Source: Candidatus Jettenia ecosi (GTDB taxonomy: Bacteria > Planctomycetota > Brocadiia > Brocadiales > Brocadiaceae). Taken from it: 56,887 nt of DNA. Shown piece by piece: positions 1 to 56,887 of the stretch (position 1 is its first letter; each line of letters begins with the position of its first letter). Below the pieces are notes generated by a model. That model saw nothing but the letters and a program-made list of their open reading frames with translations, ran no database searches and was not told the DNA's origin. The position numbers and the translations under genes were made by a program. The DNA lies in NCBI GenBank assembly GCA_005524015.1, contig SULG01000014.1, positions 1 through 56,887 on the forward strand, written 5' to 3'.

Positions 1-48
1 CCTATGGGATCAAGGGGGATTAAGATGTTTCAGTTGCTCCTTCCTCCA

Positions 49-77
49 GCGGGTTCAGGTTTGCAACCTGAACCCGC
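49..77. repeat. 13-bp perfect inverted repeat
   Basis: Perfect 13-bp arms (49-61 and 65-77) around a 3-base loop give a strong hairpin in DNA with no credible gene. No T-run follows, so it is not an obvious terminator. The short open frame at this end of the window is built from repeat sequence and I do not treat it as a gene. Confidence 0.6.
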
Positions 78-124
78 CCAAGAGAATTATGGTATATCCT
101 GGTTTACAATCTCATGGAATGGAG

Positions 125-210
125 AGGAATTTCAAAGCAATTCTGTAGTGGCAAGGCACGCCTTGCCACTGCACGTCTTTACGATTGAAAAGTCGCCGAA
201 GATCTAATTA
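125..210 (+). repeat. Dispersed palindromic repeat, family B, copy 1
   Basis: A nearly identical copy lies at 10039-10130. The core is a palindrome, AGTGGCAAGG-CACG-CCTTGCCACT, followed by a conserved tail that includes GATTGAAAAGTCGCCGAAG. The lead-in (AGGAATTTCAAA..TTCTGTAG) is shared with the family A repeats of this window, so A and B may be variants of one composite element. No transposase is nearby. Confidence 0.75.
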
Positions 211-231
211 AATGTATAGGAATTTTAATTC

Positions 232-435
232 TGTAGGGCAACCCTTTAGAGTTGCTATCCTCGTGTATATATTCAGGCGGGGGCGGCAAGGCTAAACAGG
301 CTGTCCGAGAATGCAATTACCACCTGCAACATATGCTATATGTTGCGTCTATTGCAATAGTTAATCAATATATAGTACGGATTTGATCCGTAAAAACAAT
401 TCTCGGACAGCCTGTTTAGCCTCGCCCTACATCGA
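232..435 (-). repeat. Dispersed repeat, family A, interrupted by an insertion
   Basis: Reverse-orientation copy of the family found at 39546, 44906, 49587, 55290 and 56609. The consensus has two hairpins: a GGGCAAGGC..GCC arm pair, and AACCCTAAAGGGTTGCCCTAC. In this copy the first hairpin is split between about 294 and 418 by a separate inverted-repeat element. Confidence 0.65.
294..418. mobile_element. MITE-like element with long terminal inverted repeats
   Basis: The left arm (289-312) and right arm (400-422) are inverted copies: AGGCTAAACAGGCTGTCCGA on the left, and its complement on the right. They enclose about 85 bp of non-coding DNA. The innermost border could be a duplicated TA, as for elements moved by IS630/Tc1-type transposases, but the arms merge with the host palindrome so the exact border is uncertain. 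A decayed right end of the same element is at 56585-56613. No coding capacity. Confidence 0.5.
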
Positions 436-500
436 TTCTGCGAGTGTTTCCATGGTAAATATTGATCACTATAGATGCAACCTTATCCAACCTACTCTTC

Positions 501-884
501 TTATTTACTCTTCTTATACCATTTCCCGTTTGCATCCTGAAGCCACTCTCCAGATGCGGCTTTACCGGCAATCTGCTCAGCTCTCCGTTTCCCAACAACT
601 TCAGCGTCTGCTCCCTGTTGTGCCGCAATTGCTGCATAGATTTCTCTTCGATCGCTATTTTCGTCATTCACAACATTTTCCTCTTTCCTTACATTTCCCA
701 CAAACTCCAAATACCCCTTATTATTTTCCCCTACTATGCCTTTTGCTTTTAATTCCTTAATGAGAGGAAGCCGCGACTGCATTCTGGCTTTAATGTCTTC
801 CGCATAGGTTTTACCAATGAAGATAAATGTTGTAAATATAAAAAGAGTTGTCACTACCGTGAAAAATTTAGCTTTGTTCATCAT
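501..884 (-). CDS. ydbL: YdbL-like DUF1318 periplasmic protein
   Basis: A 127-residue protein with an N-terminal signal peptide (hydrophobic residues 8-24, likely cut after the A at TYAED). The mature part shows the DUF1318 pattern: ARMQSRLPLIKELKAKGIVG, then GYLEFVG, an N-SDRREIYAAIA block, VGKRRAEQIA and a C-terminal WLQDANGKWYKK. In E. coli YdbL is encoded with YdbH and the lipoprotein YnbE and acts as their periplasmic partner; the same three-gene order is seen here, so this is the last gene of a ydbH-ynbE-ydbL operon. The start is preceded by AAGGAG. Family assignment is firm; the role rests on the E. coli system. Confidence 0.85.
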   Translation of the reverse strand: MMNKAKFFTVVTTLFIFTTFIFIGKTYAEDIKARMQSRLPLIKELKAKGIVGENNKGYLEFVGNVRKEENVVNDENSDRREIYAAIAAQQGADAEVVGKRRAEQIAGKAASGEWLQDANGKWYKKSK

Positions 885-937
885 AAATCTCCTTTTCCAT
901 TACAATTTACTCTTTATAATGTGCTTTAACGTATACT

Positions 938-1159
938 CTATTTTGTATTAACTGTATCTGTTCCGGTCTTGTTTTCTATCTTATCAAGATCGCCAAAAAA
1001 ATCATCAAGGGCCTTATCAACTTTAACATTTACATCGATGGTAATGTGAATTGGTTTTATTTCAACGGGCGCCACATCAATCTCGTGTTTTGTCTGAATA
1101 CATCCCTGCAGACACAGATAACATACTATTCCATAAAAAAGGTTACGCCTTTTTCCCAT
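938..1159 (-). CDS. ynbE: YnbE-like small outer-membrane lipoprotein
   Basis: A 73-residue protein with a short hydrophobic leader and a lipobox LQGC (cysteine 20), followed by a mature region (VEIKPIHITIDVNVKVDKAL) typical of YnbE-like lipoproteins. It starts 14 bp after the ydbH stop behind AAAGGAGA and lies 53 bp before ydbL. In E. coli YnbE is an outer-membrane lipoprotein reported to join YdbH to form an intermembrane lipid conduit. The leader, lipobox and gene order are visible; the lipid-transport role is by family. Confidence 0.82.
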   Translation of the reverse strand: MGKRRNLFYGIVCYLCLQGCIQTKHEIDVAPVEIKPIHITIDVNVKVDKALDDFFGDLDKIENKTGTDTVNTK

Positions 1160-1173
1160 ATTTAGTATCTCCT

Positions 1174-3948
1174 TTAGTATTGTAGCATACTCATGATATC
1201 GTTAACATTTTTGCCGTAGTACATAATCTTATTGAGCGGAAGACGAAAATTAATATCAAGATGGATTGGATTATAGATTCCTCCTTTGCTTGCTGCTTCA
1301 AGTTTAGAAAAAGACCCAAGCTTTCTATTGTAAGTGAAGGGTAAAGGGTTTATGGGTTTTCCATCAAGACTCATCTGTAATAATAAATCCTCTTCTTTTG
1401 TTGTTAACAAAATTTTTACCCAATTATAATGAAAATCCTTCAACACCGCATTGATAAAATTAATTTGTGAATACTGAGGCGTATTGTGAGGAATACCGAT
1501 GTCTAAAATACTCATCCCCGCCACATGGATTATCCCTCCATCCCCTGGCGCAGAATAGAGGAAACCGTTATCAAAGCTTACATTCCCACTCTCATATCTC
1601 ACAGGCAACCGTCCACTCACGGTACCACTCCCTTCTGCCTTTGCAATACCAAACTGGTCGAACAATGCCGCAAGATTCAAACGATCACAAATGAGGGCAA
1701 TGTTGTAATCTGTCTTATCGAGAGAGAGTTGCATTGCATGGGTAAAAACTCGCCCATTACACCATGTAAATTCACAATTTTCTACAAAAAAAGATTTCGG
1801 CGATTCTATCTGAAACTCAACTCTGCCATTATAAAAAGCCAACTCTCCAATGGATAATTTCTCAAATTGGAACTGCTGATGTGGAGCGCTCCGCATTTCT
1901 AAAAGATCAGGAAATGAAAGAACCTGATTCATTCCCTCGATAGTAATCCCTTTCTCTTTGAGATCTAATCTTGAATTTCTCAGAGATACTTTTGTTGTAG
2001 CTCCCATATTTACAGCATTAACGAACAAATTACCATCAAGTTCAAGCCCTCCCCCAAAAGAGATCCCTTTTGCCGAAGCTAATAAATTACCAAAATCAAC
2101 TGAATCAGATTGAAATTGAGGAATCTTAAAATCAAGGTTCAATTCATAGCCATTTTCTGAAAATAAATCAAATGTGCCGTGAGAATTGAGGGTTAGCCCG
2201 GCTATAAGAGCGCTCGTATGCTCCCCCTCAAAGACTATCCCAAATCCTTTTTGATGTATCGTTCCGGAGGCTGTTCCAAGGTTTACGGCATTCAAATAAA
2301 CGGCTTCTGCTGACACTTTTCCCTTTTCCCCTAATTCCTCACAAGGCCATTGAAGAGGCAATTCTCCACGAATTCCCGTTGTTTTCGTGTTGTACCATAC
2401 ATCTAAAACTTCTGTATTTTCAAATTTTGTAATGGCATTCATACGAAAAGAACCATCTTGCAGGTAGCGCCCCTCTCCCTGAAGAGAAAACTCAGGTATC
2501 TTTATTGCTACAGGCTCTGTTACTATTTCCAGGTTAGGGGTTTTTACTTCAAAGGCAGTAATCCCTGTTATTCCTTCCGTAAAGTTGCCATCGATCCTGG
2601 TATTACCGATGAGAGAAACCGAGGGCATCCTCATCGTTGCATACTGATCATATATATGAACATCAACATCATGCAATTGTACTGCATAATTTACGGTTCC
2701 TTTCGTTTTTTCACCTTTTCCGGAAACAGTAACGCCGGGCATGCTTGTGACAATATCTAATGGCTCATACCTAATCTCGCAACGATTTACCGGAGAATTT
2801 GGTTGTTGAGAAAGTGCAAATTCCCATTCACCCGTCTTTGTAAATTTTGCAGAAAAACTTCCCTGGGTATGGAGTGGTTTTGCAAATTGTATGGGAGCTT
2901 GCTGGTTTCTATCAGAGCGATCCAGTACAACAGTAAAATATCCGGAACTTTCAATAGATTTCTGAGAAGATTGGATATTACAAGTTGCACCAGATATTTG
3001 TACCGGCAATGGATAAGGAGAAAAAATATTAGTTGCATTAACCTGCCACAGCCCTCCTTCTGCGTTGATGTTAATACAAAGAGGCAGTTTGCTATGTTCA
3101 GAGCTTTGTGAGTCTAATACAGTCATCTTTCTGTAATCAATCCGAGTGTTATGGAACTCGCAGAGTATCGCAGACCGGGCAATTTGAAAAGGGTTTAACT
3201 GTATTTCAGAGGTCCCGTTAATATTCATAAGGCCAGATAGAACAAGTTCTGGAATAACCTGCGCGATATCCGGAAATTTATCGAGCTGAAAAGAATGAGA
3301 ATGGAATTTTAGTGACGCTTTGTTTGCATGTATATCTATGTATGAAGAGATGGTTAATTCCTGATCACGGGGATATAATCTCAGGGTACATTCAAAGGTA
3401 TTCAGATTTCCTTCTTTTGTAAACAGGGTGATATCAAACGGCAGGCGGTAGTTTTGTCCATGATAACGGCATACCAGGACTGCGTTGCAAATCTTAAGGC
3501 TTCCTATGGTCAACGGAATATTCTGTTCCCCGGCGGACTCTTTTGAAGTATCGTGAGTTGTTTCTCCAGAAAAGGCATTTTGCCAATCAAAACCAGGAAT
3601 GATAAAATTCCCATCTACTATCTCGCAATTCAATTCAAGCCCGCCAATAATAATACTATCGATATGTTTTTTGAATAATCTTAATGGTGAGTAATCTAAT
3701 TGGATTGAATTAATGGAGACCGGGGTCTTATCCGAATCGCCAAGGCATAAACTTCCCAGGTCCATACCAGTAAAACCTATTCTGCGGACTTTACACCCCA
3801 CCGGTATTCCTGTTTTTTTAGAAACCTGAGGTAAAATGTTAGATTCAATATATCGTGGCAGGCAGAAATAAAGGAAAGCGGAGGCAATAAAAAAAAGAAG
3901 AAATAAACCTAAAATACCAGGAAGAATTATGTTACGTTTTAGTAACAT
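1174..3948 (-). CDS. ydbH: YdbH-like AsmA-type intermembrane lipid transport protein
   Basis: A 924-residue protein with a single N-terminal membrane anchor (residues 9-30) and a long, beta-rich, cysteine-poor body expected to sit in the periplasm. The C-terminal third carries the YdbH-type block: FDNGFLYSAPGDGG, then LLLQMSLDGKPINPLPF and a final HLDINFRLPLNKI motif. In E. coli, YdbH is one of three AsmA-like proteins (with TamB and YhdP) moving phospholipid to the outer membrane. The operon partners ynbE and ydbL follow directly. Confidence is high for the family because the two small partners are adjacent; sequence over the central 500 residues is too divergent for me to define domains. 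Confidence 0.85.
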   Translation of the reverse strand: MLLKRNIILPGILGLFLLFFIASAFLYFCLPRYIESNILPQVSKKTGIPVGCKVRRIGFTGMDLGSLCLGDSDKTPVSINSIQLDYSPLRLFKKHIDSIIIGGLELNCEIVDGNFIIPGFDWQNAFSGETTHDTSKESAGEQNIPLTIGSLKICNAVLVCRYHGQNYRLPFDITLFTKEGNLNTFECTLRLYPRDQELTISSYIDIHANKASLKFHSHSFQLDKFPDIAQVIPELVLSGLMNINGTSEIQLNPFQIARSAILCEFHNTRIDYRKMTVLDSQSSEHSKLPLCININAEGGLWQVNATNIFSPYPLPVQISGATCNIQSSQKSIESSGYFTVVLDRSDRNQQAPIQFAKPLHTQGSFSAKFTKTGEWEFALSQQPNSPVNRCEIRYEPLDIVTSMPGVTVSGKGEKTKGTVNYAVQLHDVDVHIYDQYATMRMPSVSLIGNTRIDGNFTEGITGITAFEVKTPNLEIVTEPVAIKIPEFSLQGEGRYLQDGSFRMNAITKFENTEVLDVWYNTKTTGIRGELPLQWPCEELGEKGKVSAEAVYLNAVNLGTASGTIHQKGFGIVFEGEHTSALIAGLTLNSHGTFDLFSENGYELNLDFKIPQFQSDSVDFGNLLASAKGISFGGGLELDGNLFVNAVNMGATTKVSLRNSRLDLKEKGITIEGMNQVLSFPDLLEMRSAPHQQFQFEKLSIGELAFYNGRVEFQIESPKSFFVENCEFTWCNGRVFTHAMQLSLDKTDYNIALICDRLNLAALFDQFGIAKAEGSGTVSGRLPVRYESGNVSFDNGFLYSAPGDGGIIHVAGMSILDIGIPHNTPQYSQINFINAVLKDFHYNWVKILLTTKEEDLLLQMSLDGKPINPLPFTYNRKLGSFSKLEAASKGGIYNPIHLDINFRLPLNKIMYYGKNVNDIMSMLQY

Positions 3949-4078
3949 CGCTGAACAGAAATCCCTTCAACCAATAATTATTTTATGGAATAATTTAGTT
4001 TTTAAATATCCCGTAGGGGTTATAGTACTGGCTAAAAGCGTTAAACCGATTAAAGAGCTCCGGAAGAGCGGCTCTTCT

Positions 4079-4840
4079 CTATTTTTCCAATGCCGATACG
4101 TGGAGAATCCAGTGTGCGAATATCCCCAAAAAAATTGCTATCGCAAAGCTAATCATGGTACCTATTAAGATATATTCTGTCTCTTTTCTGCGGTTTGGAT
4201 CTTTAATCTCGCCAAAACGAAAAATTGATTTTGCAGCAACCAAAAAGCCAATAACCTCGTAGTGTTTTAGCAGCACAAACGTTAGTATTAAAATACGTTC
4301 CAGGCGTCCAATCCATAGCCCGGCTTTCTCTAAACCCTGGGAAGATGGTCCTTCTATTTCCTTTCTCCAAGGCTTTGTAACCTTACCGATCCAGATACCT
4401 GCCGGCCAAATTACTACTATATAGGACAAAACCAAAACCCATATTTTTACCTTTGATATCTCTGAAGACAGAGCTTTAACAATTTCTGATATATTGCCCT
4501 GTATCAGCAAGATCCAGCACCCAAGAATAACAATCACGTGTGCCAGTTGATCCAGGAGAAAAGATCGGGCTGTGTCTTCTCCTCTGGCTTTCAAACCATC
4601 GCATACTATGTGTGAAATAAAAATAACGAAAGGGAGCCAAATTACATCCCAGGCGCCGGTTAAAATATACGCAAATATGCCTGCTAATGCTCCGTGCACA
4701 TAGAGCCAACGAGAAAACCATTTTTTCTTGAACCGATGTTCTACCAGGGAGCGTGTCTGAAATATAAAGTCTACAATCAAGTGGGCTACAATAAGACGGA
4801 GAAGCAAGGCCAAATCATTTTGAACAATGAGTCTTATCAT
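4079..4840 (-). CDS. DUF3307 integral membrane protein
   Basis: A 253-residue protein with about six hydrophobic segments. The N-terminal part has the DUF3307 signature: HLIVDFIFQT near residue 20, then HGALAGIFAYIL, FISHIVCDGLK and a DQLAHVIVI segment. Members are polytopic membrane proteins of unknown biochemical role, very often found next to a SatD-family gene, as here: the SatD-like gene is immediately upstream on the same strand, separated by 27 bp, so the two are probably one transcript. Start chosen at ATG 4840 with AGGTAG upstream. Function unknown. Confidence 0.8.
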   Translation of the reverse strand: MIRLIVQNDLALLLRLIVAHLIVDFIFQTRSLVEHRFKKKWFSRWLYVHGALAGIFAYILTGAWDVIWLPFVIFISHIVCDGLKARGEDTARSFLLDQLAHVIVILGCWILLIQGNISEIVKALSSEISKVKIWVLVLSYIVVIWPAGIWIGKVTKPWRKEIEGPSSQGLEKAGLWIGRLERILILTFVLLKHYEVIGFLVAAKSIFRFGEIKDPNRRKETEYILIGTMISFAIAIFLGIFAHWILHVSALEK

Positions 4841-4867
4841 ATAACTACCTGGCGTTATTTTACTACA

Positions 4868-5548
4868 TTAATAAGCCCTTGTGCTTCTTGCCTCAAGGAT
4901 TAGTTGCTCATATCGCCGGCATAACTCTTCAATTGCCCATCCACCTGCAGCCTTTAAACGCTGGCGAACGGCTGGTTGCGAGATGCCAAATTCCTTTGCA
5001 ATCTCCTCCTGAGTCAGACCCCGAATTTGACCTAATATCGCTTGCGCCTGCTCGGCTGACCATCTGTTTATAAGGGCATCGAGCAAGGCACATTCTATAT
5101 CAAGTTCTGTATTCACATCCTGCCACGGACTTCGCACCAACAACCGCCTGTCCCCTTTCATCGTATCCACTGTTGGCCCAGAAAGGCGAAATGCTTCACC
5201 GTCTCCTTCGGCCCCCCGGCCACCAGGAAGAAAATCAATCGCCCCGATTCCCACAGCAACACGCGCATCTACCGCATAGCGACGTTGTTTTACCTCAAAG
5301 CCACAACGTAAACTGACACGAATAACAATAGCTGCACGGAGAGCAACCTCTGGCTGAGATAATACCCCCTGAAAACTATCTCCCCGATGTATTTCAAAAG
5401 GTGCATGCACTGCTTCGGGTAAAATTTTTCCGATAGTTCTGAAAGAAGATTTAAGAATTGCTAATAAATGGTTACGCTGATTAGCTTGCAGCTTTGATGA
5501 CCCGACTATGTCGCCCGTTATAACTGCATAAAGCTGAGAATCTTTCAT
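4868..5548 (-). CDS. SatD-like protein with C-terminal helix-turn-helix
   Basis: A 226-residue protein. The N-terminus (YAVITGDIVGSSKL) and the segments HRGDSFQGVL and RVAVGIGAIDFL match the SatD family. The C-terminal 60 residues form a sigma-like helix-turn-helix: LTQEEIAKEFGISQPAVRQRL (about residues 175-195). This combination suggests a DNA-binding regulator. It is followed on the same strand by a DUF3307 gene, its usual partner. Two inverted ATAAG/CTTAT sites lie 30-80 bp upstream and could be its operator. The target pathway is not known; in Streptococcus SatD was described in an acid-tolerance locus, which says little about this organism. Confidence 0.75.
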   Translation of the reverse strand: MKDSQLYAVITGDIVGSSKLQANQRNHLLAILKSSFRTIGKILPEAVHAPFEIHRGDSFQGVLSQPEVALRAAIVIRVSLRCGFEVKQRRYAVDARVAVGIGAIDFLPGGRGAEGDGEAFRLSGPTVDTMKGDRRLLVRSPWQDVNTELDIECALLDALINRWSAEQAQAILGQIRGLTQEEIAKEFGISQPAVRQRLKAAGGWAIEELCRRYEQLILEARSTRAY

Positions 5549-5576
5549 AAATGCCTCTTCGGAACATTCTCATCAA

Positions 5577-5624
5577 TATAAGCTTTCAGACTTATAACTC
5601 TATAACATAAGCTCCTGTGCTTAT
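5577..5624. promoter_or_regulatory. Paired inverted repeats upstream of satD-like gene (candidate operator)
   Basis: TATAAG-N8-CTTATA (5577-5596) and ATAAGC-N6-GCTTAT (5607-5624) share the same half-site and are centred 29 bp apart, directly upstream of the SatD-like gene that encodes a helix-turn-helix. Autoregulation is an inference from position and repetition; the local DNA is AT-rich, so chance similarity is possible. Confidence 0.4.
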
Positions 5625-5893
5625 ATATCAGACAAAGCTGATCAATCTGAATATTCTGTAAGAATTTTCCTGCAAACGTAAGAAGTTTACCAAAGTAGAG
5701 AGAAAAAATCATGAGAAAAATTATTCTAGTCTTTTGAATAAATTTGGGAACATAAATCAGATTATATTTATTTTATGTAAGTTGATAAGTTTCACATAGT
5801 ATATTTTTGGAAAAAGAAGATATATTATGGTTAAGAAGAAATGAAGGTAACATCAAAACAAATCCTTTACAGATAAACCTTAAGGAGAATGCT

Positions 5894-6241
5894 ATGATTG
5901 AAGTGCAAGGACTTTGTATGCATTATGGCCCGACGGTAGCGTTAGATAATGTCTCTTTTACCGTAGGAAGGGGAGAAATAGTAGGGCTTCCGGGACCAAA
6001 TGGCGCAGGTAAGACAACAATCATGAGAATTCTTGCTACACACATCATGCCGGTTAGCGGTTCAGCAAAAATCGGTGAATTTGATGTGTTGAAAAACCCT
6101 ATGAAAGTACGCAGCATCCTGGGATATTTGCCTGAGAATGCACCCTTATATCCTGAATCTGATTACCGTATAGATGCTGATTGGGCAGGAAAACATAAAT
6201 CTGTTACTCTTCACTTTTCAACATTGCACCTACTGATATAG
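5894..6241 (+). pseudogene. Truncated ABC transporter ATP-binding protein
   Basis: The reading frame starts well (ATG with AAGGAG 7 bp upstream) and reads as the first 90 residues of an ABC-2 type ATPase: IEVQGLCMHYGPTVALDNVS, Walker A GPNGAGKTT, and GYLPENAPLYPE before the Q-loop/signature region. It then runs into about 26 unrelated residues and stops. The signature LSGGQ, Walker B and the H-loop are missing, and the residue before Walker A is P where L/F-L is usual. The stop overlaps the 3' end of the opposing glycosyltransferase gene. A full family member has about 300 residues, so this cannot be an active ATPase; no permease gene is left beside it. Confidence 0.8.
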
Positions 6242-7472
6242 CCTTAGTCATGATTAAACCAGTTTCTGCTTTTATCATACGAATAACGCTTGCCCATGTG
6301 CTATCCTCAGTATTGCGATATGTGTAACCTTTATCAATAACAGCTTTATATATACTTAATACATGTTCAGCACATCGGTCTATCGAGAAATATTGTGCAA
6401 TCTCCCGCGCCGCATTTTTTAAATCTTCTTTCTCCTGAGCAGATAAACTGGCAACCCATTGCAAAGCAGAAGCAAACTCCTCCTCATTCTCAGAAAACAA
6501 GAGACGGCCATTCACACGATCATTCAGAACCTCACGTACTCCGGGGGCATCTAATGCCACCACAGGTATACCAGCAGCCATGGCCTCAGTTAATACTAAT
6601 CCTTGTGTCTCAGTTTGAGACGCAAAGGCAAAAACATCCATTGCATGGTATGCGTTTACCAGTTCTCTATGTTCTAAAGCACCAGGATGATGGAAACGAT
6701 GCTCTAGTTTATTTCGCCTGAAGAAGTCCTTGATTTCATTCTCCAGGGGTCCTTTGCCAATAGCAAGAAAATAAGCGTCCTTTTCCTTTTTAAGAAATAA
6801 GGCTACTGCCTGGGCTAAAAACATAATATTCTTTTCAGGAGCAATTCTGCTTACAAACCCCACAACAAATGCGTCTTGAGGGATTCCTGATGATTTCCGA
6901 AACTCCATACCATCTCCCTTTGCAAACTTTTTAACATAAATACCGGTAGGAACTATATCAATACGTGTTTCCACTCCGCGCTGACGCAATAAATCGGCGA
7001 TACTCTGACTTGGCGCAAAAACACGATCACAGAGATTTGCATACCCTGCAGACAAGGCTACCACAAACCGCTTTAAGGCCGGAGAATCACCTGGCACATA
7101 GTGTGTATATCGCTCATACAGGGTATGAAAGGTAAAAATTAAAGGCACTTTGTATTTGGCAGCTACTCTGAGAGCCGAGTCACCAATTAAGTATGGATGA
7201 TGCGAATGTACTATATCAGGTTGAAATGCCTTCAATTGCTCGGAAAAGATTCCCGGAACAGGTAATTGCACGGAAAAATCAGTTTCGTTAAAATTCTGGA
7301 TAGCCGGGACACGAATTACATCTTTTTCTTCTCTTGGCATATTCCTGAACGTAGGGGCAACTATCACCACTCTATGACCGCGTTTACGGTATTCGTTGGT
7401 AAACATCTCCACCGATCGTTCCACGCCACCTATAAAGGGCTTGTAGGTATTTGTCATCATGAGAATATTCAT
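6204..7472 (-). CDS. GT4-family glycosyltransferase
   Basis: A 422-residue protein with two Rossmann-like halves. The start (MNILMMTNTYKPFIGGVERS) has the GGxE acceptor loop of group 1 glycosyltransferases; IVHSHHPYLIG and FTFHTLYERY are typical of the N-terminal half; the C-terminal half has the nucleotide-sugar motif ETQGLVLTEAMAAGIPVVA with the E-x7-E pair. It probably transfers a hexose from a nucleotide-sugar to a lipid or polysaccharide acceptor at the cytoplasmic face. It starts 3 bp after the stop of the glycosidase-like gene, so the two are co-transcribed and presumably act on the same glycan. Donor and acceptor cannot be told from sequence. Confidence 0.88.
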   Translation of the reverse strand: MNILMMTNTYKPFIGGVERSVEMFTNEYRKRGHRVVIVAPTFRNMPREEKDVIRVPAIQNFNETDFSVQLPVPGIFSEQLKAFQPDIVHSHHPYLIGDSALRVAAKYKVPLIFTFHTLYERYTHYVPGDSPALKRFVVALSAGYANLCDRVFAPSQSIADLLRQRGVETRIDIVPTGIYVKKFAKGDGMEFRKSSGIPQDAFVVGFVSRIAPEKNIMFLAQAVALFLKKEKDAYFLAIGKGPLENEIKDFFRRNKLEHRFHHPGALEHRELVNAYHAMDVFAFASQTETQGLVLTEAMAAGIPVVALDAPGVREVLNDRVNGRLLFSENEEEFASALQWVASLSAQEKEDLKNAAREIAQYFSIDRCAEHVLSIYKAVIDKGYTYRNTEDSTWASVIRMIKAETGLIMTKAISVGAMLKSEE

Positions 7473-7475
7473 ACC

Positions 7476-9737
7476 TTACTCCATAGGCATTAATTCTACA
7501 GATCTCATTCCAGATTGAGCGGCTATTGGTCGATACCCGGCAAGCCGGATTTCAACGACAGGCTCTTCTTTATGCCAGACCCCATCCCAATTAACGGTGA
7601 CTTTTCTTTGATCGCAATCAATCAAAATCGAGATATTACCGAAAGAAGTTGGGGCAGGGCCAAAAGAAAGGGATGTCTGTTGATTAGACCACTGCTGGGG
7701 GATACCAGAACAAAGAATGAGTCGTTTTTCTCCTTCCTCCCGCACAAAACAATTTCTTACCATAAGTATCCATTCAGCGGCAGCCCAAACATGTTGTCCA
7801 TCGCCCATACATCCTCCGCGGGTACGGGGATGAATTGCCTCAGGCCATTGACCAGTTGATGTTGCCAGGTCTGCTATCGTGCTCATTAAATGAAAAAAAC
7901 GATAGTCATCAGCTCGCAGTAGTACTTGGGCAATATGTAACGTAAGATAAGGATTAATGCCAGAGTGGATCATGTCATGGAAAAAGCCGCCGTCAACAAG
8001 ACATTCTCTGATAAGATATTCTACGGTATTTAATAAACGGGAATCATGTGGCTCCCATAGCTGTAGTGGGTATCCAACAGCTAATGAACCGATTGATCCG
8101 CTGTCCATCCGCCGGTATGGAGAAGCTGGCATAGAAGAACAACCTATACGTTTGGCTGCAATTTGTAAACTACGTTCAATAGAACTCAGCAAAGAATCAG
8201 CCTCCTGACGAAATTCTTCGGCAACCTTATACTCATGAAAAGAATCCATCAAATGTGCGGCTGCTCTTAACCCTGAAACACTCCAAAAATCGTCCCAATA
8301 ATAGTAATCACTAGGACCAAGATGCTCAGCGCTAAAACCTGGTGGAAGCAGTCCTGCATGGGGAGCGTTTATATGCACAGAAAGACGTTTCCTGTGAATC
8401 CACCTGCCTGCATGCCGGATAGCATTTTGCCATGTTGATTTAGGCTTTTTGCCGGTCAACTCACAAAACCGATGCATAACCCATAAAACCTGACCATTGG
8501 AATCCCATTCCCCTTCCTGAGACCGAAAATATCCCAGAGTAGTCTGATAAGAGGGAAACAGGTCAAGAATCTTCTCTGCGCGATCCGTTAATCCGGTACA
8601 CAACATTGCATGTAAAATAAAAGCTGCATCCCGAAACCAGAAACGTTTATACGTATATGGTCCTGCATAGATGGTATCAGGTGAATGAAGAATAAGTGTC
8701 CTTAAAGCAGACTGATAAAGAAACTGGAATCTTTTATCAGGAATACAAAGTTCACAAGCTTCCTGAATATTTTGCTCCCAATGGGTAAAATGGGGTGATT
8801 TTGCTGGCGCAAATAAATGCTTTTTTTCTATTTTCAGTGGCACATCAACCGTAACCATTTTTGTGCCGCCTGATTGAACTTTAAAAAGCGCTGCTGCTGT
8901 AGCCATACCAACATCGCACGTCACTTCATGCCTCTTATCCTCAGACAAAATATTTTGGTAAACATCTCCCGTACGATAATGAGAAAACGCCCATCGGTCA
9001 GGAAGAATGCCAAAAAAGACATTATGCTCACGGTTAATCCTCCAACCCTTTTTATCGGGAAGGATAACAACATTATGAATAAAGCTTATTCCTTCCGGGT
9101 TATATGGGCGCAAGGAGACAACAATCCATCCTTGAGAATCTGCATACCCAGTAAGGGAGATCCGGCATACCGGAACTTCAGTATCTGAAACAACCTCGAC
9201 TTTTGATTCAAGGATTATCTTCCCTAAAGCAGCATTTGTTACTACAACAAGATTTCCTTCAAACAGTAAATCCTGTAATACAAAAGGTAAACGCGATGGT
9301 AAAAGAGCCTGTTTATCTTCTGTAACTATCCAACTATCCAATGACCATCCGTCAAAAAATGGAGTAACCAGCCCACGAGGATCAATAATCGGTATTTCAG
9401 AAAAATCAGGTATGCCTACTGCGGTCCAATTCCTATGAGTGAGATTGATATGAGTAAAAGAAAATGCCCTGGGGATAAAGGATTCATTTTTGGGATCAAA
9501 CTGCTGCTCTACCCAGTAAGGCCAAATCCAATCAAGATTATGCTGTATTGCCTGACTGTTTATCAAGCCTCGTGCATGCAATACTGCACCTGCACGCAAA
9601 AGCTCCACGGGAACCGTGACTTCGGAAGGCTGAGCAAAAAGGCTGAGACGGGAGAGTATCAAAAGCGGATCCAGGAAGCCTTGTGATTGCGCCCAATGTT
9701 TTATGATAAATCTCCACGGTAACCACTTCAGCCACAT
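7476..9737 (-). CDS. Six-hairpin glycosidase-like protein (amylo-alpha-1,6-glucosidase-like)
   Basis: A 753-residue soluble protein with no signal peptide. The N-terminal 320 residues are beta-rich; the C-terminal part resembles an (alpha/alpha)6 toroid: YKRFWFRDAAFILHAML, a SQEGEWDSNGQVLWVMHRFC strand-helix segment, DYYYWDDFWSVSGLRAAAH, and GGCMGDGQHVWAAAEWILMV. These aromatic/acidic motifs are characteristic of glucoamylase/trehalase-type folds. It heads a two-gene unit with the GT4 enzyme. Whether it is a hydrolase or a phosphorylase, and on which glycan, is not clear. Confidence is good for a real gene and fold, low for the reaction. Confidence 0.65.
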   Translation of the reverse strand: MWLKWLPWRFIIKHWAQSQGFLDPLLILSRLSLFAQPSEVTVPVELLRAGAVLHARGLINSQAIQHNLDWIWPYWVEQQFDPKNESFIPRAFSFTHINLTHRNWTAVGIPDFSEIPIIDPRGLVTPFFDGWSLDSWIVTEDKQALLPSRLPFVLQDLLFEGNLVVVTNAALGKIILESKVEVVSDTEVPVCRISLTGYADSQGWIVVSLRPYNPEGISFIHNVVILPDKKGWRINREHNVFFGILPDRWAFSHYRTGDVYQNILSEDKRHEVTCDVGMATAAALFKVQSGGTKMVTVDVPLKIEKKHLFAPAKSPHFTHWEQNIQEACELCIPDKRFQFLYQSALRTLILHSPDTIYAGPYTYKRFWFRDAAFILHAMLCTGLTDRAEKILDLFPSYQTTLGYFRSQEGEWDSNGQVLWVMHRFCELTGKKPKSTWQNAIRHAGRWIHRKRLSVHINAPHAGLLPPGFSAEHLGPSDYYYWDDFWSVSGLRAAAHLMDSFHEYKVAEEFRQEADSLLSSIERSLQIAAKRIGCSSMPASPYRRMDSGSIGSLAVGYPLQLWEPHDSRLLNTVEYLIRECLVDGGFFHDMIHSGINPYLTLHIAQVLLRADDYRFFHLMSTIADLATSTGQWPEAIHPRTRGGCMGDGQHVWAAAEWILMVRNCFVREEGEKRLILCSGIPQQWSNQQTSLSFGPAPTSFGNISILIDCDQRKVTVNWDGVWHKEEPVVEIRLAGYRPIAAQSGMRSVELMPME

Positions 9738-9954
9738 ATTTTCTCGCGTCCCTCATATCTTTTCCGTACTTCTTATGATAAACTTCTATTCAGGTAAACT
9801 GGTACACTTGAAATAAAAATATCACAAATTACAACAGCATCTCTATAAAACATGAGAGCTTTACTCCTAAGATTTTATGTAAAAACAACTTCAGTAATAA
9901 GGATATCTTTATCGTAGTGACTCAAAATACTGTCAGGTCATGGTAGGGGAGAAC

Positions 9955-10022
9955 CTTGTGTTCGCCCTGCCCGTGAAAAGTGCACGGGCTTTATGGTTTG
10001 CACAAAGGGAGGCGAACACAAG
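9955..10022. repeat. Nested inverted repeat in the 520-bp gap 9757-10276
   Basis: Outer arms of 12 bp (CTTGTGTTCGCC at 9955-9966 and its complement at 10011-10022) enclose inner arms CCCGTG/CACGGG. A related half (GGCGAACACAAGGTTC..) occurs at 49684-49705 next to a family A repeat. The gap otherwise holds only the family B repeat that follows directly; I see no gene in it. Confidence 0.55.
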
Positions 10023-10038
10023 ATTCGCCCTTACCTCG

Positions 10039-10130
10039 ATGTATAGGAATTTCAAACTGATTCTGTAGTGGCAAGGCGCGCCTTGCCACTACACGTCTTT
10101 ACGATTGAAAAGTCGCCGAAGGCCTAATGA
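10039..10130 (+). repeat. Dispersed palindromic repeat, family B, copy 2
   Basis: Matches 125-210 over about 85 bp with only a few differences, including one compensated inside the palindrome (GCGCGCC here, GCACGCC there). The conserved 3' tail beyond the palindrome shows that the unit is larger than the hairpin. Confidence 0.75.
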
Positions 10131-10276
10131 AATTTTGCGCCTTATTTTGAGTAGTTATTCTTTCCCTTACACCCCTTGATTACTTAAGATTTGCCATCCT
10201 TACCATCCGGCATTCCTTAGTATTCATTTAACATGCAGAATATTTTTAAGTCAAGCAATTAATATAAAATACCCCC

Positions 10277-10849
10277 TTAAAAATACAAACAAATTAAGGG
10301 CTTAACCGTCGACCGGGAATAAGTTTGTTCTGAAACAACAGAGGAAAAAAACGGTGAGAAAAACGTATCAAGGCAGATAAGGAATTCATGAAGGTTGATC
10401 CCCATATACATACCTTTTGGATCACTTATACTCTTTAATACCTGGCGTAATTTATCACGCCCGGTTGTGGAAAGATGCCTGAGTCCCGTGAGTTTCTGGA
10501 GATGATGCTTAAGGACTGAGATTGAGATTTGAATCAACCCTTGTAAGAATAGTTTACAATCTCCTTCTGCTCTCTTCCATAATCCTTCCCATACCTCACC
10601 AGCTTCCCACCAATATGAAGAATTATAAAGATCAACTCCGTAAAGGTAATCCTCTGCCTTACGCCATGTTTCCGGGAGCTGAATGTTTACCCTGGTATCT
10701 TCTTGCAAACCGTAACTATGGCCACGAGGGTCATAGAATGGATGTGGAGTAATTCCCGGTATATGCCGATAGGCAGGAAAGGAACGCTGCGGGCAATAGC
10801 GCACGCAAGCAGGATCAAATGGTTGAGGTTGTCTTATACTATATTTCAT
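10277..10849 (-). CDS. DUF309 family protein
   Basis: A 190-residue protein. The middle shows the DUF309 pattern: GVDLYNSSYWWEAGEVWEGL, then KLFLQGLIQISISVLKHHL and a following LRHLSTTGRDKLRQVL helix. The N-terminal 60 residues (QRSFPAYRHIPGITPHPFYD) form the lead often seen in longer members. DUF309 proteins are small helical proteins with a conserved W-E-x-x-E-x-x-W core; their function is unknown. The last 20 residues look unlike the family and may reflect a lost native stop. Isolated gene flanked by repeats on both sides. Confidence 0.75.
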   Translation of the reverse strand: MKYSIRQPQPFDPACVRYCPQRSFPAYRHIPGITPHPFYDPRGHSYGLQEDTRVNIQLPETWRKAEDYLYGVDLYNSSYWWEAGEVWEGLWKRAEGDCKLFLQGLIQISISVLKHHLQKLTGLRHLSTTGRDKLRQVLKSISDPKGMYMGINLHEFLICLDTFFSPFFSSVVSEQTYSRSTVKPLICLYF

Positions 10850-10880
10850 CGCAGAACCTGTGGTGTGTGGCGGATGCTAT

Positions 10881-10978
10881 GGTGGATTCGTTTCGCTTAA
10901 TCCACCCTACCGGTAATTCTATAATGAGTAGGGTGGATTAAGGCGTTGATTTTTACGCCGAATCCACCAAATAAGGAC
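10881..10978. repeat. Palindromic GTGGATT..AATCCACC repeat
   Basis: GGTGGATTCG..CGCTTAATCCACCCTAC is followed by GTAGGGTGGATTAAGGCG..CGCCGAATCCACC, forming mutually complementary hairpins. Short elements of this style (GTAGGGTGGATTAAG) occur in many bacterial genomes and are not specific to this lineage. It sits between the DUF309 gene and the end of the nuo operon and could terminate either transcript, though no T-run is present. Confidence 0.6.
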
Positions 10979-11057
10979 TGCCTGCAACGCAACAAACACA
11001 TAAATTTTGTGAATTATATAACCATTTACCGCAAAAAGCAATTTTGAATCAGGGGGA

Positions 11058-12521
11058 TTATTTTAGTATGAGAATGGATTGCTGGGCTATTTCCATAATC
11101 TTCGATGGAAAGATACCCAGATGCAGAGTACCGATAACTGATAGAACTATAGCAACAACAATCAAGGGAGAGAGCGTAAGGGGATTAAAGTCTCTGGTTG
11201 GTTCTTTCATATACATAATAACCATAATTCGCAGGTAATAAAAAACGGAAATAACGGAGTTTATCACACCAATAACAGCTAGCCCAATATACCCTGATTT
11301 TATGGCAGCGCTGAAGATATAAAACTTTCCCACAAAGCCAGCAGTAGGTGGAATACCTGCCATGGAAAGCATAAAGAGCGACATAGCCACGGCTAAGCCA
11401 GGGTGTTTGAATCCTAATCCTGCAAAATCATGAATCTGTATAAACTCATCACCTTTTTGACTTACTATAATGACAATAGCAAGCGCCCCAATGTTCATAA
11501 ACGTGTAAGCCAGGATATAGAACAATACACTAGACATACCCATATCGTTTGCAGCCACAAGTGCAATGAGAAGATAGCCTGCATGAGCAATACTGGAATA
11601 CGCCAGCATACGTTTCACGTTTGTTTGGGCAATGGCTACAACATTGCCGACAGTCATAGTCAACAAGGCAAGAATATAAATAATCTTTTGCCATTCATAA
11701 TGAGTAGCTCCAAAAGCTGTCATAAGGATGCGTAAAAAGGCAGCGAAGGCAGCAGCCTTCGGTCCTACGGACATAAAGGCTGTTATGGTTGTAGGCGCAC
11801 CCTCATAAACATCAGGCACCCATGCGTGAAACGGCACAGAAGCAACTTTGAACCCAAGCCCAATGATTATTAATGCCATTCCCATAAGCAGCAAAGGATT
11901 TGAAATACTACCTTTATCTGCAATGAAACCGGCAATTTGTTTCAGGTTAATAGCGCCTGTGGAACCATAAACAAGAGAAATACCGTACAATAAAAAGCCT
12001 GTGGCAAAGGCGCCCAGTAAGAAATATTTTAAAGATGCCTCATTTGAAATGAGCTTTGAGCGTTTAAATCCTGTCAGGATATAAATACTAATAGACATGA
12101 CCTCAAGTCCGATATAGATATTTAACAGGTCTGCACCGGATGCCATGAGCATCATGCCTATTGTTGAGAATAAGATTAATGCATAATATTCTCCATGGTT
12201 AATCTCTTCGCGTTTTATGTAACTGTGCGAGATTAAGATAACAAGGCCTGTGCTGAGGAGAAAGATGAAGTTAAAAAATAGAGAATAATTATCGATTGCA
12301 AAAGATTCATTAAATGAAAATAAAGTCGTTCCGGTAGAATTTCTCGCTAAGATAGCTGCTACGATAATCCCCATGAGGGATAGATAAGCCAGAAGATTTT
12401 TTTCTCCCAATTTCCTTGAGGATAATATATCCACAAGGAGAACAATCATGCCGAAACCTGCCAAAGTCAGGATTGGTAGAATACTGAGAATATTGAACGT
12501 CATTATCGAGACATTTGCCAT
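11058..12521 (-). CDS. nuoN: NADH-quinone oxidoreductase subunit N
   Basis: A 487-residue membrane protein with about 14 hydrophobic segments and the antiporter-like core: GLGFKVASVPFHAWVPDVYE (channel lysine and the PFHxWxPD motif), then GAPTTITAFMSVGPKAAAF and a YSSIAHAGYLL helix. NuoN is one of three proton-pumping subunits in the membrane arm of complex I. It is the last gene of the nuo operon here, 100 bp after nuoM, a longer gap than elsewhere in the cluster. Length is normal for the family. Confidence 0.95.
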   Translation of the reverse strand: MANVSIMTFNILSILPILTLAGFGMIVLLVDILSSRKLGEKNLLAYLSLMGIIVAAILARNSTGTTLFSFNESFAIDNYSLFFNFIFLLSTGLVILISHSYIKREEINHGEYYALILFSTIGMMLMASGADLLNIYIGLEVMSISIYILTGFKRSKLISNEASLKYFLLGAFATGFLLYGISLVYGSTGAINLKQIAGFIADKGSISNPLLLMGMALIIIGLGFKVASVPFHAWVPDVYEGAPTTITAFMSVGPKAAAFAAFLRILMTAFGATHYEWQKIIYILALLTMTVGNVVAIAQTNVKRMLAYSSIAHAGYLLIALVAANDMGMSSVLFYILAYTFMNIGALAIVIIVSQKGDEFIQIHDFAGLGFKHPGLAVAMSLFMLSMAGIPPTAGFVGKFYIFSAAIKSGYIGLAVIGVINSVISVFYYLRIMVIMYMKEPTRDFNPLTLSPLIVVAIVLSVIGTLHLGIFPSKIMEIAQQSILILK

Positions 12522-12621
12522 ATACCTTTACCTTATATAAGCCCTTTTATATCTGGGTCTTTACCATAGCGAGAAACTTACATAAAAACCACAAAAGAAC
12601 AAAGAACACAAAGAAATTAGC

Positions 12622-14205
12622 CTACCATTCTGTTTTAGTCTCAGAGATTATATCAATCTTTGGCATAACATTTTGCTGTAATTGTTCAACTCTTTTCTGT
12701 CTTTGAGTATTAGACACAACGTTTGCCTTCTCTCCTACCTGTTTTAAAAGATGATTTACGGATGCATCCATCTTTCTCAAGAAAGAATTAGGATAGATAC
12801 CAATCCAAAAAATCAGGAAGATAATAGGAAGCAGGATGGCAAATTCACGCTTATTCATATCTTTTAGTGTCTTGTTCTCTTCGTGGGTTATTTCATTAAA
12901 CATAACCCTTTGAAACATCCAGAGCATATAAACGGCAGCAAGAATAATCCCTGATGCCGCAATAGATGCATACAGAATACGGGACTTAAACGTGCCCATC
13001 AGGATAAGAAACTCTCCTACAAAACCGTTTAATCCGGGTAATCCAATAGAGGATAGGGTAACAACCAGAAAGAAAATAGCAAAGATGGGAATCTGTTTCG
13101 TCAAACCTCCAAAATCGGCAATCATTCGTGTGTGCCTTCTCTCGTAGAGCATCCCAACTACAAGAAAAAGCGCCCCTGTACTGAGACCGTGGTTAATCAT
13201 TTGAGTAATACCACCCTCAATACCCTGGATATTAAAGGCAAAGATTCCGAGCATAACAAAACCTAAATGGCTTACACTAGAGTAAGCAACGAGTTTTTTC
13301 AGATCATCCTGAACCATAGAAACCAGGGCGCCGTAGATAATGCCAACAATAGCCATCCATGATATCACCGGAATAAAGGCATGGCTTACCTCAGGGAATA
13401 AAGGTAAACAGAACCGCATAAAACCATATGTTCCCATTTTTAAGAGAACGCCTGCCAGGATTACACTTCCTGCCGTGGGCGCCTCCACATGGGCATCCGG
13501 TAACCATGTATGAAATGGAAACATGGGAACCTTGATGGCAAAAGCAAAGGCGAAAGCTATGAATAGCCAGAATTGGACGGCAAAGGAAATATCGAGCTTA
13601 TATAATTCTAATAGATTAAAGGTATATTCGCCCGTTGCCCGGTAATTTAAAAAATAAAGGGCAATAATAGCCAAGAACATAAATACACTACCTGCCGTTG
13701 TGTAAATAAAGAACTTTACCGCAGCATAGATCCTCCTGGAACCACCCCAGATGCCGATGAGAAGATACATCGGAATCAGCATGAGCTCCCAGAATACAAA
13801 GAATAAAAATAGATCCAATGAGATAAACACGCCTACCATAGCTGTCTCAAGGATCAGCATAGAAATCATGTATTCCTTTACATTCTTGGTAATATGCCAT
13901 GAAGCAAGAATGGAAATTGGTGTAAGAAAAGTTGTCAAGAGTATCAGAAAGAGGCTAATCCCATCTACTCCAACGTGATATTTGATTCCAAAGGAAGGTA
14001 TCCACCGCAGTTTCTCAACAAACTGCATTTCATAGGTACGTGCATCGAAGTTAAAGTAGAGGGGAAGGGAAATCAAAAAAACTATTATCGAAACAAGCAG
14101 CGCTGTAAATCTGATAAGCTCCCGATTCTTTGAATCAATCGAAATGATAAAAAATACTCCTATAATCGGAAGAAAAGTGATTAATGAAAGAATCGGTACG
14201 GACAT
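12622..14205 (-). CDS. nuoM: NADH-quinone oxidoreductase subunit M
   Basis: A 527-residue polytopic protein. Recognised by [20 protein letters not shown] (the helix with the essential glutamate) and by [20 protein letters not shown] followed by [19 protein letters not shown]. It forms an antiporter-like proton channel of complex I between NuoN and NuoL. The C-terminal 45 residues after the last helix are hydrophilic and extend past the usual end of NuoM. Lies 45 bp downstream of nuoL. Confidence 0.95.
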
Positions 14206-14250
14206 CCCATCGCTCCAGAATTACAATTTTTGTAAGAAAAGAATACTATG

Positions 14251-16194
14251 CTACTTACCTAATGCAGTAAGTACAATAACGAAGATACAGCCAAGCACGA
14301 TGTAAAAGGCATAATTGCGTACATATCCTGTTTGTAAGAAACGCAGAATATCACCAAACCGTCCGATAAGGCGAGCAACACCATTTACAGAACCATCAAT
14401 TATTTGAGTATCTACATGCTTCCATAACATAACTGAAATTTTCTTAAGGGATTTCACAAAAAGGATATCATACATTTCGTCCACATAATATTTATTGAGC
14501 AGAAGTTTGTAAATAAAACGAAACCGTTCTGCTAATATTTTGGGCAATTCAGGTTTTTTTACATACAAATGATATGCTATAAATATACCCAGGATTGCAA
14601 TAGCTGTTGAAATAATCATCATAAGATAAGGATGTCCTTCACTATGATGGACACCTGCTTCTCGTCCGGAAATTTCTGTATGATGTCCCTGTTCTCCAAA
14701 AACCGGCGCTAAAAAGTGACTCATGATATTCGCACCGGGTATGCCTAAAAATCCGCCAAGGGAGGAAAGCCCTGCAAGAACCATTAATGGGAACGTCATA
14801 CTCTTTGGAGATTCATGGAGATGTTCCATGACATGGTGGTCTGCCCTTGATTTCCCGTGAAATGTTATAAACAGTAAGCGGAACATATAAAAAGCCGTAA
14901 AGAGGGATGTCACGATTGCTATTGACCAATAGAAGAAATTTCCACGGGCAAGCGATTCCAATACAATTTCATCCTTACTGAAGAATCCTGCAAACGGCGG
15001 AATTCCTGCAATAGCAATAGTGCCAATCAAAAAGGTCTTATAGGTAATAGGAATATGGCGCCTGAGTCCACCCATCTTTCTCATATCCTGCTCTCCAGAC
15101 ATGGCATGAATAACACTGCCGGAGCCAAGAAATAGCAAAGCTTTAAAAAAGGCATGCGTCATCAGATGAAAGATGCCTGCCGTAAATGCGCCTACACCGC
15201 AAGCCAGAAACATATACCCAAGTTGACTAATCGTAGAATAGGCCAGCACTCGCTTAATATCGTTCTGTACCAACCCTATGGATGCAGCAAAGAGCGCTGT
15301 AACTGCTCCTATACTGGCTACTATGGTCATGGTAAATGGAGACAACATATAGAGAATATTGCATCGGGCAATCATGTAAACGCCGGCAGTTACCATGGTT
15401 GCTGCGTGGATTAATGCGCTGACTGGCGTGGGACCTTCCATAGCATCCGGCAGCCATGTATACAGAGGTATTTGAGCTGACTTACCGGTTGCACCCATAA
15501 ACAAAAGAAGGGTAATTAGGGTTAAGGCAAAGCTACCGACTGCAAAGGTACCTTGCGATGCTGCATGAAATACCTCCGTAAAATCGATACTGCGGAAAGA
15601 GAGGAAGATGAGCATAATACCGAGGATAAATCCAAAATCACCTACCCGGTTAACAATAAAGGCCTTCTTCGCTGCATTTGATGCTGACTTCTTATTATAC
15701 CAGAACCCAATAAGCAGATATGAGCATAACCCGACTGCCTCCCAGCCAATAAACATGAGAAGAAAATTGTTACCCAAAACAAGCAATAACATGGAAAAGG
15801 TAAATAAATTCAAATAGCAAAAATAGCGATGGTATCCCTTATCTTCATGCATATAGCCAGTAGAATAGATGTGGATAAGGAGTCCAACCCCGGTAACAAT
15901 GAGGATCATGATTCCGGATAATGGATCTACCTGCAGACCTGCCGCTGCTTTGAATGAACCGGATTCAATCCAGCTAAACAATTCTTTTTCAAATAACCGT
16001 TCCTGGGGAGGAAGCAAAAGGAGTCCGCAAAACACAAGTATCGAAACAAGAAATGATAAACCGATTGCCCCGCAGGCAATATAGCCTACTGTTTCTTTCT
16101 TCAGCCTTTTACCAGCAAGTCCGTTAATGACTGTACCAATTAAAGGGAATAGCAAGATCAGTGCAACAAGGTTAAGCATGCTGTTACCTACCAT
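14251..16194 (-). CDS. nuoL: NADH-quinone oxidoreductase subunit L
   Basis: A 647-residue protein with antiporter-like helices and the C-terminal lateral helix that braces the membrane arm. Motifs: [58 protein letters not shown] histidine-rich hydrophilic insert ([18 protein letters not shown]) precedes the terminal helices, a position where NuoL proteins commonly vary. The start codon overlaps the end of nuoK, so translation is probably coupled. An internal ATG at 16179 is an alternative start. Confidence 0.95.
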
Positions 16195-16490
16195 TTCATG
16201 ATGTTTATATCGTCAATATTTACCGTTTCTTTATTCCTGAATACAGCCACGATGATTGCCAAACCGACTGCAGCCTCGGCTGCCGCAACTGTCATGGTAA
16301 AAAAAACAAAGAGTTGTCCCTGCATAGAATTGAGGTAATGTGCACACGCAACAAACGATATATTAACGGCATTCAGCATGAGTTCTATGCACATAAATAT
16401 GATAATAGCATTCCTTCGTATTAACACACCAATGACACCTAACGTAAACAAAATCGCACTCAGTACCAGATAATGCGTTAATGTAATCAT
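16188..16490 (-). CDS. nuoK: NADH-quinone oxidoreductase subunit K
   Basis: A 100-residue protein with three membrane helices and the two conserved buried glutamates of the proton path: [13 protein letters not shown] (E36) and [13 protein letters not shown] (E72). It abuts the nuoJ stop with no gap and its own stop overlaps the nuoL start. Length and sequence are standard for NuoK. Confidence 0.95.
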
Positions 16491-17000
16491 TTATAATTTC
16501 CTCTTGGCTAACATAATTGCCCCAATAGCTGCCACAAAGAGCAAAATTGAAGTTATTTCAAAGGGAAGAAGATAATCGGTGAATAACAAATTACCAATGA
16601 GTTTTGTGTTTCCGACACTAGCAACATAGGCGCTGGTATATTCACCTTGTTTCCCTTGCACAAATTTTGACTTTAAAATTATGCAGAGAACGGAAAAGAG
16701 TAAAATACCCATAAACAAGGCAGGTATTTTTTGAAATGGTATTGCGTCTTTCAATTCCTCTTTTATATTCAAACTTAACAACATAATCACGAAGAGGAAA
16801 AGGACCATAATAGCGCCTGCATACACGATAATCTGAACTGCGGCAATAAATTGCGCTTCGAGTAATATATAGAGCGCTGCAATACTTACGAGTGTTAGTA
16901 TAAGATACAAAGCACTGTAAACAGGATTCTTCTCGAAGATAAGATACACGGCTGCGGTCACAGAGACTGCAGCCATAATATAAAATATGTATGCTTCCAT
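16491..17000 (-). CDS. nuoJ: NADH-quinone oxidoreductase subunit J
   Basis: A 169-residue protein with five membrane helices. The third helix region, AVQIIVYAGAIMVLFLFVIM, carries the conserved tyrosine and pi-bulge sequence of NuoJ that links quinone reduction to proton pumping. A variable hydrophilic loop (KFVQGKQGEYTSAYVASVGN) precedes the last helix. It follows nuoI after 65 bp and joins nuoK end to end. Confidence 0.94.
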   Translation of the reverse strand: MEAYIFYIMAAVSVTAAVYLIFEKNPVYSALYLILTLVSIAALYILLEAQFIAAVQIIVYAGAIMVLFLFVIMLLSLNIKEELKDAIPFQKIPALFMGILLFSVLCIILKSKFVQGKQGEYTSAYVASVGNTKLIGNLLFTDYLLPFEITSILLFVAAIGAIMLAKRKL

Positions 17001-17065
17001 AATTATTTAGATATAAGTCAAGACAGAAAAGCTTCTCAATATTTTACCTTCACTATCATGATAGA

Positions 17066-17494
17066 TTAAAAACTTATTTTTCTTTTTTTCGTAAGATCTA
17101 ATAATTGTTTTTTATCAAAAATATTCTTGTTTTGATATGTCGATAGTTCAAAGGTATCTCTCAATATCACAGCCCTTACCGGGCATGCCTCTTCGCAGAA
17201 TCCACAAAAAATACATCGGAAGGCGTCTAACTCATACACCTTCGGATATCTTCTTTGTGTTATTTTATCTGTTGCCCCTTCAACAGTAATGCATTTTGAA
17301 GGACAAACTTTTGCACAAAGCCCGCATGCGATGCATCTTTCCCTGCCGTCTTTTCCTATCTGTAATTCCGGCAATCCCCGAAATCTTGAAGGAAGTTTCG
17401 GTCGTTCCTCCGGATACTGTTGAGTAACAACGGCATTTGGATTAAAAAACCGCTTGATAGTAAGAATGAGACCTTTTAGTAATGGTAAAATCAT
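17066..17494 (-). CDS. nuoI: NADH-quinone oxidoreductase subunit I (two 4Fe-4S clusters)
   Basis: A 142-residue ferredoxin-type subunit with two complete four-cysteine motifs, CIACGLCAKVCP and CIFCGFCEEACP, which hold clusters N6a and N6b in the chain between NuoG and NuoB. The N-terminus (PLLKGLILTIKRFFNP) is the amphipathic helix that docks on NuoH. The gene starts 2 bp after the nuoH stop. Complete and of normal length. Confidence 0.95.
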   Translation of the reverse strand: MILPLLKGLILTIKRFFNPNAVVTQQYPEERPKLPSRFRGLPELQIGKDGRERCIACGLCAKVCPSKCITVEGATDKITQRRYPKVYELDAFRCIFCGFCEEACPVRAVILRDTFELSTYQNKNIFDKKQLLDLTKKRKISF

Positions 17495-17496
17495 AA

Positions 17497-18492
17497 TTAT
17501 CCTTTAATCACCATAACAAGGCCGGTAATAAGTATATTAAATAGAGAAAGAGGTAACAGGAATTTCCAGCCAAAATGCATGAGTTGATCGTATCTGAGCC
17601 TTGGATACGTTGACCTTACCCAGATAAAGAAGAACAAGCAACCTGATAGTTTCAACATAAACCATACAACTGGCGGTAAAAATGGTCCCTGCCATCCGCC
17701 AAGGAAAAAAGTCACTGCAATAGCAGACACAGTGATCATATTGGCATACTCAGCCATAAAAAACATGGCAAACTTCATACTGCTGTATTCTGTATGGTAA
17801 CCTGCCACAAGTTCTGATTCCGCCTCCGGAAGGTCAAATGGGGTACGATTTACCTCTGCAAAAGCGCTCGTAACATAAATAAAAAACCCTATGGGCTGTA
17901 ATATGATATTCCATATTTTTGCCTGAGCATTCACAATATCCACAAGGCTTAATGAACCTGTTAACATAACAACTCCAATAAGAGATAAGCCCAGTGTCAA
18001 CTCATAACTAATCATCTGGGCTGAAGACCGTATTCCGCCCAGTAATGAATATTTATTGTTCGATGCCCAACCAGCCATAACAACACCATAAACTCCCAGG
18101 GAAGAGACAGCAAAGATATAAAGAAATCCAACGTTGATGTCGGTGATGACAAGGTCTATGCTATATCCGAAAATTTTTATTTTATCCCCAAAAGGAATGA
18201 CTGCAAAGGTAATTAGGGCGGGGACCAGAGTCATAACAGGCGCTAGCACAAAAAGAAATTTATTCGCTTTCTCTGGAATAATATCCTCTTTAAAGAGAAG
18301 TTTTATACCATCAGCAATTGGCTGTAATAATCCATGTGGCCCAACACGCATCGGCCCAAGGCGGACCTGCATATGCGCCATAATCTTCCTTTCAAACCAG
18401 ATCATGGAGATAATCATAAACTGGATCACGCCAAATACAATAAAGATCTTAATACAGGTAATGGTAAGATAAATAAGGAGATCTTTATTCAT
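17497..18492 (-). CDS. nuoH: NADH-quinone oxidoreductase subunit H
   Basis: A 331-residue polytopic subunit that forms the quinone-binding chamber. Clear signatures are ERKIMAHMQVRLGPMRVGPHG, GVVMAGWASNNKYSLLGGIR and RTPFDLPEAESELVAGYHTE. I place the start at ATG 18492 (MNKDLLIYL); a longer frame back to 18531 lies within the preceding gene. The start overlaps the stop of the desulforedoxin-like gene by 8 bp (ATGAATAA), which predicts translational coupling to that gene instead of to nuoG. Confidence 0.94.
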   Translation of the reverse strand: MNKDLLIYLTITCIKIFIVFGVIQFMIISMIWFERKIMAHMQVRLGPMRVGPHGLLQPIADGIKLLFKEDIIPEKANKFLFVLAPVMTLVPALITFAVIPFGDKIKIFGYSIDLVITDINVGFLYIFAVSSLGVYGVVMAGWASNNKYSLLGGIRSSAQMISYELTLGLSLIGVVMLTGSLSLVDIVNAQAKIWNIILQPIGFFIYVTSAFAEVNRTPFDLPEAESELVAGYHTEYSSMKFAMFFMAEYANMITVSAIAVTFFLGGWQGPFLPPVVWFMLKLSGCLFFFIWVRSTYPRLRYDQLMHFGWKFLLPLSLFNILITGLVMVIKG

Positions 18493-18766
18493 TATAGTCA
18501 GGGGCCTCTTCACGATGCATTCTTTGACCACAGCATTCTAATATACCTGTTGTCTCTTCAATAACCCTTATCTTCTGTTTACATACGTTGCATACAAAAG
18601 TTACTCCGTTTGCCGGTTTATGATGCGCTGCTGTCCAGGTTGCCATCATTCCTTTGACAAGATTCATTTCTTTACCACAACATACCAGCACGCCAAAACC
18701 CTCTTCGATAACAACAACTTTTTGTCTGCAAATTTCGCAAAAATATGTTCGTTCTTTTTTTGCCAT
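18485..18766 (-). CDS. Double desulforedoxin-type iron protein inside the nuo operon
   Basis: A 93-residue protein made of two tandem rubredoxin/desulforedoxin-like units. Each has C-x2-C followed 15 residues later by adjacent cysteines: C10, C13, C29, C30 and C59, C62, C78, C79. That is the FeS4 site of desulforedoxin and of the desulfoferrodoxin N-terminal domain. The units also share the framework K-V-x-VIEE-x-x-G-x-L-x-CCG. It lies between nuoG and nuoH on the same strand and overlaps the nuoH start by 8 bp. Desulforedoxin domains bind one iron and carry single electrons in anaerobes; a link to complex I (electron input or oxygen protection) is my inference. It is not a standard complex I subunit. 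Confidence 0.8.
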   Translation of the reverse strand: MAKKERTYFCEICRQKVVVIEEGFGVLVCCGKEMNLVKGMMATWTAAHHKPANGVTFVCNVCKQKIRVIEETTGILECCGQRMHREEAPDYNE

Positions 18767-18908
18767 ACAGTAACCTTATATATTACTATGAACAACCACT
18801 GATCAGTACAAACAAAATCAACTGAGAAAACGCCCCGGTGGAGCGTCTTTGCCATAATAACATTATTCTCTAATAATATTATTCTCCTGAGATCTCTATT
18901 TTAGGGAA

Positions 18909-21560
18909 TTATATCTGTCCGGTTTCTTTATAAATTTTGACAGGAGTATATACTCCTGTACGCACAAGATTGATCGGTATCCACTCGTAATCCTCAGAGA
19001 CAAAAACTATGCCTTCGGGCGATTTACCGGTAACCTTTGCCTTGAGTGTTACCTTATTCTGGCTTGATTCAATAACTACCGCATCCCCATCATGAATATT
19101 CATCTTCTGAGCATCTTTTCTATTCATTTCTGCAAAACATTCAGGAGAAACCGATACAAGGGCATTTGAGTACCTGGAGAAGGTTCCTTGATGATTTAAA
19201 CTCACACCTGTCAATAATACAAAAGGAAAATCTTTATTCTGTTTTATCTCCAAAGATTCAGGCTGAACAATGTTCAGGAGGTATTTTGCTGATTTATTTC
19301 TACTACCAGATACGGAAGATGCCCAATAAAATTCTTTTCTTTTCAAACGATCGTAATTAATACCCGAATAGATAGGAACCACACTTTCTATTTCACTCAG
19401 AATATCTTTTGGAGATGCATATGAATACGAATACCCCATCTTTTTGGCAAATTCACAAATGATTTGCCAATCTGGTTTGGCATCCACTCCGGAAGGCTGT
19501 ATGATCTTATTCAGCCGCTGTACTGTCATCCCCATATTGGTAAACGTGCCTTCCTTTTCAGCAAAAGTAACCGTAGGAAGAACGACATCTGCCAATTGCG
19601 CAGTTTCTGTTAAAAACACATCCTGAACAACAATAAAACCTGTCTTTTGGAAGGCTTCGAGTACTTCCTTACCATTTGGATAACTTACCAGGGGATTTTC
19701 TCCCATAATATAGAGGCCTTTTAATGCACCATTCCGCGCAAGTTCAAAAATATTCTTAGACTCTCTCATGAAGATATCATCGGAAAATTTTACTCCCCAT
19801 TGCTTCTCTATGTTCTCTCTATTGGACACATCGCTGGTAGTACTATATCCTGGGAAAAACTCCGGTACTACCCCCATATCATTTACACCCTGGGAGTTAT
19901 TATGAGAGCGCGAGAATAAAAGTGAAGCCTTGCTGTGACCCGTATCCGGGCTAGATGCATTCATCAATACACAAAGGTTCATCAAGGCTTTTATGGTATC
20001 GCGACTCAAAGGGTCTTCTTCCACATCTCTCCCGCAGACAATACAACAATTCCCGGATTTTGTTAGTAATCGCGCTGTAGTTCTCATCATCTCTTCAGAA
20101 ATACCGGTTACCTGAGAAGCTTCCTTTACGCTGAACGTATCGAATGCCAAAGGTAACTCATGGAAATTGCTTATCGATGATTCTGCCTTTTTTAAATCGA
20201 TAAGTTTTTCATCAATAATGATCTTAATCAAGGCATGAATGAATGGTATTTGACTACCGAAGGAATAGGTCAAACGAATATCATTTTTAGCAGTACCACT
20301 AAATGAAATAGTTCTTATATTAGCGATAATAAGACTGGCATTGTTCATCCTTATAGCTTTTCTGGCCATGGTTCCGGCCACGGGATGAGCCTCTGTCATA
20401 TCTGTGCCAAAAAAGAATAATGTATTCGCATGTTCTATCTCCTTCAATGATGTTGATGCAATTCCGCGAATAACAGATTCATACATGAGACTATTTAGGG
20501 AAGGCGACCTTAAATTGGATAGATTATCTATGGTATTTGTCCTTAATACAGACCTGCAGAATTTCTGGAAAAGATAATTATCCTCATTCGTGCATTTTTC
20601 AGAACCAATACCTCCGATAGCCTTTCCTCCGTGTTCATTTATAATTTGTTGGAATCTCTTTGAGATATATTCAAGTGCATCGTCCCAGGAGGACGGATGG
20701 AATGCACCATCTTTCTTTATTAAAGGGGTTTTTAAACGTTCTGCTGAGTGTATGAATTCATGACCAAACCTGCCTTTTATGCAGAGGTTACCTTCGTTTA
20801 TCCCTATGTAATCGTCCGATGTTACCCGTCTCACGCTTCCACTTTTCGTATTTAAAACGATCGTACATCCAACTGCACAGTAAGGACATATCGTCTGTGT
20901 CTTTTTGAATTCCCATGGTCTTCCTCTGAATTCAAGCGTTCTATCTTGCCAGGATCCTGTTGGGCATACCGCTAAACAACCACCGCAAAAGCTACAATCC
21001 AATGGCTTGTCAAAAGCAGTGCCGACATATGTCTTGATGCCACGTTTTTGGAAATCAATAGCGCCGACTCCTTCTATCTCTTTACAGGCGCTCACACATC
21101 GCCCGCACAAAACACAACGATTCCGATTTAATTCTAGAATTGGATTATCACGAACGACAGGGGCATTCATCCTTACCGCATTAAACCGGCTGGGAGATAG
21201 CATTAACTCATGTGTAATATCCTGCAGGCTACATTCACCTGCTTTGTCGCACGTCGGACAAGAAAGTTCATGATGGGCTAATAAATACTCCATAACTGAC
21301 CTTCGATACCGAACTACTTTTGGCGTATTTACTTTTACAATCATCCCTTCAGAAACAGGATGGGCACACGCAAATCGATGCGCTGTCCTTCTCTCGGTAA
21401 CTTCTACCATACAGAGCCTGCAGCCACCGAATTGTGAAAGTTTCGGATGATAGCACAGGCCAGGGATATAAATACCGTTATCCAGCGATGCCTGAAATAT
21501 ATTGGTACCTTCAGGAACGGTAATTGTTTTATCGTCTACAACAAGATTAATCGTCTTCAT
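18909..21560 (-). CDS. nuoG: NADH-quinone oxidoreductase subunit G
   Basis: An 883-residue subunit. The N-terminus has a plant-type 2Fe-2S site (GLCYHPKLSQFGGCRLCMVE), the His/Cys site HHELSCPTCDKAGECSLQ, then two 4Fe-4S motifs CVLCGRCVSACKE and CSFCGGCLAVCPTGS. A further 4Fe-4S motif CPYCAVGC (plus a downstream C in GNLCIKGRFG) opens the molybdopterin-oxidoreductase-like part. The catalytic Cys/Sec loop of formate dehydrogenases is replaced by NLSNLRSPSLNSL, so formate oxidation is unlikely and the domain is probably structural, as in other NuoG proteins. It overlaps nuoF by 4 bp (ATGA). Confidence 0.93.
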   Translation of the reverse strand: MKTINLVVDDKTITVPEGTNIFQASLDNGIYIPGLCYHPKLSQFGGCRLCMVEVTERRTAHRFACAHPVSEGMIVKVNTPKVVRYRRSVMEYLLAHHELSCPTCDKAGECSLQDITHELMLSPSRFNAVRMNAPVVRDNPILELNRNRCVLCGRCVSACKEIEGVGAIDFQKRGIKTYVGTAFDKPLDCSFCGGCLAVCPTGSWQDRTLEFRGRPWEFKKTQTICPYCAVGCTIVLNTKSGSVRRVTSDDYIGINEGNLCIKGRFGHEFIHSAERLKTPLIKKDGAFHPSSWDDALEYISKRFQQIINEHGGKAIGGIGSEKCTNEDNYLFQKFCRSVLRTNTIDNLSNLRSPSLNSLMYESVIRGIASTSLKEIEHANTLFFFGTDMTEAHPVAGTMARKAIRMNNASLIIANIRTISFSGTAKNDIRLTYSFGSQIPFIHALIKIIIDEKLIDLKKAESSISNFHELPLAFDTFSVKEASQVTGISEEMMRTTARLLTKSGNCCIVCGRDVEEDPLSRDTIKALMNLCVLMNASSPDTGHSKASLLFSRSHNNSQGVNDMGVVPEFFPGYSTTSDVSNRENIEKQWGVKFSDDIFMRESKNIFELARNGALKGLYIMGENPLVSYPNGKEVLEAFQKTGFIVVQDVFLTETAQLADVVLPTVTFAEKEGTFTNMGMTVQRLNKIIQPSGVDAKPDWQIICEFAKKMGYSYSYASPKDILSEIESVVPIYSGINYDRLKRKEFYWASSVSGSRNKSAKYLLNIVQPESLEIKQNKDFPFVLLTGVSLNHQGTFSRYSNALVSVSPECFAEMNRKDAQKMNIHDGDAVVIESSQNKVTLKAKVTGKSPEGIVFVSEDYEWIPINLVRTGVYTPVKIYKETGQI

Positions 21561-23407
21561 TTGATTGCCATGAAATTACATTTTTCGTAACATAAATTAC
21601 ACTTAATGCATTTTTCCTGATGAATAAAAGCAACTTCCTTCGTATTACCGCTGATTGCCTTTACAGGACAATTACGAATACATGCCTGACATTTTGTGCA
21701 CTTTTCCGGAATAACCTCATACTTATGAAGACCAACACAGGTAGCGGTAGGACATATTCTATCGCGAATATGAGCAATGTATTCATCCTTAAAATACCGG
21801 AGTGTCGATTTAACAGGATTGGGGGCAGATTGTCCAAGACCGCACAGTGACATTGTCCTGATCTCATCGCACATCTGCTCTAATACCTCCAAGTCTTTTT
21901 CTTCCCCTCTTCCCTGGGTAATGCGGGTAAGGATATCCAACATAAGGGTTGTACCAATCCTGCAAGGTGGACATTTTCCACAAGATTCGCTTGCACAAAA
22001 ATTCATAAAGAATCGGGCCATCTCGACCATACACGTAGTTTCATCAACGACTACAAAACTGCCGGAGCCCATCATCGCACCTGCCCCAACTAACGATTCG
22101 TAATCTATAGGTGAATCCAATAAAGACTCGGGTAAGCATCCACCGGATGGACCTCCGATCTGCACAGCTTTAAACCGTTTCTTTTTAGGAATTCCACCAC
22201 CCATATCGAACACAATCTGCCGAACGGTAGTGCCCATGGGAACCTCAACAAGGCCTGCATTTTTTATTTTTCCTGTCAGGGAAAAGATTTTCGTCCCTTT
22301 ACTTTTTTCTGTACCGATCTTCGAGTACCAGTCAGCGCCCTGATTAATAATAAACGGTACATTGGCAAAGGTCTCCACATTGTTTAACACCGTGGGCTTA
22401 TCCCATAAGCCTGCCTCCACGGATTGCGGAGGTCTCGTGCGTGGCATACCTCGTTTACCCTCAATAGAGTTCTGCAGTGAAGTCGATTCGCCGCAAACAA
22501 AAGCGCCAGCGCCCTCTTTTATATAAATATCTAAACTATACCCACTGTTTAATATATTCTTTCCCAGAAAACCATACTTCTGTGCTTGTTCAATAGTATG
22601 TTTTAATCTTCTAACAGCCAAAGGGTATTCAGCGCGAACGTAAATATAGCCACTCGTGGCATTCATTGTGTATCCGGCAATGATCATACCCTCTAAAACA
22701 GCATGGGGATCTCCCTCAAGAAGGCTCCTATCCATAAAAGCACCCGGATCGCCTTCATCAGCATTACAAAGGACAAACTTCTCATCCGCAGAATATTTAG
22801 CACAAGATGCCCATTTTTCTCCTGTAGGGAAGCCGCCACCTCCCCGCCCTCTAAGACCTGATTTGCTTATTTCATTGATTACGTCCTTGGTGGTCATTGT
22901 TTTCAGTATCTTTTTAAGCGCTGTATACCCTCCGGTTGCGATATATTCCTCAATACTATCCGGGTCGATATACCCACAATTCCTGAGGATGAATTTTTTC
23001 TGGCCTTTATTTATTTCAAGATCTTCAAAGAATGGTAAGCCGTCGTAAGGAATATCGATTTTATCGTTTAAATACATCTGTGATAAAACGAATTTTTTTA
23101 CTGCTTCTCCCTTTCCTATGTGTTCCTCTATAATCTGCGGTACCATAGTCTTTTTTACACTTCCATAGGTAACACGCGTACGGCCCGGAAAAATTACATC
23201 CACGAGCACCTCGTGGGTACACATACCGATACAACCTGTGCGTATAACTTCTGCTTGTAATTTTTGCTTCTCTAATTCTTGTTCAATACTAGCGAGCACA
23301 CCTTTTGCGCCAGCGCCTAAACCACAGGTAGCCATACCAATGAATATCTTCGGCTTCTGCGTATTCGCTTTTTTTTGTAAAATATTTTTTACTTCTTCAC
23401 TAGCCAT
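21557..23407 (-). CDS. nuoF: NADH-quinone oxidoreductase subunit F with extra ferredoxin domains
   Basis: A 616-residue flavoprotein, against about 445 in E. coli. It has three parts: an N-terminal thioredoxin-like 2Fe-2S domain (TCGLGAGAKG..TGCIGMC, to about residue 115); the NADH/FMN core with GRGGGGFPTGEKW, NADEGDPGAF and the N3 cluster motif SCGKCPPCRIG; and a C-terminal ferredoxin with two four-cysteine motifs, CTKCQACIRNCP and CIKCNLCYEKC. This is the layout of HydB/HndC-type subunits of electron-bifurcating hydrogenases and of long NuoF forms. It takes electrons from NADH; the extra clusters could also contact ferredoxin. Start lies 2 bp after nuoE. Confidence 0.93.
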   Translation of the reverse strand: MASEEVKNILQKKANTQKPKIFIGMATCGLGAGAKGVLASIEQELEKQKLQAEVIRTGCIGMCTHEVLVDVIFPGRTRVTYGSVKKTMVPQIIEEHIGKGEAVKKFVLSQMYLNDKIDIPYDGLPFFEDLEINKGQKKFILRNCGYIDPDSIEEYIATGGYTALKKILKTMTTKDVINEISKSGLRGRGGGGFPTGEKWASCAKYSADEKFVLCNADEGDPGAFMDRSLLEGDPHAVLEGMIIAGYTMNATSGYIYVRAEYPLAVRRLKHTIEQAQKYGFLGKNILNSGYSLDIYIKEGAGAFVCGESTSLQNSIEGKRGMPRTRPPQSVEAGLWDKPTVLNNVETFANVPFIINQGADWYSKIGTEKSKGTKIFSLTGKIKNAGLVEVPMGTTVRQIVFDMGGGIPKKKRFKAVQIGGPSGGCLPESLLDSPIDYESLVGAGAMMGSGSFVVVDETTCMVEMARFFMNFCASESCGKCPPCRIGTTLMLDILTRITQGRGEEKDLEVLEQMCDEIRTMSLCGLGQSAPNPVKSTLRYFKDEYIAHIRDRICPTATCVGLHKYEVIPEKCTKCQACIRNCPVKAISGNTKEVAFIHQEKCIKCNLCYEKCNFMAIK

Positions 23408-23409
23408 GA

Positions 23410-23919
23410 TTATTGAGAAAATCCTGATTCTTTTATTTCTTTTATAACATCAGCAACCGTATCCGAAGCTAACTTTCCATGAACATTTTCGTCTACCATC
23501 ATAACAGGCGCTAATGAGCATGCCCCCAGACACGCCACTTCTTCAAGAGTAAACACTTTATCCTTCGTGGTCATACCAAGCGAGACATCTAATGTTTTAC
23601 TGAGTTTTTCTGCGATCTTTTTAGCCCCTTTTACATGACAGGCAGTTCCACAACAAACCTTTATGATATGCTGCCCGCGTGGTACCAGGTGAAATTGGGC
23701 ATAAAAGGTAGCAACTCCGACTATTTCGCTTGCGCTGATATTCAACCTTTCTGAGATAAGGTCGATAGCAGGCGCAGGCAAATAACCAATTTCTGCCTGT
23801 ACCATTTGCAAAATCGGGATTAAAGCGCCTTTCACGTTCTTGTATTTCTCTACTGCCTTTTCGACTTTCGAAAGATCTATTGCTTCTCCCTGTATAGATT
23901 TTTCGTTTGTTGTATTCAT
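23410..23919 (-). CDS. nuoE: NADH-quinone oxidoreductase subunit E
   Basis: A 169-residue thioredoxin-fold 2Fe-2S protein. The four ligands are visible in CCGTACHVKGA (C-x4-C) and ACLGACSLAP (C-x3-C). The N-terminal helical part (GALIPILQMVQAEIGYLP) is typical. It holds cluster N1a next to the FMN in NuoF. In the operon it is 2 bp from nuoF and 64 bp from nuoD. Confidence 0.95.
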   Translation of the reverse strand: MNTTNEKSIQGEAIDLSKVEKAVEKYKNVKGALIPILQMVQAEIGYLPAPAIDLISERLNISASEIVGVATFYAQFHLVPRGQHIIKVCCGTACHVKGAKKIAEKLSKTLDVSLGMTTKDKVFTLEEVACLGACSLAPVMMVDENVHGKLASDTVADVIKEIKESGFSQ

Positions 23920-23983
23920 TAGTATTTTATTGTATCGTAATTTAAATAATTTGTAAAATAATTCCCGTGTTTAGTTCCGGTTT

Positions 23984-25171
23984 TCAGCGATCGATTTCTC
24001 CCAATACAATATCTAAACTTCCGATTGTAGCAACAACATCCGGAAGTAATCTGCCTTCCACCATTTTCGGCAACGCTTCAAGATTAACGAAAGACGGCGG
24101 ACGGATTTTTAGACGATACGGATTGCTGGAACCATCACTGATAATATAAAAACCTAGCTCACCTTTTGGGGCTTCAATACTGGCATATACCTCACCCTTC
24201 GGAGGACGGATACCTTGAATGATTAATTTAAAATGATGAATCATGGCCTCCATCTTTGTTTCTACATCCTCTTTCGGAGGCAAGGTAACATTGGGTATAC
24301 TCGCTATAATATCTCCCTTAGGAAGGATATTGATAGCCTGATGAACGATGCTGTTACTCTGCCGCATCTCTTCGATGCGTACACGATACCGGTCATATAC
24401 ATCTCCGTTTTCACCCAGAGGAACCGCAAAATGATATTTATCATAGCAGGAATAGGGATCTGCCTTTCTGATATCCCAGTTAACTCCCGATCCTCTTAAA
24501 CTTGGACCACTGAGTCCATAATCGATAGCATCTTCAGCAGAAATAATACCGACACCAACCGTGCGCTTTTTCCATATAGGATTATCGGTAAGAAGTGTCT
24601 CATACTCCTTAAGCCGCGCGGGAAATTCAGCAACAAATTTTCGGGTCTTTTCCAGAAATCCGCCAGGTAGTTCCTTTGCTACGCCTCCTATCCGTATATA
24701 TGAGAGATGAAGCCGGGCTCCTGAAACCATTTCGAAGATATCGTAGATTGCCTCACGCTCCCTAAAACAATAGAAGAATACAGTCATAGCGCCGATATCC
24801 AACGCATGGGTTGCCAGCCATAAGAGATGAGAAGCAATCCGGGTAAGTTCACAGAGAAGTACGCGGATATGCTGAGCCCTTTCAGGAATATCAATACCAA
24901 GCAATTTCTCAACAGTAAGGGCATACGCTAAATTATTTGAAAAAGGAGCTACATAATCCAACCTGTCGGTAAGAGGAATGCATTGATGATAAGTTCGATA
25001 CTCAGCAAGTTTCTCCACACCCCGGTGAAGAAATCCAATATGAGGCGTAGCTTTTATAATCATTTCACCATCAAGCTCCAGCAATAATCTTAATACACCA
25101 TGAGTACTGGGGTGCTGAGGACCCATATTGATGGTCATCAGGTGTGTTGTTGTAGCAGAACTTTCCATCAC
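23984..25171 (-). CDS. nuoD: NADH-quinone oxidoreductase subunit D
   Basis: A 395-residue subunit homologous to the large subunit of NiFe hydrogenases but without the metal-binding cysteines. Recognised by NMGPQHPSTHGVLRLLLELD at the N-terminus, HIGFLHRGVEKLAE and RGSGVNWDIRKADPYSCYD. With NuoB it forms the quinone-reduction site. Separate from nuoC, unlike the fused NuoCD of E. coli, and overlapping it by 4 bp (ATGA). Normal length. Confidence 0.96.
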   Translation of the reverse strand: MMESSATTTHLMTINMGPQHPSTHGVLRLLLELDGEMIIKATPHIGFLHRGVEKLAEYRTYHQCIPLTDRLDYVAPFSNNLAYALTVEKLLGIDIPERAQHIRVLLCELTRIASHLLWLATHALDIGAMTVFFYCFREREAIYDIFEMVSGARLHLSYIRIGGVAKELPGGFLEKTRKFVAEFPARLKEYETLLTDNPIWKKRTVGVGIISAEDAIDYGLSGPSLRGSGVNWDIRKADPYSCYDKYHFAVPLGENGDVYDRYRVRIEEMRQSNSIVHQAINILPKGDIIASIPNVTLPPKEDVETKMEAMIHHFKLIIQGIRPPKGEVYASIEAPKGELGFYIISDGSSNPYRLKIRPPSFVNLEALPKMVEGRLLPDVVATIGSLDIVLGEIDR

Positions 25172-25668
25172 TCTTTACCCTTTCGGTAGGTACCATAAAG
25201 TGCGGGGGGCTGCCTCCCATCGATGGGATAATCCTTTCTTAAGGGATATCCCTCAAAATCTTCAGGCGTGAGGATCTTTCTCAGGTCAGGATGACCAGTA
25301 AATGTAATCCCAAACATATCGTACGTTTCTCGCTCATGCCAATTGGCCGTCCTCCAGATATCTGTTACCGTTGGTATGGACAGTTCATTTGATGGAATTG
25401 GCACTTTAAGACGTACACGATGATTTTTATCTATCGAATAGAGATGATAAACTACCTCAAAAATACCGTCTGCCTCAACTCGGTCAACACCGCAAAGATC
25501 CGATAAAAAATTAAAATGAAGTTCTTTATCTTCTTTAAGAAACCTTGCGACCTGGACAATAAATTCCTTTTTTATAGTAAGGGTTAACTCATTACGAAAT
25601 GTATTTGAATCTATAATCGCCTGAGGAAAATTCGATTTTATCGCTGTAGCTATAAACTCAGTATCCAT
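25168..25668 (-). CDS. nuoC: NADH-quinone oxidoreductase subunit C
   Basis: A 166-residue hydrophilic subunit. The family block is near the end: NWHERETYDMFGITFTGHPD, RKILTPEDFEGYPLRKDYP. It has no cofactor and helps hold NuoD and NuoI. I place the start at ATG 25668 (MDTEFIATAIK) because GAGGGA lies 5-8 bp upstream; a longer frame begins at ATG 25713 but has no ribosome-binding site. Confidence 0.94.
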   Translation of the reverse strand: MDTEFIATAIKSNFPQAIIDSNTFRNELTLTIKKEFIVQVARFLKEDKELHFNFLSDLCGVDRVEADGIFEVVYHLYSIDKNHRVRLKVPIPSNELSIPTVTDIWRTANWHERETYDMFGITFTGHPDLRKILTPEDFEGYPLRKDYPIDGRQPPALYGTYRKGKE

Positions 25669-25776
25669 GTTCCCTCGTCGTAAATCTTTTGATCCATTGA
25701 TGCTATCCTGCATAAACTAAATTCTATAGCTAAGCAAATTCCTAATACTCTATTTACAGGATTCATTGTACCTGGC

Positions 25777-26244
25777 TCATAACGATTCTTTCTCGATCTT
25801 TTTTTGTATTTCCATAATGGCATGAATTAATGCTTCTGGTCTTGGTGGACATCCCGGAAGATACACATCCACAGGTAGAATCTGATCTACGCCTTGCACA
25901 ACACTGTAAGTATTATATACACCTCCCGATACCGCACAGGCGCCCATAGCAATAACCCATTTAGGTTCTGGCATCTGATCATAAATCTTTCTTGCTACAG
26001 ATGCCATCTTGTACGTAAGTGTCCCTGCAACAATCATCAAATCTGATTGTCTTGGTGAAAATCTAAATACCTCCGCTCCAAACCGCGCAAGATCATAACG
26101 AGGCGCAACTACCGCCATCATTTCTAAGGCACAACAGGCTAATCCAAAAGGCATAGGCCAAAGAGAGGATTTACGAGCCCAATTTATCATCGTACTTAAA
26201 GTGGTAGTTAGGATGTTATCACCCAGCTGGCTTTCTATTCCCAT
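25777..26244 (-). CDS. nuoB: NADH-quinone oxidoreductase subunit B (cluster N2)
   Basis: A 155-residue subunit that holds the terminal 4Fe-4S cluster N2. The ligands are the adjacent pair in [10 protein letters not shown] plus cysteines in MGACAVSGG and [10 protein letters not shown]. It passes electrons to quinone at the NuoD interface. ATG 26244 is preferred over 26265 because GAGGTGGG sits at the right distance; this gives a 10-bp overlap with the end of nuoA. Confidence 0.95.
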
Positions 26245-26588
26245 TCCAACCCACCTCTTTTCCATATATAAAGATAACAGATAAATAAAATACCTATAAA
26301 GATTACCATTTCAATAAATCCAAACAGCTTCAATGACTGAAACGCTACTGCCCATGGATAGAGAAAAACAACTTCAATATCAAAAATAACAAATATCATT
26401 GCAATAAGATAAAATTTTACAGAAAAACGCTCGTGAGCGGATCCTACCGGATCAATACCACACTCATACGGTGTGAGTTTTTCTGCGGTGGGTTTCTGCG
26501 TCCCAAAAATAGCCGAAAGTATTACATTCGTAACGGCAAAACCTAAAGCTATTATAAATAATATCAATATAGGTAAGTACTCTACCAT
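26235..26588 (-). CDS. nuoA: NADH-quinone oxidoreductase subunit A
   Basis: A 117-residue, three-helix membrane subunit with the diagnostic loop [20 protein letters not shown] and the following [20 protein letters not shown] helix. First gene of the 14-subunit operon. There is no ribosome-binding site before the ATG; instead a good promoter ends only 9 bp upstream, so the mRNA may be nearly leaderless. Confidence 0.95.
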
Positions 26589-26597
26589 AATGGTGAC

Positions 26598-26625
26598 ATT
26601 ATAGAATTATTTATAAAAAAGTCAA
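26598..26625 (-). promoter_or_regulatory. Predicted sigma-70 promoter of the nuo operon
   Basis: On the minus strand: TTGACT (26625-26620), a 16-bp spacer and a consensus TATAAT (26603-26598). The nuoA ATG begins at 26588, nine bases past the -10 box, so initiation at the usual distance would leave zero to about three bases before the start codon. The rest of the 257-bp gap to the xerD-like gene shows nothing I recognise. Confidence 0.55.
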
Positions 26626-26845
26626 AGATATTCACCCTAATAGTATGGCCGAAATTTAAAAAATATTTCTCCCGCTCTTTATTCTTAATTATGAGAAAAA
26701 AGAAGAAGAAATTAGATATGTTGCGATACCTACTGTCTACCTATTCTACGAGATAATTGTTGATAAAGCAAGTATGATACCACCTAAATATCTTACCAAA
26801 TAACCTATTCCCCTGCAGAGACGCAAAATCTTTCGCTCATAATCA

Positions 26846-27733
26846 TTATGCTCGTGGGTGAAATTGCCGGTGGATACTTTTGAGGTACTGTTTACTTACG
26901 TGGGTATAAATCTGCGTGGTAGAGATATTGACATGCCCTAGCATTTCCTGGACTGACCGCAGGTCGGCGCCGTTTTCTAACATATGAGTAGCAAATGAAT
27001 GCCTTAGTTTATGGGGAGAAATGTGGTCGCGGATACCTGCTCTGTATGCGCAGTTTTTTACAATAACCCATATATTTTCTCTTCGAAGCTGTTTCCCCGC
27101 TTTTGAAAGAAAAAGACAGGCGCTATTCTGACTATTCTTTATTTTTGGTCTGGCGATTGCCAAATAATTCTCAATAGCCCTGATTGCCTTTGTCCCAAGA
27201 GGGACAATGCGTTCCTTTGATCCCTTTCCCCTACACTTAACATAGCCATATTCAAGGTTAATCCAATCCATCTGAATTGCAGATACTTCAGAAACCCTTG
27301 CGCCGGTAGCATACAAAAGTTCAAGGATAGCTTTATTCCTAATCCCCAACTTCGTTTTTACATCAGGGACTAAAAGAAGCTCATTCACTTTATGGACAGG
27401 GATAACCTCTGGTAATCGTTTCCAAAGCTTTGGCGATTCAATTGAACCGAGAGGATTCTTTTGCAACTTTCCTTCTGAAAATAAAAATTTGTATAACATA
27501 CGGATTGATACTACCGTACGAGTTATAGAGTTTATGGAAAGTCCACGCTGTTTTTCAGAGATAATGAAGCTGGTAATCGTATCGGGACGAACACTGTGGA
27601 AATCCGGTATTTTTTTAGAAAGCAGAAAGGTGGTAAATAGTTGCAGGTCGTGTCTGTAGCTGAGAATGGTATTCCCGGATAAACCACATTCAACCATGAT
27701 ATAATTTATAAAAGAGTCAACAAGTTCTTGCAA
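26846..27733 (-). CDS. xerD: XerD-type tyrosine recombinase
   Basis: A 295-residue recombinase, the normal size for XerC/XerD. The N-terminal core-binding domain is followed by the catalytic domain with all active-site residues: R146 (ATGARVSEV), K170 (RGKGSKER), H241 and R244 (HKLRHSFATHML), H267 (MLGHVNIS) and nucleophile Y276 (IYTHV). It probably resolves chromosome dimers at dif with a partner Xer protein. The start is TTG at 27733, chosen because GGAG lies 9 bp upstream and the sequence aligns from there. XerD is a better guess than XerC, but the two are hard to separate by eye. Confidence 0.85.
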   Translation of the reverse strand: MQELVDSFINYIMVECGLSGNTILSYRHDLQLFTTFLLSKKIPDFHSVRPDTITSFIISEKQRGLSINSITRTVVSIRMLYKFLFSEGKLQKNPLGSIESPKLWKRLPEVIPVHKVNELLLVPDVKTKLGIRNKAILELLYATGARVSEVSAIQMDWINLEYGYVKCRGKGSKERIVPLGTKAIRAIENYLAIARPKIKNSQNSACLFLSKAGKQLRRENIWVIVKNCAYRAGIRDHISPHKLRHSFATHMLENGADLRSVQEMLGHVNISTTQIYTHVSKQYLKSIHRQFHPRA

Positions 27734-27790
27734 TGAATTTACTCCACGAATTCAGTCTCTGAAGATTTTGAGCGCACTATTCTCGTTCTT

Positions 27791-29479
27791 TTATAAACGC
27801 CCGGATCTGAAAATGCCTATTGCCAAAGCTAATCCAAGAATACCGGCAAAAACAAACCCAAGAATGCCTAGCACGGGAAGACCGTACATCAAAGGTCCCC
27901 TGTTCGACATAATAATAAGTGAAGAACCAATAATCAAGGCAGAAACGACCATACTGAATGAAAGCCGATTACTTGATTTATCCATCTCAAATATAAACTT
28001 TGAGAGTCCCTGATGCTCAAATTCAATTTTTAATGTCCCCTTTTTTATCTTTTTTATAATTTCATAAGCATCTTTAGGAATCACCTTGAGAATATCCAAT
28101 AATTCCGAAGAATAAAATGCTGCATCTCTGAATATACGTTTTGGATCATGCCGTTCATGTACCAGCCTTTCCACAAATGGTCTAGTATAAGCAATGATAT
28201 TAAATTCCGGGTCCAACTGCCTGGCAATGCCATCCATAGTAACAATAGTCTTGACAAGAATGTGCATTTGTGGTGGTATCTTGAGCTTATGGCGTGTCAT
28301 CACATCAATAGCTTGTGGAAGTATCATAGAAATTTCTATCTGTTTTAAAGGTATATCATAGTACCATTCTGTAAGATCATTGATATCATGTTTAAAATCC
28401 CGCACAGATTCCTCACCGACAAAAGAACCTAGCATTTCCAATGCTTTCAAAATACCCTGTATATTTTTCATTGATAGAGCAATCAGGAGGTTCACAATAG
28501 CATAACGTGTCTCTTCATCGAGCCTGCCGACAATCCCAAAATCTACAAAAGCAATAGCATTGTTTGGAAGAATGAAGATATTTCCCGGATGAGGGTCTGC
28601 ATGAAAAAATCCATCGATAAATATCTGCTGAAGGATGGCATTAGCGCCATTTGCAGCAACAATCTTTTTCTCTTCATACGAACGATGGCTGCACAAGTAA
28701 TGATTGAGTTTAACGCCTTTGATTTCTTCTGTAGTAAGCACCCTGGATTTCGTGTAGTCCCAAAAGACTTTAGGAATATATGTCGTGGCGCTATCTTTAA
28801 AATTTTTGCAAAACCTGTCAATATTGTGTGCTTCGTACCGAAAATCGATCTCCTTCATGATGATCCTTGAGAACTCATCGACAATACTCACGGGGTCAAA
28901 AAACCGTATATCTTGCATATACCGATCTGCCAACTGAGCCAGGTTATAGAGAATATCAATATCTGTTTCAATCATTTTGCGGATATCCGGTCGCTGCACC
29001 TTTACAACTACATTCTCACCCGTCTTGAGTTGTGCCCGGTGTGCTTGCCCCAAAGAGGCGGCTGCAAGGGGAATTGAGTCGAATGAGGAGAATAATTCCT
29101 CAGGATAACTTCGAAAGGATTCCCATATCTGCTTTCTGACCTCTCCATAACTGAACGGAGGAATACGATCCTGAAGTTTACTTAATTCCGTACAAAAGTC
29201 TTGTGGGATTAGATCGGGCCGGACACTGAGGATTTGTCCAAATTTTATAAATGTGGGGCCAAGTTCTTCCAATACCTTTCTCAGTCGGGCGGCTCGAGAC
29301 TCTTGCGGCTCTGTGAAACGCCGTAATACACCCGTTTTGATAATGCCCCTTCCAATGATATGGTCATTCAAACGAAGCTGTTGGATGGCAAAACCAAAAC
29401 CGTGCTTCGTTAATATTCTTATGATTTGGTTAAAACGGCGAATATCGCGAATCTTTTGACCTATTTTCCCAAACTGCAT
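27791..29479 (-). CDS. ubiB: UbiB/ABC1 family atypical kinase
   Basis: A 562-residue protein with the ABC1/ADCK/UbiB hallmarks: the KxGQ motif in FIKFGQILSVRPDLIP, the alanine-rich loop AAASLGQAHRA, VVVKVQRPDI (ATP-site lysine), HADPHPGNIF and FVDFGIVGRL (the DFG-like metal site). Two C-terminal membrane helices follow (about residues 503-560). Family members support biosynthesis of ubiquinone or other isoprenoid quinones; in an anaerobe with complex I the relevant quinone could be menaquinone. It is preceded by a tiny phasin-like reading frame, a recurrent neighbour of ubiB. Confidence 0.9.
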   Translation of the reverse strand: MQFGKIGQKIRDIRRFNQIIRILTKHGFGFAIQQLRLNDHIIGRGIIKTGVLRRFTEPQESRAARLRKVLEELGPTFIKFGQILSVRPDLIPQDFCTELSKLQDRIPPFSYGEVRKQIWESFRSYPEELFSSFDSIPLAAASLGQAHRAQLKTGENVVVKVQRPDIRKMIETDIDILYNLAQLADRYMQDIRFFDPVSIVDEFSRIIMKEIDFRYEAHNIDRFCKNFKDSATTYIPKVFWDYTKSRVLTTEEIKGVKLNHYLCSHRSYEEKKIVAANGANAILQQIFIDGFFHADPHPGNIFILPNNAIAFVDFGIVGRLDEETRYAIVNLLIALSMKNIQGILKALEMLGSFVGEESVRDFKHDINDLTEWYYDIPLKQIEISMILPQAIDVMTRHKLKIPPQMHILVKTIVTMDGIARQLDPEFNIIAYTRPFVERLVHERHDPKRIFRDAAFYSSELLDILKVIPKDAYEIIKKIKKGTLKIEFEHQGLSKFIFEMDKSSNRLSFSMVVSALIIGSSLIIMSNRGPLMYGLPVLGILGFVFAGILGLALAIGIFRSGRL

Positions 29480-29486
29480 GTATCGA

Positions 29487-29564
29487 TTATTCCCTTTTCT
29501 CTTTTGTCATAAAAAGCGCCCCGACAGCCAGGTCTAGTGCCTTCTTAATAATACCTGATATCAT
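29487..29564 (-). CDS. 25-codon phasin-like short reading frame upstream of ubiB
   Basis: ATG 29564 has a good ribosome-binding site (GAGGAG, 6 bp upstream) and encodes MISGIIKKALDLAVGALFMT followed by KEKRE and a stop, 8 bp before ubiB. The pattern IKKALDLAVGA..LTKEK resembles the N-terminus of short phasin-like proteins that often precede ubiB, but the usual coiled-coil remainder is missing. It may be a truncated remnant kept for translational coupling, a genuine small peptide, or chance. I favour a remnant. Confidence 0.4.
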   Translation of the reverse strand: MISGIIKKALDLAVGALFMTKEKRE

Positions 29565-29700
29565 GATTTTCTCCTCTTTCATAAAATGTACTCTACTATC
29601 AAAACTGAACCACAGAGAACACAGGAATCTTTTGGGCTTTTTCTGCAATATTTATGATGTATCTTCCCGTTTTCTATACCAGTTTTTGATACTATCAGAT

Positions 29701-30267
29701 TTACTCGAGAAGTACTAAGCCATATATATTAACCTCATCGGCCTTGTTCTTAAGCGTTTCTATTTTTAAATCATGATTTCTTACTGTTTGATACACATCA
29801 ATACCACATGCTTCCATAGAGGGCCGCGCTTCTGCCGTATGAGTACAAGCCGAAGATGTTGCGCAACTTTCACATAATTTGCAAGGACCGGCGCCGAGGC
29901 CGAAAGCCTTATAGAATCCCATAGAAAAGGCTGCTTTTTCTACTTCGGTAATTATATAACGCATTTGCCAGCTTATATGCCCATGCAAGAGCAACGCCTT
30001 ATGATATTCTTTAAGAATATCCTTCATATCATCATACGATGGGGAGTGAGGAGGACAGGTTAGTTTTTTCCCATATTCATCACATCCATATTTGCATTTT
30101 AATTGAACCCAACGTCCAATAACAATCGTTTTCGCAGGAATAATAATAGCCTGTTCACAGCCCAGTCCTAGAGATTTTTTCATTAGGGCATTCCACAAAT
30201 CGGCAGAGTCCTGATAAGGTGTATCAGCGCTTTGAACTTCAGACGTGACTGAATTCTGGATATGCAT
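29701..30267 (-). CDS. DUF2284 cysteine-rich metal-binding protein
   Basis: A 188-residue protein with many cysteines in DUF2284 order: LKCKYGCDEYGKKLTCPPHS near residue 57, then LGAGPCKLCESCATSSAC and the trailing PSMEACGIDVYQT. The CPPHSP motif and the late C-x2-C-x2-C group are typical; the family is thought to bind a metal or Fe-S cluster, mostly in anaerobes. Start at ATG 30267 behind AGGAGA. No operon partner is evident: it is 137 bp from the phasin-like frame and about 300 bp from the next gene. Function unknown. Confidence 0.8.
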   Translation of the reverse strand: MHIQNSVTSEVQSADTPYQDSADLWNALMKKSLGLGCEQAIIIPAKTIVIGRWVQLKCKYGCDEYGKKLTCPPHSPSYDDMKDILKEYHKALLLHGHISWQMRYIITEVEKAAFSMGFYKAFGLGAGPCKLCESCATSSACTHTAEARPSMEACGIDVYQTVRNHDLKIETLKNKADEVNIYGLVLLE

Positions 30268-30562
30268 ATCCGGTTCTCCTAATAGTTAGTCTTACTATGT
30301 AATGTACTATAAACCAGGTGAAATATTTAATCAATATTTTTCCTCTAAGATCAAGATTGTCGGCGCCGTTATTTTAACCTTAGTAGCTTAAAACCGAAGG
30401 AATCCTTACAATTGGAAAACAGAAATGTAAATGCATTGGTAAAACTGCAAAATTTTAGAAATTTGTGATACTATCCTACAAGCTTACTCTGGCAGGTGTT
30501 TAAAAGGACGGGAGGATTATGCTTCAAATTTATCTAATGAAAACGAAGGACACACGCTATTT

Positions 30563-31249
30563 TTATAACCCTTCCCTCACAATAAAATTGATCGTCTCGA
30601 GCATTTTATCAATATCCAGCGCAATAAGACTTGTCAATGTCATGAACAGATAAAGAGCATTAAGGTTGGCATCCTTATTTGAGGCATCCCGAAGACGATT
30701 CATCAGGCAACTATTGACCGTTTCCAACTGTTTGTAAAGTTCTTCAACACCCTTCAAACCCCAATCCGGATTAGATTTACCCTCAGAGTATAGTAAATGC
30801 TGCTTAATAAGATAACTACCCACCAGATGGTAAACCGTTTCATCCTGATTAGCAAATGGCAGATGAAAGTATGCCAGTGGTTTAAGCCTTGAGAGAATAG
30901 GACAACGACCCGATGCCATAATAAGTCCAAAAAGAGACTTTAAGGCTTCTTGCACACTGCAGTTTTTAAAGAATGAACGGTCTTTTGTATACACCCATAC
31001 ATCTACCGGTTCAATGGAGATAACATCTCCAAATTTCTTAGCAACTCCCTCAATATCCAATGCAACAGGGCAATGCATGCAGTTCGATACGCGAAGTGGG
31101 CAATTACTGCATTGGTTGTAATCTAGTTTTGTCCAGAAGGCGTGTATCTCATTCTTTGCCATTTCCTTACAATCTTGCCTGTCAATATCAACCTCGAATG
31201 TATAATCTTTGCCGCTCTCTAAATGTAAGTTGTAAATGATTTTATTCAT
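30563..31249 (-). CDS. DUF6901-like cysteine-containing hypothetical protein
   Basis: A 228-residue soluble protein. Visible features are a cysteine cluster QCSNCPLRVSNCMHCPVA near residue 45, a central SVQEALKSLFGLIMASGRCP segment, and a YFHLPFANQDETVYHL motif, which together resemble the family now called DUF6901. The cysteines suggest a metal site. I use ATG 31249; a TTG 12 codons upstream is possible. The gap 30268-30562 on one side and 31250-31387 on the other show no further gene. Function unknown. Confidence 0.7.
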   Translation of the reverse strand: MNKIIYNLHLESGKDYTFEVDIDRQDCKEMAKNEIHAFWTKLDYNQCSNCPLRVSNCMHCPVALDIEGVAKKFGDVISIEPVDVWVYTKDRSFFKNCSVQEALKSLFGLIMASGRCPILSRLKPLAYFHLPFANQDETVYHLVGSYLIKQHLLYSEGKSNPDWGLKGVEELYKQLETVNSCLMNRLRDASNKDANLNALYLFMTLTSLIALDIDKMLETINFIVREGL

Positions 31250-31387
31250 TACAAAAATACTATCAGTTTTATTTACGTGCGTCAATTAACATCTACATCT
31301 ATCTTTGGTAATAAATCAAATAAGAGTATTGATAAGATACCATAAGCAGCAGTTACAAGTCCTGAGAAACCACAAGGGGATTATATC

Positions 31388-31416
31388 TTGACAATGAGTT
31401 TTGATATGCTTATACT
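31388..31416 (+). promoter_or_regulatory. Consensus-type sigma-70 promoter upstream of tRNA-Arg/tadA
   Basis: TTGACA (31388-31393), exactly 17 bp, then TATACT (31411-31416). It is the best -35 match in the window. Transcription from about 31423 would run through the tRNA-Arg gene at 31563 and into tadA, which starts 80 bp beyond the tRNA. Confidence 0.6.
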
Positions 31417-31562
31417 TTTCTTATTCAATTTACACACCTCCAGCAATAGCAGTAACCCTTACATTTTAAATTCATTTTATTACTGATCTATCGCTTAAAG
31501 TTTTGAAAGATATTTTCTGACCATGATATTTTGCTTTCGGTAAGGCAAAAGAGATCTAGAGA

Positions 31563-31636
31563 GCGCCCATAGCTCAATTGGATAGAGTCACGGACTACGA
31601 ATCCGGAGGTTGGAGGTTCAAATCCTCCTGGGCGCG
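31563..31636 (+). tRNA. tRNA-Arg (anticodon ACG)
   Basis: A full cloverleaf: 7-bp acceptor GCGCCCA/TGGGCGC, D arm GCTC/GAGT, anticodon stem ACGGA/TCCGG with loop CTACGAA (anticodon ACG), and T arm GGAGG-TTCAAAT-CCTCC. Discriminator G; CCA is not encoded. The A at the wobble position is the substrate of TadA, encoded 80 bp downstream. Confidence 0.95.
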
Positions 31637-31715
31637 TTTTTTATTATTATAATTATACGGCGAAAAATAGGTATGTTGAGTACCTGCAGAAAGTTTGTAC
31701 AAGCATCTATAAATT

Positions 31716-32186
31716 ATGGAAGATATTACGAGCAAACATGAATATTTTATGAGACAGGCCCTTGCCGAGGCGAGAAAGGCTGTAGAAAAAGATGAAGTGC
31801 CAATCGGAGCTGTGATTGTTTATGAAAACCACATAATAGCCCGTGCACATAATCAGCGAGAGATGCTCAATGATCCTACTGCCCATGCGGAAATGATAGC
31901 AATAACTCAAGCTGCCGCACATTTACAAAACTGGCGTTTAACAGGAACAACAATCTATGTAACTTTGGAACCTTGTGCAATGTGCGCTGGCGCTTTAGTG
32001 CAATCGAGGATTGATACCCTTGTTTATGGAACTACAGATAAAAAGGCCGGGGCTTGTGCATCGGTTATAAATCTTGTTCAGGAGCCGAGGTTTAACCATC
32101 GTTTGAATGTTCTATCAAATGTTCTTGCCGATGAATGTAAACATATACTGCAAAAATTCTTTTTAGAAAACTGCCGTACAAAATAA
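31716..32186 (+). CDS. tadA: tRNA-specific adenosine deaminase TadA
   Basis: A 156-residue cytidine/adenosine-deaminase-fold enzyme. The zinc site is H57 with catalytic E59 (TAHAEM) plus C87 and C90 (LEPCAMCAGAL); the C-terminal helix begins near VLADECKHILQKF. TadA converts A34 to inosine in tRNA-Arg(ACG), allowing one tRNA to read CGU, CGC and CGA. Its substrate tRNA gene is immediately upstream and probably on the same transcript. Length is normal. Confidence 0.95.
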   Translation: MEDITSKHEYFMRQALAEARKAVEKDEVPIGAVIVYENHIIARAHNQREMLNDPTAHAEMIAITQAAAHLQNWRLTGTTIYVTLEPCAMCAGALVQSRIDTLVYGTTDKKAGACASVINLVQEPRFNHRLNVLSNVLADECKHILQKFFLENCRTK

Positions 32187-32206
32187 CGAGGCAATTTTTA
32201 ACTACA

Positions 32207-32298
32207 GGAGAGGTGCCAGAGTGGTTGATCGGGACGGTCTCGAAAACCGTTTCCCGCTTAAAAGCGGGACGTGGGTTCGAATCCCACCCTCTCCGCCA
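32207..32298 (+). tRNA. tRNA-Ser (anticodon CGA)
   Basis: A class II tRNA with acceptor GGAGAGG/CCTCTCC, anticodon loop containing CGA (GGTCTCGAAAACC), a long variable arm (CCCGCTT-AAAA-GCGGG type hairpin) and an encoded CCA at 32296-32298. Reads UCG. Confidence 0.95.
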
Positions 32299-32492
32299 GT
32301 TAATAATTGAGAATTAAGGAATCATTAATTATAATGAAGAATAACTATTCCTTACAATACATTATCGCGGTTCTGCTCCTTTGTGAACTATAGATCTTTG
32401 GAGAAATCTGTATGTAAAAAAGTATCACGCATATACGCTGTAAGAAATTTTTGAAGCCTTGTTTCACAATACTATCATTGATGTGTTGTTTT

Positions 32493-32585
32493 GGAGAGGT
32501 GTCAGAGAGGCCGAATGAGCGCGCTTGGAAAGCGCGTATACCGACAAAATCGGTATCGCGGGTTCGACTCCCGCCCTCTCCGCCA
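32493..32585 (+). tRNA. tRNA-Ser (anticodon GGA)
   Basis: Second class II tRNA, with the same acceptor stem as the previous one. Anticodon stem GCGCGCT..AGCGCG with loop TTGGAAA (anticodon GGA, reads UCU/UCC), variable arm TACCGAC-AAAA-TCGGTA, and encoded CCA. It lies 11 bp before the SRP RNA. Confidence 0.95.
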
Positions 32586-32596
32586 TATTTACTAAA

Positions 32597-32872
32597 AGGC
32601 CGTGCTAGATGGGGAGCTAGCGGTACCCTGTAACCTGCAACCCGCTATAGCAGGATCGATCGCTTTTTTGAGGGCTCACAGACTGTTAGCTTTATCAATG
32701 TAAGGGGTGTTGAAGGCTGGATCTCATGCAATAAGAGACGCTGCGAACCTGGTCAGATGCGGAAGCAAGCAGCCATAAGCATATGTCCTTATGTGCCGTG
32801 AGCAAGTCTGGCCTGAGCTTACTGCATTGGTAAACTAATGGAAACGGGAACAAAAAAAAGTGCACGGCCTTT
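32597..32872 (+). ncRNA. ffs: Signal recognition particle RNA (large bacterial type)
   Basis: About 275 nt. The 5' and 3' ends pair (GGCCGTGC with GCACGGCC at 32862-32869) and a T-run follows, acting as terminator. The 5' part GGGGAGCTAGCGGTACCCTG with CGCTATAGC matches the Alu domain of long SRP RNAs; the SRP54-binding domain is CCTGGTCAGATGCGGAAGCA followed by AGCAGCC, with the GGAA tetraloop region. It is the RNA scaffold of the signal recognition particle that brings Ffh to ribosomes. The order SRP RNA, dnaX, ebfC, recR is a common bacterial arrangement. Confidence 0.92.
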
Positions 32873-32979
32873 TTATAGAATTATAGGGATATTCCGAATT
32901 TTCATTTCTGCAAATCTTTCATAACACGACATGGTTTCCACGGTTTTCTGCAAGTTAAGAAACAACAGAATAAAGCATA

Positions 32980-33008
32980 TTGATATGGGTAGAATAACAA
33001 AGTATAAT
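32980..33008 (+). promoter_or_regulatory. Predicted sigma-70 promoter of dnaX
   Basis: TTGATA (32980-32985), a 17-bp spacer and a perfect TATAAT (33003-33008). Initiation near 33015 gives a leader of about 31 nt before the dnaX ATG, with a GAGG ribosome-binding site inside it. This separates dnaX-ebfC-recR-rpoN from the terminated SRP RNA. Confidence 0.65.
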
Positions 33009-33045
33009 AAGTTTAACGTTTTCTAACTATTGAGGTAATTAGCGA

Positions 33046-34398
33046 ATGTCTTATGTCGTATTAGCGCGCCGGTATCGTCCTCAAACTTTTGAGGATCTCG
33101 TAGGGCAAGAATCGATAGTGACAACCCTTCGGAATGCCATCCGTTTCAACAGGGTCGCTCACGCTTATTTATTAGCAGGACCTCGAGGCGTGGGTAAGAC
33201 CTCGATGGCACGCATAGTATCCAAGGCATTGAATTGCCAGCATGGTCCTACAGATACTCCCTGTAATACCTGTGATATTTGCCGATGCATCTCCGAAGGA
33301 AAGGATATTGATGTTCTGGAAATAGATGGCGCCTCGAATCGGGGAATTGATGAAGTAAGAAATATACGACAAAATGTAAATTACGCCCCATCGCGGGCAC
33401 GCTATAAGATTTATATTATTGATGAAGTACATATGCTAACACGCGAGGCTTTTAATGCGCTTCTAAAAACTCTTGAAGAGCCGCCGCCACATGTTAAATT
33501 TATTTTCGCCACAACGGCGGTTAACCGGTTGCCTGAAACGGTTCAATCACGATGTCAACGGTTCGATTTTAAGAATATTTCTATCCATGATATTGAAAAG
33601 CGGCTTCTTGATATCTCTAAAGCTGAAGGTGTACAAATTGACCCCTTAGCTCTTCACATGATAGCAAGATATGCTAAGGGCGGATTACGGGATTCCCAAT
33701 CAGTCCTGGATCAGCTTCTCTCTTTTTGCAAGGATACGGTATCCTTAGAAGACGTAAATTTTGTTTTGGGCTGCATTGACGAAGATAAACTTCTAGGTAT
33801 GTTCGACAGCTTCGTAAAAAAAGAGGTATCCTCTGCTCTGGAGATCGTGGATACTGTTCTCAATGAAGGAAAAACGTGTGGAGAGTTTATAGATCAGATG
33901 CTTTTGTGTATCAGGGAACTTCTGATCTTTTCTTCTTGTGGACAAGATGCTAAATGGATAGAGTTTAATACATCTCTGATACAGCGACATGGAAAGTCTT
34001 TTTCTGGCGATACTTTACTCTATATGATTCAACTGCTGTCAGAGACGAGAGTACGCACTACGGATTCTCTCTTACACCGTATCTTACTTGAAACGGCTAT
34101 CATTAAATTATGCCGAATGGAATCCATCGGCTCATTGCATGAAATCGCAGAAAAAATTGCATCTTTGGAAGATAGATTTATAAAATTAGACAGTAAAGAC
34201 ACAGAGAAAAAGCAAGAAATTATACCTGCACAAAAACCTCTTGTTCCGGAAATGGTGTCAGAACCGATATCGGAAGGATATACTACCATAAAAAACGAGA
34301 GTAAAAATATTGAAATGCAACATGATGAGAAAAGTCTTTGGGAAAAAATTCTTTTTACAGTACAAGGCGAAAAAAAAATCTACCTGGTCACTTCTTAA
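33046..34398 (+). CDS. dnaX: DNA polymerase III subunit gamma/tau, short form
   Basis: The clamp-loader ATPase. The 450-residue product of the normal frame contains Walker A GPRGVGKTS (45-53), zinc ligands C64, C73, C76, C79, Walker B IIDEVH (125-130), the TLEEPPPHVKFIFATT and SRCQRF (sensor/arginine finger) motifs, and the lid and collar domains III. It ends 10 residues after an A9 tract at codons 442-445, close to the length of E. coli gamma (431) and Thermus gamma. Past this point family-like sequence continues in other frames to 34713, so a longer tau-like product of about 555 residues needs slippage at A9 (34370-34378) and back at A7 (34494-34500), or the sequence contains two indels. 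Confidence 0.93.
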   Translation: MSYVVLARRYRPQTFEDLVGQESIVTTLRNAIRFNRVAHAYLLAGPRGVGKTSMARIVSKALNCQHGPTDTPCNTCDICRCISEGKDIDVLEIDGASNRGIDEVRNIRQNVNYAPSRARYKIYIIDEVHMLTREAFNALLKTLEEPPPHVKFIFATTAVNRLPETVQSRCQRFDFKNISIHDIEKRLLDISKAEGVQIDPLALHMIARYAKGGLRDSQSVLDQLLSFCKDTVSLEDVNFVLGCIDEDKLLGMFDSFVKKEVSSALEIVDTVLNEGKTCGEFIDQMLLCIRELLIFSSCGQDAKWIEFNTSLIQRHGKSFSGDTLLYMIQLLSETRVRTTDSLLHRILLETAIIKLCRMESIGSLHEIAEKIASLEDRFIKLDSKDTEKKQEIIPAQKPLVPEMVSEPISEGYTTIKNESKNIEMQHDEKSLWEKILFTVQGEKKIYLVTS

Positions 34399-34713
34399 GG
34401 AAGGCCGATTGGCCGAAATAAAAGATGGAGATATAACGATCGAGTTCCCAGGTAATTATACCTTTCACATGCAAAGACTAAGTCAAATAGAAGAAAAAAA
34501 CTTATAGAACAGTGTATAAAAGAAGTACTCCAGAGTAGTGTGAGACTAAAACTTGCTCTAGCAAAAAACATACATCCCGAAAAAAACAAAACAAATTTAT
34601 CATCAGATCATGGCCCTTCTAATCAAATTGCGGTCAATCCTGTATGCTCTGAGCCAGTGGTAAATAAGATCGTAGAATTGTTTGATGGTCATGTCATGAA
34701 AGTAAATAAATAG
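34370..34713 (+). other. dnaX tau-like extension encoded in alternate frames between two poly-A tracts
   Basis: After the A9 tract, the frame one base ahead reads KSTWSLLKEGRLAEIKDGDI then TIEFPGNYTFHMQRL, the usual domain IV style of DnaX, and stops at TAG 34505. From 34501 the original frame reads on as LIEQCIKEVLQSSVRLKLAL and ends at TAG 34711-34713, whose bases overlap the ebfC ribosome-binding site. The A7 tract at 34494-34500 is exactly where the two meet. A8 at both tracts would give one continuous frame. A GGCC-GATT-GGCC mini-hairpin lies 20 bp after A9. Confidence 0.7.
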
Positions 34714-34727
34714 AGGAGGTCAATACG

Positions 34728-35081
34728 ATGAAGGGTTTTGGCAATATTACAGAAATGATGAAACAGGCACAGAAACAGGCTCAAAAGATGCAAAAGCAAA
34801 TGGAGGATATTCAAAACGATTTGAAAGAGCGAGTCGTAGAGGCAAGCTCCGGCGGCGGAATGGTTACAGTCCATATGAATGGAAAACAAGAGATCCTTTC
34901 AATTAAAATCGATCCGGAGGTTGTAGATCCAAAGGATGTTCAGATGCTTGAAGACCTTATATTATCAGCAATTTCACAAGCGCTGAAAAAATCTCAGGAA
35001 TTGTATCAATCCGAGATGGGAAAACTTACCGGTGGGTTAAATATTCCTGGATTACAAGGAATGTTTGGGGGTGGAATGTAA
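34728..35081 (+). CDS. ebfC: YbaB/EbfC nucleoid-associated protein
   Basis: A 117-residue protein with the YbaB fold: an N-terminal coiled coil rich in [16 protein letters not shown], then a beta-strand core [20 protein letters not shown] and the [18 protein letters not shown] motif. It binds DNA as a dimer and is almost always between dnaX and recR, as here. Its GAGGAGG site overlaps the dnaX tau stop codon, so its translation may depend on which dnaX frame ribosomes use. Confidence 0.94.
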
Positions 35082-35124
35082 CTATGAGAAACTATGAGTA
35101 AAAGGTTTTAAGAGGTTCTTTATT

Positions 35125-35733
35125 TTGAATGCATATCCACAATCTATGATCAAACTCATGAACGAGTTCGAAAAAATGCCAGGTATAGGGCAAAAGACAG
35201 CAGAACGACTCGCATGCTATATCTTAAAACAACCTGTAGAAGAAGCAATGCAACTTGCCTATGCCATCCGCGATGTAAAAAAGTTTATTAAAACCTGTTC
35301 GATCTGTTTTAATGTATCAGAAAAAGATCCATGCCATATTTGCAGTAATACGCAAAGGGATAATTCTGTAATCTGTGTAATCGAACAACTTGCCGACCTT
35401 TTAACCATAGAAAAGACCGGTAAGTATAACGGTCTTTATCATGTGCTCCAGGGGCATATTTCCCCTCTGGATGGCATTAGCCCGGAGTCTCTTACCATTG
35501 AAGGGCTCTTGCAAAGGGTTAAAAGTAATCATGTAGAAGAAGTTATCCTGGCAACGAATTTGAATATGGAAGGAGATGCAACCGCTTTGTATATTCATAA
35601 ACAACTGCATTCTTTAGGAGTGCGGGTTACCAGACTTGCCCGTGGATTACCAACAGGAAGCTATCTCGAATATGCAAATACAGCGATCGTTTCTGATGCA
35701 ATTAGTGGTAGAAACGAAATGAGGTCTTCATAG
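35125..35733 (+). CDS. recR: Recombination mediator RecR
   Basis: A 202-residue protein: helix-hairpin-helix (EKMPGIGQKTAERLACYIL), a C4 zinc finger (CSICFNVSEKDPCHIC), the TOPRIM domain (VICVIEQLADLLTIEKTG and EVILATNLNMEGDATALYI) and the C-terminal ARGLPTGSYLEYAN. RecR works with RecF/RecO to load RecA on gapped DNA. The start is TTG at 35125: AAGAGG lies 9 bp upstream and the alignment to other RecR N-termini begins here; ATG 35146 would cut off conserved sequence. Confidence 0.95.
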   Translation: MNAYPQSMIKLMNEFEKMPGIGQKTAERLACYILKQPVEEAMQLAYAIRDVKKFIKTCSICFNVSEKDPCHICSNTQRDNSVICVIEQLADLLTIEKTGKYNGLYHVLQGHISPLDGISPESLTIEGLLQRVKSNHVEEVILATNLNMEGDATALYIHKQLHSLGVRVTRLARGLPTGSYLEYANTAIVSDAISGRNEMRSS

Positions 35734-35762
35734 TTCAAGTTTTTTTTAGAAGGTGATATTTC

Positions 35763-37193
35763 ATGAAAATGCAATCGTCTTTATTACCTCAACTTCAACA
35801 AAAAATGAAGTTGTCTCCTCAAATTATCCAATCAATTGAGATTTTACAGTTACCTTTATTGGCTCTTGTTGAACATATACAGCAGGAGTTAGTAGACAAC
35901 CCTGTACTTGAAGAGGTACTTGACGAGAAAAAAGATGAGAACCTTAAGGAAGGAGATGAAACACCGGCCGATAATGCGAAAAGTGACGAATTTGATAAAC
36001 TCGGTGAAATGGCTGATGATTGGCGTGATTATTACTCCCAAACTATAGTTCGGAGAAATAACCTCTCGGAAGAACGAGATCAGAAACAGGAGGCATTAGA
36101 GAACACCGCAGCCAAGCCGATGTCCCTCCATGATTATTTGATGGGGCAGCTCTCATTAATCGATTTCCCCGTCCATCTTGCAGAAGCCGCTGAAAACATT
36201 ATCTATTCCATTGATAAATCCGGATATTTAGCCAGTCCCCTGGAAGAAATTGTGCAATCCCTTGAAAAACCGCTTCCCGCTGAAGAGGTTAAGGAAGCCT
36301 TAAAAGTTGTACAATCGCTTGAACCACCCGGGGTTGGAGCCAGGAATTTGCAGGAGTGTCTCGTATTACAATTGGATAAACGAGATTCACATTATCAGTT
36401 AACGAAAGAATTGCTTCTTAATTATCTGGAAGATATTGAGATGAAAAAATATCCTGCCATAGCAAAAAAAACCGGACAAAGCTTAGACATCATAAAAAGA
36501 CAGGTTGAATTTATCCGTACCCTAAATCCCAAACCTGGTTCTCTCTTTTGTGATGAAACTATTCCGTATGTAGTTCCGGAAGTAAAAGTAGAGTATATTG
36601 ACGGGAAATATGAGGTATTTCTTATCGATAACACGAATTTGCCCCATTTGCATATCAGTTCTTTTTATAAGAAATTCTTAAGTGAAAATGGTACGGATAA
36701 TTCTACCTTGCAATATATACAAAAGAAAATTGAATCGGCAAAATGGCTTATTGATGCAATCGAACAGAGACGGAGCACGCTGTATAAAGTAGCCTGCAAA
36801 ATAGTAGAAATGCAAAAGGATTTTTTAGATGAGGGAATTCACCGGTTGCATACCCTGAAAATGCAGGATATCGCTGATGTTGTAGGAGTACATGTATCAA
36901 CGGTAAGCCGCGCCATTGCTCATAAATATATTCAAACACCCCAGGGTATATTCGAAATGAAGTTTTTCTTTACCGGAGGTTTTCAGAACGTGGACGGATC
37001 GATGGAATCGTGGGAAGCTATACGGCAAAAACTCTCTGAGATTGTTGCGAAAGAAAATAAATCAAATCCATTGAGTGACGAAGAAGTCGCAGAAAAACTC
37101 CATGCTTCTGGTATAGCTATCGCCCGAAGAACCGTTACAAAATACCGGAGAATCATGAAGATACCATCCTCAAGACAACGGAAGGAATATTAG
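35763..37193 (+). CDS. rpoN: RNA polymerase sigma-54 factor
   Basis: A 476-residue sigma-54. Region I is the glutamine/leucine-rich LLPQLQQKMKLSPQIIQSIE followed by LQLPLLAL; an acidic region II follows (EEVLDEKKDENLKEGDE); the core-binding domain has EPPGVGARNLQECL; the C-terminus has a helix-turn-helix (MQDIADVVGVHVSTVSRAI) and the RpoN box ARRTVTKYR. It directs transcription from -24/-12 promoters with AAA+ activators, none of which are encoded here. Starts 29 bp after recR and is probably co-transcribed with it. I saw no convincing -24/-12 promoter in the window. Confidence 0.96.
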   Translation: MKMQSSLLPQLQQKMKLSPQIIQSIEILQLPLLALVEHIQQELVDNPVLEEVLDEKKDENLKEGDETPADNAKSDEFDKLGEMADDWRDYYSQTIVRRNNLSEERDQKQEALENTAAKPMSLHDYLMGQLSLIDFPVHLAEAAENIIYSIDKSGYLASPLEEIVQSLEKPLPAEEVKEALKVVQSLEPPGVGARNLQECLVLQLDKRDSHYQLTKELLLNYLEDIEMKKYPAIAKKTGQSLDIIKRQVEFIRTLNPKPGSLFCDETIPYVVPEVKVEYIDGKYEVFLIDNTNLPHLHISSFYKKFLSENGTDNSTLQYIQKKIESAKWLIDAIEQRRSTLYKVACKIVEMQKDFLDEGIHRLHTLKMQDIADVVGVHVSTVSRAIAHKYIQTPQGIFEMKFFFTGGFQNVDGSMESWEAIRQKLSEIVAKENKSNPLSDEEVAEKLHASGIAIARRTVTKYRRIMKIPSSRQRKEY

Positions 37194-37391
37194 ATGAAAC
37201 GAAAAATTTCCGTAGCAAGTATTATTCTTTCAAGTATATCTCTATCAATGGTTATATCCTCCATCGGTTGTACTGCATATCACAGCAAAAAACATCTTGA
37301 TACCATGAAGAAAGATTTAAATGCTGCGCATGAGGATGTTGATACAATATTGGGTATAGATGAACCCTCCCCTCTCGTAGAAGAAGAATAG
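37194..37391 (+). CDS. Small lipoprotein directly after rpoN
   Basis: A 65-residue protein. Hydrophobic leader (residues 6-25) ending in a lipobox SIGC (C26), then a short charged tail that ends acidic (EPSPLVEEE). Its ATG directly follows the rpoN TAG with no gap, and GGAAGG lies within the rpoN end, so translation is likely coupled. No family recognised. Good ribosome site and coherent lipoprotein architecture make it a probable real gene; its role is unknown. Confidence 0.7.
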   Translation: MKRKISVASIILSSISLSMVISSIGCTAYHSKKHLDTMKKDLNAAHEDVDTILGIDEPSPLVEEE

Positions 37392-37447
37392 TACCGCAAA
37401 ATGGTATTCTTCACTCTTAATACATTTATCCATTGAACAGGATAGGA

Positions 37448-39028
37448 ATGGATTTCGATCTCATAATAAAAAAAGGGACGGTAATCGATGGAACTGGAAT
37501 GCCAAGAAGTACGATAGATATTGGTATCAAGGATGATAAGATCGTTTCTCTCGATAAACATATTCCTGATAGTAATTGCCCTACCATCTGCGCAGAAGAG
37601 ATGATCATTACTCCCGGATTTATTGATATTCATTCCCATAGCGATTTCTTATGGATTGCTCATCCTGAAAGTACCAGCAAAATACTTGATGGGGTAACTA
37701 CAGAGATATGCGGAAACTGTGGTTTATCCGCCTTCCCGTTACGAGGAAAAGTATTGGAGAGGCGGTCACAGGGACTAGCAAAATATGCTATCCCAATTAC
37801 ATGGCAGTCCGCCGCAGAATTTTATGCTATGGCAAAAAATATACAAAGTTCCATAAACAGGGCTTTTCTCGTCGGTCATGGTAATATAAGGGCATGCGCT
37901 TTCGGATATGAAGACAGAAGTCCCCATCCACACGAATTCCATGCTATGAGGAAAGATTTAGAAGAAGCTATGAAGGCCGGGGCATTCGGTATGTCCAGCG
38001 GTCTTATCTATCCCCCCGGTTGTTACTCAGCAGAGGATGAATTATCAGAACTGTGTAAAGTAGTAGGAGATTACGGTGGTTTGTATGCAACCCATATACG
38101 AAATGAAGGAGATACACTTGAAGAAGCCATTGCAGAAGCCACCCGAATAGCAAACCGCTCAGGGGCTAAATTGCAAATATCACATCTCAAAACCTCCGGA
38201 AACCGTAACTGGCATAAGATCAAAAATATAAAAATGATACTTGAACATGCCATCGATGAAGGGATCGATGTTACCTGCGATCGTTACCCTTACATCGCCG
38301 CTGCTACAGACCTGGATGTCATCTTGCCTCATTGGGTCTATGAGGGTGGCACCGAAACACAGATACAAAGATTAAAGAATACACAGATCCGAAAACAAAT
38401 CGAGGAAGAACTATCCCCTATGTATGACGAGAATTTTTGGGATGGGATCGTAATCTCGTCCGTCTATTATGATAAAAATAAGTGGATGGAAGGTAAAAGA
38501 ATCTCTGAAATTGCAATGAACCTCACCACCCATCCTCTCGATGTAGTTTTTAACTTGCTTATAGAAGAGGATACAAGGGTTGATATTTTTTTATTCAGTA
38601 TGTGTGAGGAGAATTTAGAGAAGATACTCGGTTGGGATTTTGTCTTTATTGGTTCTGACAGTTCTGTGCGTGCCGACCATGGAATTTTGAGCGGGGGGAA
38701 ACCTCATCCACGCAGCTATGGAACTTTTTCACGTGTTTTGGGAAGATTTTGCCGGGAAAAGAATCTCCTTTCTGAAGAAAAGGCCGTCCAGAAGATGACA
38801 GGTCTTCCTGCGCAGAAAATTGGATTGGATAAAAGGGGATTGATAAAAAAGGAATATTTTGCGGATATAACTATTTTCGACCCTGCAAGAATTATAGATA
38901 AGAGCACCTACACAGAACCTCATCAATACTCTGAAGGTATAGCATATGTGATAGTAAACGGGCAAGTCACCATAGCAAATGGCAGACATACGGGTATAAC
39001 CAATGGCCGTATATTGCGAAAATCATAG
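37448..39028 (+). CDS. N-acyl-D-amino-acid deacylase (D-aminoacylase) family amidohydrolase
   Basis: About 526 residues of an amidohydrolase with the D-aminoacylase pattern: DLIIKKGTVIDGTGMPRSTI, ITPGFIDIHSHSDF (metal-binding histidines), TTEICGNCGLSAFP, SSGLIYPPG, THIRNEGDTLEEAI, ISHLKTSG and the metal aspartate in GSDSSVRADHG. It hydrolyses N-acyl groups from D-amino acids (or related N-acyl amides) in the cytoplasm, and could serve recycling of wall or peptide material. Start at ATG 37448, with GGATAGG just upstream. Substrate cannot be deduced. Its 3' end overlaps a CYTH-like fragment by 26 bp. Confidence 0.88.
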   Translation: MDFDLIIKKGTVIDGTGMPRSTIDIGIKDDKIVSLDKHIPDSNCPTICAEEMIITPGFIDIHSHSDFLWIAHPESTSKILDGVTTEICGNCGLSAFPLRGKVLERRSQGLAKYAIPITWQSAAEFYAMAKNIQSSINRAFLVGHGNIRACAFGYEDRSPHPHEFHAMRKDLEEAMKAGAFGMSSGLIYPPGCYSAEDELSELCKVVGDYGGLYATHIRNEGDTLEEAIAEATRIANRSGAKLQISHLKTSGNRNWHKIKNIKMILEHAIDEGIDVTCDRYPYIAAATDLDVILPHWVYEGGTETQIQRLKNTQIRKQIEEELSPMYDENFWDGIVISSVYYDKNKWMEGKRISEIAMNLTTHPLDVVFNLLIEEDTRVDIFLFSMCEENLEKILGWDFVFIGSDSSVRADHGILSGGKPHPRSYGTFSRVLGRFCREKNLLSEEKAVQKMTGLPAQKIGLDKRGLIKKEYFADITIFDPARIIDKSTYTEPHQYSEGIAYVIVNGQVTIANGRHTGITNGRILRKS

Positions 39029-39329
39029 GATAATAACCAGAATACATAAGGATGGTGAATTTAAAGCTGAATTATCCCTGGATAAAGTAACGTTTCACGG
39101 CCATAATGAGCAAAAAATTTATCGGGAAATCGAAGTAGAACTTTTACATGGACAATTTGAGCATTTCAAACAAGTAATCGATAGTTTACAAAACCTATTA
39201 CACTTACAACCCGCTATCGATTCGAAATACAGAAAGGGATTACTGCTTATTGGTAAATATGATAGTAATATCTCTTCTCTCCTTTACGAAACAAATCACA
39301 AGTCAGGCTACTATACACAGCGTCATTAA
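39003..39329 (+). pseudogene. CYTH-domain C-terminal fragment
   Basis: A 108-residue frame that resembles only the second half of a CYTH (triphosphate-tunnel) domain: AELSLDKVTFHGH, YREIEVELLHGQFE, and SKYRKGLLLIG. The N-terminal ExExK motif that defines the tunnel entrance is absent, and upstream DNA is the intact D-aminoacylase gene. The overlap (start 26 bp before the upstream stop) and missing half suggest a truncated gene fused to its neighbour's end. It might still be expressed as a short protein. Confidence 0.55.
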
Positions 39330-39364
39330 TCAGATACGAATCTCCGTTTTCACGGGGACAGGTA

Positions 39365-39450
39365 TGTCATTCCCGCCCCCGCTTTCACGAGGATAAACTC
39401 CATCAGGAATCCAGAAAAATACTGGATTCCGGGTCAAGCCCGGAATGACA
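39365..39450. repeat. Nested inverted repeat TGTCATTCC..GGAATGACA
   Basis: Outer arms TGTCATTCC (39365-39373) and GGAATGACA (39442-39450) enclose a second pair, GGAATCCAG/CTGGATTCC. Elements ending in TGTCATTCCCG are common in many bacteria as small palindromic repeats. Lies in the 512-bp gene-free gap 39330-39841. Confidence 0.6.
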
Positions 39451-39545
39451 GACGCTTGTCCTCGAATGTAGTTATCGGGGAGTTGTAAACTTATGTCGCT
39501 ATGTATAACGAAATGAAGCCTTCTGCACCTTTTATCTCTTCATAA

Positions 39546-39616
39546 GATGTAGGGCAAGGCTGAATATGCGTACGAGGATAGCAACCCTAAAGGATTGCCC
39601 TACAGAATTAAAATTC
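39546..39616 (+). repeat. Dispersed repeat, family A, shortened copy
   Basis: GATGTAGGGCAAGGCT is followed directly by GAATATGCGTACGAGGATAG and CAACCCTAAAGGATTGCCCTAC. Compared with the copies at 44906 and 49587 the first hairpin has lost its second arm. The rest of the gap is AT-rich and probably holds the promoter of the sigma-70 gene, but I cannot pick a clear one. Confidence 0.7.
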
Positions 39617-39841
39617 CTTTGATTCCTCCTTTCTCATTTTTTCTTTCTGTAAACCAAAGATTTTTATGAGCAAAACCCATAAATACGGGTAAATATTATA
39701 TCATTAAAATCTGAAAATTCAAGCACTTACGATATATTTTCAAAATACATATTTTGTGCAACAATTTTTTAAAAAAATATGTTATAAATAGCGGAATTAA
39801 CATATTTTATAAATCTTAATTCAAAGTAGGAAAACCCAAAC

Positions 39842-41323
39842 ATGGACAAATTTGAATATAAAATTAGCTATCTTCCCGATATAAATCCTGAGAATTTTAT
39901 TGGTGAAGATGATTTTAATGATGGGGAAAGCCTTGAGGAAAAGGTAAAATACAAGGACTACGACCCTGTTCGTCTCTATCTGAAAGAGATGTCCCATTTG
40001 CCCTTATTATCCCGTGAAGAAGAATTCCATCTGGCAAAGAAGATAAAGGTTATAAGCCGGTTACTTCACAGAAGGGTACTGAATTTTGATTATGCCCTGG
40101 AAAAATACTTACATATTCTGGAGGAAGTAGAAAGCGAATCGGACCTTGTTCAATTTATCGATACAACGGTAACAAAAGATCAAAGCAAAAACGAGAGGGT
40201 TGAACAAATCTGCATGGTTACAGAAAAAATCAGGGAAATAATTGAAGCAAATCGGAGAGACTATGAAAAGATTAACAAAGGAACCGTTCCGGGATACGTA
40301 AAAACCAGAACTCTCAGAAATATAGCAGCAAGGAAAAGAAAAGCAACCAGAGAATTAGAGGCTATGCATATTCGTACAGAAACAATATTACCCGTTATGA
40401 AACAACTATTAGATGTCTTATCTGAACTGGTAAGATTTGAAGAACAATCAAGGGGTTCGCATCGTAAGAAGGAATCTTATAAGAAGCTTCTGTACAGTAT
40501 TGATGAAATAAAAACACTTTTAATAATTCCTGTTGAAGAAATAGAGAAGGCTATTCATATGATTCATTCCATTTACCATGCATATGAATCTGCCAGGAAA
40601 AGATTCTCTGAGGGCAATTTAAGGTTGGTGGTAAGTATCGCAAAAAAATACCGGAAACGCGGGCTTGCCTTCCATGATCTTATCCAGGAAGGAAATACGG
40701 GTCTTATGAGAGCTATCGATAAATACGATTACCGTATGGGCTTCAAATTCAGCACCTATGCTACCTGGTGGATTAAACAAGCGATTATCAGGGCAATAGA
40801 CGATAAAGCAAGGACAGTACGAATCCCTGTGCATATGACAGAAGTAATCAACAAAACAACGCAGGTGTTAAAGAATACCCATTGGAATCTTGACAGAAAG
40901 CCCAAGTTAGAAAGCATTGCAAAAGAAGCAAACATTCCTCTTGCAGAAGTTTTCAGGGTATTTCGAATTGCATCGAGGCCTATCTCATTAGAAAATCCTA
41001 TTGGGAATGATGGTGAAACAATGTTTGAGGATTTTATCCAGGACAAAAAGACGGAATCGCCGGTCTTTTTGGCTCACCAATCTTTGCTTAAGGAACAGTT
41101 AGAAAAGGTCCTCAATACCTTAAGTCACCGGGAACGTGAGGTGATTAAGCTGCGTTTTGGTATCGGTGATGGCTATACACACACCCTGGAAGAAATCGGG
41201 AAGAGGTTTAATATAACGAGGGAACGAATTCGTCAAATCGAAGCCATCGCTATTCGTAAACTTCAACACCCGCTAAGAAGCAGGAAATTAGAAGGATTCC
41301 TCGAAGGAGCAATGGCAAATTAA
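39842..41323 (+). CDS. rpoD: Primary-type sigma-70 factor (RpoD/SigA-like)
   Basis: A 493-residue sigma factor. Region 1.2 is [20 protein letters not shown] (from residue 40); a non-conserved, basic insert follows (residues about 70-245, with [20 protein letters not shown]); regions 2.1-2.4 run from [21 protein letters not shown] through [17 protein letters not shown]; region 4.2 is [20 protein letters not shown]. Region 1.1 appears replaced by a short acidic 37-residue leader. Region 2.4 and 4.2 residues match housekeeping factors, so a TTGACA/TATAAT-type specificity, as in the promoters noted here, is expected. It could be a group 2 factor instead. Confidence 0.88.
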
Positions 41324-41342
41324 GACAGAGTCTTACCTTTGA

Positions 41343-41371
41343 TAGAGGCTTCATTTTATATGAAGCCTCTA
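41343..41371. terminator. Hairpin between the sigma-70 gene and the small basic gene
   Basis: A perfect 11-bp stem (TAGAGGCTTCA/TGAAGCCTCTA) with a 7-base loop, 20 bp after the sigma-70 stop and 30 bp after the end of the convergent small gene. Only a weak T-run follows on either strand, so it may serve as a bidirectional terminator or mRNA end stabiliser. Confidence 0.6.
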
Positions 41372-41400
41372 TATCTTCTCATATCTCAAATAAAATGATA

Positions 41401-41496
41401 CTACTTAACCTTCTCGTGTTTCCTTCGTCGTCTTTTCAGAAGATATTTTTTTCTGTTTAACCTATGCTTTTTTTTCCCAGCAAAACCATTTGCCAT
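41401..41496 (-). CDS. 31-residue highly basic protein, ribosomal-protein-like
   Basis: MANGFAGKKKHRLNRKKYLL then KRRRRKHEKVK: more than half of the residues are K, R or H. ATG 41496 has AGAGGA 8 bp upstream, a normal spacing. The composition and the GKKKHR..KRRRRKH pattern are like very small ribosome-associated basic proteins (AURKAIP1/mS38-like or Bacteroidetes-type short basic proteins). I cannot assign a family with certainty. It converges on the sigma-70 gene across a hairpin. Too short for most gene finders. Confidence 0.6.
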   Translation of the reverse strand: MANGFAGKKKHRLNRKKYLLKRRRRKHEKVK

Positions 41497-41773
41497 ATAA
41501 ATCCTCTTAACAGTTTACTATAAGATAAAGTATAAAAACAGATAAGTAAAAGTCTAAGTATTATATTTTACCAATAACAAAGCCTGTGTTCAATAAAATA
41601 TTATTATCCATGCTGATAAATATCTCCACGATATCATACCAAAATCGATTGAGAAGTTTTTTATAAAAATACTTGTCGAAAAAAAGATTTGCATCTTATT
41701 AAATCGTCTGTTAACATTAGCTTACACTTGAAAGGTATTCATTGATATTTCATTTTTATGAGGTATAAATATT

Positions 41774-43021
41774 ATGGCAAAAAAAGCCAATACAAATAAA
41801 ATGGGTTGCTCGTTTTGTGGTAGGAACTATGAGTCAGTAAGCCGTTTAATTCAAGGCAATACTAATATTTTCATTTGTAACGAATGTGTTGAGGCTTGCC
41901 ATATACTTCTTAAGAAAGATCAGAAACATGTTCCTATTAAGCCTTTGGGGAAAATACCTACTCCCCCGCAAATAAATGGAATATTAGATGAATATATCAT
42001 AGGTCAGGAAAAAGCAAAAAAAACACTCGCCGTTGCTGTTTATAATCACTATAAACGTTTAATCACAAGTTCCAGCAACGAGGGAGTTGAATTAGAAAAG
42101 AGTAATATATTGCTTATAGGGCCTACTGGTTCTGGTAAGACACTTCTAGCTCGTACCCTTGCCAAGATACTTGATGTGCCCTTTGCAATCGCAGACGCAA
42201 CAACACTTACTGAGGCTGGCTATGTAGGGGAAGATGTAGAGAATGTATTATTGGCATTATTAAGAAATGCGGATTTTAACCTCCAACGAGCTCAACAGGG
42301 AATTATCTACATAGATGAAATTGATAAGGTTGCCAGAAAAAGTCCTAACCCATCCATCACAAGAGATGTCTCTGGTGAAGGAGTTCAACAGGCATTATTA
42401 AAAATGCTTGAAGGTACTGTGGCTAATGTGCCTCCCCAAGGTGGAAGAAAACATCCGGAACAGCAGTATATTCAAATGGACACGAAGGATATTCTCTTTA
42501 TTTGTGGTGGTACCTTTACCGGTATAGAAGAGATTATCAGAAGAAGAATCGGAAAAAGGAATATTGGGTTTAATGCCAGGAGTATTGATAGTGATAATAA
42601 GGATGAACCCCTTAGTAACCTCCTGAATAAGATAGAAGTTGAAGATATTATTAACTACGGAATGATTGTTGAGTTCGTGGGCCGGCTACCAATCCTCGCC
42701 CCTTTAATGCCACTTACACAAGATGATCTTATCAAGATCATGACAGAGCCCAAAAATGCCCTGGTAAGGCAATATCAAAAATTCTTTGAGATGGAGCAAG
42801 CAAAACTAGAATTTTCTCATGAGGCATTATTAGAGGTCAGCAAAAAGGCATTTGAAAAGCAGACGGGCGCAAGGGCCTTACGGTCAGTATTTGAGAGTTT
42901 TATGCTCGATGCCATGTATCATTTGCCTTCTCATAAGGAAAATGTTTCATTTCTTGTCACACCTGCCGTTGTTCGTGGTGAAACACCCCTGATGGCACAA
43001 AAATATAGAAAGACTGCATAG
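41774..43021 (+). CDS. clpX: ATP-dependent Clp protease ATP-binding subunit ClpX
   Basis: A 415-residue AAA+ unfoldase. N-terminal zinc-binding domain with C12, C15, C35, C38 ([17 protein letters not shown]); Walker [14 protein letters not shown]; Walker [15 protein letters not shown]; pore loop [11 protein letters not shown]; and sensor 2 in [11 protein letters not shown]. ClpX feeds substrates to ClpP, and the IGF-type loop is present as [14 protein letters not shown]. No clpP or lon flanks it, so the gene is detached from its usual partners. Start preceded by GAGG at 41760. Confidence 0.95.
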
Positions 43022-43101
43022 ATAGTCAATTTACACTCAGAATTAAATTACATGTAAATCCACATATGTGGTAAAAACTGAGCATCTTTTCAAGCTACGG
43101 C

Positions 43102-43126
43102 GGTTCAATCGAGGACGATTTGAACC
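43102..43126. terminator. Hairpin downstream of clpX
   Basis: GGTTCAATCG and CGATTTGAACC pair with one bulged base around an AGGA loop, 80 bp beyond clpX. There is no T-run, so intrinsic termination is doubtful. The hairpin could also be left over from the decayed gene beside it. Confidence 0.3.
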
Positions 43127-43145
43127 AACGCGAAAGAGCATATGA

Positions 43146-43290
43146 TCATAATATCTTTTTTAGCTCTATTTTTAACCCCTTGAAATAAGGCGATTCGAGA
43201 ATATCACCTTTGTGGTAAGTATTACAGAGTATGAAGTTGCCGTCTTTCAGGGTATAAACTTCAATTAACTCTTCTGCATGATACACAATC
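43146..43290 (-). pseudogene. C-terminal remnant of a Uma2-family endonuclease-like gene
   Basis: The minus strand reads IVYHAEELIEVYTLKDGNFI, then LCNTYHKGDILESPYFKGLK and IELKKIL before a stop. VY-L..G.F.L...Y..GDILESP.F.GLKI is the closing pattern of Uma2/DUF820 proteins (PD-(D/E)XK fold). The N-terminal two thirds with the catalytic residues are absent; upstream sequence is the end of the TPR/peptidase gene. Uma2 genes multiply in many planctomycetes and cyanobacteria, so a dead copy is not surprising. Confidence 0.65.
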
Positions 43291-43295
43291 CAATC

Positions 43296-44885
43296 TTATT
43301 TCGTTACCAGCATAAGTCTTTTTAATTCAATTTCAGCATCGTCTTTTCTCTTAAGCTTGTTGTAGAGAGATGCAAGATTTTTATGAATAATAGGGTTAAA
43401 CGGATTAATACTATTGGCTTGTGACAAAATTCTCACAGCGGCATCGTACTCACCTTTGCGTTGGTAAAGTTCACCAAGTGAAATATAGGTAGTAGAATAC
43501 TCCGGATAATATTCAAGGGCAACCTTTAAGATTTCTTCAGCCTTCGCATACTGAGTATCCATAATATAAGACATGGCTAATTTATTCTGAATTTGCGGTG
43601 ATATATTATTAGCCTTCCTGAATGCCTTCTCATACTCTACAATTGCCGCACCATGTAATCCCTCCCGGCGTAAGAGATCGCCAAGGATAGCAAATCTCCT
43701 GGCATCTTTTACCTCTATTTCGGCAACGCTCTCTATATCATCTACCAATGATGATGATTCCTTAAGCCTTGTAGGAAGCACTTGAATACCATGAACCCTC
43801 CGGAACTTTTTTTGCTTTAAATCTTGCAGCCAATTTTTTTCAAATTCATCAAATGGAACTCCTGTTGCCGATAGTATCGCATCTTCCGTTGATTTTCCCT
43901 CTTTAATACTATCCAGAATTGTTATTAATAAAGGATAGCCACCACGATTGAATAGATAATCAATTACGGTAAAGACTTCTGCAAAAGCAAGGGCTGTATC
44001 CTCCTTTTTTTTCAATTTTGCAAGGGAAGGGTGCATTTGCTTGAAGGTGATAAAATAATCTTTTTCTATCGCTTCGGCCAGTAAACTTTCCAAAGAGACG
44101 GGAAGACTGGGTGATACACCCTCAAACCAACGTTCTTCTTCATATTTGGCAATACCCTCATGAAGCCAAATAGGCACACGATTATAAGTCTTTTTCATGA
44201 TTACATAGTGTACGTACTCATGGGTTAGGGTATCGAGCCATTGATATCCCCTCGGCTGGAGACGCGGGCTTGTGATAATTACACGGTTAAATAAGCAAAT
44301 CGCTACGGTGCCGGAGGTTTCTATCTCTTCTTTGGTAAGGGTTGAAATAGTACAAAAACTTTCTGCATCAGGAAATACTTCAACAAGAATTGGCTCCTTC
44401 GGGAAGTACCCAAGATCATTGCCAATAGCGTGATAAGCCTTTTCAAGGGTTTCTAAAGCATAGTCAACGAGTATAGCGTCCTTATCTTCGTTATATCGAA
44501 ATAAGAAGTGCTCAGTTTTGATTTCTTTGAACTTGCCCGTTGTTTGATAAATCTTATCTACAAGATCATAAAACGCCCGGCCTCTTTGGGCAATCTCAGG
44601 TTCTTGTAATGCATCCTTTAAAAATGATAACGACTCCTTGTAATTCCCCTCATAGAATCGTACTTCACCCGCAAAAAAACGTACATAGGGGTTTTCCGGA
44701 GCAGCCGAAAGCAGATTACTGGCAATAGTTGCTGCTTCTCCAATTTGCCATGTCTGTAAACATTCCTCTCCGTAGTTTATTTCATCAATAACATCAAAAA
44801 ATTTTTCTCCCTGAGCAATAGCCTTAAACTCAAATAATATAAGAACTACTGCGATAGATACCATGGTAATACATATTTTTTTCAT
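43296..44885 (-). CDS. Secreted TPR protein with MA-like metallopeptidase domain
   Basis: A 529-residue protein with a signal peptide (cut near AIAQG, residue 25), an N-terminal TPR pair (to about 120), a gluzincin-like domain with H222-E223-x2-H226 (TLTHEYVHYVIM) and downstream E243 (WLHEGIAKYEE), and C-terminal TPR units (about 400-529, such as YPEYSTTYISLGELYQRKGE). The two zinc motifs match the peptidase MA-like family. It is probably exported to the periplasm and binds or cleaves protein partners. It follows the DUF4175-like gene on the same strand, with a repeat between them. Substrate unknown. Confidence 0.8.
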   Translation of the reverse strand: MKKICITMVSIAVVLILFEFKAIAQGEKFFDVIDEINYGEECLQTWQIGEAATIASNLLSAAPENPYVRFFAGEVRFYEGNYKESLSFLKDALQEPEIAQRGRAFYDLVDKIYQTTGKFKEIKTEHFLFRYNEDKDAILVDYALETLEKAYHAIGNDLGYFPKEPILVEVFPDAESFCTISTLTKEEIETSGTVAICLFNRVIITSPRLQPRGYQWLDTLTHEYVHYVIMKKTYNRVPIWLHEGIAKYEEERWFEGVSPSLPVSLESLLAEAIEKDYFITFKQMHPSLAKLKKKEDTALAFAEVFTVIDYLFNRGGYPLLITILDSIKEGKSTEDAILSATGVPFDEFEKNWLQDLKQKKFRRVHGIQVLPTRLKESSSLVDDIESVAEIEVKDARRFAILGDLLRREGLHGAAIVEYEKAFRKANNISPQIQNKLAMSYIMDTQYAKAEEILKVALEYYPEYSTTYISLGELYQRKGEYDAAVRILSQANSINPFNPIIHKNLASLYNKLKRKDDAEIELKRLMLVTK

Positions 44886-44905
44886 CTTTTATCTCTTCGT
44901 AAAGA

Positions 44906-44998
44906 ATAGGGCAAGGCTTCAGCCTTGCTTCCCTCGCCTGAATACGTGCACACAGGATAGCAACCCTAAAGGGTTGCCCTACTACAGAATTGAATTTT
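44906..44998 (+). repeat. Dispersed repeat, family A, complete copy
   Basis: AGGGCAAGGCTTCAGCCTTGC forms the first hairpin, then a spacer CGCCTGAATACGTGCACACA, then AACCCTAAAGGGTTGCCCTAC and CAGAATTGAATTTTCT. It fills most of the 171-bp gap between the metallopeptidase gene and the DUF4175-like gene. Confidence 0.75.
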
Positions 44999-45056
44999 CT
45001 ATACTATACATGTAATAATAAGGCATTCGGCAAATTTCAATCAGACCTATTGAATA

Positions 45057-48000
45057 TTAATCAACCAATCGTTGATAATAATCTCTATTGAGATCTTTAT
45101 ATTTTTCTGGTAACCCTTCTTTTAATGCATCCAAAATATCCTGCCGAAACTCTTTTGGTACTTTGTATGCTTCTTCCGAAGGTATTTCGACTTTTTCTGT
45201 AGAAGCGCCAAACTGGCCTTCTTCCATTCGGCCACGGAAAGGTCTTGGCATTGGCATAGGCAAACCGGCGCCCATCATTCCCTTCGAAATACGTTCCTTT
45301 GCCATCTCCATACCTTTCTTCGCCTCGGCAAGGCGGTATAGCGATTCTCTTTCATCAATAACAGAACCTTGCGCATCGTGTTTTTCTAACTTTTCCTTTG
45401 CCTGTCCCATAGATTTCGATGCCATATCAAGCTGTTTGTCTGCATTCTCATCCATAAATGGATTTTGCTGAGAAAGTTTATCCGCCTTTTCTCTAAGCTC
45501 TTCCGCCTCTTCCTGAAGTTCCTGCTGTTCCCTGGCATATTTTTCTAAGGTATTCTGGTCTTCTTCCGTCAAACCGGAAAGCTGCTGTTCTTCAAGTGTT
45601 TGTATCATAGATTCAAGGTCGTTAACGATTTGCTGGTTCAGGTTGGCAGCGTCGTTAACCTTTTGGGATACCTCAAGATCTTTCTTTGGTATATCCTCTT
45701 TCTGGGTGACTTTTTGCCTCAGGATATTTTGCGCACGATTATTCCACTGATTCAAATTTTGTGATAGTTCCTTTGCCAGATTTAATGATTCCTTTGCATC
45801 CCACCCCTTTAGCATCTCTTCTAAATGGGAAATTGTTTCATCTGTTTGCGGCAGTTCCCGGGACAGCGAAAGAAAATTCCTCAGCAACGGATCTTTGTTA
45901 ATTTCCCTATTCAGCTCGGCATTTTTTCCAAATAGTTCGGATAATTTTTCAGATTCCTCCTGGAATTGATCGATATCATCATCACTGCCAAATAGTTCGC
46001 TTAACCGGCTTGCCATCGCATCTCTCTCCTCTGATATACGCTTCAAGTCGCGATTTACCCGCAGATATTCCTGCAACAAGGTGTTTTTAGCCAGGATATC
46101 CCTGGTTTCCATGAGGTCTTTTTTAATCACGCCCAATCTCTTTTCCTGTTTTTCAAAAAATGAAGGAAAGGTCTCGTTCATCGATTCTGATGCGCGTTTC
46201 TGGATATCTTTCTTCAAGGTGTCAGTATTTTCCGTAAGCTCTCTTTCCTTACTTTCTAATTCGGATATTTTATCTGATAATTGACTCGTCTCCTTCAGCA
46301 TATCATTATAGGATGAATCTGCAAAATTTTGCGCAGAAGACTTCATCTGATTCATCATTTCCTGAATACTGGAAAGGAGTTTTTGCGCAGCTTGCAGGGC
46401 TGCATTCAGGTCTCCCTTATTGAACGCATCTTTCATGGCATCCATTTCTTTCATAAGATCGTTCTGCTCAATTTTTTTGAGGGCATCTGCATTAAAGAAT
46501 TCATCCATATGCTCCCCCTGCGCCATCTTCATAAGCTTCTCCATCATTTGCTGAATAGTTTCCTCAATTCGCTTCAGTTCTGACAATACCTTCTCATTGA
46601 GTTTTGCATCCTCTCCCTTACGTAAGGTATCGAGCAGTTTTTCAATATTGTTTTGAGATTGAATAAGATTCTTTCCCGTGTCTACAACATCCTCAAGCTT
46701 TTGCTTTTCTATCATCTCGTTCAAAAAGAGAATACCCTGTTCAACCTCCGCCACTTCTTCATCTTGGACTTTCTGCAATTCTTGCAATAAGGAAACAGGC
46801 ATTTGATTTTCGACTACTTCCCGTATTGACTGAAAAATAGCGGTCTGCTTTTTATCAGTAACATTCCGGAACTTATTTTTGAGGTTTTCGAGAGAATAAT
46901 ACACACTGTAATTTGCCATAGTATCGTCTTGCATACTCACTAAAATATCGGTAAACAACCCTATGATTTTCCTTGCCTGCTCCTGGATACCTTCCTGTAT
47001 CATCGCTAAATAATCTTTCGACGAGCACTTTTCATCATCGACCCTCTTTGTTAAATCATCGGATAACATATACAGCATTTCCTGCAATAATGCTTCCTGC
47101 AGTTGAATAAGTTCCTGATGCTTCTTTTTAGAACTATATATCTCTAAATAATATGTTTTGGAATTGCTAACTTTTGGGCCTGATATCGTATCATTATCTT
47201 TTACTTCCACATGGTATGCAATTTTATCGTCCGGCCGCAGACCCAGTTCGCTAAGCGACCATACGTAAGCCCCGCTATACTGATTTTGTTTCTTGCGAAA
47301 ACTGTTGAGTGTTTTTGACTTCCTTTCGTTTTCCTGCTCAAATACGAGGGCAATTTCATCTATACCGAAATCATCTTTAGCTGTGTACCTGATATCTACC
47401 GTATCTTTTTCATTAACTGTAATATCTTTTCCGGGAGAATTGACAGATACTTCAGGGTACTGATCTGAATCCAGTTGTATGGTATGAGAAGCTGTATCTT
47501 TAAAAATCCTGCCGGTTGAGTCAGTAGTCTCAAAAACATATGTCCCACTCTCAAATAATGATAAAGTACTTCTCATGGTTTTACCATTTTCTACCACCAG
47601 GGGAATTCTCGTTGAATCATTAACAACAATCCCTGCGGATACTACAGGCCGATCACTGGTTGCGCTAATCTGCACCTCACTCCCCTTTAACGCTTTGATT
47701 TCACCACTGGTGTTGTAAAGAGTTTTTGACTGCAATTCTGAGTACAGAGGATATCGATAAACTATTGTAATATCTCCAATAACGGGACCTGAATACGCAA
47801 CAAGTCCTTTATCTCTTCCATTGCCAAGGTAGCTAAAAAGAAGTGGTATATTTTTATTCAGGTATGAGCGGTTGAATACATACATCGTGCCGAAGGCAAG
47901 CGCAGAAACAATAAGAACTGCATAGCAAAATCGCAGGAAACCTTTACTAATCACACGGTTAATATCCAAAGACCTTAACTGATTTGCCGTGTTATCCACA

Positions 48001-48494
48001 AGCAGAGAGATCATCTGCCCGGAGTATTTCACCGCATCTTTCCGTGATGTATCCCTGGTCAATTGAATCGAACTTATGAGGGCATTATTTAAAGAAGGAT
48101 ACCTTTCTTCAATCAGAAGCGCAATTTTCTCTTTGCTGAATAAGGATAGTAAAGGAAGCAGCAGCGCCCTTAAAAAAACAAAGGATAGTATAAAAAGACT
48201 CCCCATATAAAAAATAAAAATCCCGTAGGGGAACCATAAAAGGGCATAGATACCGATTGCGCCTACCATGATGATAAACAGGCATGCAGAAAGCAGAAGA
48301 GCTGCTCCTCCGGATACTCTGCTTATCATAGCCTTTTTACAAACCGCCCGTAAAGATAATCTTATGGTGTTATAGCTATCCTGTGACTTAGTATCTCTGG
48401 AGCTGAGAAGGATAATAAAATCAACAAAATCCGTAAGGGTTTGTTTGTATTTTAGAAATAATTTTTTTATAAATTTGATTATACCCGAAGACAT
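45057..48494 (-). CDS. DUF4175-like membrane protein with long coiled coil
   Basis: A 1145-residue protein. Three hydrophobic segments in the first 220 residues (near 62-80, 85-115 and 187-207) anchor it; residues 220-440 form an extracytoplasmic beta-rich region (VNSPGKDITVNEKDTVDIRY resembles a bacterial Ig-like strand set); residues 450-1020 are predicted coiled coil with QN- and EK-rich heptads; the tail is glycine/methionine/proline-rich (GMMGAGLPMPMPRPFRGR) and ends in LNRDYYQRLVD. This layout fits the DUF4175 family, often seen near MoxR/vWA (aerotolerance-like) clusters in planctomycetes, although no such genes are in this window. Function unknown. Confidence 0.72.
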   Translation of the reverse strand: MSSGIIKFIKKLFLKYKQTLTDFVDFIILLSSRDTKSQDSYNTIRLSLRAVCKKAMISRVSGGAALLLSACLFIIMVGAIGIYALLWFPYGIFIFYMGSLFILSFVFLRALLLPLLSLFSKEKIALLIEERYPSLNNALISSIQLTRDTSRKDAVKYSGQMISLLVDNTANQLRSLDINRVISKGFLRFCYAVLIVSALAFGTMYVFNRSYLNKNIPLLFSYLGNGRDKGLVAYSGPVIGDITIVYRYPLYSELQSKTLYNTSGEIKALKGSEVQISATSDRPVVSAGIVVNDSTRIPLVVENGKTMRSTLSLFESGTYVFETTDSTGRIFKDTASHTIQLDSDQYPEVSVNSPGKDITVNEKDTVDIRYTAKDDFGIDEIALVFEQENERKSKTLNSFRKKQNQYSGAYVWSLSELGLRPDDKIAYHVEVKDNDTISGPKVSNSKTYYLEIYSSKKKHQELIQLQEALLQEMLYMLSDDLTKRVDDEKCSSKDYLAMIQEGIQEQARKIIGLFTDILVSMQDDTMANYSVYYSLENLKNKFRNVTDKKQTAIFQSIREVVENQMPVSLLQELQKVQDEEVAEVEQGILFLNEMIEKQKLEDVVDTGKNLIQSQNNIEKLLDTLRKGEDAKLNEKVLSELKRIEETIQQMMEKLMKMAQGEHMDEFFNADALKKIEQNDLMKEMDAMKDAFNKGDLNAALQAAQKLLSSIQEMMNQMKSSAQNFADSSYNDMLKETSQLSDKISELESKERELTENTDTLKKDIQKRASESMNETFPSFFEKQEKRLGVIKKDLMETRDILAKNTLLQEYLRVNRDLKRISEERDAMASRLSELFGSDDDIDQFQEESEKLSELFGKNAELNREINKDPLLRNFLSLSRELPQTDETISHLEEMLKGWDAKESLNLAKELSQNLNQWNNRAQNILRQKVTQKEDIPKKDLEVSQKVNDAANLNQQIVNDLESMIQTLEEQQLSGLTEEDQNTLEKYAREQQELQEEAEELREKADKLSQQNPFMDENADKQLDMASKSMGQAKEKLEKHDAQGSVIDERESLYRLAEAKKGMEMAKERISKGMMGAGLPMPMPRPFRGRMEEGQFGASTEKVEIPSEEAYKVPKEFRQDILDALKEGLPEKYKDLNRDYYQRLVD

Positions 48495-48634
48495 GATATT
48501 ACCCCCTTTTCATACAAATTTAAGGTTATGCCTTGAGTGTGCATTTGTCAAACAAAATTTTCTTATTTTCATAGCACGGATTTAAAACACGGGGTGACCT
48601 TCACCCCATATGCATCAAGCTAAAATATGTAAAT

Positions 48635-49125
48635 GGCGAAGAATAGCAAACCACACGTAATCCCCCTTGATCCCCCTTTAAAAAAGGAGGAAATTCCTCG
48701 TTCTCCCACTTTTCTAGCTTATCATTACCCACATCTTTCTCTTTCGTACACCCCATATTCCATAAGAAGTATGCGATAGTGGGCAGATATTCTCGTTCCA
48801 ACGCTCTGCGTCATATTTCACGAATCGGTCTATTTTTCAGATGGTATAATGGCTGTAATCATGAGAATGTCCTTATCAGCCTCTTATAGTTAAACATCCG
48901 GGACAAGACGCGGAGCGCCCCTGGCACGTTCCAACGCAAAGCGTTGGAACGAGAAGAACGGTGAAGAATAACAAACCACCCGTAATCCCCCTTAGTCCCC
49001 CTTTAAAAAAGGGAGAAATGGTGAATGTTTTAAAAAAGGGGAAAACCCCTCGTTCCCCCTTTTCTAAACGTATCCTTCTTTCCCCCCCTTTTTTAAAGGG
49101 GGGTTAGGAGGGATTAGAATGATAG
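48635..49125. repeat. Direct and inverted repeats in the 706-bp gap 48495-49200
   Basis: A segment GAATAGCAAACCACACGTAA plus CCCCCTTGATCCCCCTTTAAAA at 48643-48690 recurs at 48966-49015, and a third CCCCCCTTTTTTAAAGGGGG palindrome lies at 49084-49104. Between them is a perfect palindrome CGTTCCAACGC-AAA-GCGTTGGAACG near 48928. I see no gene; short frames here are only repeat sequence. Confidence 0.65.
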
Positions 49126-49200
49126 CTTCCATCTGAAGTTTTAAATCGGTAACCTGAATCGCACTGAAGTGCAGAGGAGAAGGGATGTATGCAGGGTTTA

Positions 49201-49524
49201 CTAGCTGATCCCGGTTTCTTGTACTACCCAATCAAGATAATTCTTTGAGCCGTGACTAAGAGGTATAGCGATAATTTCTGGAACTTCGTAGCTGTGCAGT
49301 TGTCTGATACGTTTCTCTACGATATCAAATTTGTCGCCTTTTGTTTTCAATATCATTAACACTTCATGCTCAGCACACAACTTACCTTGCCACTTAAAAA
49401 TAGATTCAACCGACTGAACAATATTACAACAAGCAACGTGGCCTTCTTCTACAAGGATGTTGCCAATCCTTCTCGCCTCTTCCAGTGATTTTGCTGTCGA
49501 AAGAATTATAATGACTTTTGACAT
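49201..49524 (-). CDS. cutA: CutA1-like divalent-cation tolerance protein
   Basis: A 107-residue protein matching CutA1: VIIILSTAKSLEEARRIGNI, EGHVACCNIVQSVESIFKW, then EVLMILKTKGDKFDIV and HSYEVPEIIAIPL. CutA1 forms very stable trimers and is named for copper tolerance in E. coli, though its general role is unsettled. I start it at ATG 49524 (MSKVIII), the usual N-terminus; the frame runs 87 codons further upstream, but that part passes through a family A repeat and is not protein-like. Confidence 0.9.
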   Translation of the reverse strand: MSKVIIILSTAKSLEEARRIGNILVEEGHVACCNIVQSVESIFKWQGKLCAEHEVLMILKTKGDKFDIVEKRIRQLHSYEVPEIIAIPLSHGSKNYLDWVVQETGIS

Positions 49525-49586
49525 ACCGTTCCAAGTTACCTCAACATTACCATAATTACTCAAAATAATGCAGGGTCGACATGTAT

Positions 49587-49680
49587 CGATGTAGGGCAAG
49601 GCTTTAGCCTTGCTTCCCCGCCAGAATATATGCGCCGGGATAGCAAACCTAAAGGTTTGCCCTACAGAATTGAAATTCAT
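49587..49680 (+). repeat. Dispersed repeat, family A, complete copy
   Basis: GATGTAGGGCAAGGCTTTAG CCTTGC, then the spacer with AGAATATATGCGCCGGGATAG, then AAACCTAAAGGTTTGCCCTA and CAGAATTGAAATTCAT. The second hairpin shows paired changes relative to other copies (AAACCTAAAGGTTT here, AACCCTAAAGGGTT at 44906), so base pairing is being preserved. Confidence 0.75.
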
Positions 49681-49782
49681 CAGGGCGAACACAAGGTTCT
49701 CCCCTACCATATTATAGTGATCAACGACTGAAACCGAACAGGAAGAGAGATCATGGTTATGGTATAAGGTATCTTTCTTTCT

Positions 49783-49938
49783 CAATCCCGAAGGGATGTC
49801 ATGATTATAGCAGAAACGGAAAAAAGGTTTTCAACCCCGAAGGGGTGACATGAGAAACCTGCGTTCCGGTGTCATCCCTTCGGGATTTGATTTCATGGTA
49901 ATTGCTTATCTATAACCATGTCACCCCTTCGGGGGTAT
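49783..49938. repeat. Four-hairpin repeat unit, family C, copy 1
   Basis: Four short palindromes in about 155 bp: ATCCCGAAGGGAT, ACCCCGAAGGGGT, ATCCCTTCGGGAT, ACCCCTTCGGGGGT. The first two point one way (followed by GTCATGATTATAG or GACATG), the last two the other (preceded by the complements). Similar units lie at 55621-55780 and 56030-56242. Not coding. Confidence 0.75.
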
Positions 49939-50006
49939 TTATTCGTAGGTTTTCATGGTGTTCTGAGATACGCGGTATGTTCGGTTTCATCCATGGAGTA
50001 CTATAA

Positions 50007-50432
50007 TTACGCATTACCTCTGCTCAGTTCTCTCTCGACCGTCTGTTTATCGCACATACCGCCATGTCTTTTTAAACAAGATTCTATCTCTCTTCCCCCC
50101 TCTTCATCACGTGTCACATACACTAACGTACACCGGCATCCATGAGCGCTTTTGCAACCTGCATGCGGGGGTTTTATTGTATGTAGCATCTTATGATTGG
50201 GCAGCAGGTATTTCCCGTCTAATGTCATACACACATCGCAGGCGCCACCGTCTTTAACCGCTAAATAGAAGACATAGGCAATTTCTTTCATCTGTATATC
50301 AGCAACCTTTGCCTCTTTATATGTTCTTCTGCGATCATGATGGATAGTTCTCGTTGTCCTGCCTTTTAAGCTATTTTTTATGAGATAATATATGACACAG
50401 ACAATGATAAAAAAAATAATAAAACGCGTCAT
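50007..50432 (-). CDS. Small membrane-anchored cysteine-rich protein
   Basis: A 141-residue protein with one N-terminal membrane helix (FIIFFIIVCVIYYLI), a basic stretch, and a domain with ACDVCMTLDGKYLLPNH and KPPHAGCKSAHGCRCTLVYV. The spacing C-x2-C, then P-x-H-x2-C..CRC resembles the metal-binding end of phage Mu F-like/minor-head proteins, but there is no phage context, so this may be a reused zinc-binding module. It follows two other small genes on the same strand (3 bp gap). Function unknown. Confidence 0.6.
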   Translation of the reverse strand: MTRFIIFFIIVCVIYYLIKNSLKGRTTRTIHHDRRRTYKEAKVADIQMKEIAYVFYLAVKDGGACDVCMTLDGKYLLPNHKMLHTIKPPHAGCKSAHGCRCTLVYVTRDEEGGREIESCLKRHGGMCDKQTVERELSRGNA

Positions 50433-50435
50433 GTA

Positions 50436-50666
50436 TTATACAGTGCCTTTAGGATTTCTTAACATAAACAAAAACAATCCGCCCACTACCAGTACCGTTT
50501 GCGTTAAGATAATACTTCTAATCCATATCGCAAAACATTTCCATACCAGCTCAATTCCTTGTATCTGTTCAAACGCATGCGAAACGCGCCGAAAGGTATA
50601 AATAGCGATGATAAAGACAAGGGCTGCCATACTCATGATGATAACCGTCTTCAATTTTTGTCTCAT
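50436..50666 (-). CDS. Small two-helix membrane protein
   Basis: About 76 residues with two hydrophobic helices (VIIMSMAALVFIIAIYTF and IILTQTVLVVGGLFLFML). ATG 50666 is chosen because the frame upstream overlaps the end of the TPR lipoprotein gene. It lies 13 bp after that gene and 3 bp before the cysteine-rich gene, so the three are probably one operon. No family recognised. Confidence 0.55.
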   Translation of the reverse strand: MRQKLKTVIIMSMAALVFIIAIYTFRRVSHAFEQIQGIELVWKCFAIWIRSIILTQTVLVVGGLFLFMLRNPKGTV

Positions 50667-50679
50667 GGTTATTGATCTC

Positions 50680-51969
50680 TCAACTATCATGTTTATCAAA
50701 GGTAACAATTACCTTTTCAGATTCCTTTTTTTTCCTTACTAGTTCTAAATCACCTTCTCTTTGCTTATTCGAATTTGCATCCATGGCCCTTTTATACTCA
50801 AAAACCGCTTCATCCAGCATACCTTTCTGTTCATAAACATATGCCAAATTATAATGGGCATCTTTATTTTCAGAATCGGTAACCGTTTTCCTGAATTCAT
50901 CGATAGCGTCATCTACCATATTTTTACTCGCATATGCCAATCCCAGATTAAAATGAGTTTTTGCCGATGCAGGGTTTAAGCCCGACAGTTTCTTCCATGT
51001 AGAAATCGCATCATCATAGAGACCTTGCTGGAAATAGAGTGCGCCTAGTTTATTGTATGCCTCCGGGAAATCCGGATTGGATACAATTGCTTTATTGTAC
51101 AGAACCGTGGCCTTATCGAACAGACCTTTATCGGCACAAACCTCACCGAACTTATAAAGAGCATGGGTGTTATTTGGATTGGTCTTTACGATAGTTTCAT
51201 ATTCCGAAATTGCCTCATCACAGAACCCCTTCCCATGATATGCCTCAGCAAGACCAACCCGGACTGAAATGTTGGAAGGATCTTTTGCAAGAACTTCCTT
51301 ATATACCTGTATAGCCTCGTCCAGCATTCCTTTCATCGCATACGTATGACCAAGATAGCTCGGAGCCATCATATCATTGGGGTTTTCATGAATGACTTTT
51401 TTAAAAGACGTTATGGCCTCATCCAGAAATCCTCTGGTATATTGGCCATATGCAGAAACATTTCCCGCAGAAATTTCTTTGCTCGCTATTTGGTATGCCT
51501 GGGTCTTTTCATATATTCTTTTCTCTTCGCTGGCTAACTCCAAATTCCTCTTCGCTTCCATATCTGTAGGATTTATCTTTATCGCCACAGTATGTTCCGC
51601 TATTGCCTCATCGAACATATTCTTATTCCTGTATGCGAACCCCAGATTATCATGCGCCTTTGAATACTCGGGATTGCACCTGATTGCCAGCTTAAATTCC
51701 GCAATCGCCTCATCAAACATCTTCTTCCTGCAATACGCCACACCTAAATTGTTATGCGCTTCTGCAAAATCCGGTTTAACCACAAGAGACCTTTGGAATT
51801 GAACAATTGCCTCATCGATCATATCCTTATTCACATAACTTGCGCCGAAATTATTAAACTCCATCGCTAATTGATATTTGTCACCTTCGCTGACATGATT
51901 TTTTTTATCCGCTGAGGCACAACCAAGGAAGCTCAGAAAAATACAGATACTTACGAACGTTCTTTTCAT
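50680..51969 (-). CDS. TPR-repeat lipoprotein
   Basis: A 429-residue protein with lipobox LGC (SFLGCASADKKN, cysteine about 16) and roughly ten TPR units, each with the A-x-x-x-L-G-x-x-Y..G/K-x-x-D-E-A-I pattern, for example AEAHNNLGVAYCRKKMFDEA and AHYNLAYVYEQKGMLDEAVF. It is anchored to a membrane and likely a docking platform for other proteins. Start placed at ATG 51969 (MKRTFVSIC); the frame extends 30 codons further upstream without a signal sequence. First gene of a small operon with two membrane proteins. Partner unknown. Confidence 0.82.
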   Translation of the reverse strand: MKRTFVSICIFLSFLGCASADKKNHVSEGDKYQLAMEFNNFGASYVNKDMIDEAIVQFQRSLVVKPDFAEAHNNLGVAYCRKKMFDEAIAEFKLAIRCNPEYSKAHDNLGFAYRNKNMFDEAIAEHTVAIKINPTDMEAKRNLELASEEKRIYEKTQAYQIASKEISAGNVSAYGQYTRGFLDEAITSFKKVIHENPNDMMAPSYLGHTYAMKGMLDEAIQVYKEVLAKDPSNISVRVGLAEAYHGKGFCDEAISEYETIVKTNPNNTHALYKFGEVCADKGLFDKATVLYNKAIVSNPDFPEAYNKLGALYFQQGLYDDAISTWKKLSGLNPASAKTHFNLGLAYASKNMVDDAIDEFRKTVTDSENKDAHYNLAYVYEQKGMLDEAVFEYKRAMDANSNKQREGDLELVRKKKESEKVIVTFDKHDS

Positions 51970-52159
51970 GTATAGGTATCCTTTCACATTAACCATTTTG
52001 AAAATTATTCCCTGGCTATAATCACAAAAACTTCTTTTTATGGTATTCAACTGTATCATGATATTTTATTTAAGAAAAATGAAAAACTGTGTATCTTAAA
52101 GATTATGTATCTCTACAAATATGCATTATTACTTTATAGAGAATCCGCAGCAAAGTCAA

Positions 52160-52252
52160 TGATAAAACCCCTGTTATTGAAATACCTATAGGGGTAAGGT
52201 TTTGTATATCGTATTTTTCTATAAACATTTCACCCCTATGGGGTTATTTTTC
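52160..52252. repeat. Family C-like palindromes before kaiB
   Basis: ACCCCTGTTATTGAAATACC-TATAGGGGTAAGG and CACCCCTATGGGGTTA are half-decayed members of the C family. The rest of the gap 51970-52447 is AT-rich with no gene; a promoter for kaiB-like/kinase should lie here but I cannot choose one. Confidence 0.45.
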
Positions 52253-52512
52253 AAAAAACTAAAGTGTTACATAATTTTTATAGAGACACAAGATTTAAAA
52301 AATTTTCCATAGCACAACACTACAGATATATTGTATAATTACCAGGTATTGTACCCGCGTAGCACAAACAAGATTAGCTTCCTGCGTTTTCTGGACATCC
52401 TATAGTTTTTGAACAAACACTTGATCTTGTTATTGAAAGGAAAACACATGGCAGACCGGAATTCAGAAAAGGCCATAAAAGACCTTGAAAAAATCCTTTA
52501 GGAATCTTTGAT

Positions 52513-52842
52513 TTGAGTAACCACTTCTTCCTCAGGCTTTACGTGACAGGCTTATCAAAGAAATCATTAAAGGCCATAATGAACATAAAAAGTCTCTGTG
52601 AAAAATATCTGGAAGGACGTTACAAGCTAGAGGTTATAGACATTTACCAGCAACTTGAATTTTCAATGGATGAACACGTGATAGTAGCTCCCACACTTAT
52701 AAAAAAACTACCACTTCCTTTGAAAAAATTAATTGGAGATATGTCGGATACGGACCGGATACTCACCGCACTTGATATAAAACCGCTGAAAGAAAAAGAG
52801 TACGATAGAGAGGAAGGAAGGAAGGAAGGAAGGAAGGAATAA
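52513..52842 (+). CDS. kaiB: KaiB-like thioredoxin-fold protein
   Basis: The 109-residue frame contains a whole KaiB core: FLRLYVTGLSKKSLKAI, GRYKLEVIDIYQQLEFSM, VAPTLIKKLPLPLKKLIGD and DTDRILTALDIKPL. KaiB is the fold-switching member of the circadian KaiABC clock; homologues in bacteria without KaiC act in other signalling roles. A longer N-terminus is likely: ATG 52448 (good AAGGA site) reads MADRNSEKAIKDLEK and would join this frame if the A6 tract at 52488-52493 had seven A, giving NPLGIFDLSNHFFLRLY. As written, the core can only start at the TTG 52513 (AGGA 9 bp upstream). The C-terminal tail is encoded by an AGGA microsatellite. Directly upstream of, and in frame with, a histidine kinase. 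Confidence 0.85.
   Translation: MSNHFFLRLYVTGLSKKSLKAIMNIKSLCEKYLEGRYKLEVIDIYQQLEFSMDEHVIVAPTLIKKLPLPLKKLIGDMSDTDRILTALDIKPLKEKEYDREEGRKEGRKE
52811..52838 (+). repeat. (AGGA)7 tetranucleotide microsatellite at the kaiB-kinase junction
   Basis: Seven perfect AGGA units encode the REEGRKEGRKE tail of the KaiB-like protein and end 22 bp before the kinase ATG. As tetranucleotides they change reading frame with each unit gained or lost. With six units the KaiB frame would end at the TGA of ATGATGA, overlapping the kinase start; with eight it would end at TGA 52854. The repeat also resembles a chain of ribosome-binding sites. Confidence 0.85.
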
Positions 52843-52860
52843 AAGTAAAAGGTTGAAAGA

Positions 52861-55227
52861 ATGATGAGTAAGGAAAATAAGGCGAAACACGAACTCATAC
52901 AAGAGATAGAGGAGCTTCAAACCCGGCTCAATGAGGCAGAGGAGGCTCTTCATGCCATAAGAAACGGAGATGTAGATGCTATCGTCATTCGTGGTCATAA
53001 GGGAGAGCAAGTTTATTCTTTAACGAGTGAAGAATACCCTTATCGCGTTATTGTAGAAAGCATAAACGAAGGAGCAGTAACCCTTACCCCTGAAGGCACT
53101 ATTCTTTATGCAAATAAACGTCTCGCAGAAATACTAAAATTCCCCTTGGAAGAGATAATAAGTCGCTCATTTTATGATTTTATATCGGAAAAAGACAGAG
53201 GTTTCTTTTCCGTACTCTTAGAAAAAAGTCTCAGGAAAGGCTCAAAGGGAAGAATTACCCTGGTGAACAGTGAAGATACTCATTTGCCGGTCTACCTTTC
53301 GTTAAATTCATTCTTAATTGATGATAAATCCAGCGTAAGCATGATTATAACTGATTTAACGGAAGCGCTAGAGGCAGAAGCATTTTCTGACACAATCCTG
53401 GACCAGGCAGCAGAATCTATTATTGTTTGTAATGAACATGGCCTTATCACACGCGTAAATTCAGCAGCTCAGGCCTTATGCGATAAAAATCTCTACCTGC
53501 AACCATTCGATACTATATTTCCTCTTACATACCGGAATGGAAAAGATGACAAACAGGTAAAAACCTTTTCCATTTCTGCCACCCTGCAAGGGCAAACACT
53601 CAAAAACAAGGAGGTGGAATTTTGTGAAGACGGACAAACTCATCATTTTGTTTTAAACGCCGGACCGCTTACCAGCATTCAGAGTAAAAACCTGGGTTGT
53701 GTAATCACCCTCACCAATATAACAGCAAGTAAAAAGGCGGAAAAGGCCCTGGAGATAGACCAACAACGGTTCTTTTCCCTCCTGAACGAACTTCCTGGTT
53801 ATGTTTTTCTTCAGGGACCCGACTATTCTATCCGTTATGCAAACCGCTATTTTTGCGAGATCTTTGGGAAACCCGATGGAAATCCATGCTACAAAATAAC
53901 CCAACGAGGCAGAAAGCCATGTGAAAATTGCCCTGCCGCCCAAGCTCTTAAAACGAAAAACAGAACAACCTGGGAATGGACTTCACCGGACGGAAGATTC
54001 TATCAGGTATATAACTATCCATTTATCGATATTGACGGCTCTCCTCTTACCCTCGAGTTAGGAATTGACATAAGTGACCGCAAACGTGCTGAAGAAGCAT
54101 CGCGTGTAAGCGAAAACAAGTATCAGTTACTCTTCGAGAGCCTTCCTCAAAGGATATTTTATAAAGACAAAAATCTGATCTATGTATCCTGCAATGAGAA
54201 TTTAGCCAGCGACTTACATATCAGCCCAAATGAGATCATGGGAAAGACAGATTATGATATCTATCCCAAAGAACTTGCCGATACATACCGGGAAGCGGAT
54301 GCGAGCGTTATAGAATCAGGACAGACAGAGGATACAGAAGAGGAGTATATCAAGGATGGAAAAAACTTAATTATTCGCACGGTGAGAACTCCTATAAAGG
54401 ACGAGAACGGTGATGTACTTGGTATCCTGGGCGCATTCCTGGACATTACCGAAAAGATAACCCTGCAGAGAGAAGCAGAACGATCACGGCATCTTGCAGC
54501 ATTGGGAGAATTGGCAGCCGGCGTGGGCCATGAAATCAATAACCCTATAACCGGCATTATCAACTGCGCCCAAATACTGTTTAACAAAAGCAAAGAGGAA
54601 AGCAGGGAAAAAGATCTCGCCAGACGAGTTATCAAAGAAGGCAATCGTATAGCCAACATAGTCCATAGCCTCCTTTCCTTTACCAGAAGGGATACCCATG
54701 AGAAAAAGAGCATGGTTAGCATTCGTGAAATCCTCTACGAAACACTTATTCTGACGGAGGCATATTTACGCAAAGAGGGTATCAGGATAAAGCTGGATAT
54801 TCCGCACAATCTGCCTGCAATAACGGTACATCCACATTTGATTCAGCAAGTCTTTTTAAATGTCATCAATAATGCACGGTATGCCCTGAACCAAAGATAT
54901 CCGGAAGCAAATGATAATAAAACCCTTGAGATTTCAGGTGAAGAAGTAACGATCGATAATTGCCCTTATGTGAAGATAATGTTTTACGATCAGGGCATCG
55001 GTATACCCGCCAGGATAAAGGACAAAATAATGGAACCATTTTTCACCACAAAACCTACTGGCAAAGGAACGGGATTAGGCTTAAATGTGAGCCACAACAT
55101 TATCAGTAACTATCATGGTAAAATTACCATTGATAGTAAAGAGGGAGAATTTACCAAAGTTACGATCATACTACCTGCAAGATCTCAGTCTCACGAAAAT
55201 TGCCAAGAGACAGAAACGGAAAAGTAG
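52861..55227 (+). CDS. Multi-PAS sensor histidine kinase
   Basis: A 788-residue soluble hybrid-sensor-type kinase without membrane helices. An N-terminal coiled coil (KHELIQEIEELQTRLNEAEE) precedes four PAS-like units (about 60-180, 180-300, 300-410 and 415-535; examples NEGAVTLTPEGTILYANKRL, YDIYPKELADTYREAD). The kinase core has the H-box GVGHEINNPITGI, N-box NVINNARYALNQRY, G1 DQGIGIPARIKDKI and G2 GKGTGLGLNVSHNI. PAS3 has a PCYKITQ..PCENCP cysteine group, as in some redox-responsive PAS domains. No response regulator gene follows. It forms a pair with the KaiB-like gene 18 bp upstream, a split version of the SasA (KaiB-like domain plus kinase) idea. Confidence 0.92.
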   Translation: MMSKENKAKHELIQEIEELQTRLNEAEEALHAIRNGDVDAIVIRGHKGEQVYSLTSEEYPYRVIVESINEGAVTLTPEGTILYANKRLAEILKFPLEEIISRSFYDFISEKDRGFFSVLLEKSLRKGSKGRITLVNSEDTHLPVYLSLNSFLIDDKSSVSMIITDLTEALEAEAFSDTILDQAAESIIVCNEHGLITRVNSAAQALCDKNLYLQPFDTIFPLTYRNGKDDKQVKTFSISATLQGQTLKNKEVEFCEDGQTHHFVLNAGPLTSIQSKNLGCVITLTNITASKKAEKALEIDQQRFFSLLNELPGYVFLQGPDYSIRYANRYFCEIFGKPDGNPCYKITQRGRKPCENCPAAQALKTKNRTTWEWTSPDGRFYQVYNYPFIDIDGSPLTLELGIDISDRKRAEEASRVSENKYQLLFESLPQRIFYKDKNLIYVSCNENLASDLHISPNEIMGKTDYDIYPKELADTYREADASVIESGQTEDTEEEYIKDGKNLIIRTVRTPIKDENGDVLGILGAFLDITEKITLQREAERSRHLAALGELAAGVGHEINNPITGIINCAQILFNKSKEESREKDLARRVIKEGNRIANIVHSLLSFTRRDTHEKKSMVSIREILYETLILTEAYLRKEGIRIKLDIPHNLPAITVHPHLIQQVFLNVINNARYALNQRYPEANDNKTLEISGEEVTIDNCPYVKIMFYDQGIGIPARIKDKIMEPFFTTKPTGKGTGLGLNVSHNIISNYHGKITIDSKEGEFTKVTIILPARSQSHENCQETETEK

Positions 55228-55289
55228 ATAAAACTATAGTTACTCAAAATGATGTTGGATCATACTTTTGTAGGGGCGAATACAGAGCC

Positions 55290-55353
55290 GATGTAGGACA
55301 AGGCTTTAGCCTTGCTCCCCCGGCCTGACTATATGTACGAAGATAGCAATCCT
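55290..55353 (+). repeat. Dispersed repeat, family A, 5' part
   Basis: GATGTAGGACAAGGCTTTAG CCTTGCTCCCC and CTGACTATATGTACGAAGAT AGCAATCC match the family, then the sequence diverges where the second hairpin should start. Just beyond is TGTTGTCCGAAAATACAA, which resembles the arm of the MITE-like element at 294. Confidence 0.6.
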
Positions 55354-55520
55354 TCACATGTTGTCCGAAAATACAAGCTTGCAAGAGAGGGCAAAGAATA
55401 TATTTCATAACATAGGCTAGCAAATGCTCATGCCATATAAGTCCTTGAATATCAACACTTGCTTTTTTGTATTGTGCATTCTCAAACGGCCTGACAAGCA
55501 CATGCTTCTTCTCTGTCACA

Positions 55521-55603
55521 TAAGTACCTGAACATAAATATTTGCATACTGAAAACCCCTGTATACAAAGATACATGTACAAAAATTTGTGGTCAGGTAC
55601 TTA
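55521..55603. repeat. Inverted pair of TAAGTACCTGA..TCAGGTACTTA sequences
   Basis: The arm at 55575-55603 (ATGTACAAAAATTTGTGGTC AGGTACTTA) has an imperfect inverted mate at 55521-55549 (TAAGTACCTGAACATAAATA..) 25 bp away, and an exact 29-bp direct copy at 55864-55892. It looks like the ends of a small mobile or REP-type element. No transposase is seen. Confidence 0.55.
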
Positions 55604-55620
55604 CCATGAAGATGATCTCT

Positions 55621-55780
55621 ATTTCAAGCCCGAAGGGCTGTCATGATTATAGATAATGAATTACCGCAAAATCAATAACCCTGAAGGGGTGAAATAATTA
55701 TCAGTTTTCCATGCCACCCCTTCGGGGTTCAAATCCTTTCTTCTGCTCTTTTGCTATAATCATACCATCCCTTCGGGATT
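55621..55780. repeat. Four-hairpin repeat unit, family C, copy 2
   Basis: AGCCCGAAGGGCTGTCATGA TTATAG, AACCCTGAAGGGGTGAAATA, GCCACCCCTTCGGGGTTC and CTATAATCATACCATCCC TTCGGGAT, in forward-forward-reverse-reverse order. The outer pair and the inner pair face each other, so the whole unit is a quasi-palindrome. It is part of the 1.5-kb gene-free stretch 55228-56754. Confidence 0.75.
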
Positions 55781-55863
55781 ATGAGACAAAAACACCTTGA
55801 TACTCTGTCACGCCGTTTCTTTGGATTCTGTCTTCTGAATTCTCTATTCTGTTGACAAAGAGA

Positions 55864-55892
55864 ATGTACAAAAATTTGTGGTCAGGTACTTA
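55864..55892 (+). repeat. Exact 29-bp direct repeat of 55575-55603
   Basis: Identical to the earlier copy over 29 bases, 289 bp downstream; the two copies bracket a family C unit. They could be the ends of a composite element or a duplication made when the unit inserted. Confidence 0.65.
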
Positions 55893-55928
55893 TATCTTTT
55901 CAGCTTCAACTGTTGATCTTTATACTAA

Positions 55929-56029
55929 TACCAATTTGCTTTCAAACATTAAAAGATAATCCAATTGAATCCTGCCATATATAGCATATATATTTCATAA
56001 TATATTTATTGTTTGAAAGCGAATTGGTA
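55929..56029. mobile_element. 101-bp MITE-like element with 20-bp terminal inverted repeats
   Basis: The left end TACCAATTTGCTTTCAAACA is mirrored by TGTTTGAAAGCGAATTGGTA at the right end, one mismatch in 20. The 61-bp interior is AT-rich and non-coding. Both sides carry TAA (55926-55928 and 56030-56032), consistent with a 3-bp target duplication. No transposase gene is in the window. Confidence 0.65.
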
Positions 56030-56242
56030 TAAGCCCGAAGGGCTGGTATGATTATAGACTATGAACAACAACAAATAAACAACCCCGATGGGGTGAAATG
56101 ATGCTAAATAGAATATTACCATACCATCAAATCCCGAAGGGATGGCATATTAACACAGGTTTTCCCATATATCACCCCTTCGGGGTTGAAGGGCTTTTTC
56201 TGTTTTTTGCTATAATCATGACATCCCTACGGGATTAGGTAG
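56030..56242. repeat. Hairpin repeat unit, family C, copy 3 (five palindromes)
   Basis: AGCCCGAAGGGCTGGTATGATT, ACCCCGATGGGGTGAAATGA, ATCCCGAAGGGATGGCAT, CACCCCTTCGGGGTTGAA and GCTATAATCATGACATCCC TACGGGAT: three forward and two reverse hairpins. Mutations within stems are mostly compensated or in loops. Confidence 0.75.
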
Positions 56243-56311
56243 AGACGCAAAATCTTACGTCTGTACAATTGCAAAATCTTGCGTCTCCAAAATCTTGCAT
56301 CTGTACAATCG
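56239..56311. repeat. GACGCAAAATCTTGCGTC palindromes
   Basis: Partly degraded tandem copies of GAGACGCAAAATCTTACGTC; a perfect copy, GTAGAGACGCAAAATC..GCGTCTCTAC, lies at 56506-56533. Short palindromes of this kind are common in several bacterial groups. A lone family C half is at 56436-56452 (AAGCCTGAAGGGGTGAAATG). Confidence 0.55.
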
Positions 56312-56584
56312 CTCTCATCATTCAATAATCATTCAATCCCTTTGAGATGAGAAAACGACAAAAGAAATCGAGCTTTTACCGGCATACAGCACGGCATTGA
56401 TCAGACAGGAAAAAGAAAGATGATATAATTTAAGCCTGAAGGGGTGAAATGATGAGAGAACCCCATGGATGAAACTGAATACACCAGCGTGTATCAGAAC
56501 ACAACGTAGAGACGCAAAATCTTGCGTCTCTACTATTGTGTACATGGTAAAAATTAATCAATACACTGGAGAGCATTTGATTTA

Positions 56585-56670
56585 CAAAACAATTCTCTAA
56601 CAACCTATTTAGTCTTGCTTCACTGCCTGAATGTGTACTCAAAAATAGCAAACCTTCAGAACTGAATTTC
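56585..56670 (+). repeat. Decayed family A repeat joined to a solo MITE end
   Basis: AAACAATTCTCTAACAACCT ATTTAGTCTTGCTT matches, with several changes, the right arm and flank of the element at 397-425 (AAACAATTCTCGGACAGCCT GTTTAGCCTCGCC). It continues as family A sequence (GCCTGAATGTGTACTCAAAA.. ATAGCAAACC). So the same repeat-plus-MITE junction is present twice in the window. Confidence 0.55.
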
Positions 56671-56693
56671 CCATCTTTTTCAACGGGCAATTA

Positions 56694-56721
56694 TTGACTT
56701 TTTTTGTGTTTATGTTATAGA
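56694..56721 (+). promoter_or_regulatory. Possible sigma-70 promoter of the edge gene
   Basis: TTGACT (56694-56699), 16-bp spacer, TATAGA (56716-56721), the same -35 box and spacer as the predicted nuo promoter. Initiation near 56728 would leave a leader of about 27 nt before ATG 56755. Confidence 0.4.
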
Positions 56722-56754
56722 TAATACATCTGTTAACCCTTTATCTATAAAAAC

Positions 56755-56887
56755 ATGAGAAAAACCGCTTCTATTTGTTTCATTCTCCTTCTCAGTCTCT
56801 CAACCCTGAGCCAACATAGCGCTCACGGATATGGATACGCCAGAGAAGAAGACCCCCTCATTAAGGCATTTCGGGCTATTATTTTTT
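56755..56887 (+). CDS. Secreted protein, N-terminal part only (cut by window edge)
   Basis: The frame is open to the end of the window. Its first residues MRKTASICFILLLSLSTLSQ then HSAHG form a clear signal peptide, likely cleaved after A or G near residue 24; the mature start is GYGYAREEDPLIKAFRAI. No ribosome-binding site is evident. Family cannot be told from 44 residues. Confidence 0.5.
   Translation, partial: MRKTASICFILLLSLSTLSQHSAHGYGYAREEDPLIKAFRAIIF

Follow-up and report, generated by a model that had tools for sequence, protein, structure and literature searches.

The kaiB-kinase locus and its AGGA tract

The locus lies in the draft assembly of Candidatus Jettenia ecosi (G000; 3,864,554 bases in 223 contigs, with hydrazine synthase present), within a stretch of 56,887 nucleotides hereafter called the window. 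A kaiB-type gene, designated kaiB2, is followed closely by a gene for a sensor histidine kinase, and a perfect run of AGGA units occupies the 3' end of the former (Table 1). The first kinase ATG stands 21 bp beyond the end of the run. Two other genomes of the genus were used for comparison: G001, a single contig, and G002, 4.1 Mb in four contigs, which we take to be probably Ca. J. caeni KSU-1.

The gene identities proposed in the initial annotation hold. The kaiB2 product belongs to the KaiB family (PF07689, E 1.8e-19, 69.7 bits against a cut-off of 27), and its score in the NCBIfam equivalogs for clock KaiB is below the cut-off (69.1 versus 110). The kinase combines PAS, HisKA and HATPase_c domains; of its two possible ATG start codons, it is the second that all four alleles described below share.

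The 5' end of kaiB2 is unusual. The ATG at which the gene formerly began runs into a TAG codon at 52499, and the gene is broken alike in G001: both the TAG and a 5-bp frame-shifting insertion are common to the two genomes, while in G002 the same start is in frame and intact. That the frameshift stems from a miscounted homopolymer, the A6 run at 52488, was considered and rejected, since G001 shares both the TAG and the frame. No ATG is found ahead of the domain in the KaiB frame of G000, and this open frame can begin only at a TTG with an AGGA nine bases upstream. Judged from the sequence, this TTG is most likely the start codon. Across 52448–52513, kaiB2 must restart at the TTG or be made by another route.

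Table 1. Features of the kaiB2-kinase locus in the window (Ca. J. ecosi, G000)
Feature	Position	Strand	Description
Former kaiB2 5' end	52448..52501	+	MADRNSEKAIKDLEKIL followed by TAG; not in frame with the KaiB domain
kaiB2-type gene	52513..52842	+	Likely TTG start; SD-like AGGA at 52500-52503; TAA stop at 52840-52842; PF07689
(AGGA)7.25 tetranucleotide tract	52811..52839	+	Encodes the RKEG-type tail of KaiB2 in whichever reading frame
AAAAGG	52847..52852	+	Weak SD-like sequence ahead of the kinase gene; retained in G000, G001 and G002, missing from G042:C94
TGA	52854..52856	+	kaiB stop when the unit number is 2 modulo 3 (e.g., 8); G001 uses the equivalent TGA as its kaiB stop
Sensor histidine kinase gene	52861..55227	+	PAS/HisKA/HATPase_c, 788 aa; ATG 52861 or ATG 52864
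TGA overlapping the kinase ATG codons	52862..52864	+	kaiB stop if the units are a multiple of 3 (e.g., 6)

Elsewhere in the window, dispersed intergenic repeats were detected at 49762–49959, 55629–55803 and 56058–56237. They are 73–77% alike, partly inverted, and contain CCCGAAGGG-type palindromes (REP-like).

Length of the tract

The initial annotation had reported an (AGGA)7 repeat at the junction, and a perfect period-4 tract of 7.25 units (29 bp) is indeed found there. Its length is far beyond chance. In 20 Markov surrogates of the window the longest period-4 tract measured 11–15 bp, and the runner-up in the window itself has 11 bp. Samples of 400 kb from each of G000 and G001 stood for the genomic background, and in these the longest other period-4 tracts were 13 bp and 12 bp, respectively.

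Other repeats in the 400-kb sample of G001, namely (GAG)11.7, AGTCAGG, CACTCA and AACGTACT, were rejected as not comparable, being in-frame triplets or lying outside clear genes. The (GAG)11.7 run (L139:1168-1202) forms a poly-glutamate stretch inside a gene with a terminal CPCGSGKKYKKCC motif of the SEC-C type, and six copies of AGTCAGG are found just behind that gene.

Effect of unit number on the reading frames

When the frame was read with altered unit numbers, the kaiB2 stop was found at TAA 52840 with seven units, at TGA 52862–52864 within ATGATGA with six, and at TGA 52854 with eight (positions given in unmodified coordinates). These are exactly the stops that had been claimed. It had also been stated correctly that both genes share a frame and are separated by two in-frame TAA codons, at 52840 and 52846. 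A KaiB-kinase fusion generated by slippage was rejected, as the frame shared with the kinase has the TAA codons and the other frames never enter the kinase.

The AGGA repeat is open in all frames, each of which encodes R-K-E-G and no stop. With 3 to 12 units the KaiB domain and the kinase always remained intact, and no truncation of either by unit number was found in natural alleles. The suggestion that unit number could switch the coupling of the two genes is partly supported: the stop moves among three frames, one of them with a stop-start overlap, but no on/off effect is expected, as all frames are open. Compared with a contingency locus, the perfect tandem repeat well beyond chance is present (29 bp versus 11–15 bp); on/off truncation is absent, both at units 3–12 and in all natural alleles.

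The tail encoded by the tract lies beyond the KaiB fold and is probably disordered, according to an AlphaFold model of modest quality (mean pLDDT 63) in which residues 94–108 fall below 50. In a small aligned set, KaiB from other genera terminates a few residues past the domain and has no RKEG tail.

Tract length in related genomes

A scan for tracts of at least five AGGA units was made in 33 genomes of the family. Each of the three genomes of the genus harbors exactly one, always at the kaiB-kinase junction. Outside the genus, a tract was detected in only 1 of 30 genomes, on contig C94 (5,674 bases) of G042, which represents a different genus and is 6% contaminated. Four assemblies thus yield four lengths, with the proviso that short-read assemblers can misjudge tracts of this kind:

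(i). G000 has 29 bp (7.25 units); kaiB2 ends with TAA and the gap to the first kinase codon is 18 nt.

(ii). C94 has 43 bp (10.75 units) and a TAATG junction with an overlap of one base, comparable to the overlap of TGA 52862 with the kinase start predicted for six units in G000.

(iii). G002 has 49 bp (12.25 units) followed by a degenerate AAAGAAGG stretch, which still codes for charged residues; the stop is TAA and the gap 12 nt.

(iv). G001 has 85 bp (21.25 units), the stop TGA and a gap of 4 nt.

All three stop frames of kaiB2 therefore occur in nature, and the tract is hypervariable across the genus. The change in unit number among relatives that had been suspected is borne out; a number fixed across them, which would have spoken against it, was not found. 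In G001 the DNA repeat is perfect over 21 units, which speaks for recent slippage rather than for selection on amino acids alone.

The comparison between C94 and G002 deserves separate mention. Over the full 5.7 kb the two differ by three substitutions and a net 49-bp difference in and beside the tract. This single near-identical allele pair depends on one 5.7-kb contig in a bin with 6% contamination. All the differences between C94 (L125) and G002 fall within about 150 bp of the repeat. On sequence grounds, C94 most likely derives from a strain of the G002 species and is probably a contaminant of the G042 bin.

No further alleles were found in 392 genomes of the phylum, IMG/VR and 80 named contigs. 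In G005, which belongs to another genus, a short GGGAAGGAAGGAG stands at the tract position and may possibly represent the seed of the repeat.

Spacing between kaiB2 and the kinase gene

The gaps between the kaiB2 stop and the kinase start in the four alleles (+18, +12, +4 and −1 nt) agree with a translationally coupled pair, in which stop and start lie within about 10–20 nt or overlap. Three of the four alleles provide the kinase with its own AAAAGG. In C94 the spacer with this motif is gone and the repeat itself would serve as the SD-like site of the kinase, with a predicted −7.3 kcal/mol versus −3.8 for AAAAGG; the scan used the general bacterial anti-SD sequence.

The gene pair is an ordinary and widespread arrangement. 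Of 80 loci examined across many phyla, 66 have a PAS kinase of this type directly downstream of kaiB2. The gap is at most 20 nt in 45 of these 66, a count biased towards short gaps by taking as start the codon nearest to the stop, and overlaps of −4 or −1 are found in 8 of the 66 as well as in G011. The Jettenia gaps, from −1 to +18 nt, fall inside the range of the same pair in other phyla. A tetranucleotide tract at the junction was found in none of the 80 loci.

Loss of the clock genes

A kaiC gene and a first kaiB stand ahead of the pair in G002, G042 and G011, and G005 has both as neighbors. These two genes, about 3.1 kb in G002, are missing from G000 and G001 (52186–52447 in the window), where the upstream TPR gene and the downstream kinase gene have been retained around the loss. 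With the KaiC of G002 as query, only a RecA-like match of 26 bits was found in either genome, the result being the same in the draft (G000) and in the single contig (G001). No second KaiB was found in either. As both kaiC and the first kaiB are missing from this genome, the clock-type setting proposed initially is doubtful; judging by gene content, the "clock" here is a remnant.

Between G000 and G001, silent changes are favored in kaiB2 (dN/dS 0.26, P = 0.03) and strongly so in the kinase (0.16). The kinase is full length and open in the three genomes of the genus, with dN/dS of 0.16–0.19. Because silent changes are favored in both genes, the orphan pair still appears to be used, though not as part of a clock.

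Discussion

The interpretation that we favor, and hold to be reasonably probable, is that the tract is a slippage-prone microsatellite in the probably disordered tail of KaiB2, perhaps with a mild tuning effect on the coupling of kaiB2 and the kinase. Such a tetranucleotide microsatellite would have grown out of the purine-rich kaiB2 end within the genus, changing quickly in length, probably by slipped-strand mispairing. Because 4 and 3 have no common factor and AGGA contains no stop in any frame, the KaiB domain stays whole at every unit number and is followed by an (RKEG)n tail, the kinase being left untouched. What varies is the length of the tail and the position of the kaiB2 stop relative to the kinase start, and the latter might modestly change kinase translation through termination-reinitiation. 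On/off switching would not be expected. A neutral or nearly neutral microsatellite, tolerated as all frames are open, explains the data with the fewest assumptions.

The switch of coupling claimed in the initial annotation finds no support: all AGGA frames are open and encode the same RKEG tail, the kinase is full length in the three genomes of the genus, three of four alleles keep its AAAAGG, and the distances from stop to start differ by about 20 nt only. Because neither gene is broken by unit number, the tract could act as a tuner at best, not as an on/off switch.

An alternative possibility is that tuning is what the tract is selected for. Slippage would shift the kaiB2 stop among three positions and thereby set kinase reinitiation, giving rise to subpopulations with different KaiB-to-kinase ratios. 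We regard this as unlikely but worth serious consideration. All three stop frames are natural, the TAATG overlap included, the repeat of C94 offers the kinase a stronger SD-like site than AAAAGG, and the pair is tightly packed in other phyla, with overlaps in some loci. A sole AGGA array per genome, conserved at a single place through a genus nearly free of such repeats, is also more than expected of a neutral repeat, and because of this persistence a selected rheostat stays the main rival. However, the kinase has its own SD-like site in three of the four alleles, and all the gaps are compatible with reinitiation, so only a small effect would be expected. That the locus behaves as a contingency locus in which both proteins stay intact, the stop is moved among three positions and slippage sets the KaiB/kinase ratio, is likewise unlikely, and a little more doubtful.

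Selection might instead act on the protein, if a charged, variable-length (RKEG)n tail altered how KaiB2 binds the kinase or some other partner. The same charged tail is indeed produced by every frame, and charge is preserved in the degenerate part of G002. Nevertheless, KaiB2 proteins of other genera do without the tail, sister species differ several-fold in its length, and the DNA repeat is perfect, whereas protein selection alone would predict synonymous change. We therefore consider this explanation improbable.

An equally improbable explanation is that the kai operon is decaying and the repeat expands only as the end of kaiB2 is no longer constrained. The absence of KaiC and of a second KaiB from G000 and G001, together with the TAG and the 5-bp insertion that they share, would fit a relic; but G002 has kaiC, the first kaiB and an intact kaiB2 start and still carries the tract, and the bias towards silent changes in kaiB2 is against decay. 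Finally, an error of sequencing or assembly is very improbable and was rejected: the J2 assembly is based on 454 reads (average 411 nt, 53x; PMC6828613), a technology that miscounts homopolymers, but the tract contains AA and GG doublets only, its 29 bp are short relative to such reads at that depth, and independent assemblies, one of them a single contig, carry tracts at the same site.

Most known examples of fast-mutating repeats come from host-associated bacteria. A repeat at one regulatory gene pair across a slow-growing anammox genus would offer a test of whether slippage can tune adjacent genes with neither of them broken. The tract might also allow strains in reactor populations to be told apart quickly. 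If neutral, it would provide an example of a 3' repeat that persists with all frames open. No locus of this sort was found in the titles and abstracts of papers that mention anammox together with phase variation.

Several known systems bear comparison. The locus resembles kaiC-kaiB-kaiB-histidine kinase clusters in that kaiB2 is followed by the same kind of kinase; it differs in that kaiC and the first kaiB have been lost in G000 and G001. In Rhodobacter, a kinase is found in an operon with kaiBC (PMC5520375).

In Haemophilus influenzae, tetranucleotide AGTC repeats turn mod on and off by frameshift (PMC3711429). The likeness lies in a perfect coding tetranucleotide repeat whose unit number varies among relatives and each unit of which shifts the frame. 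However, the frameshift in mod truncates the protein (PMC3711429), while the Jettenia repeat is 3'-terminal with all frames open, and neither protein is lost.

The nearest system in manner is nadA of Neisseria meningitidis, in which the length of a tetranucleotide repeat sets the spacing of promoter elements and affects transcription with a graded output (PMC2791445). In both cases repeat length sets the distance between two control elements. The spacing in nadA is at the promoter and acts on transcription (PMC2791445), whereas in Jettenia it would be that of a stop codon relative to a start codon.
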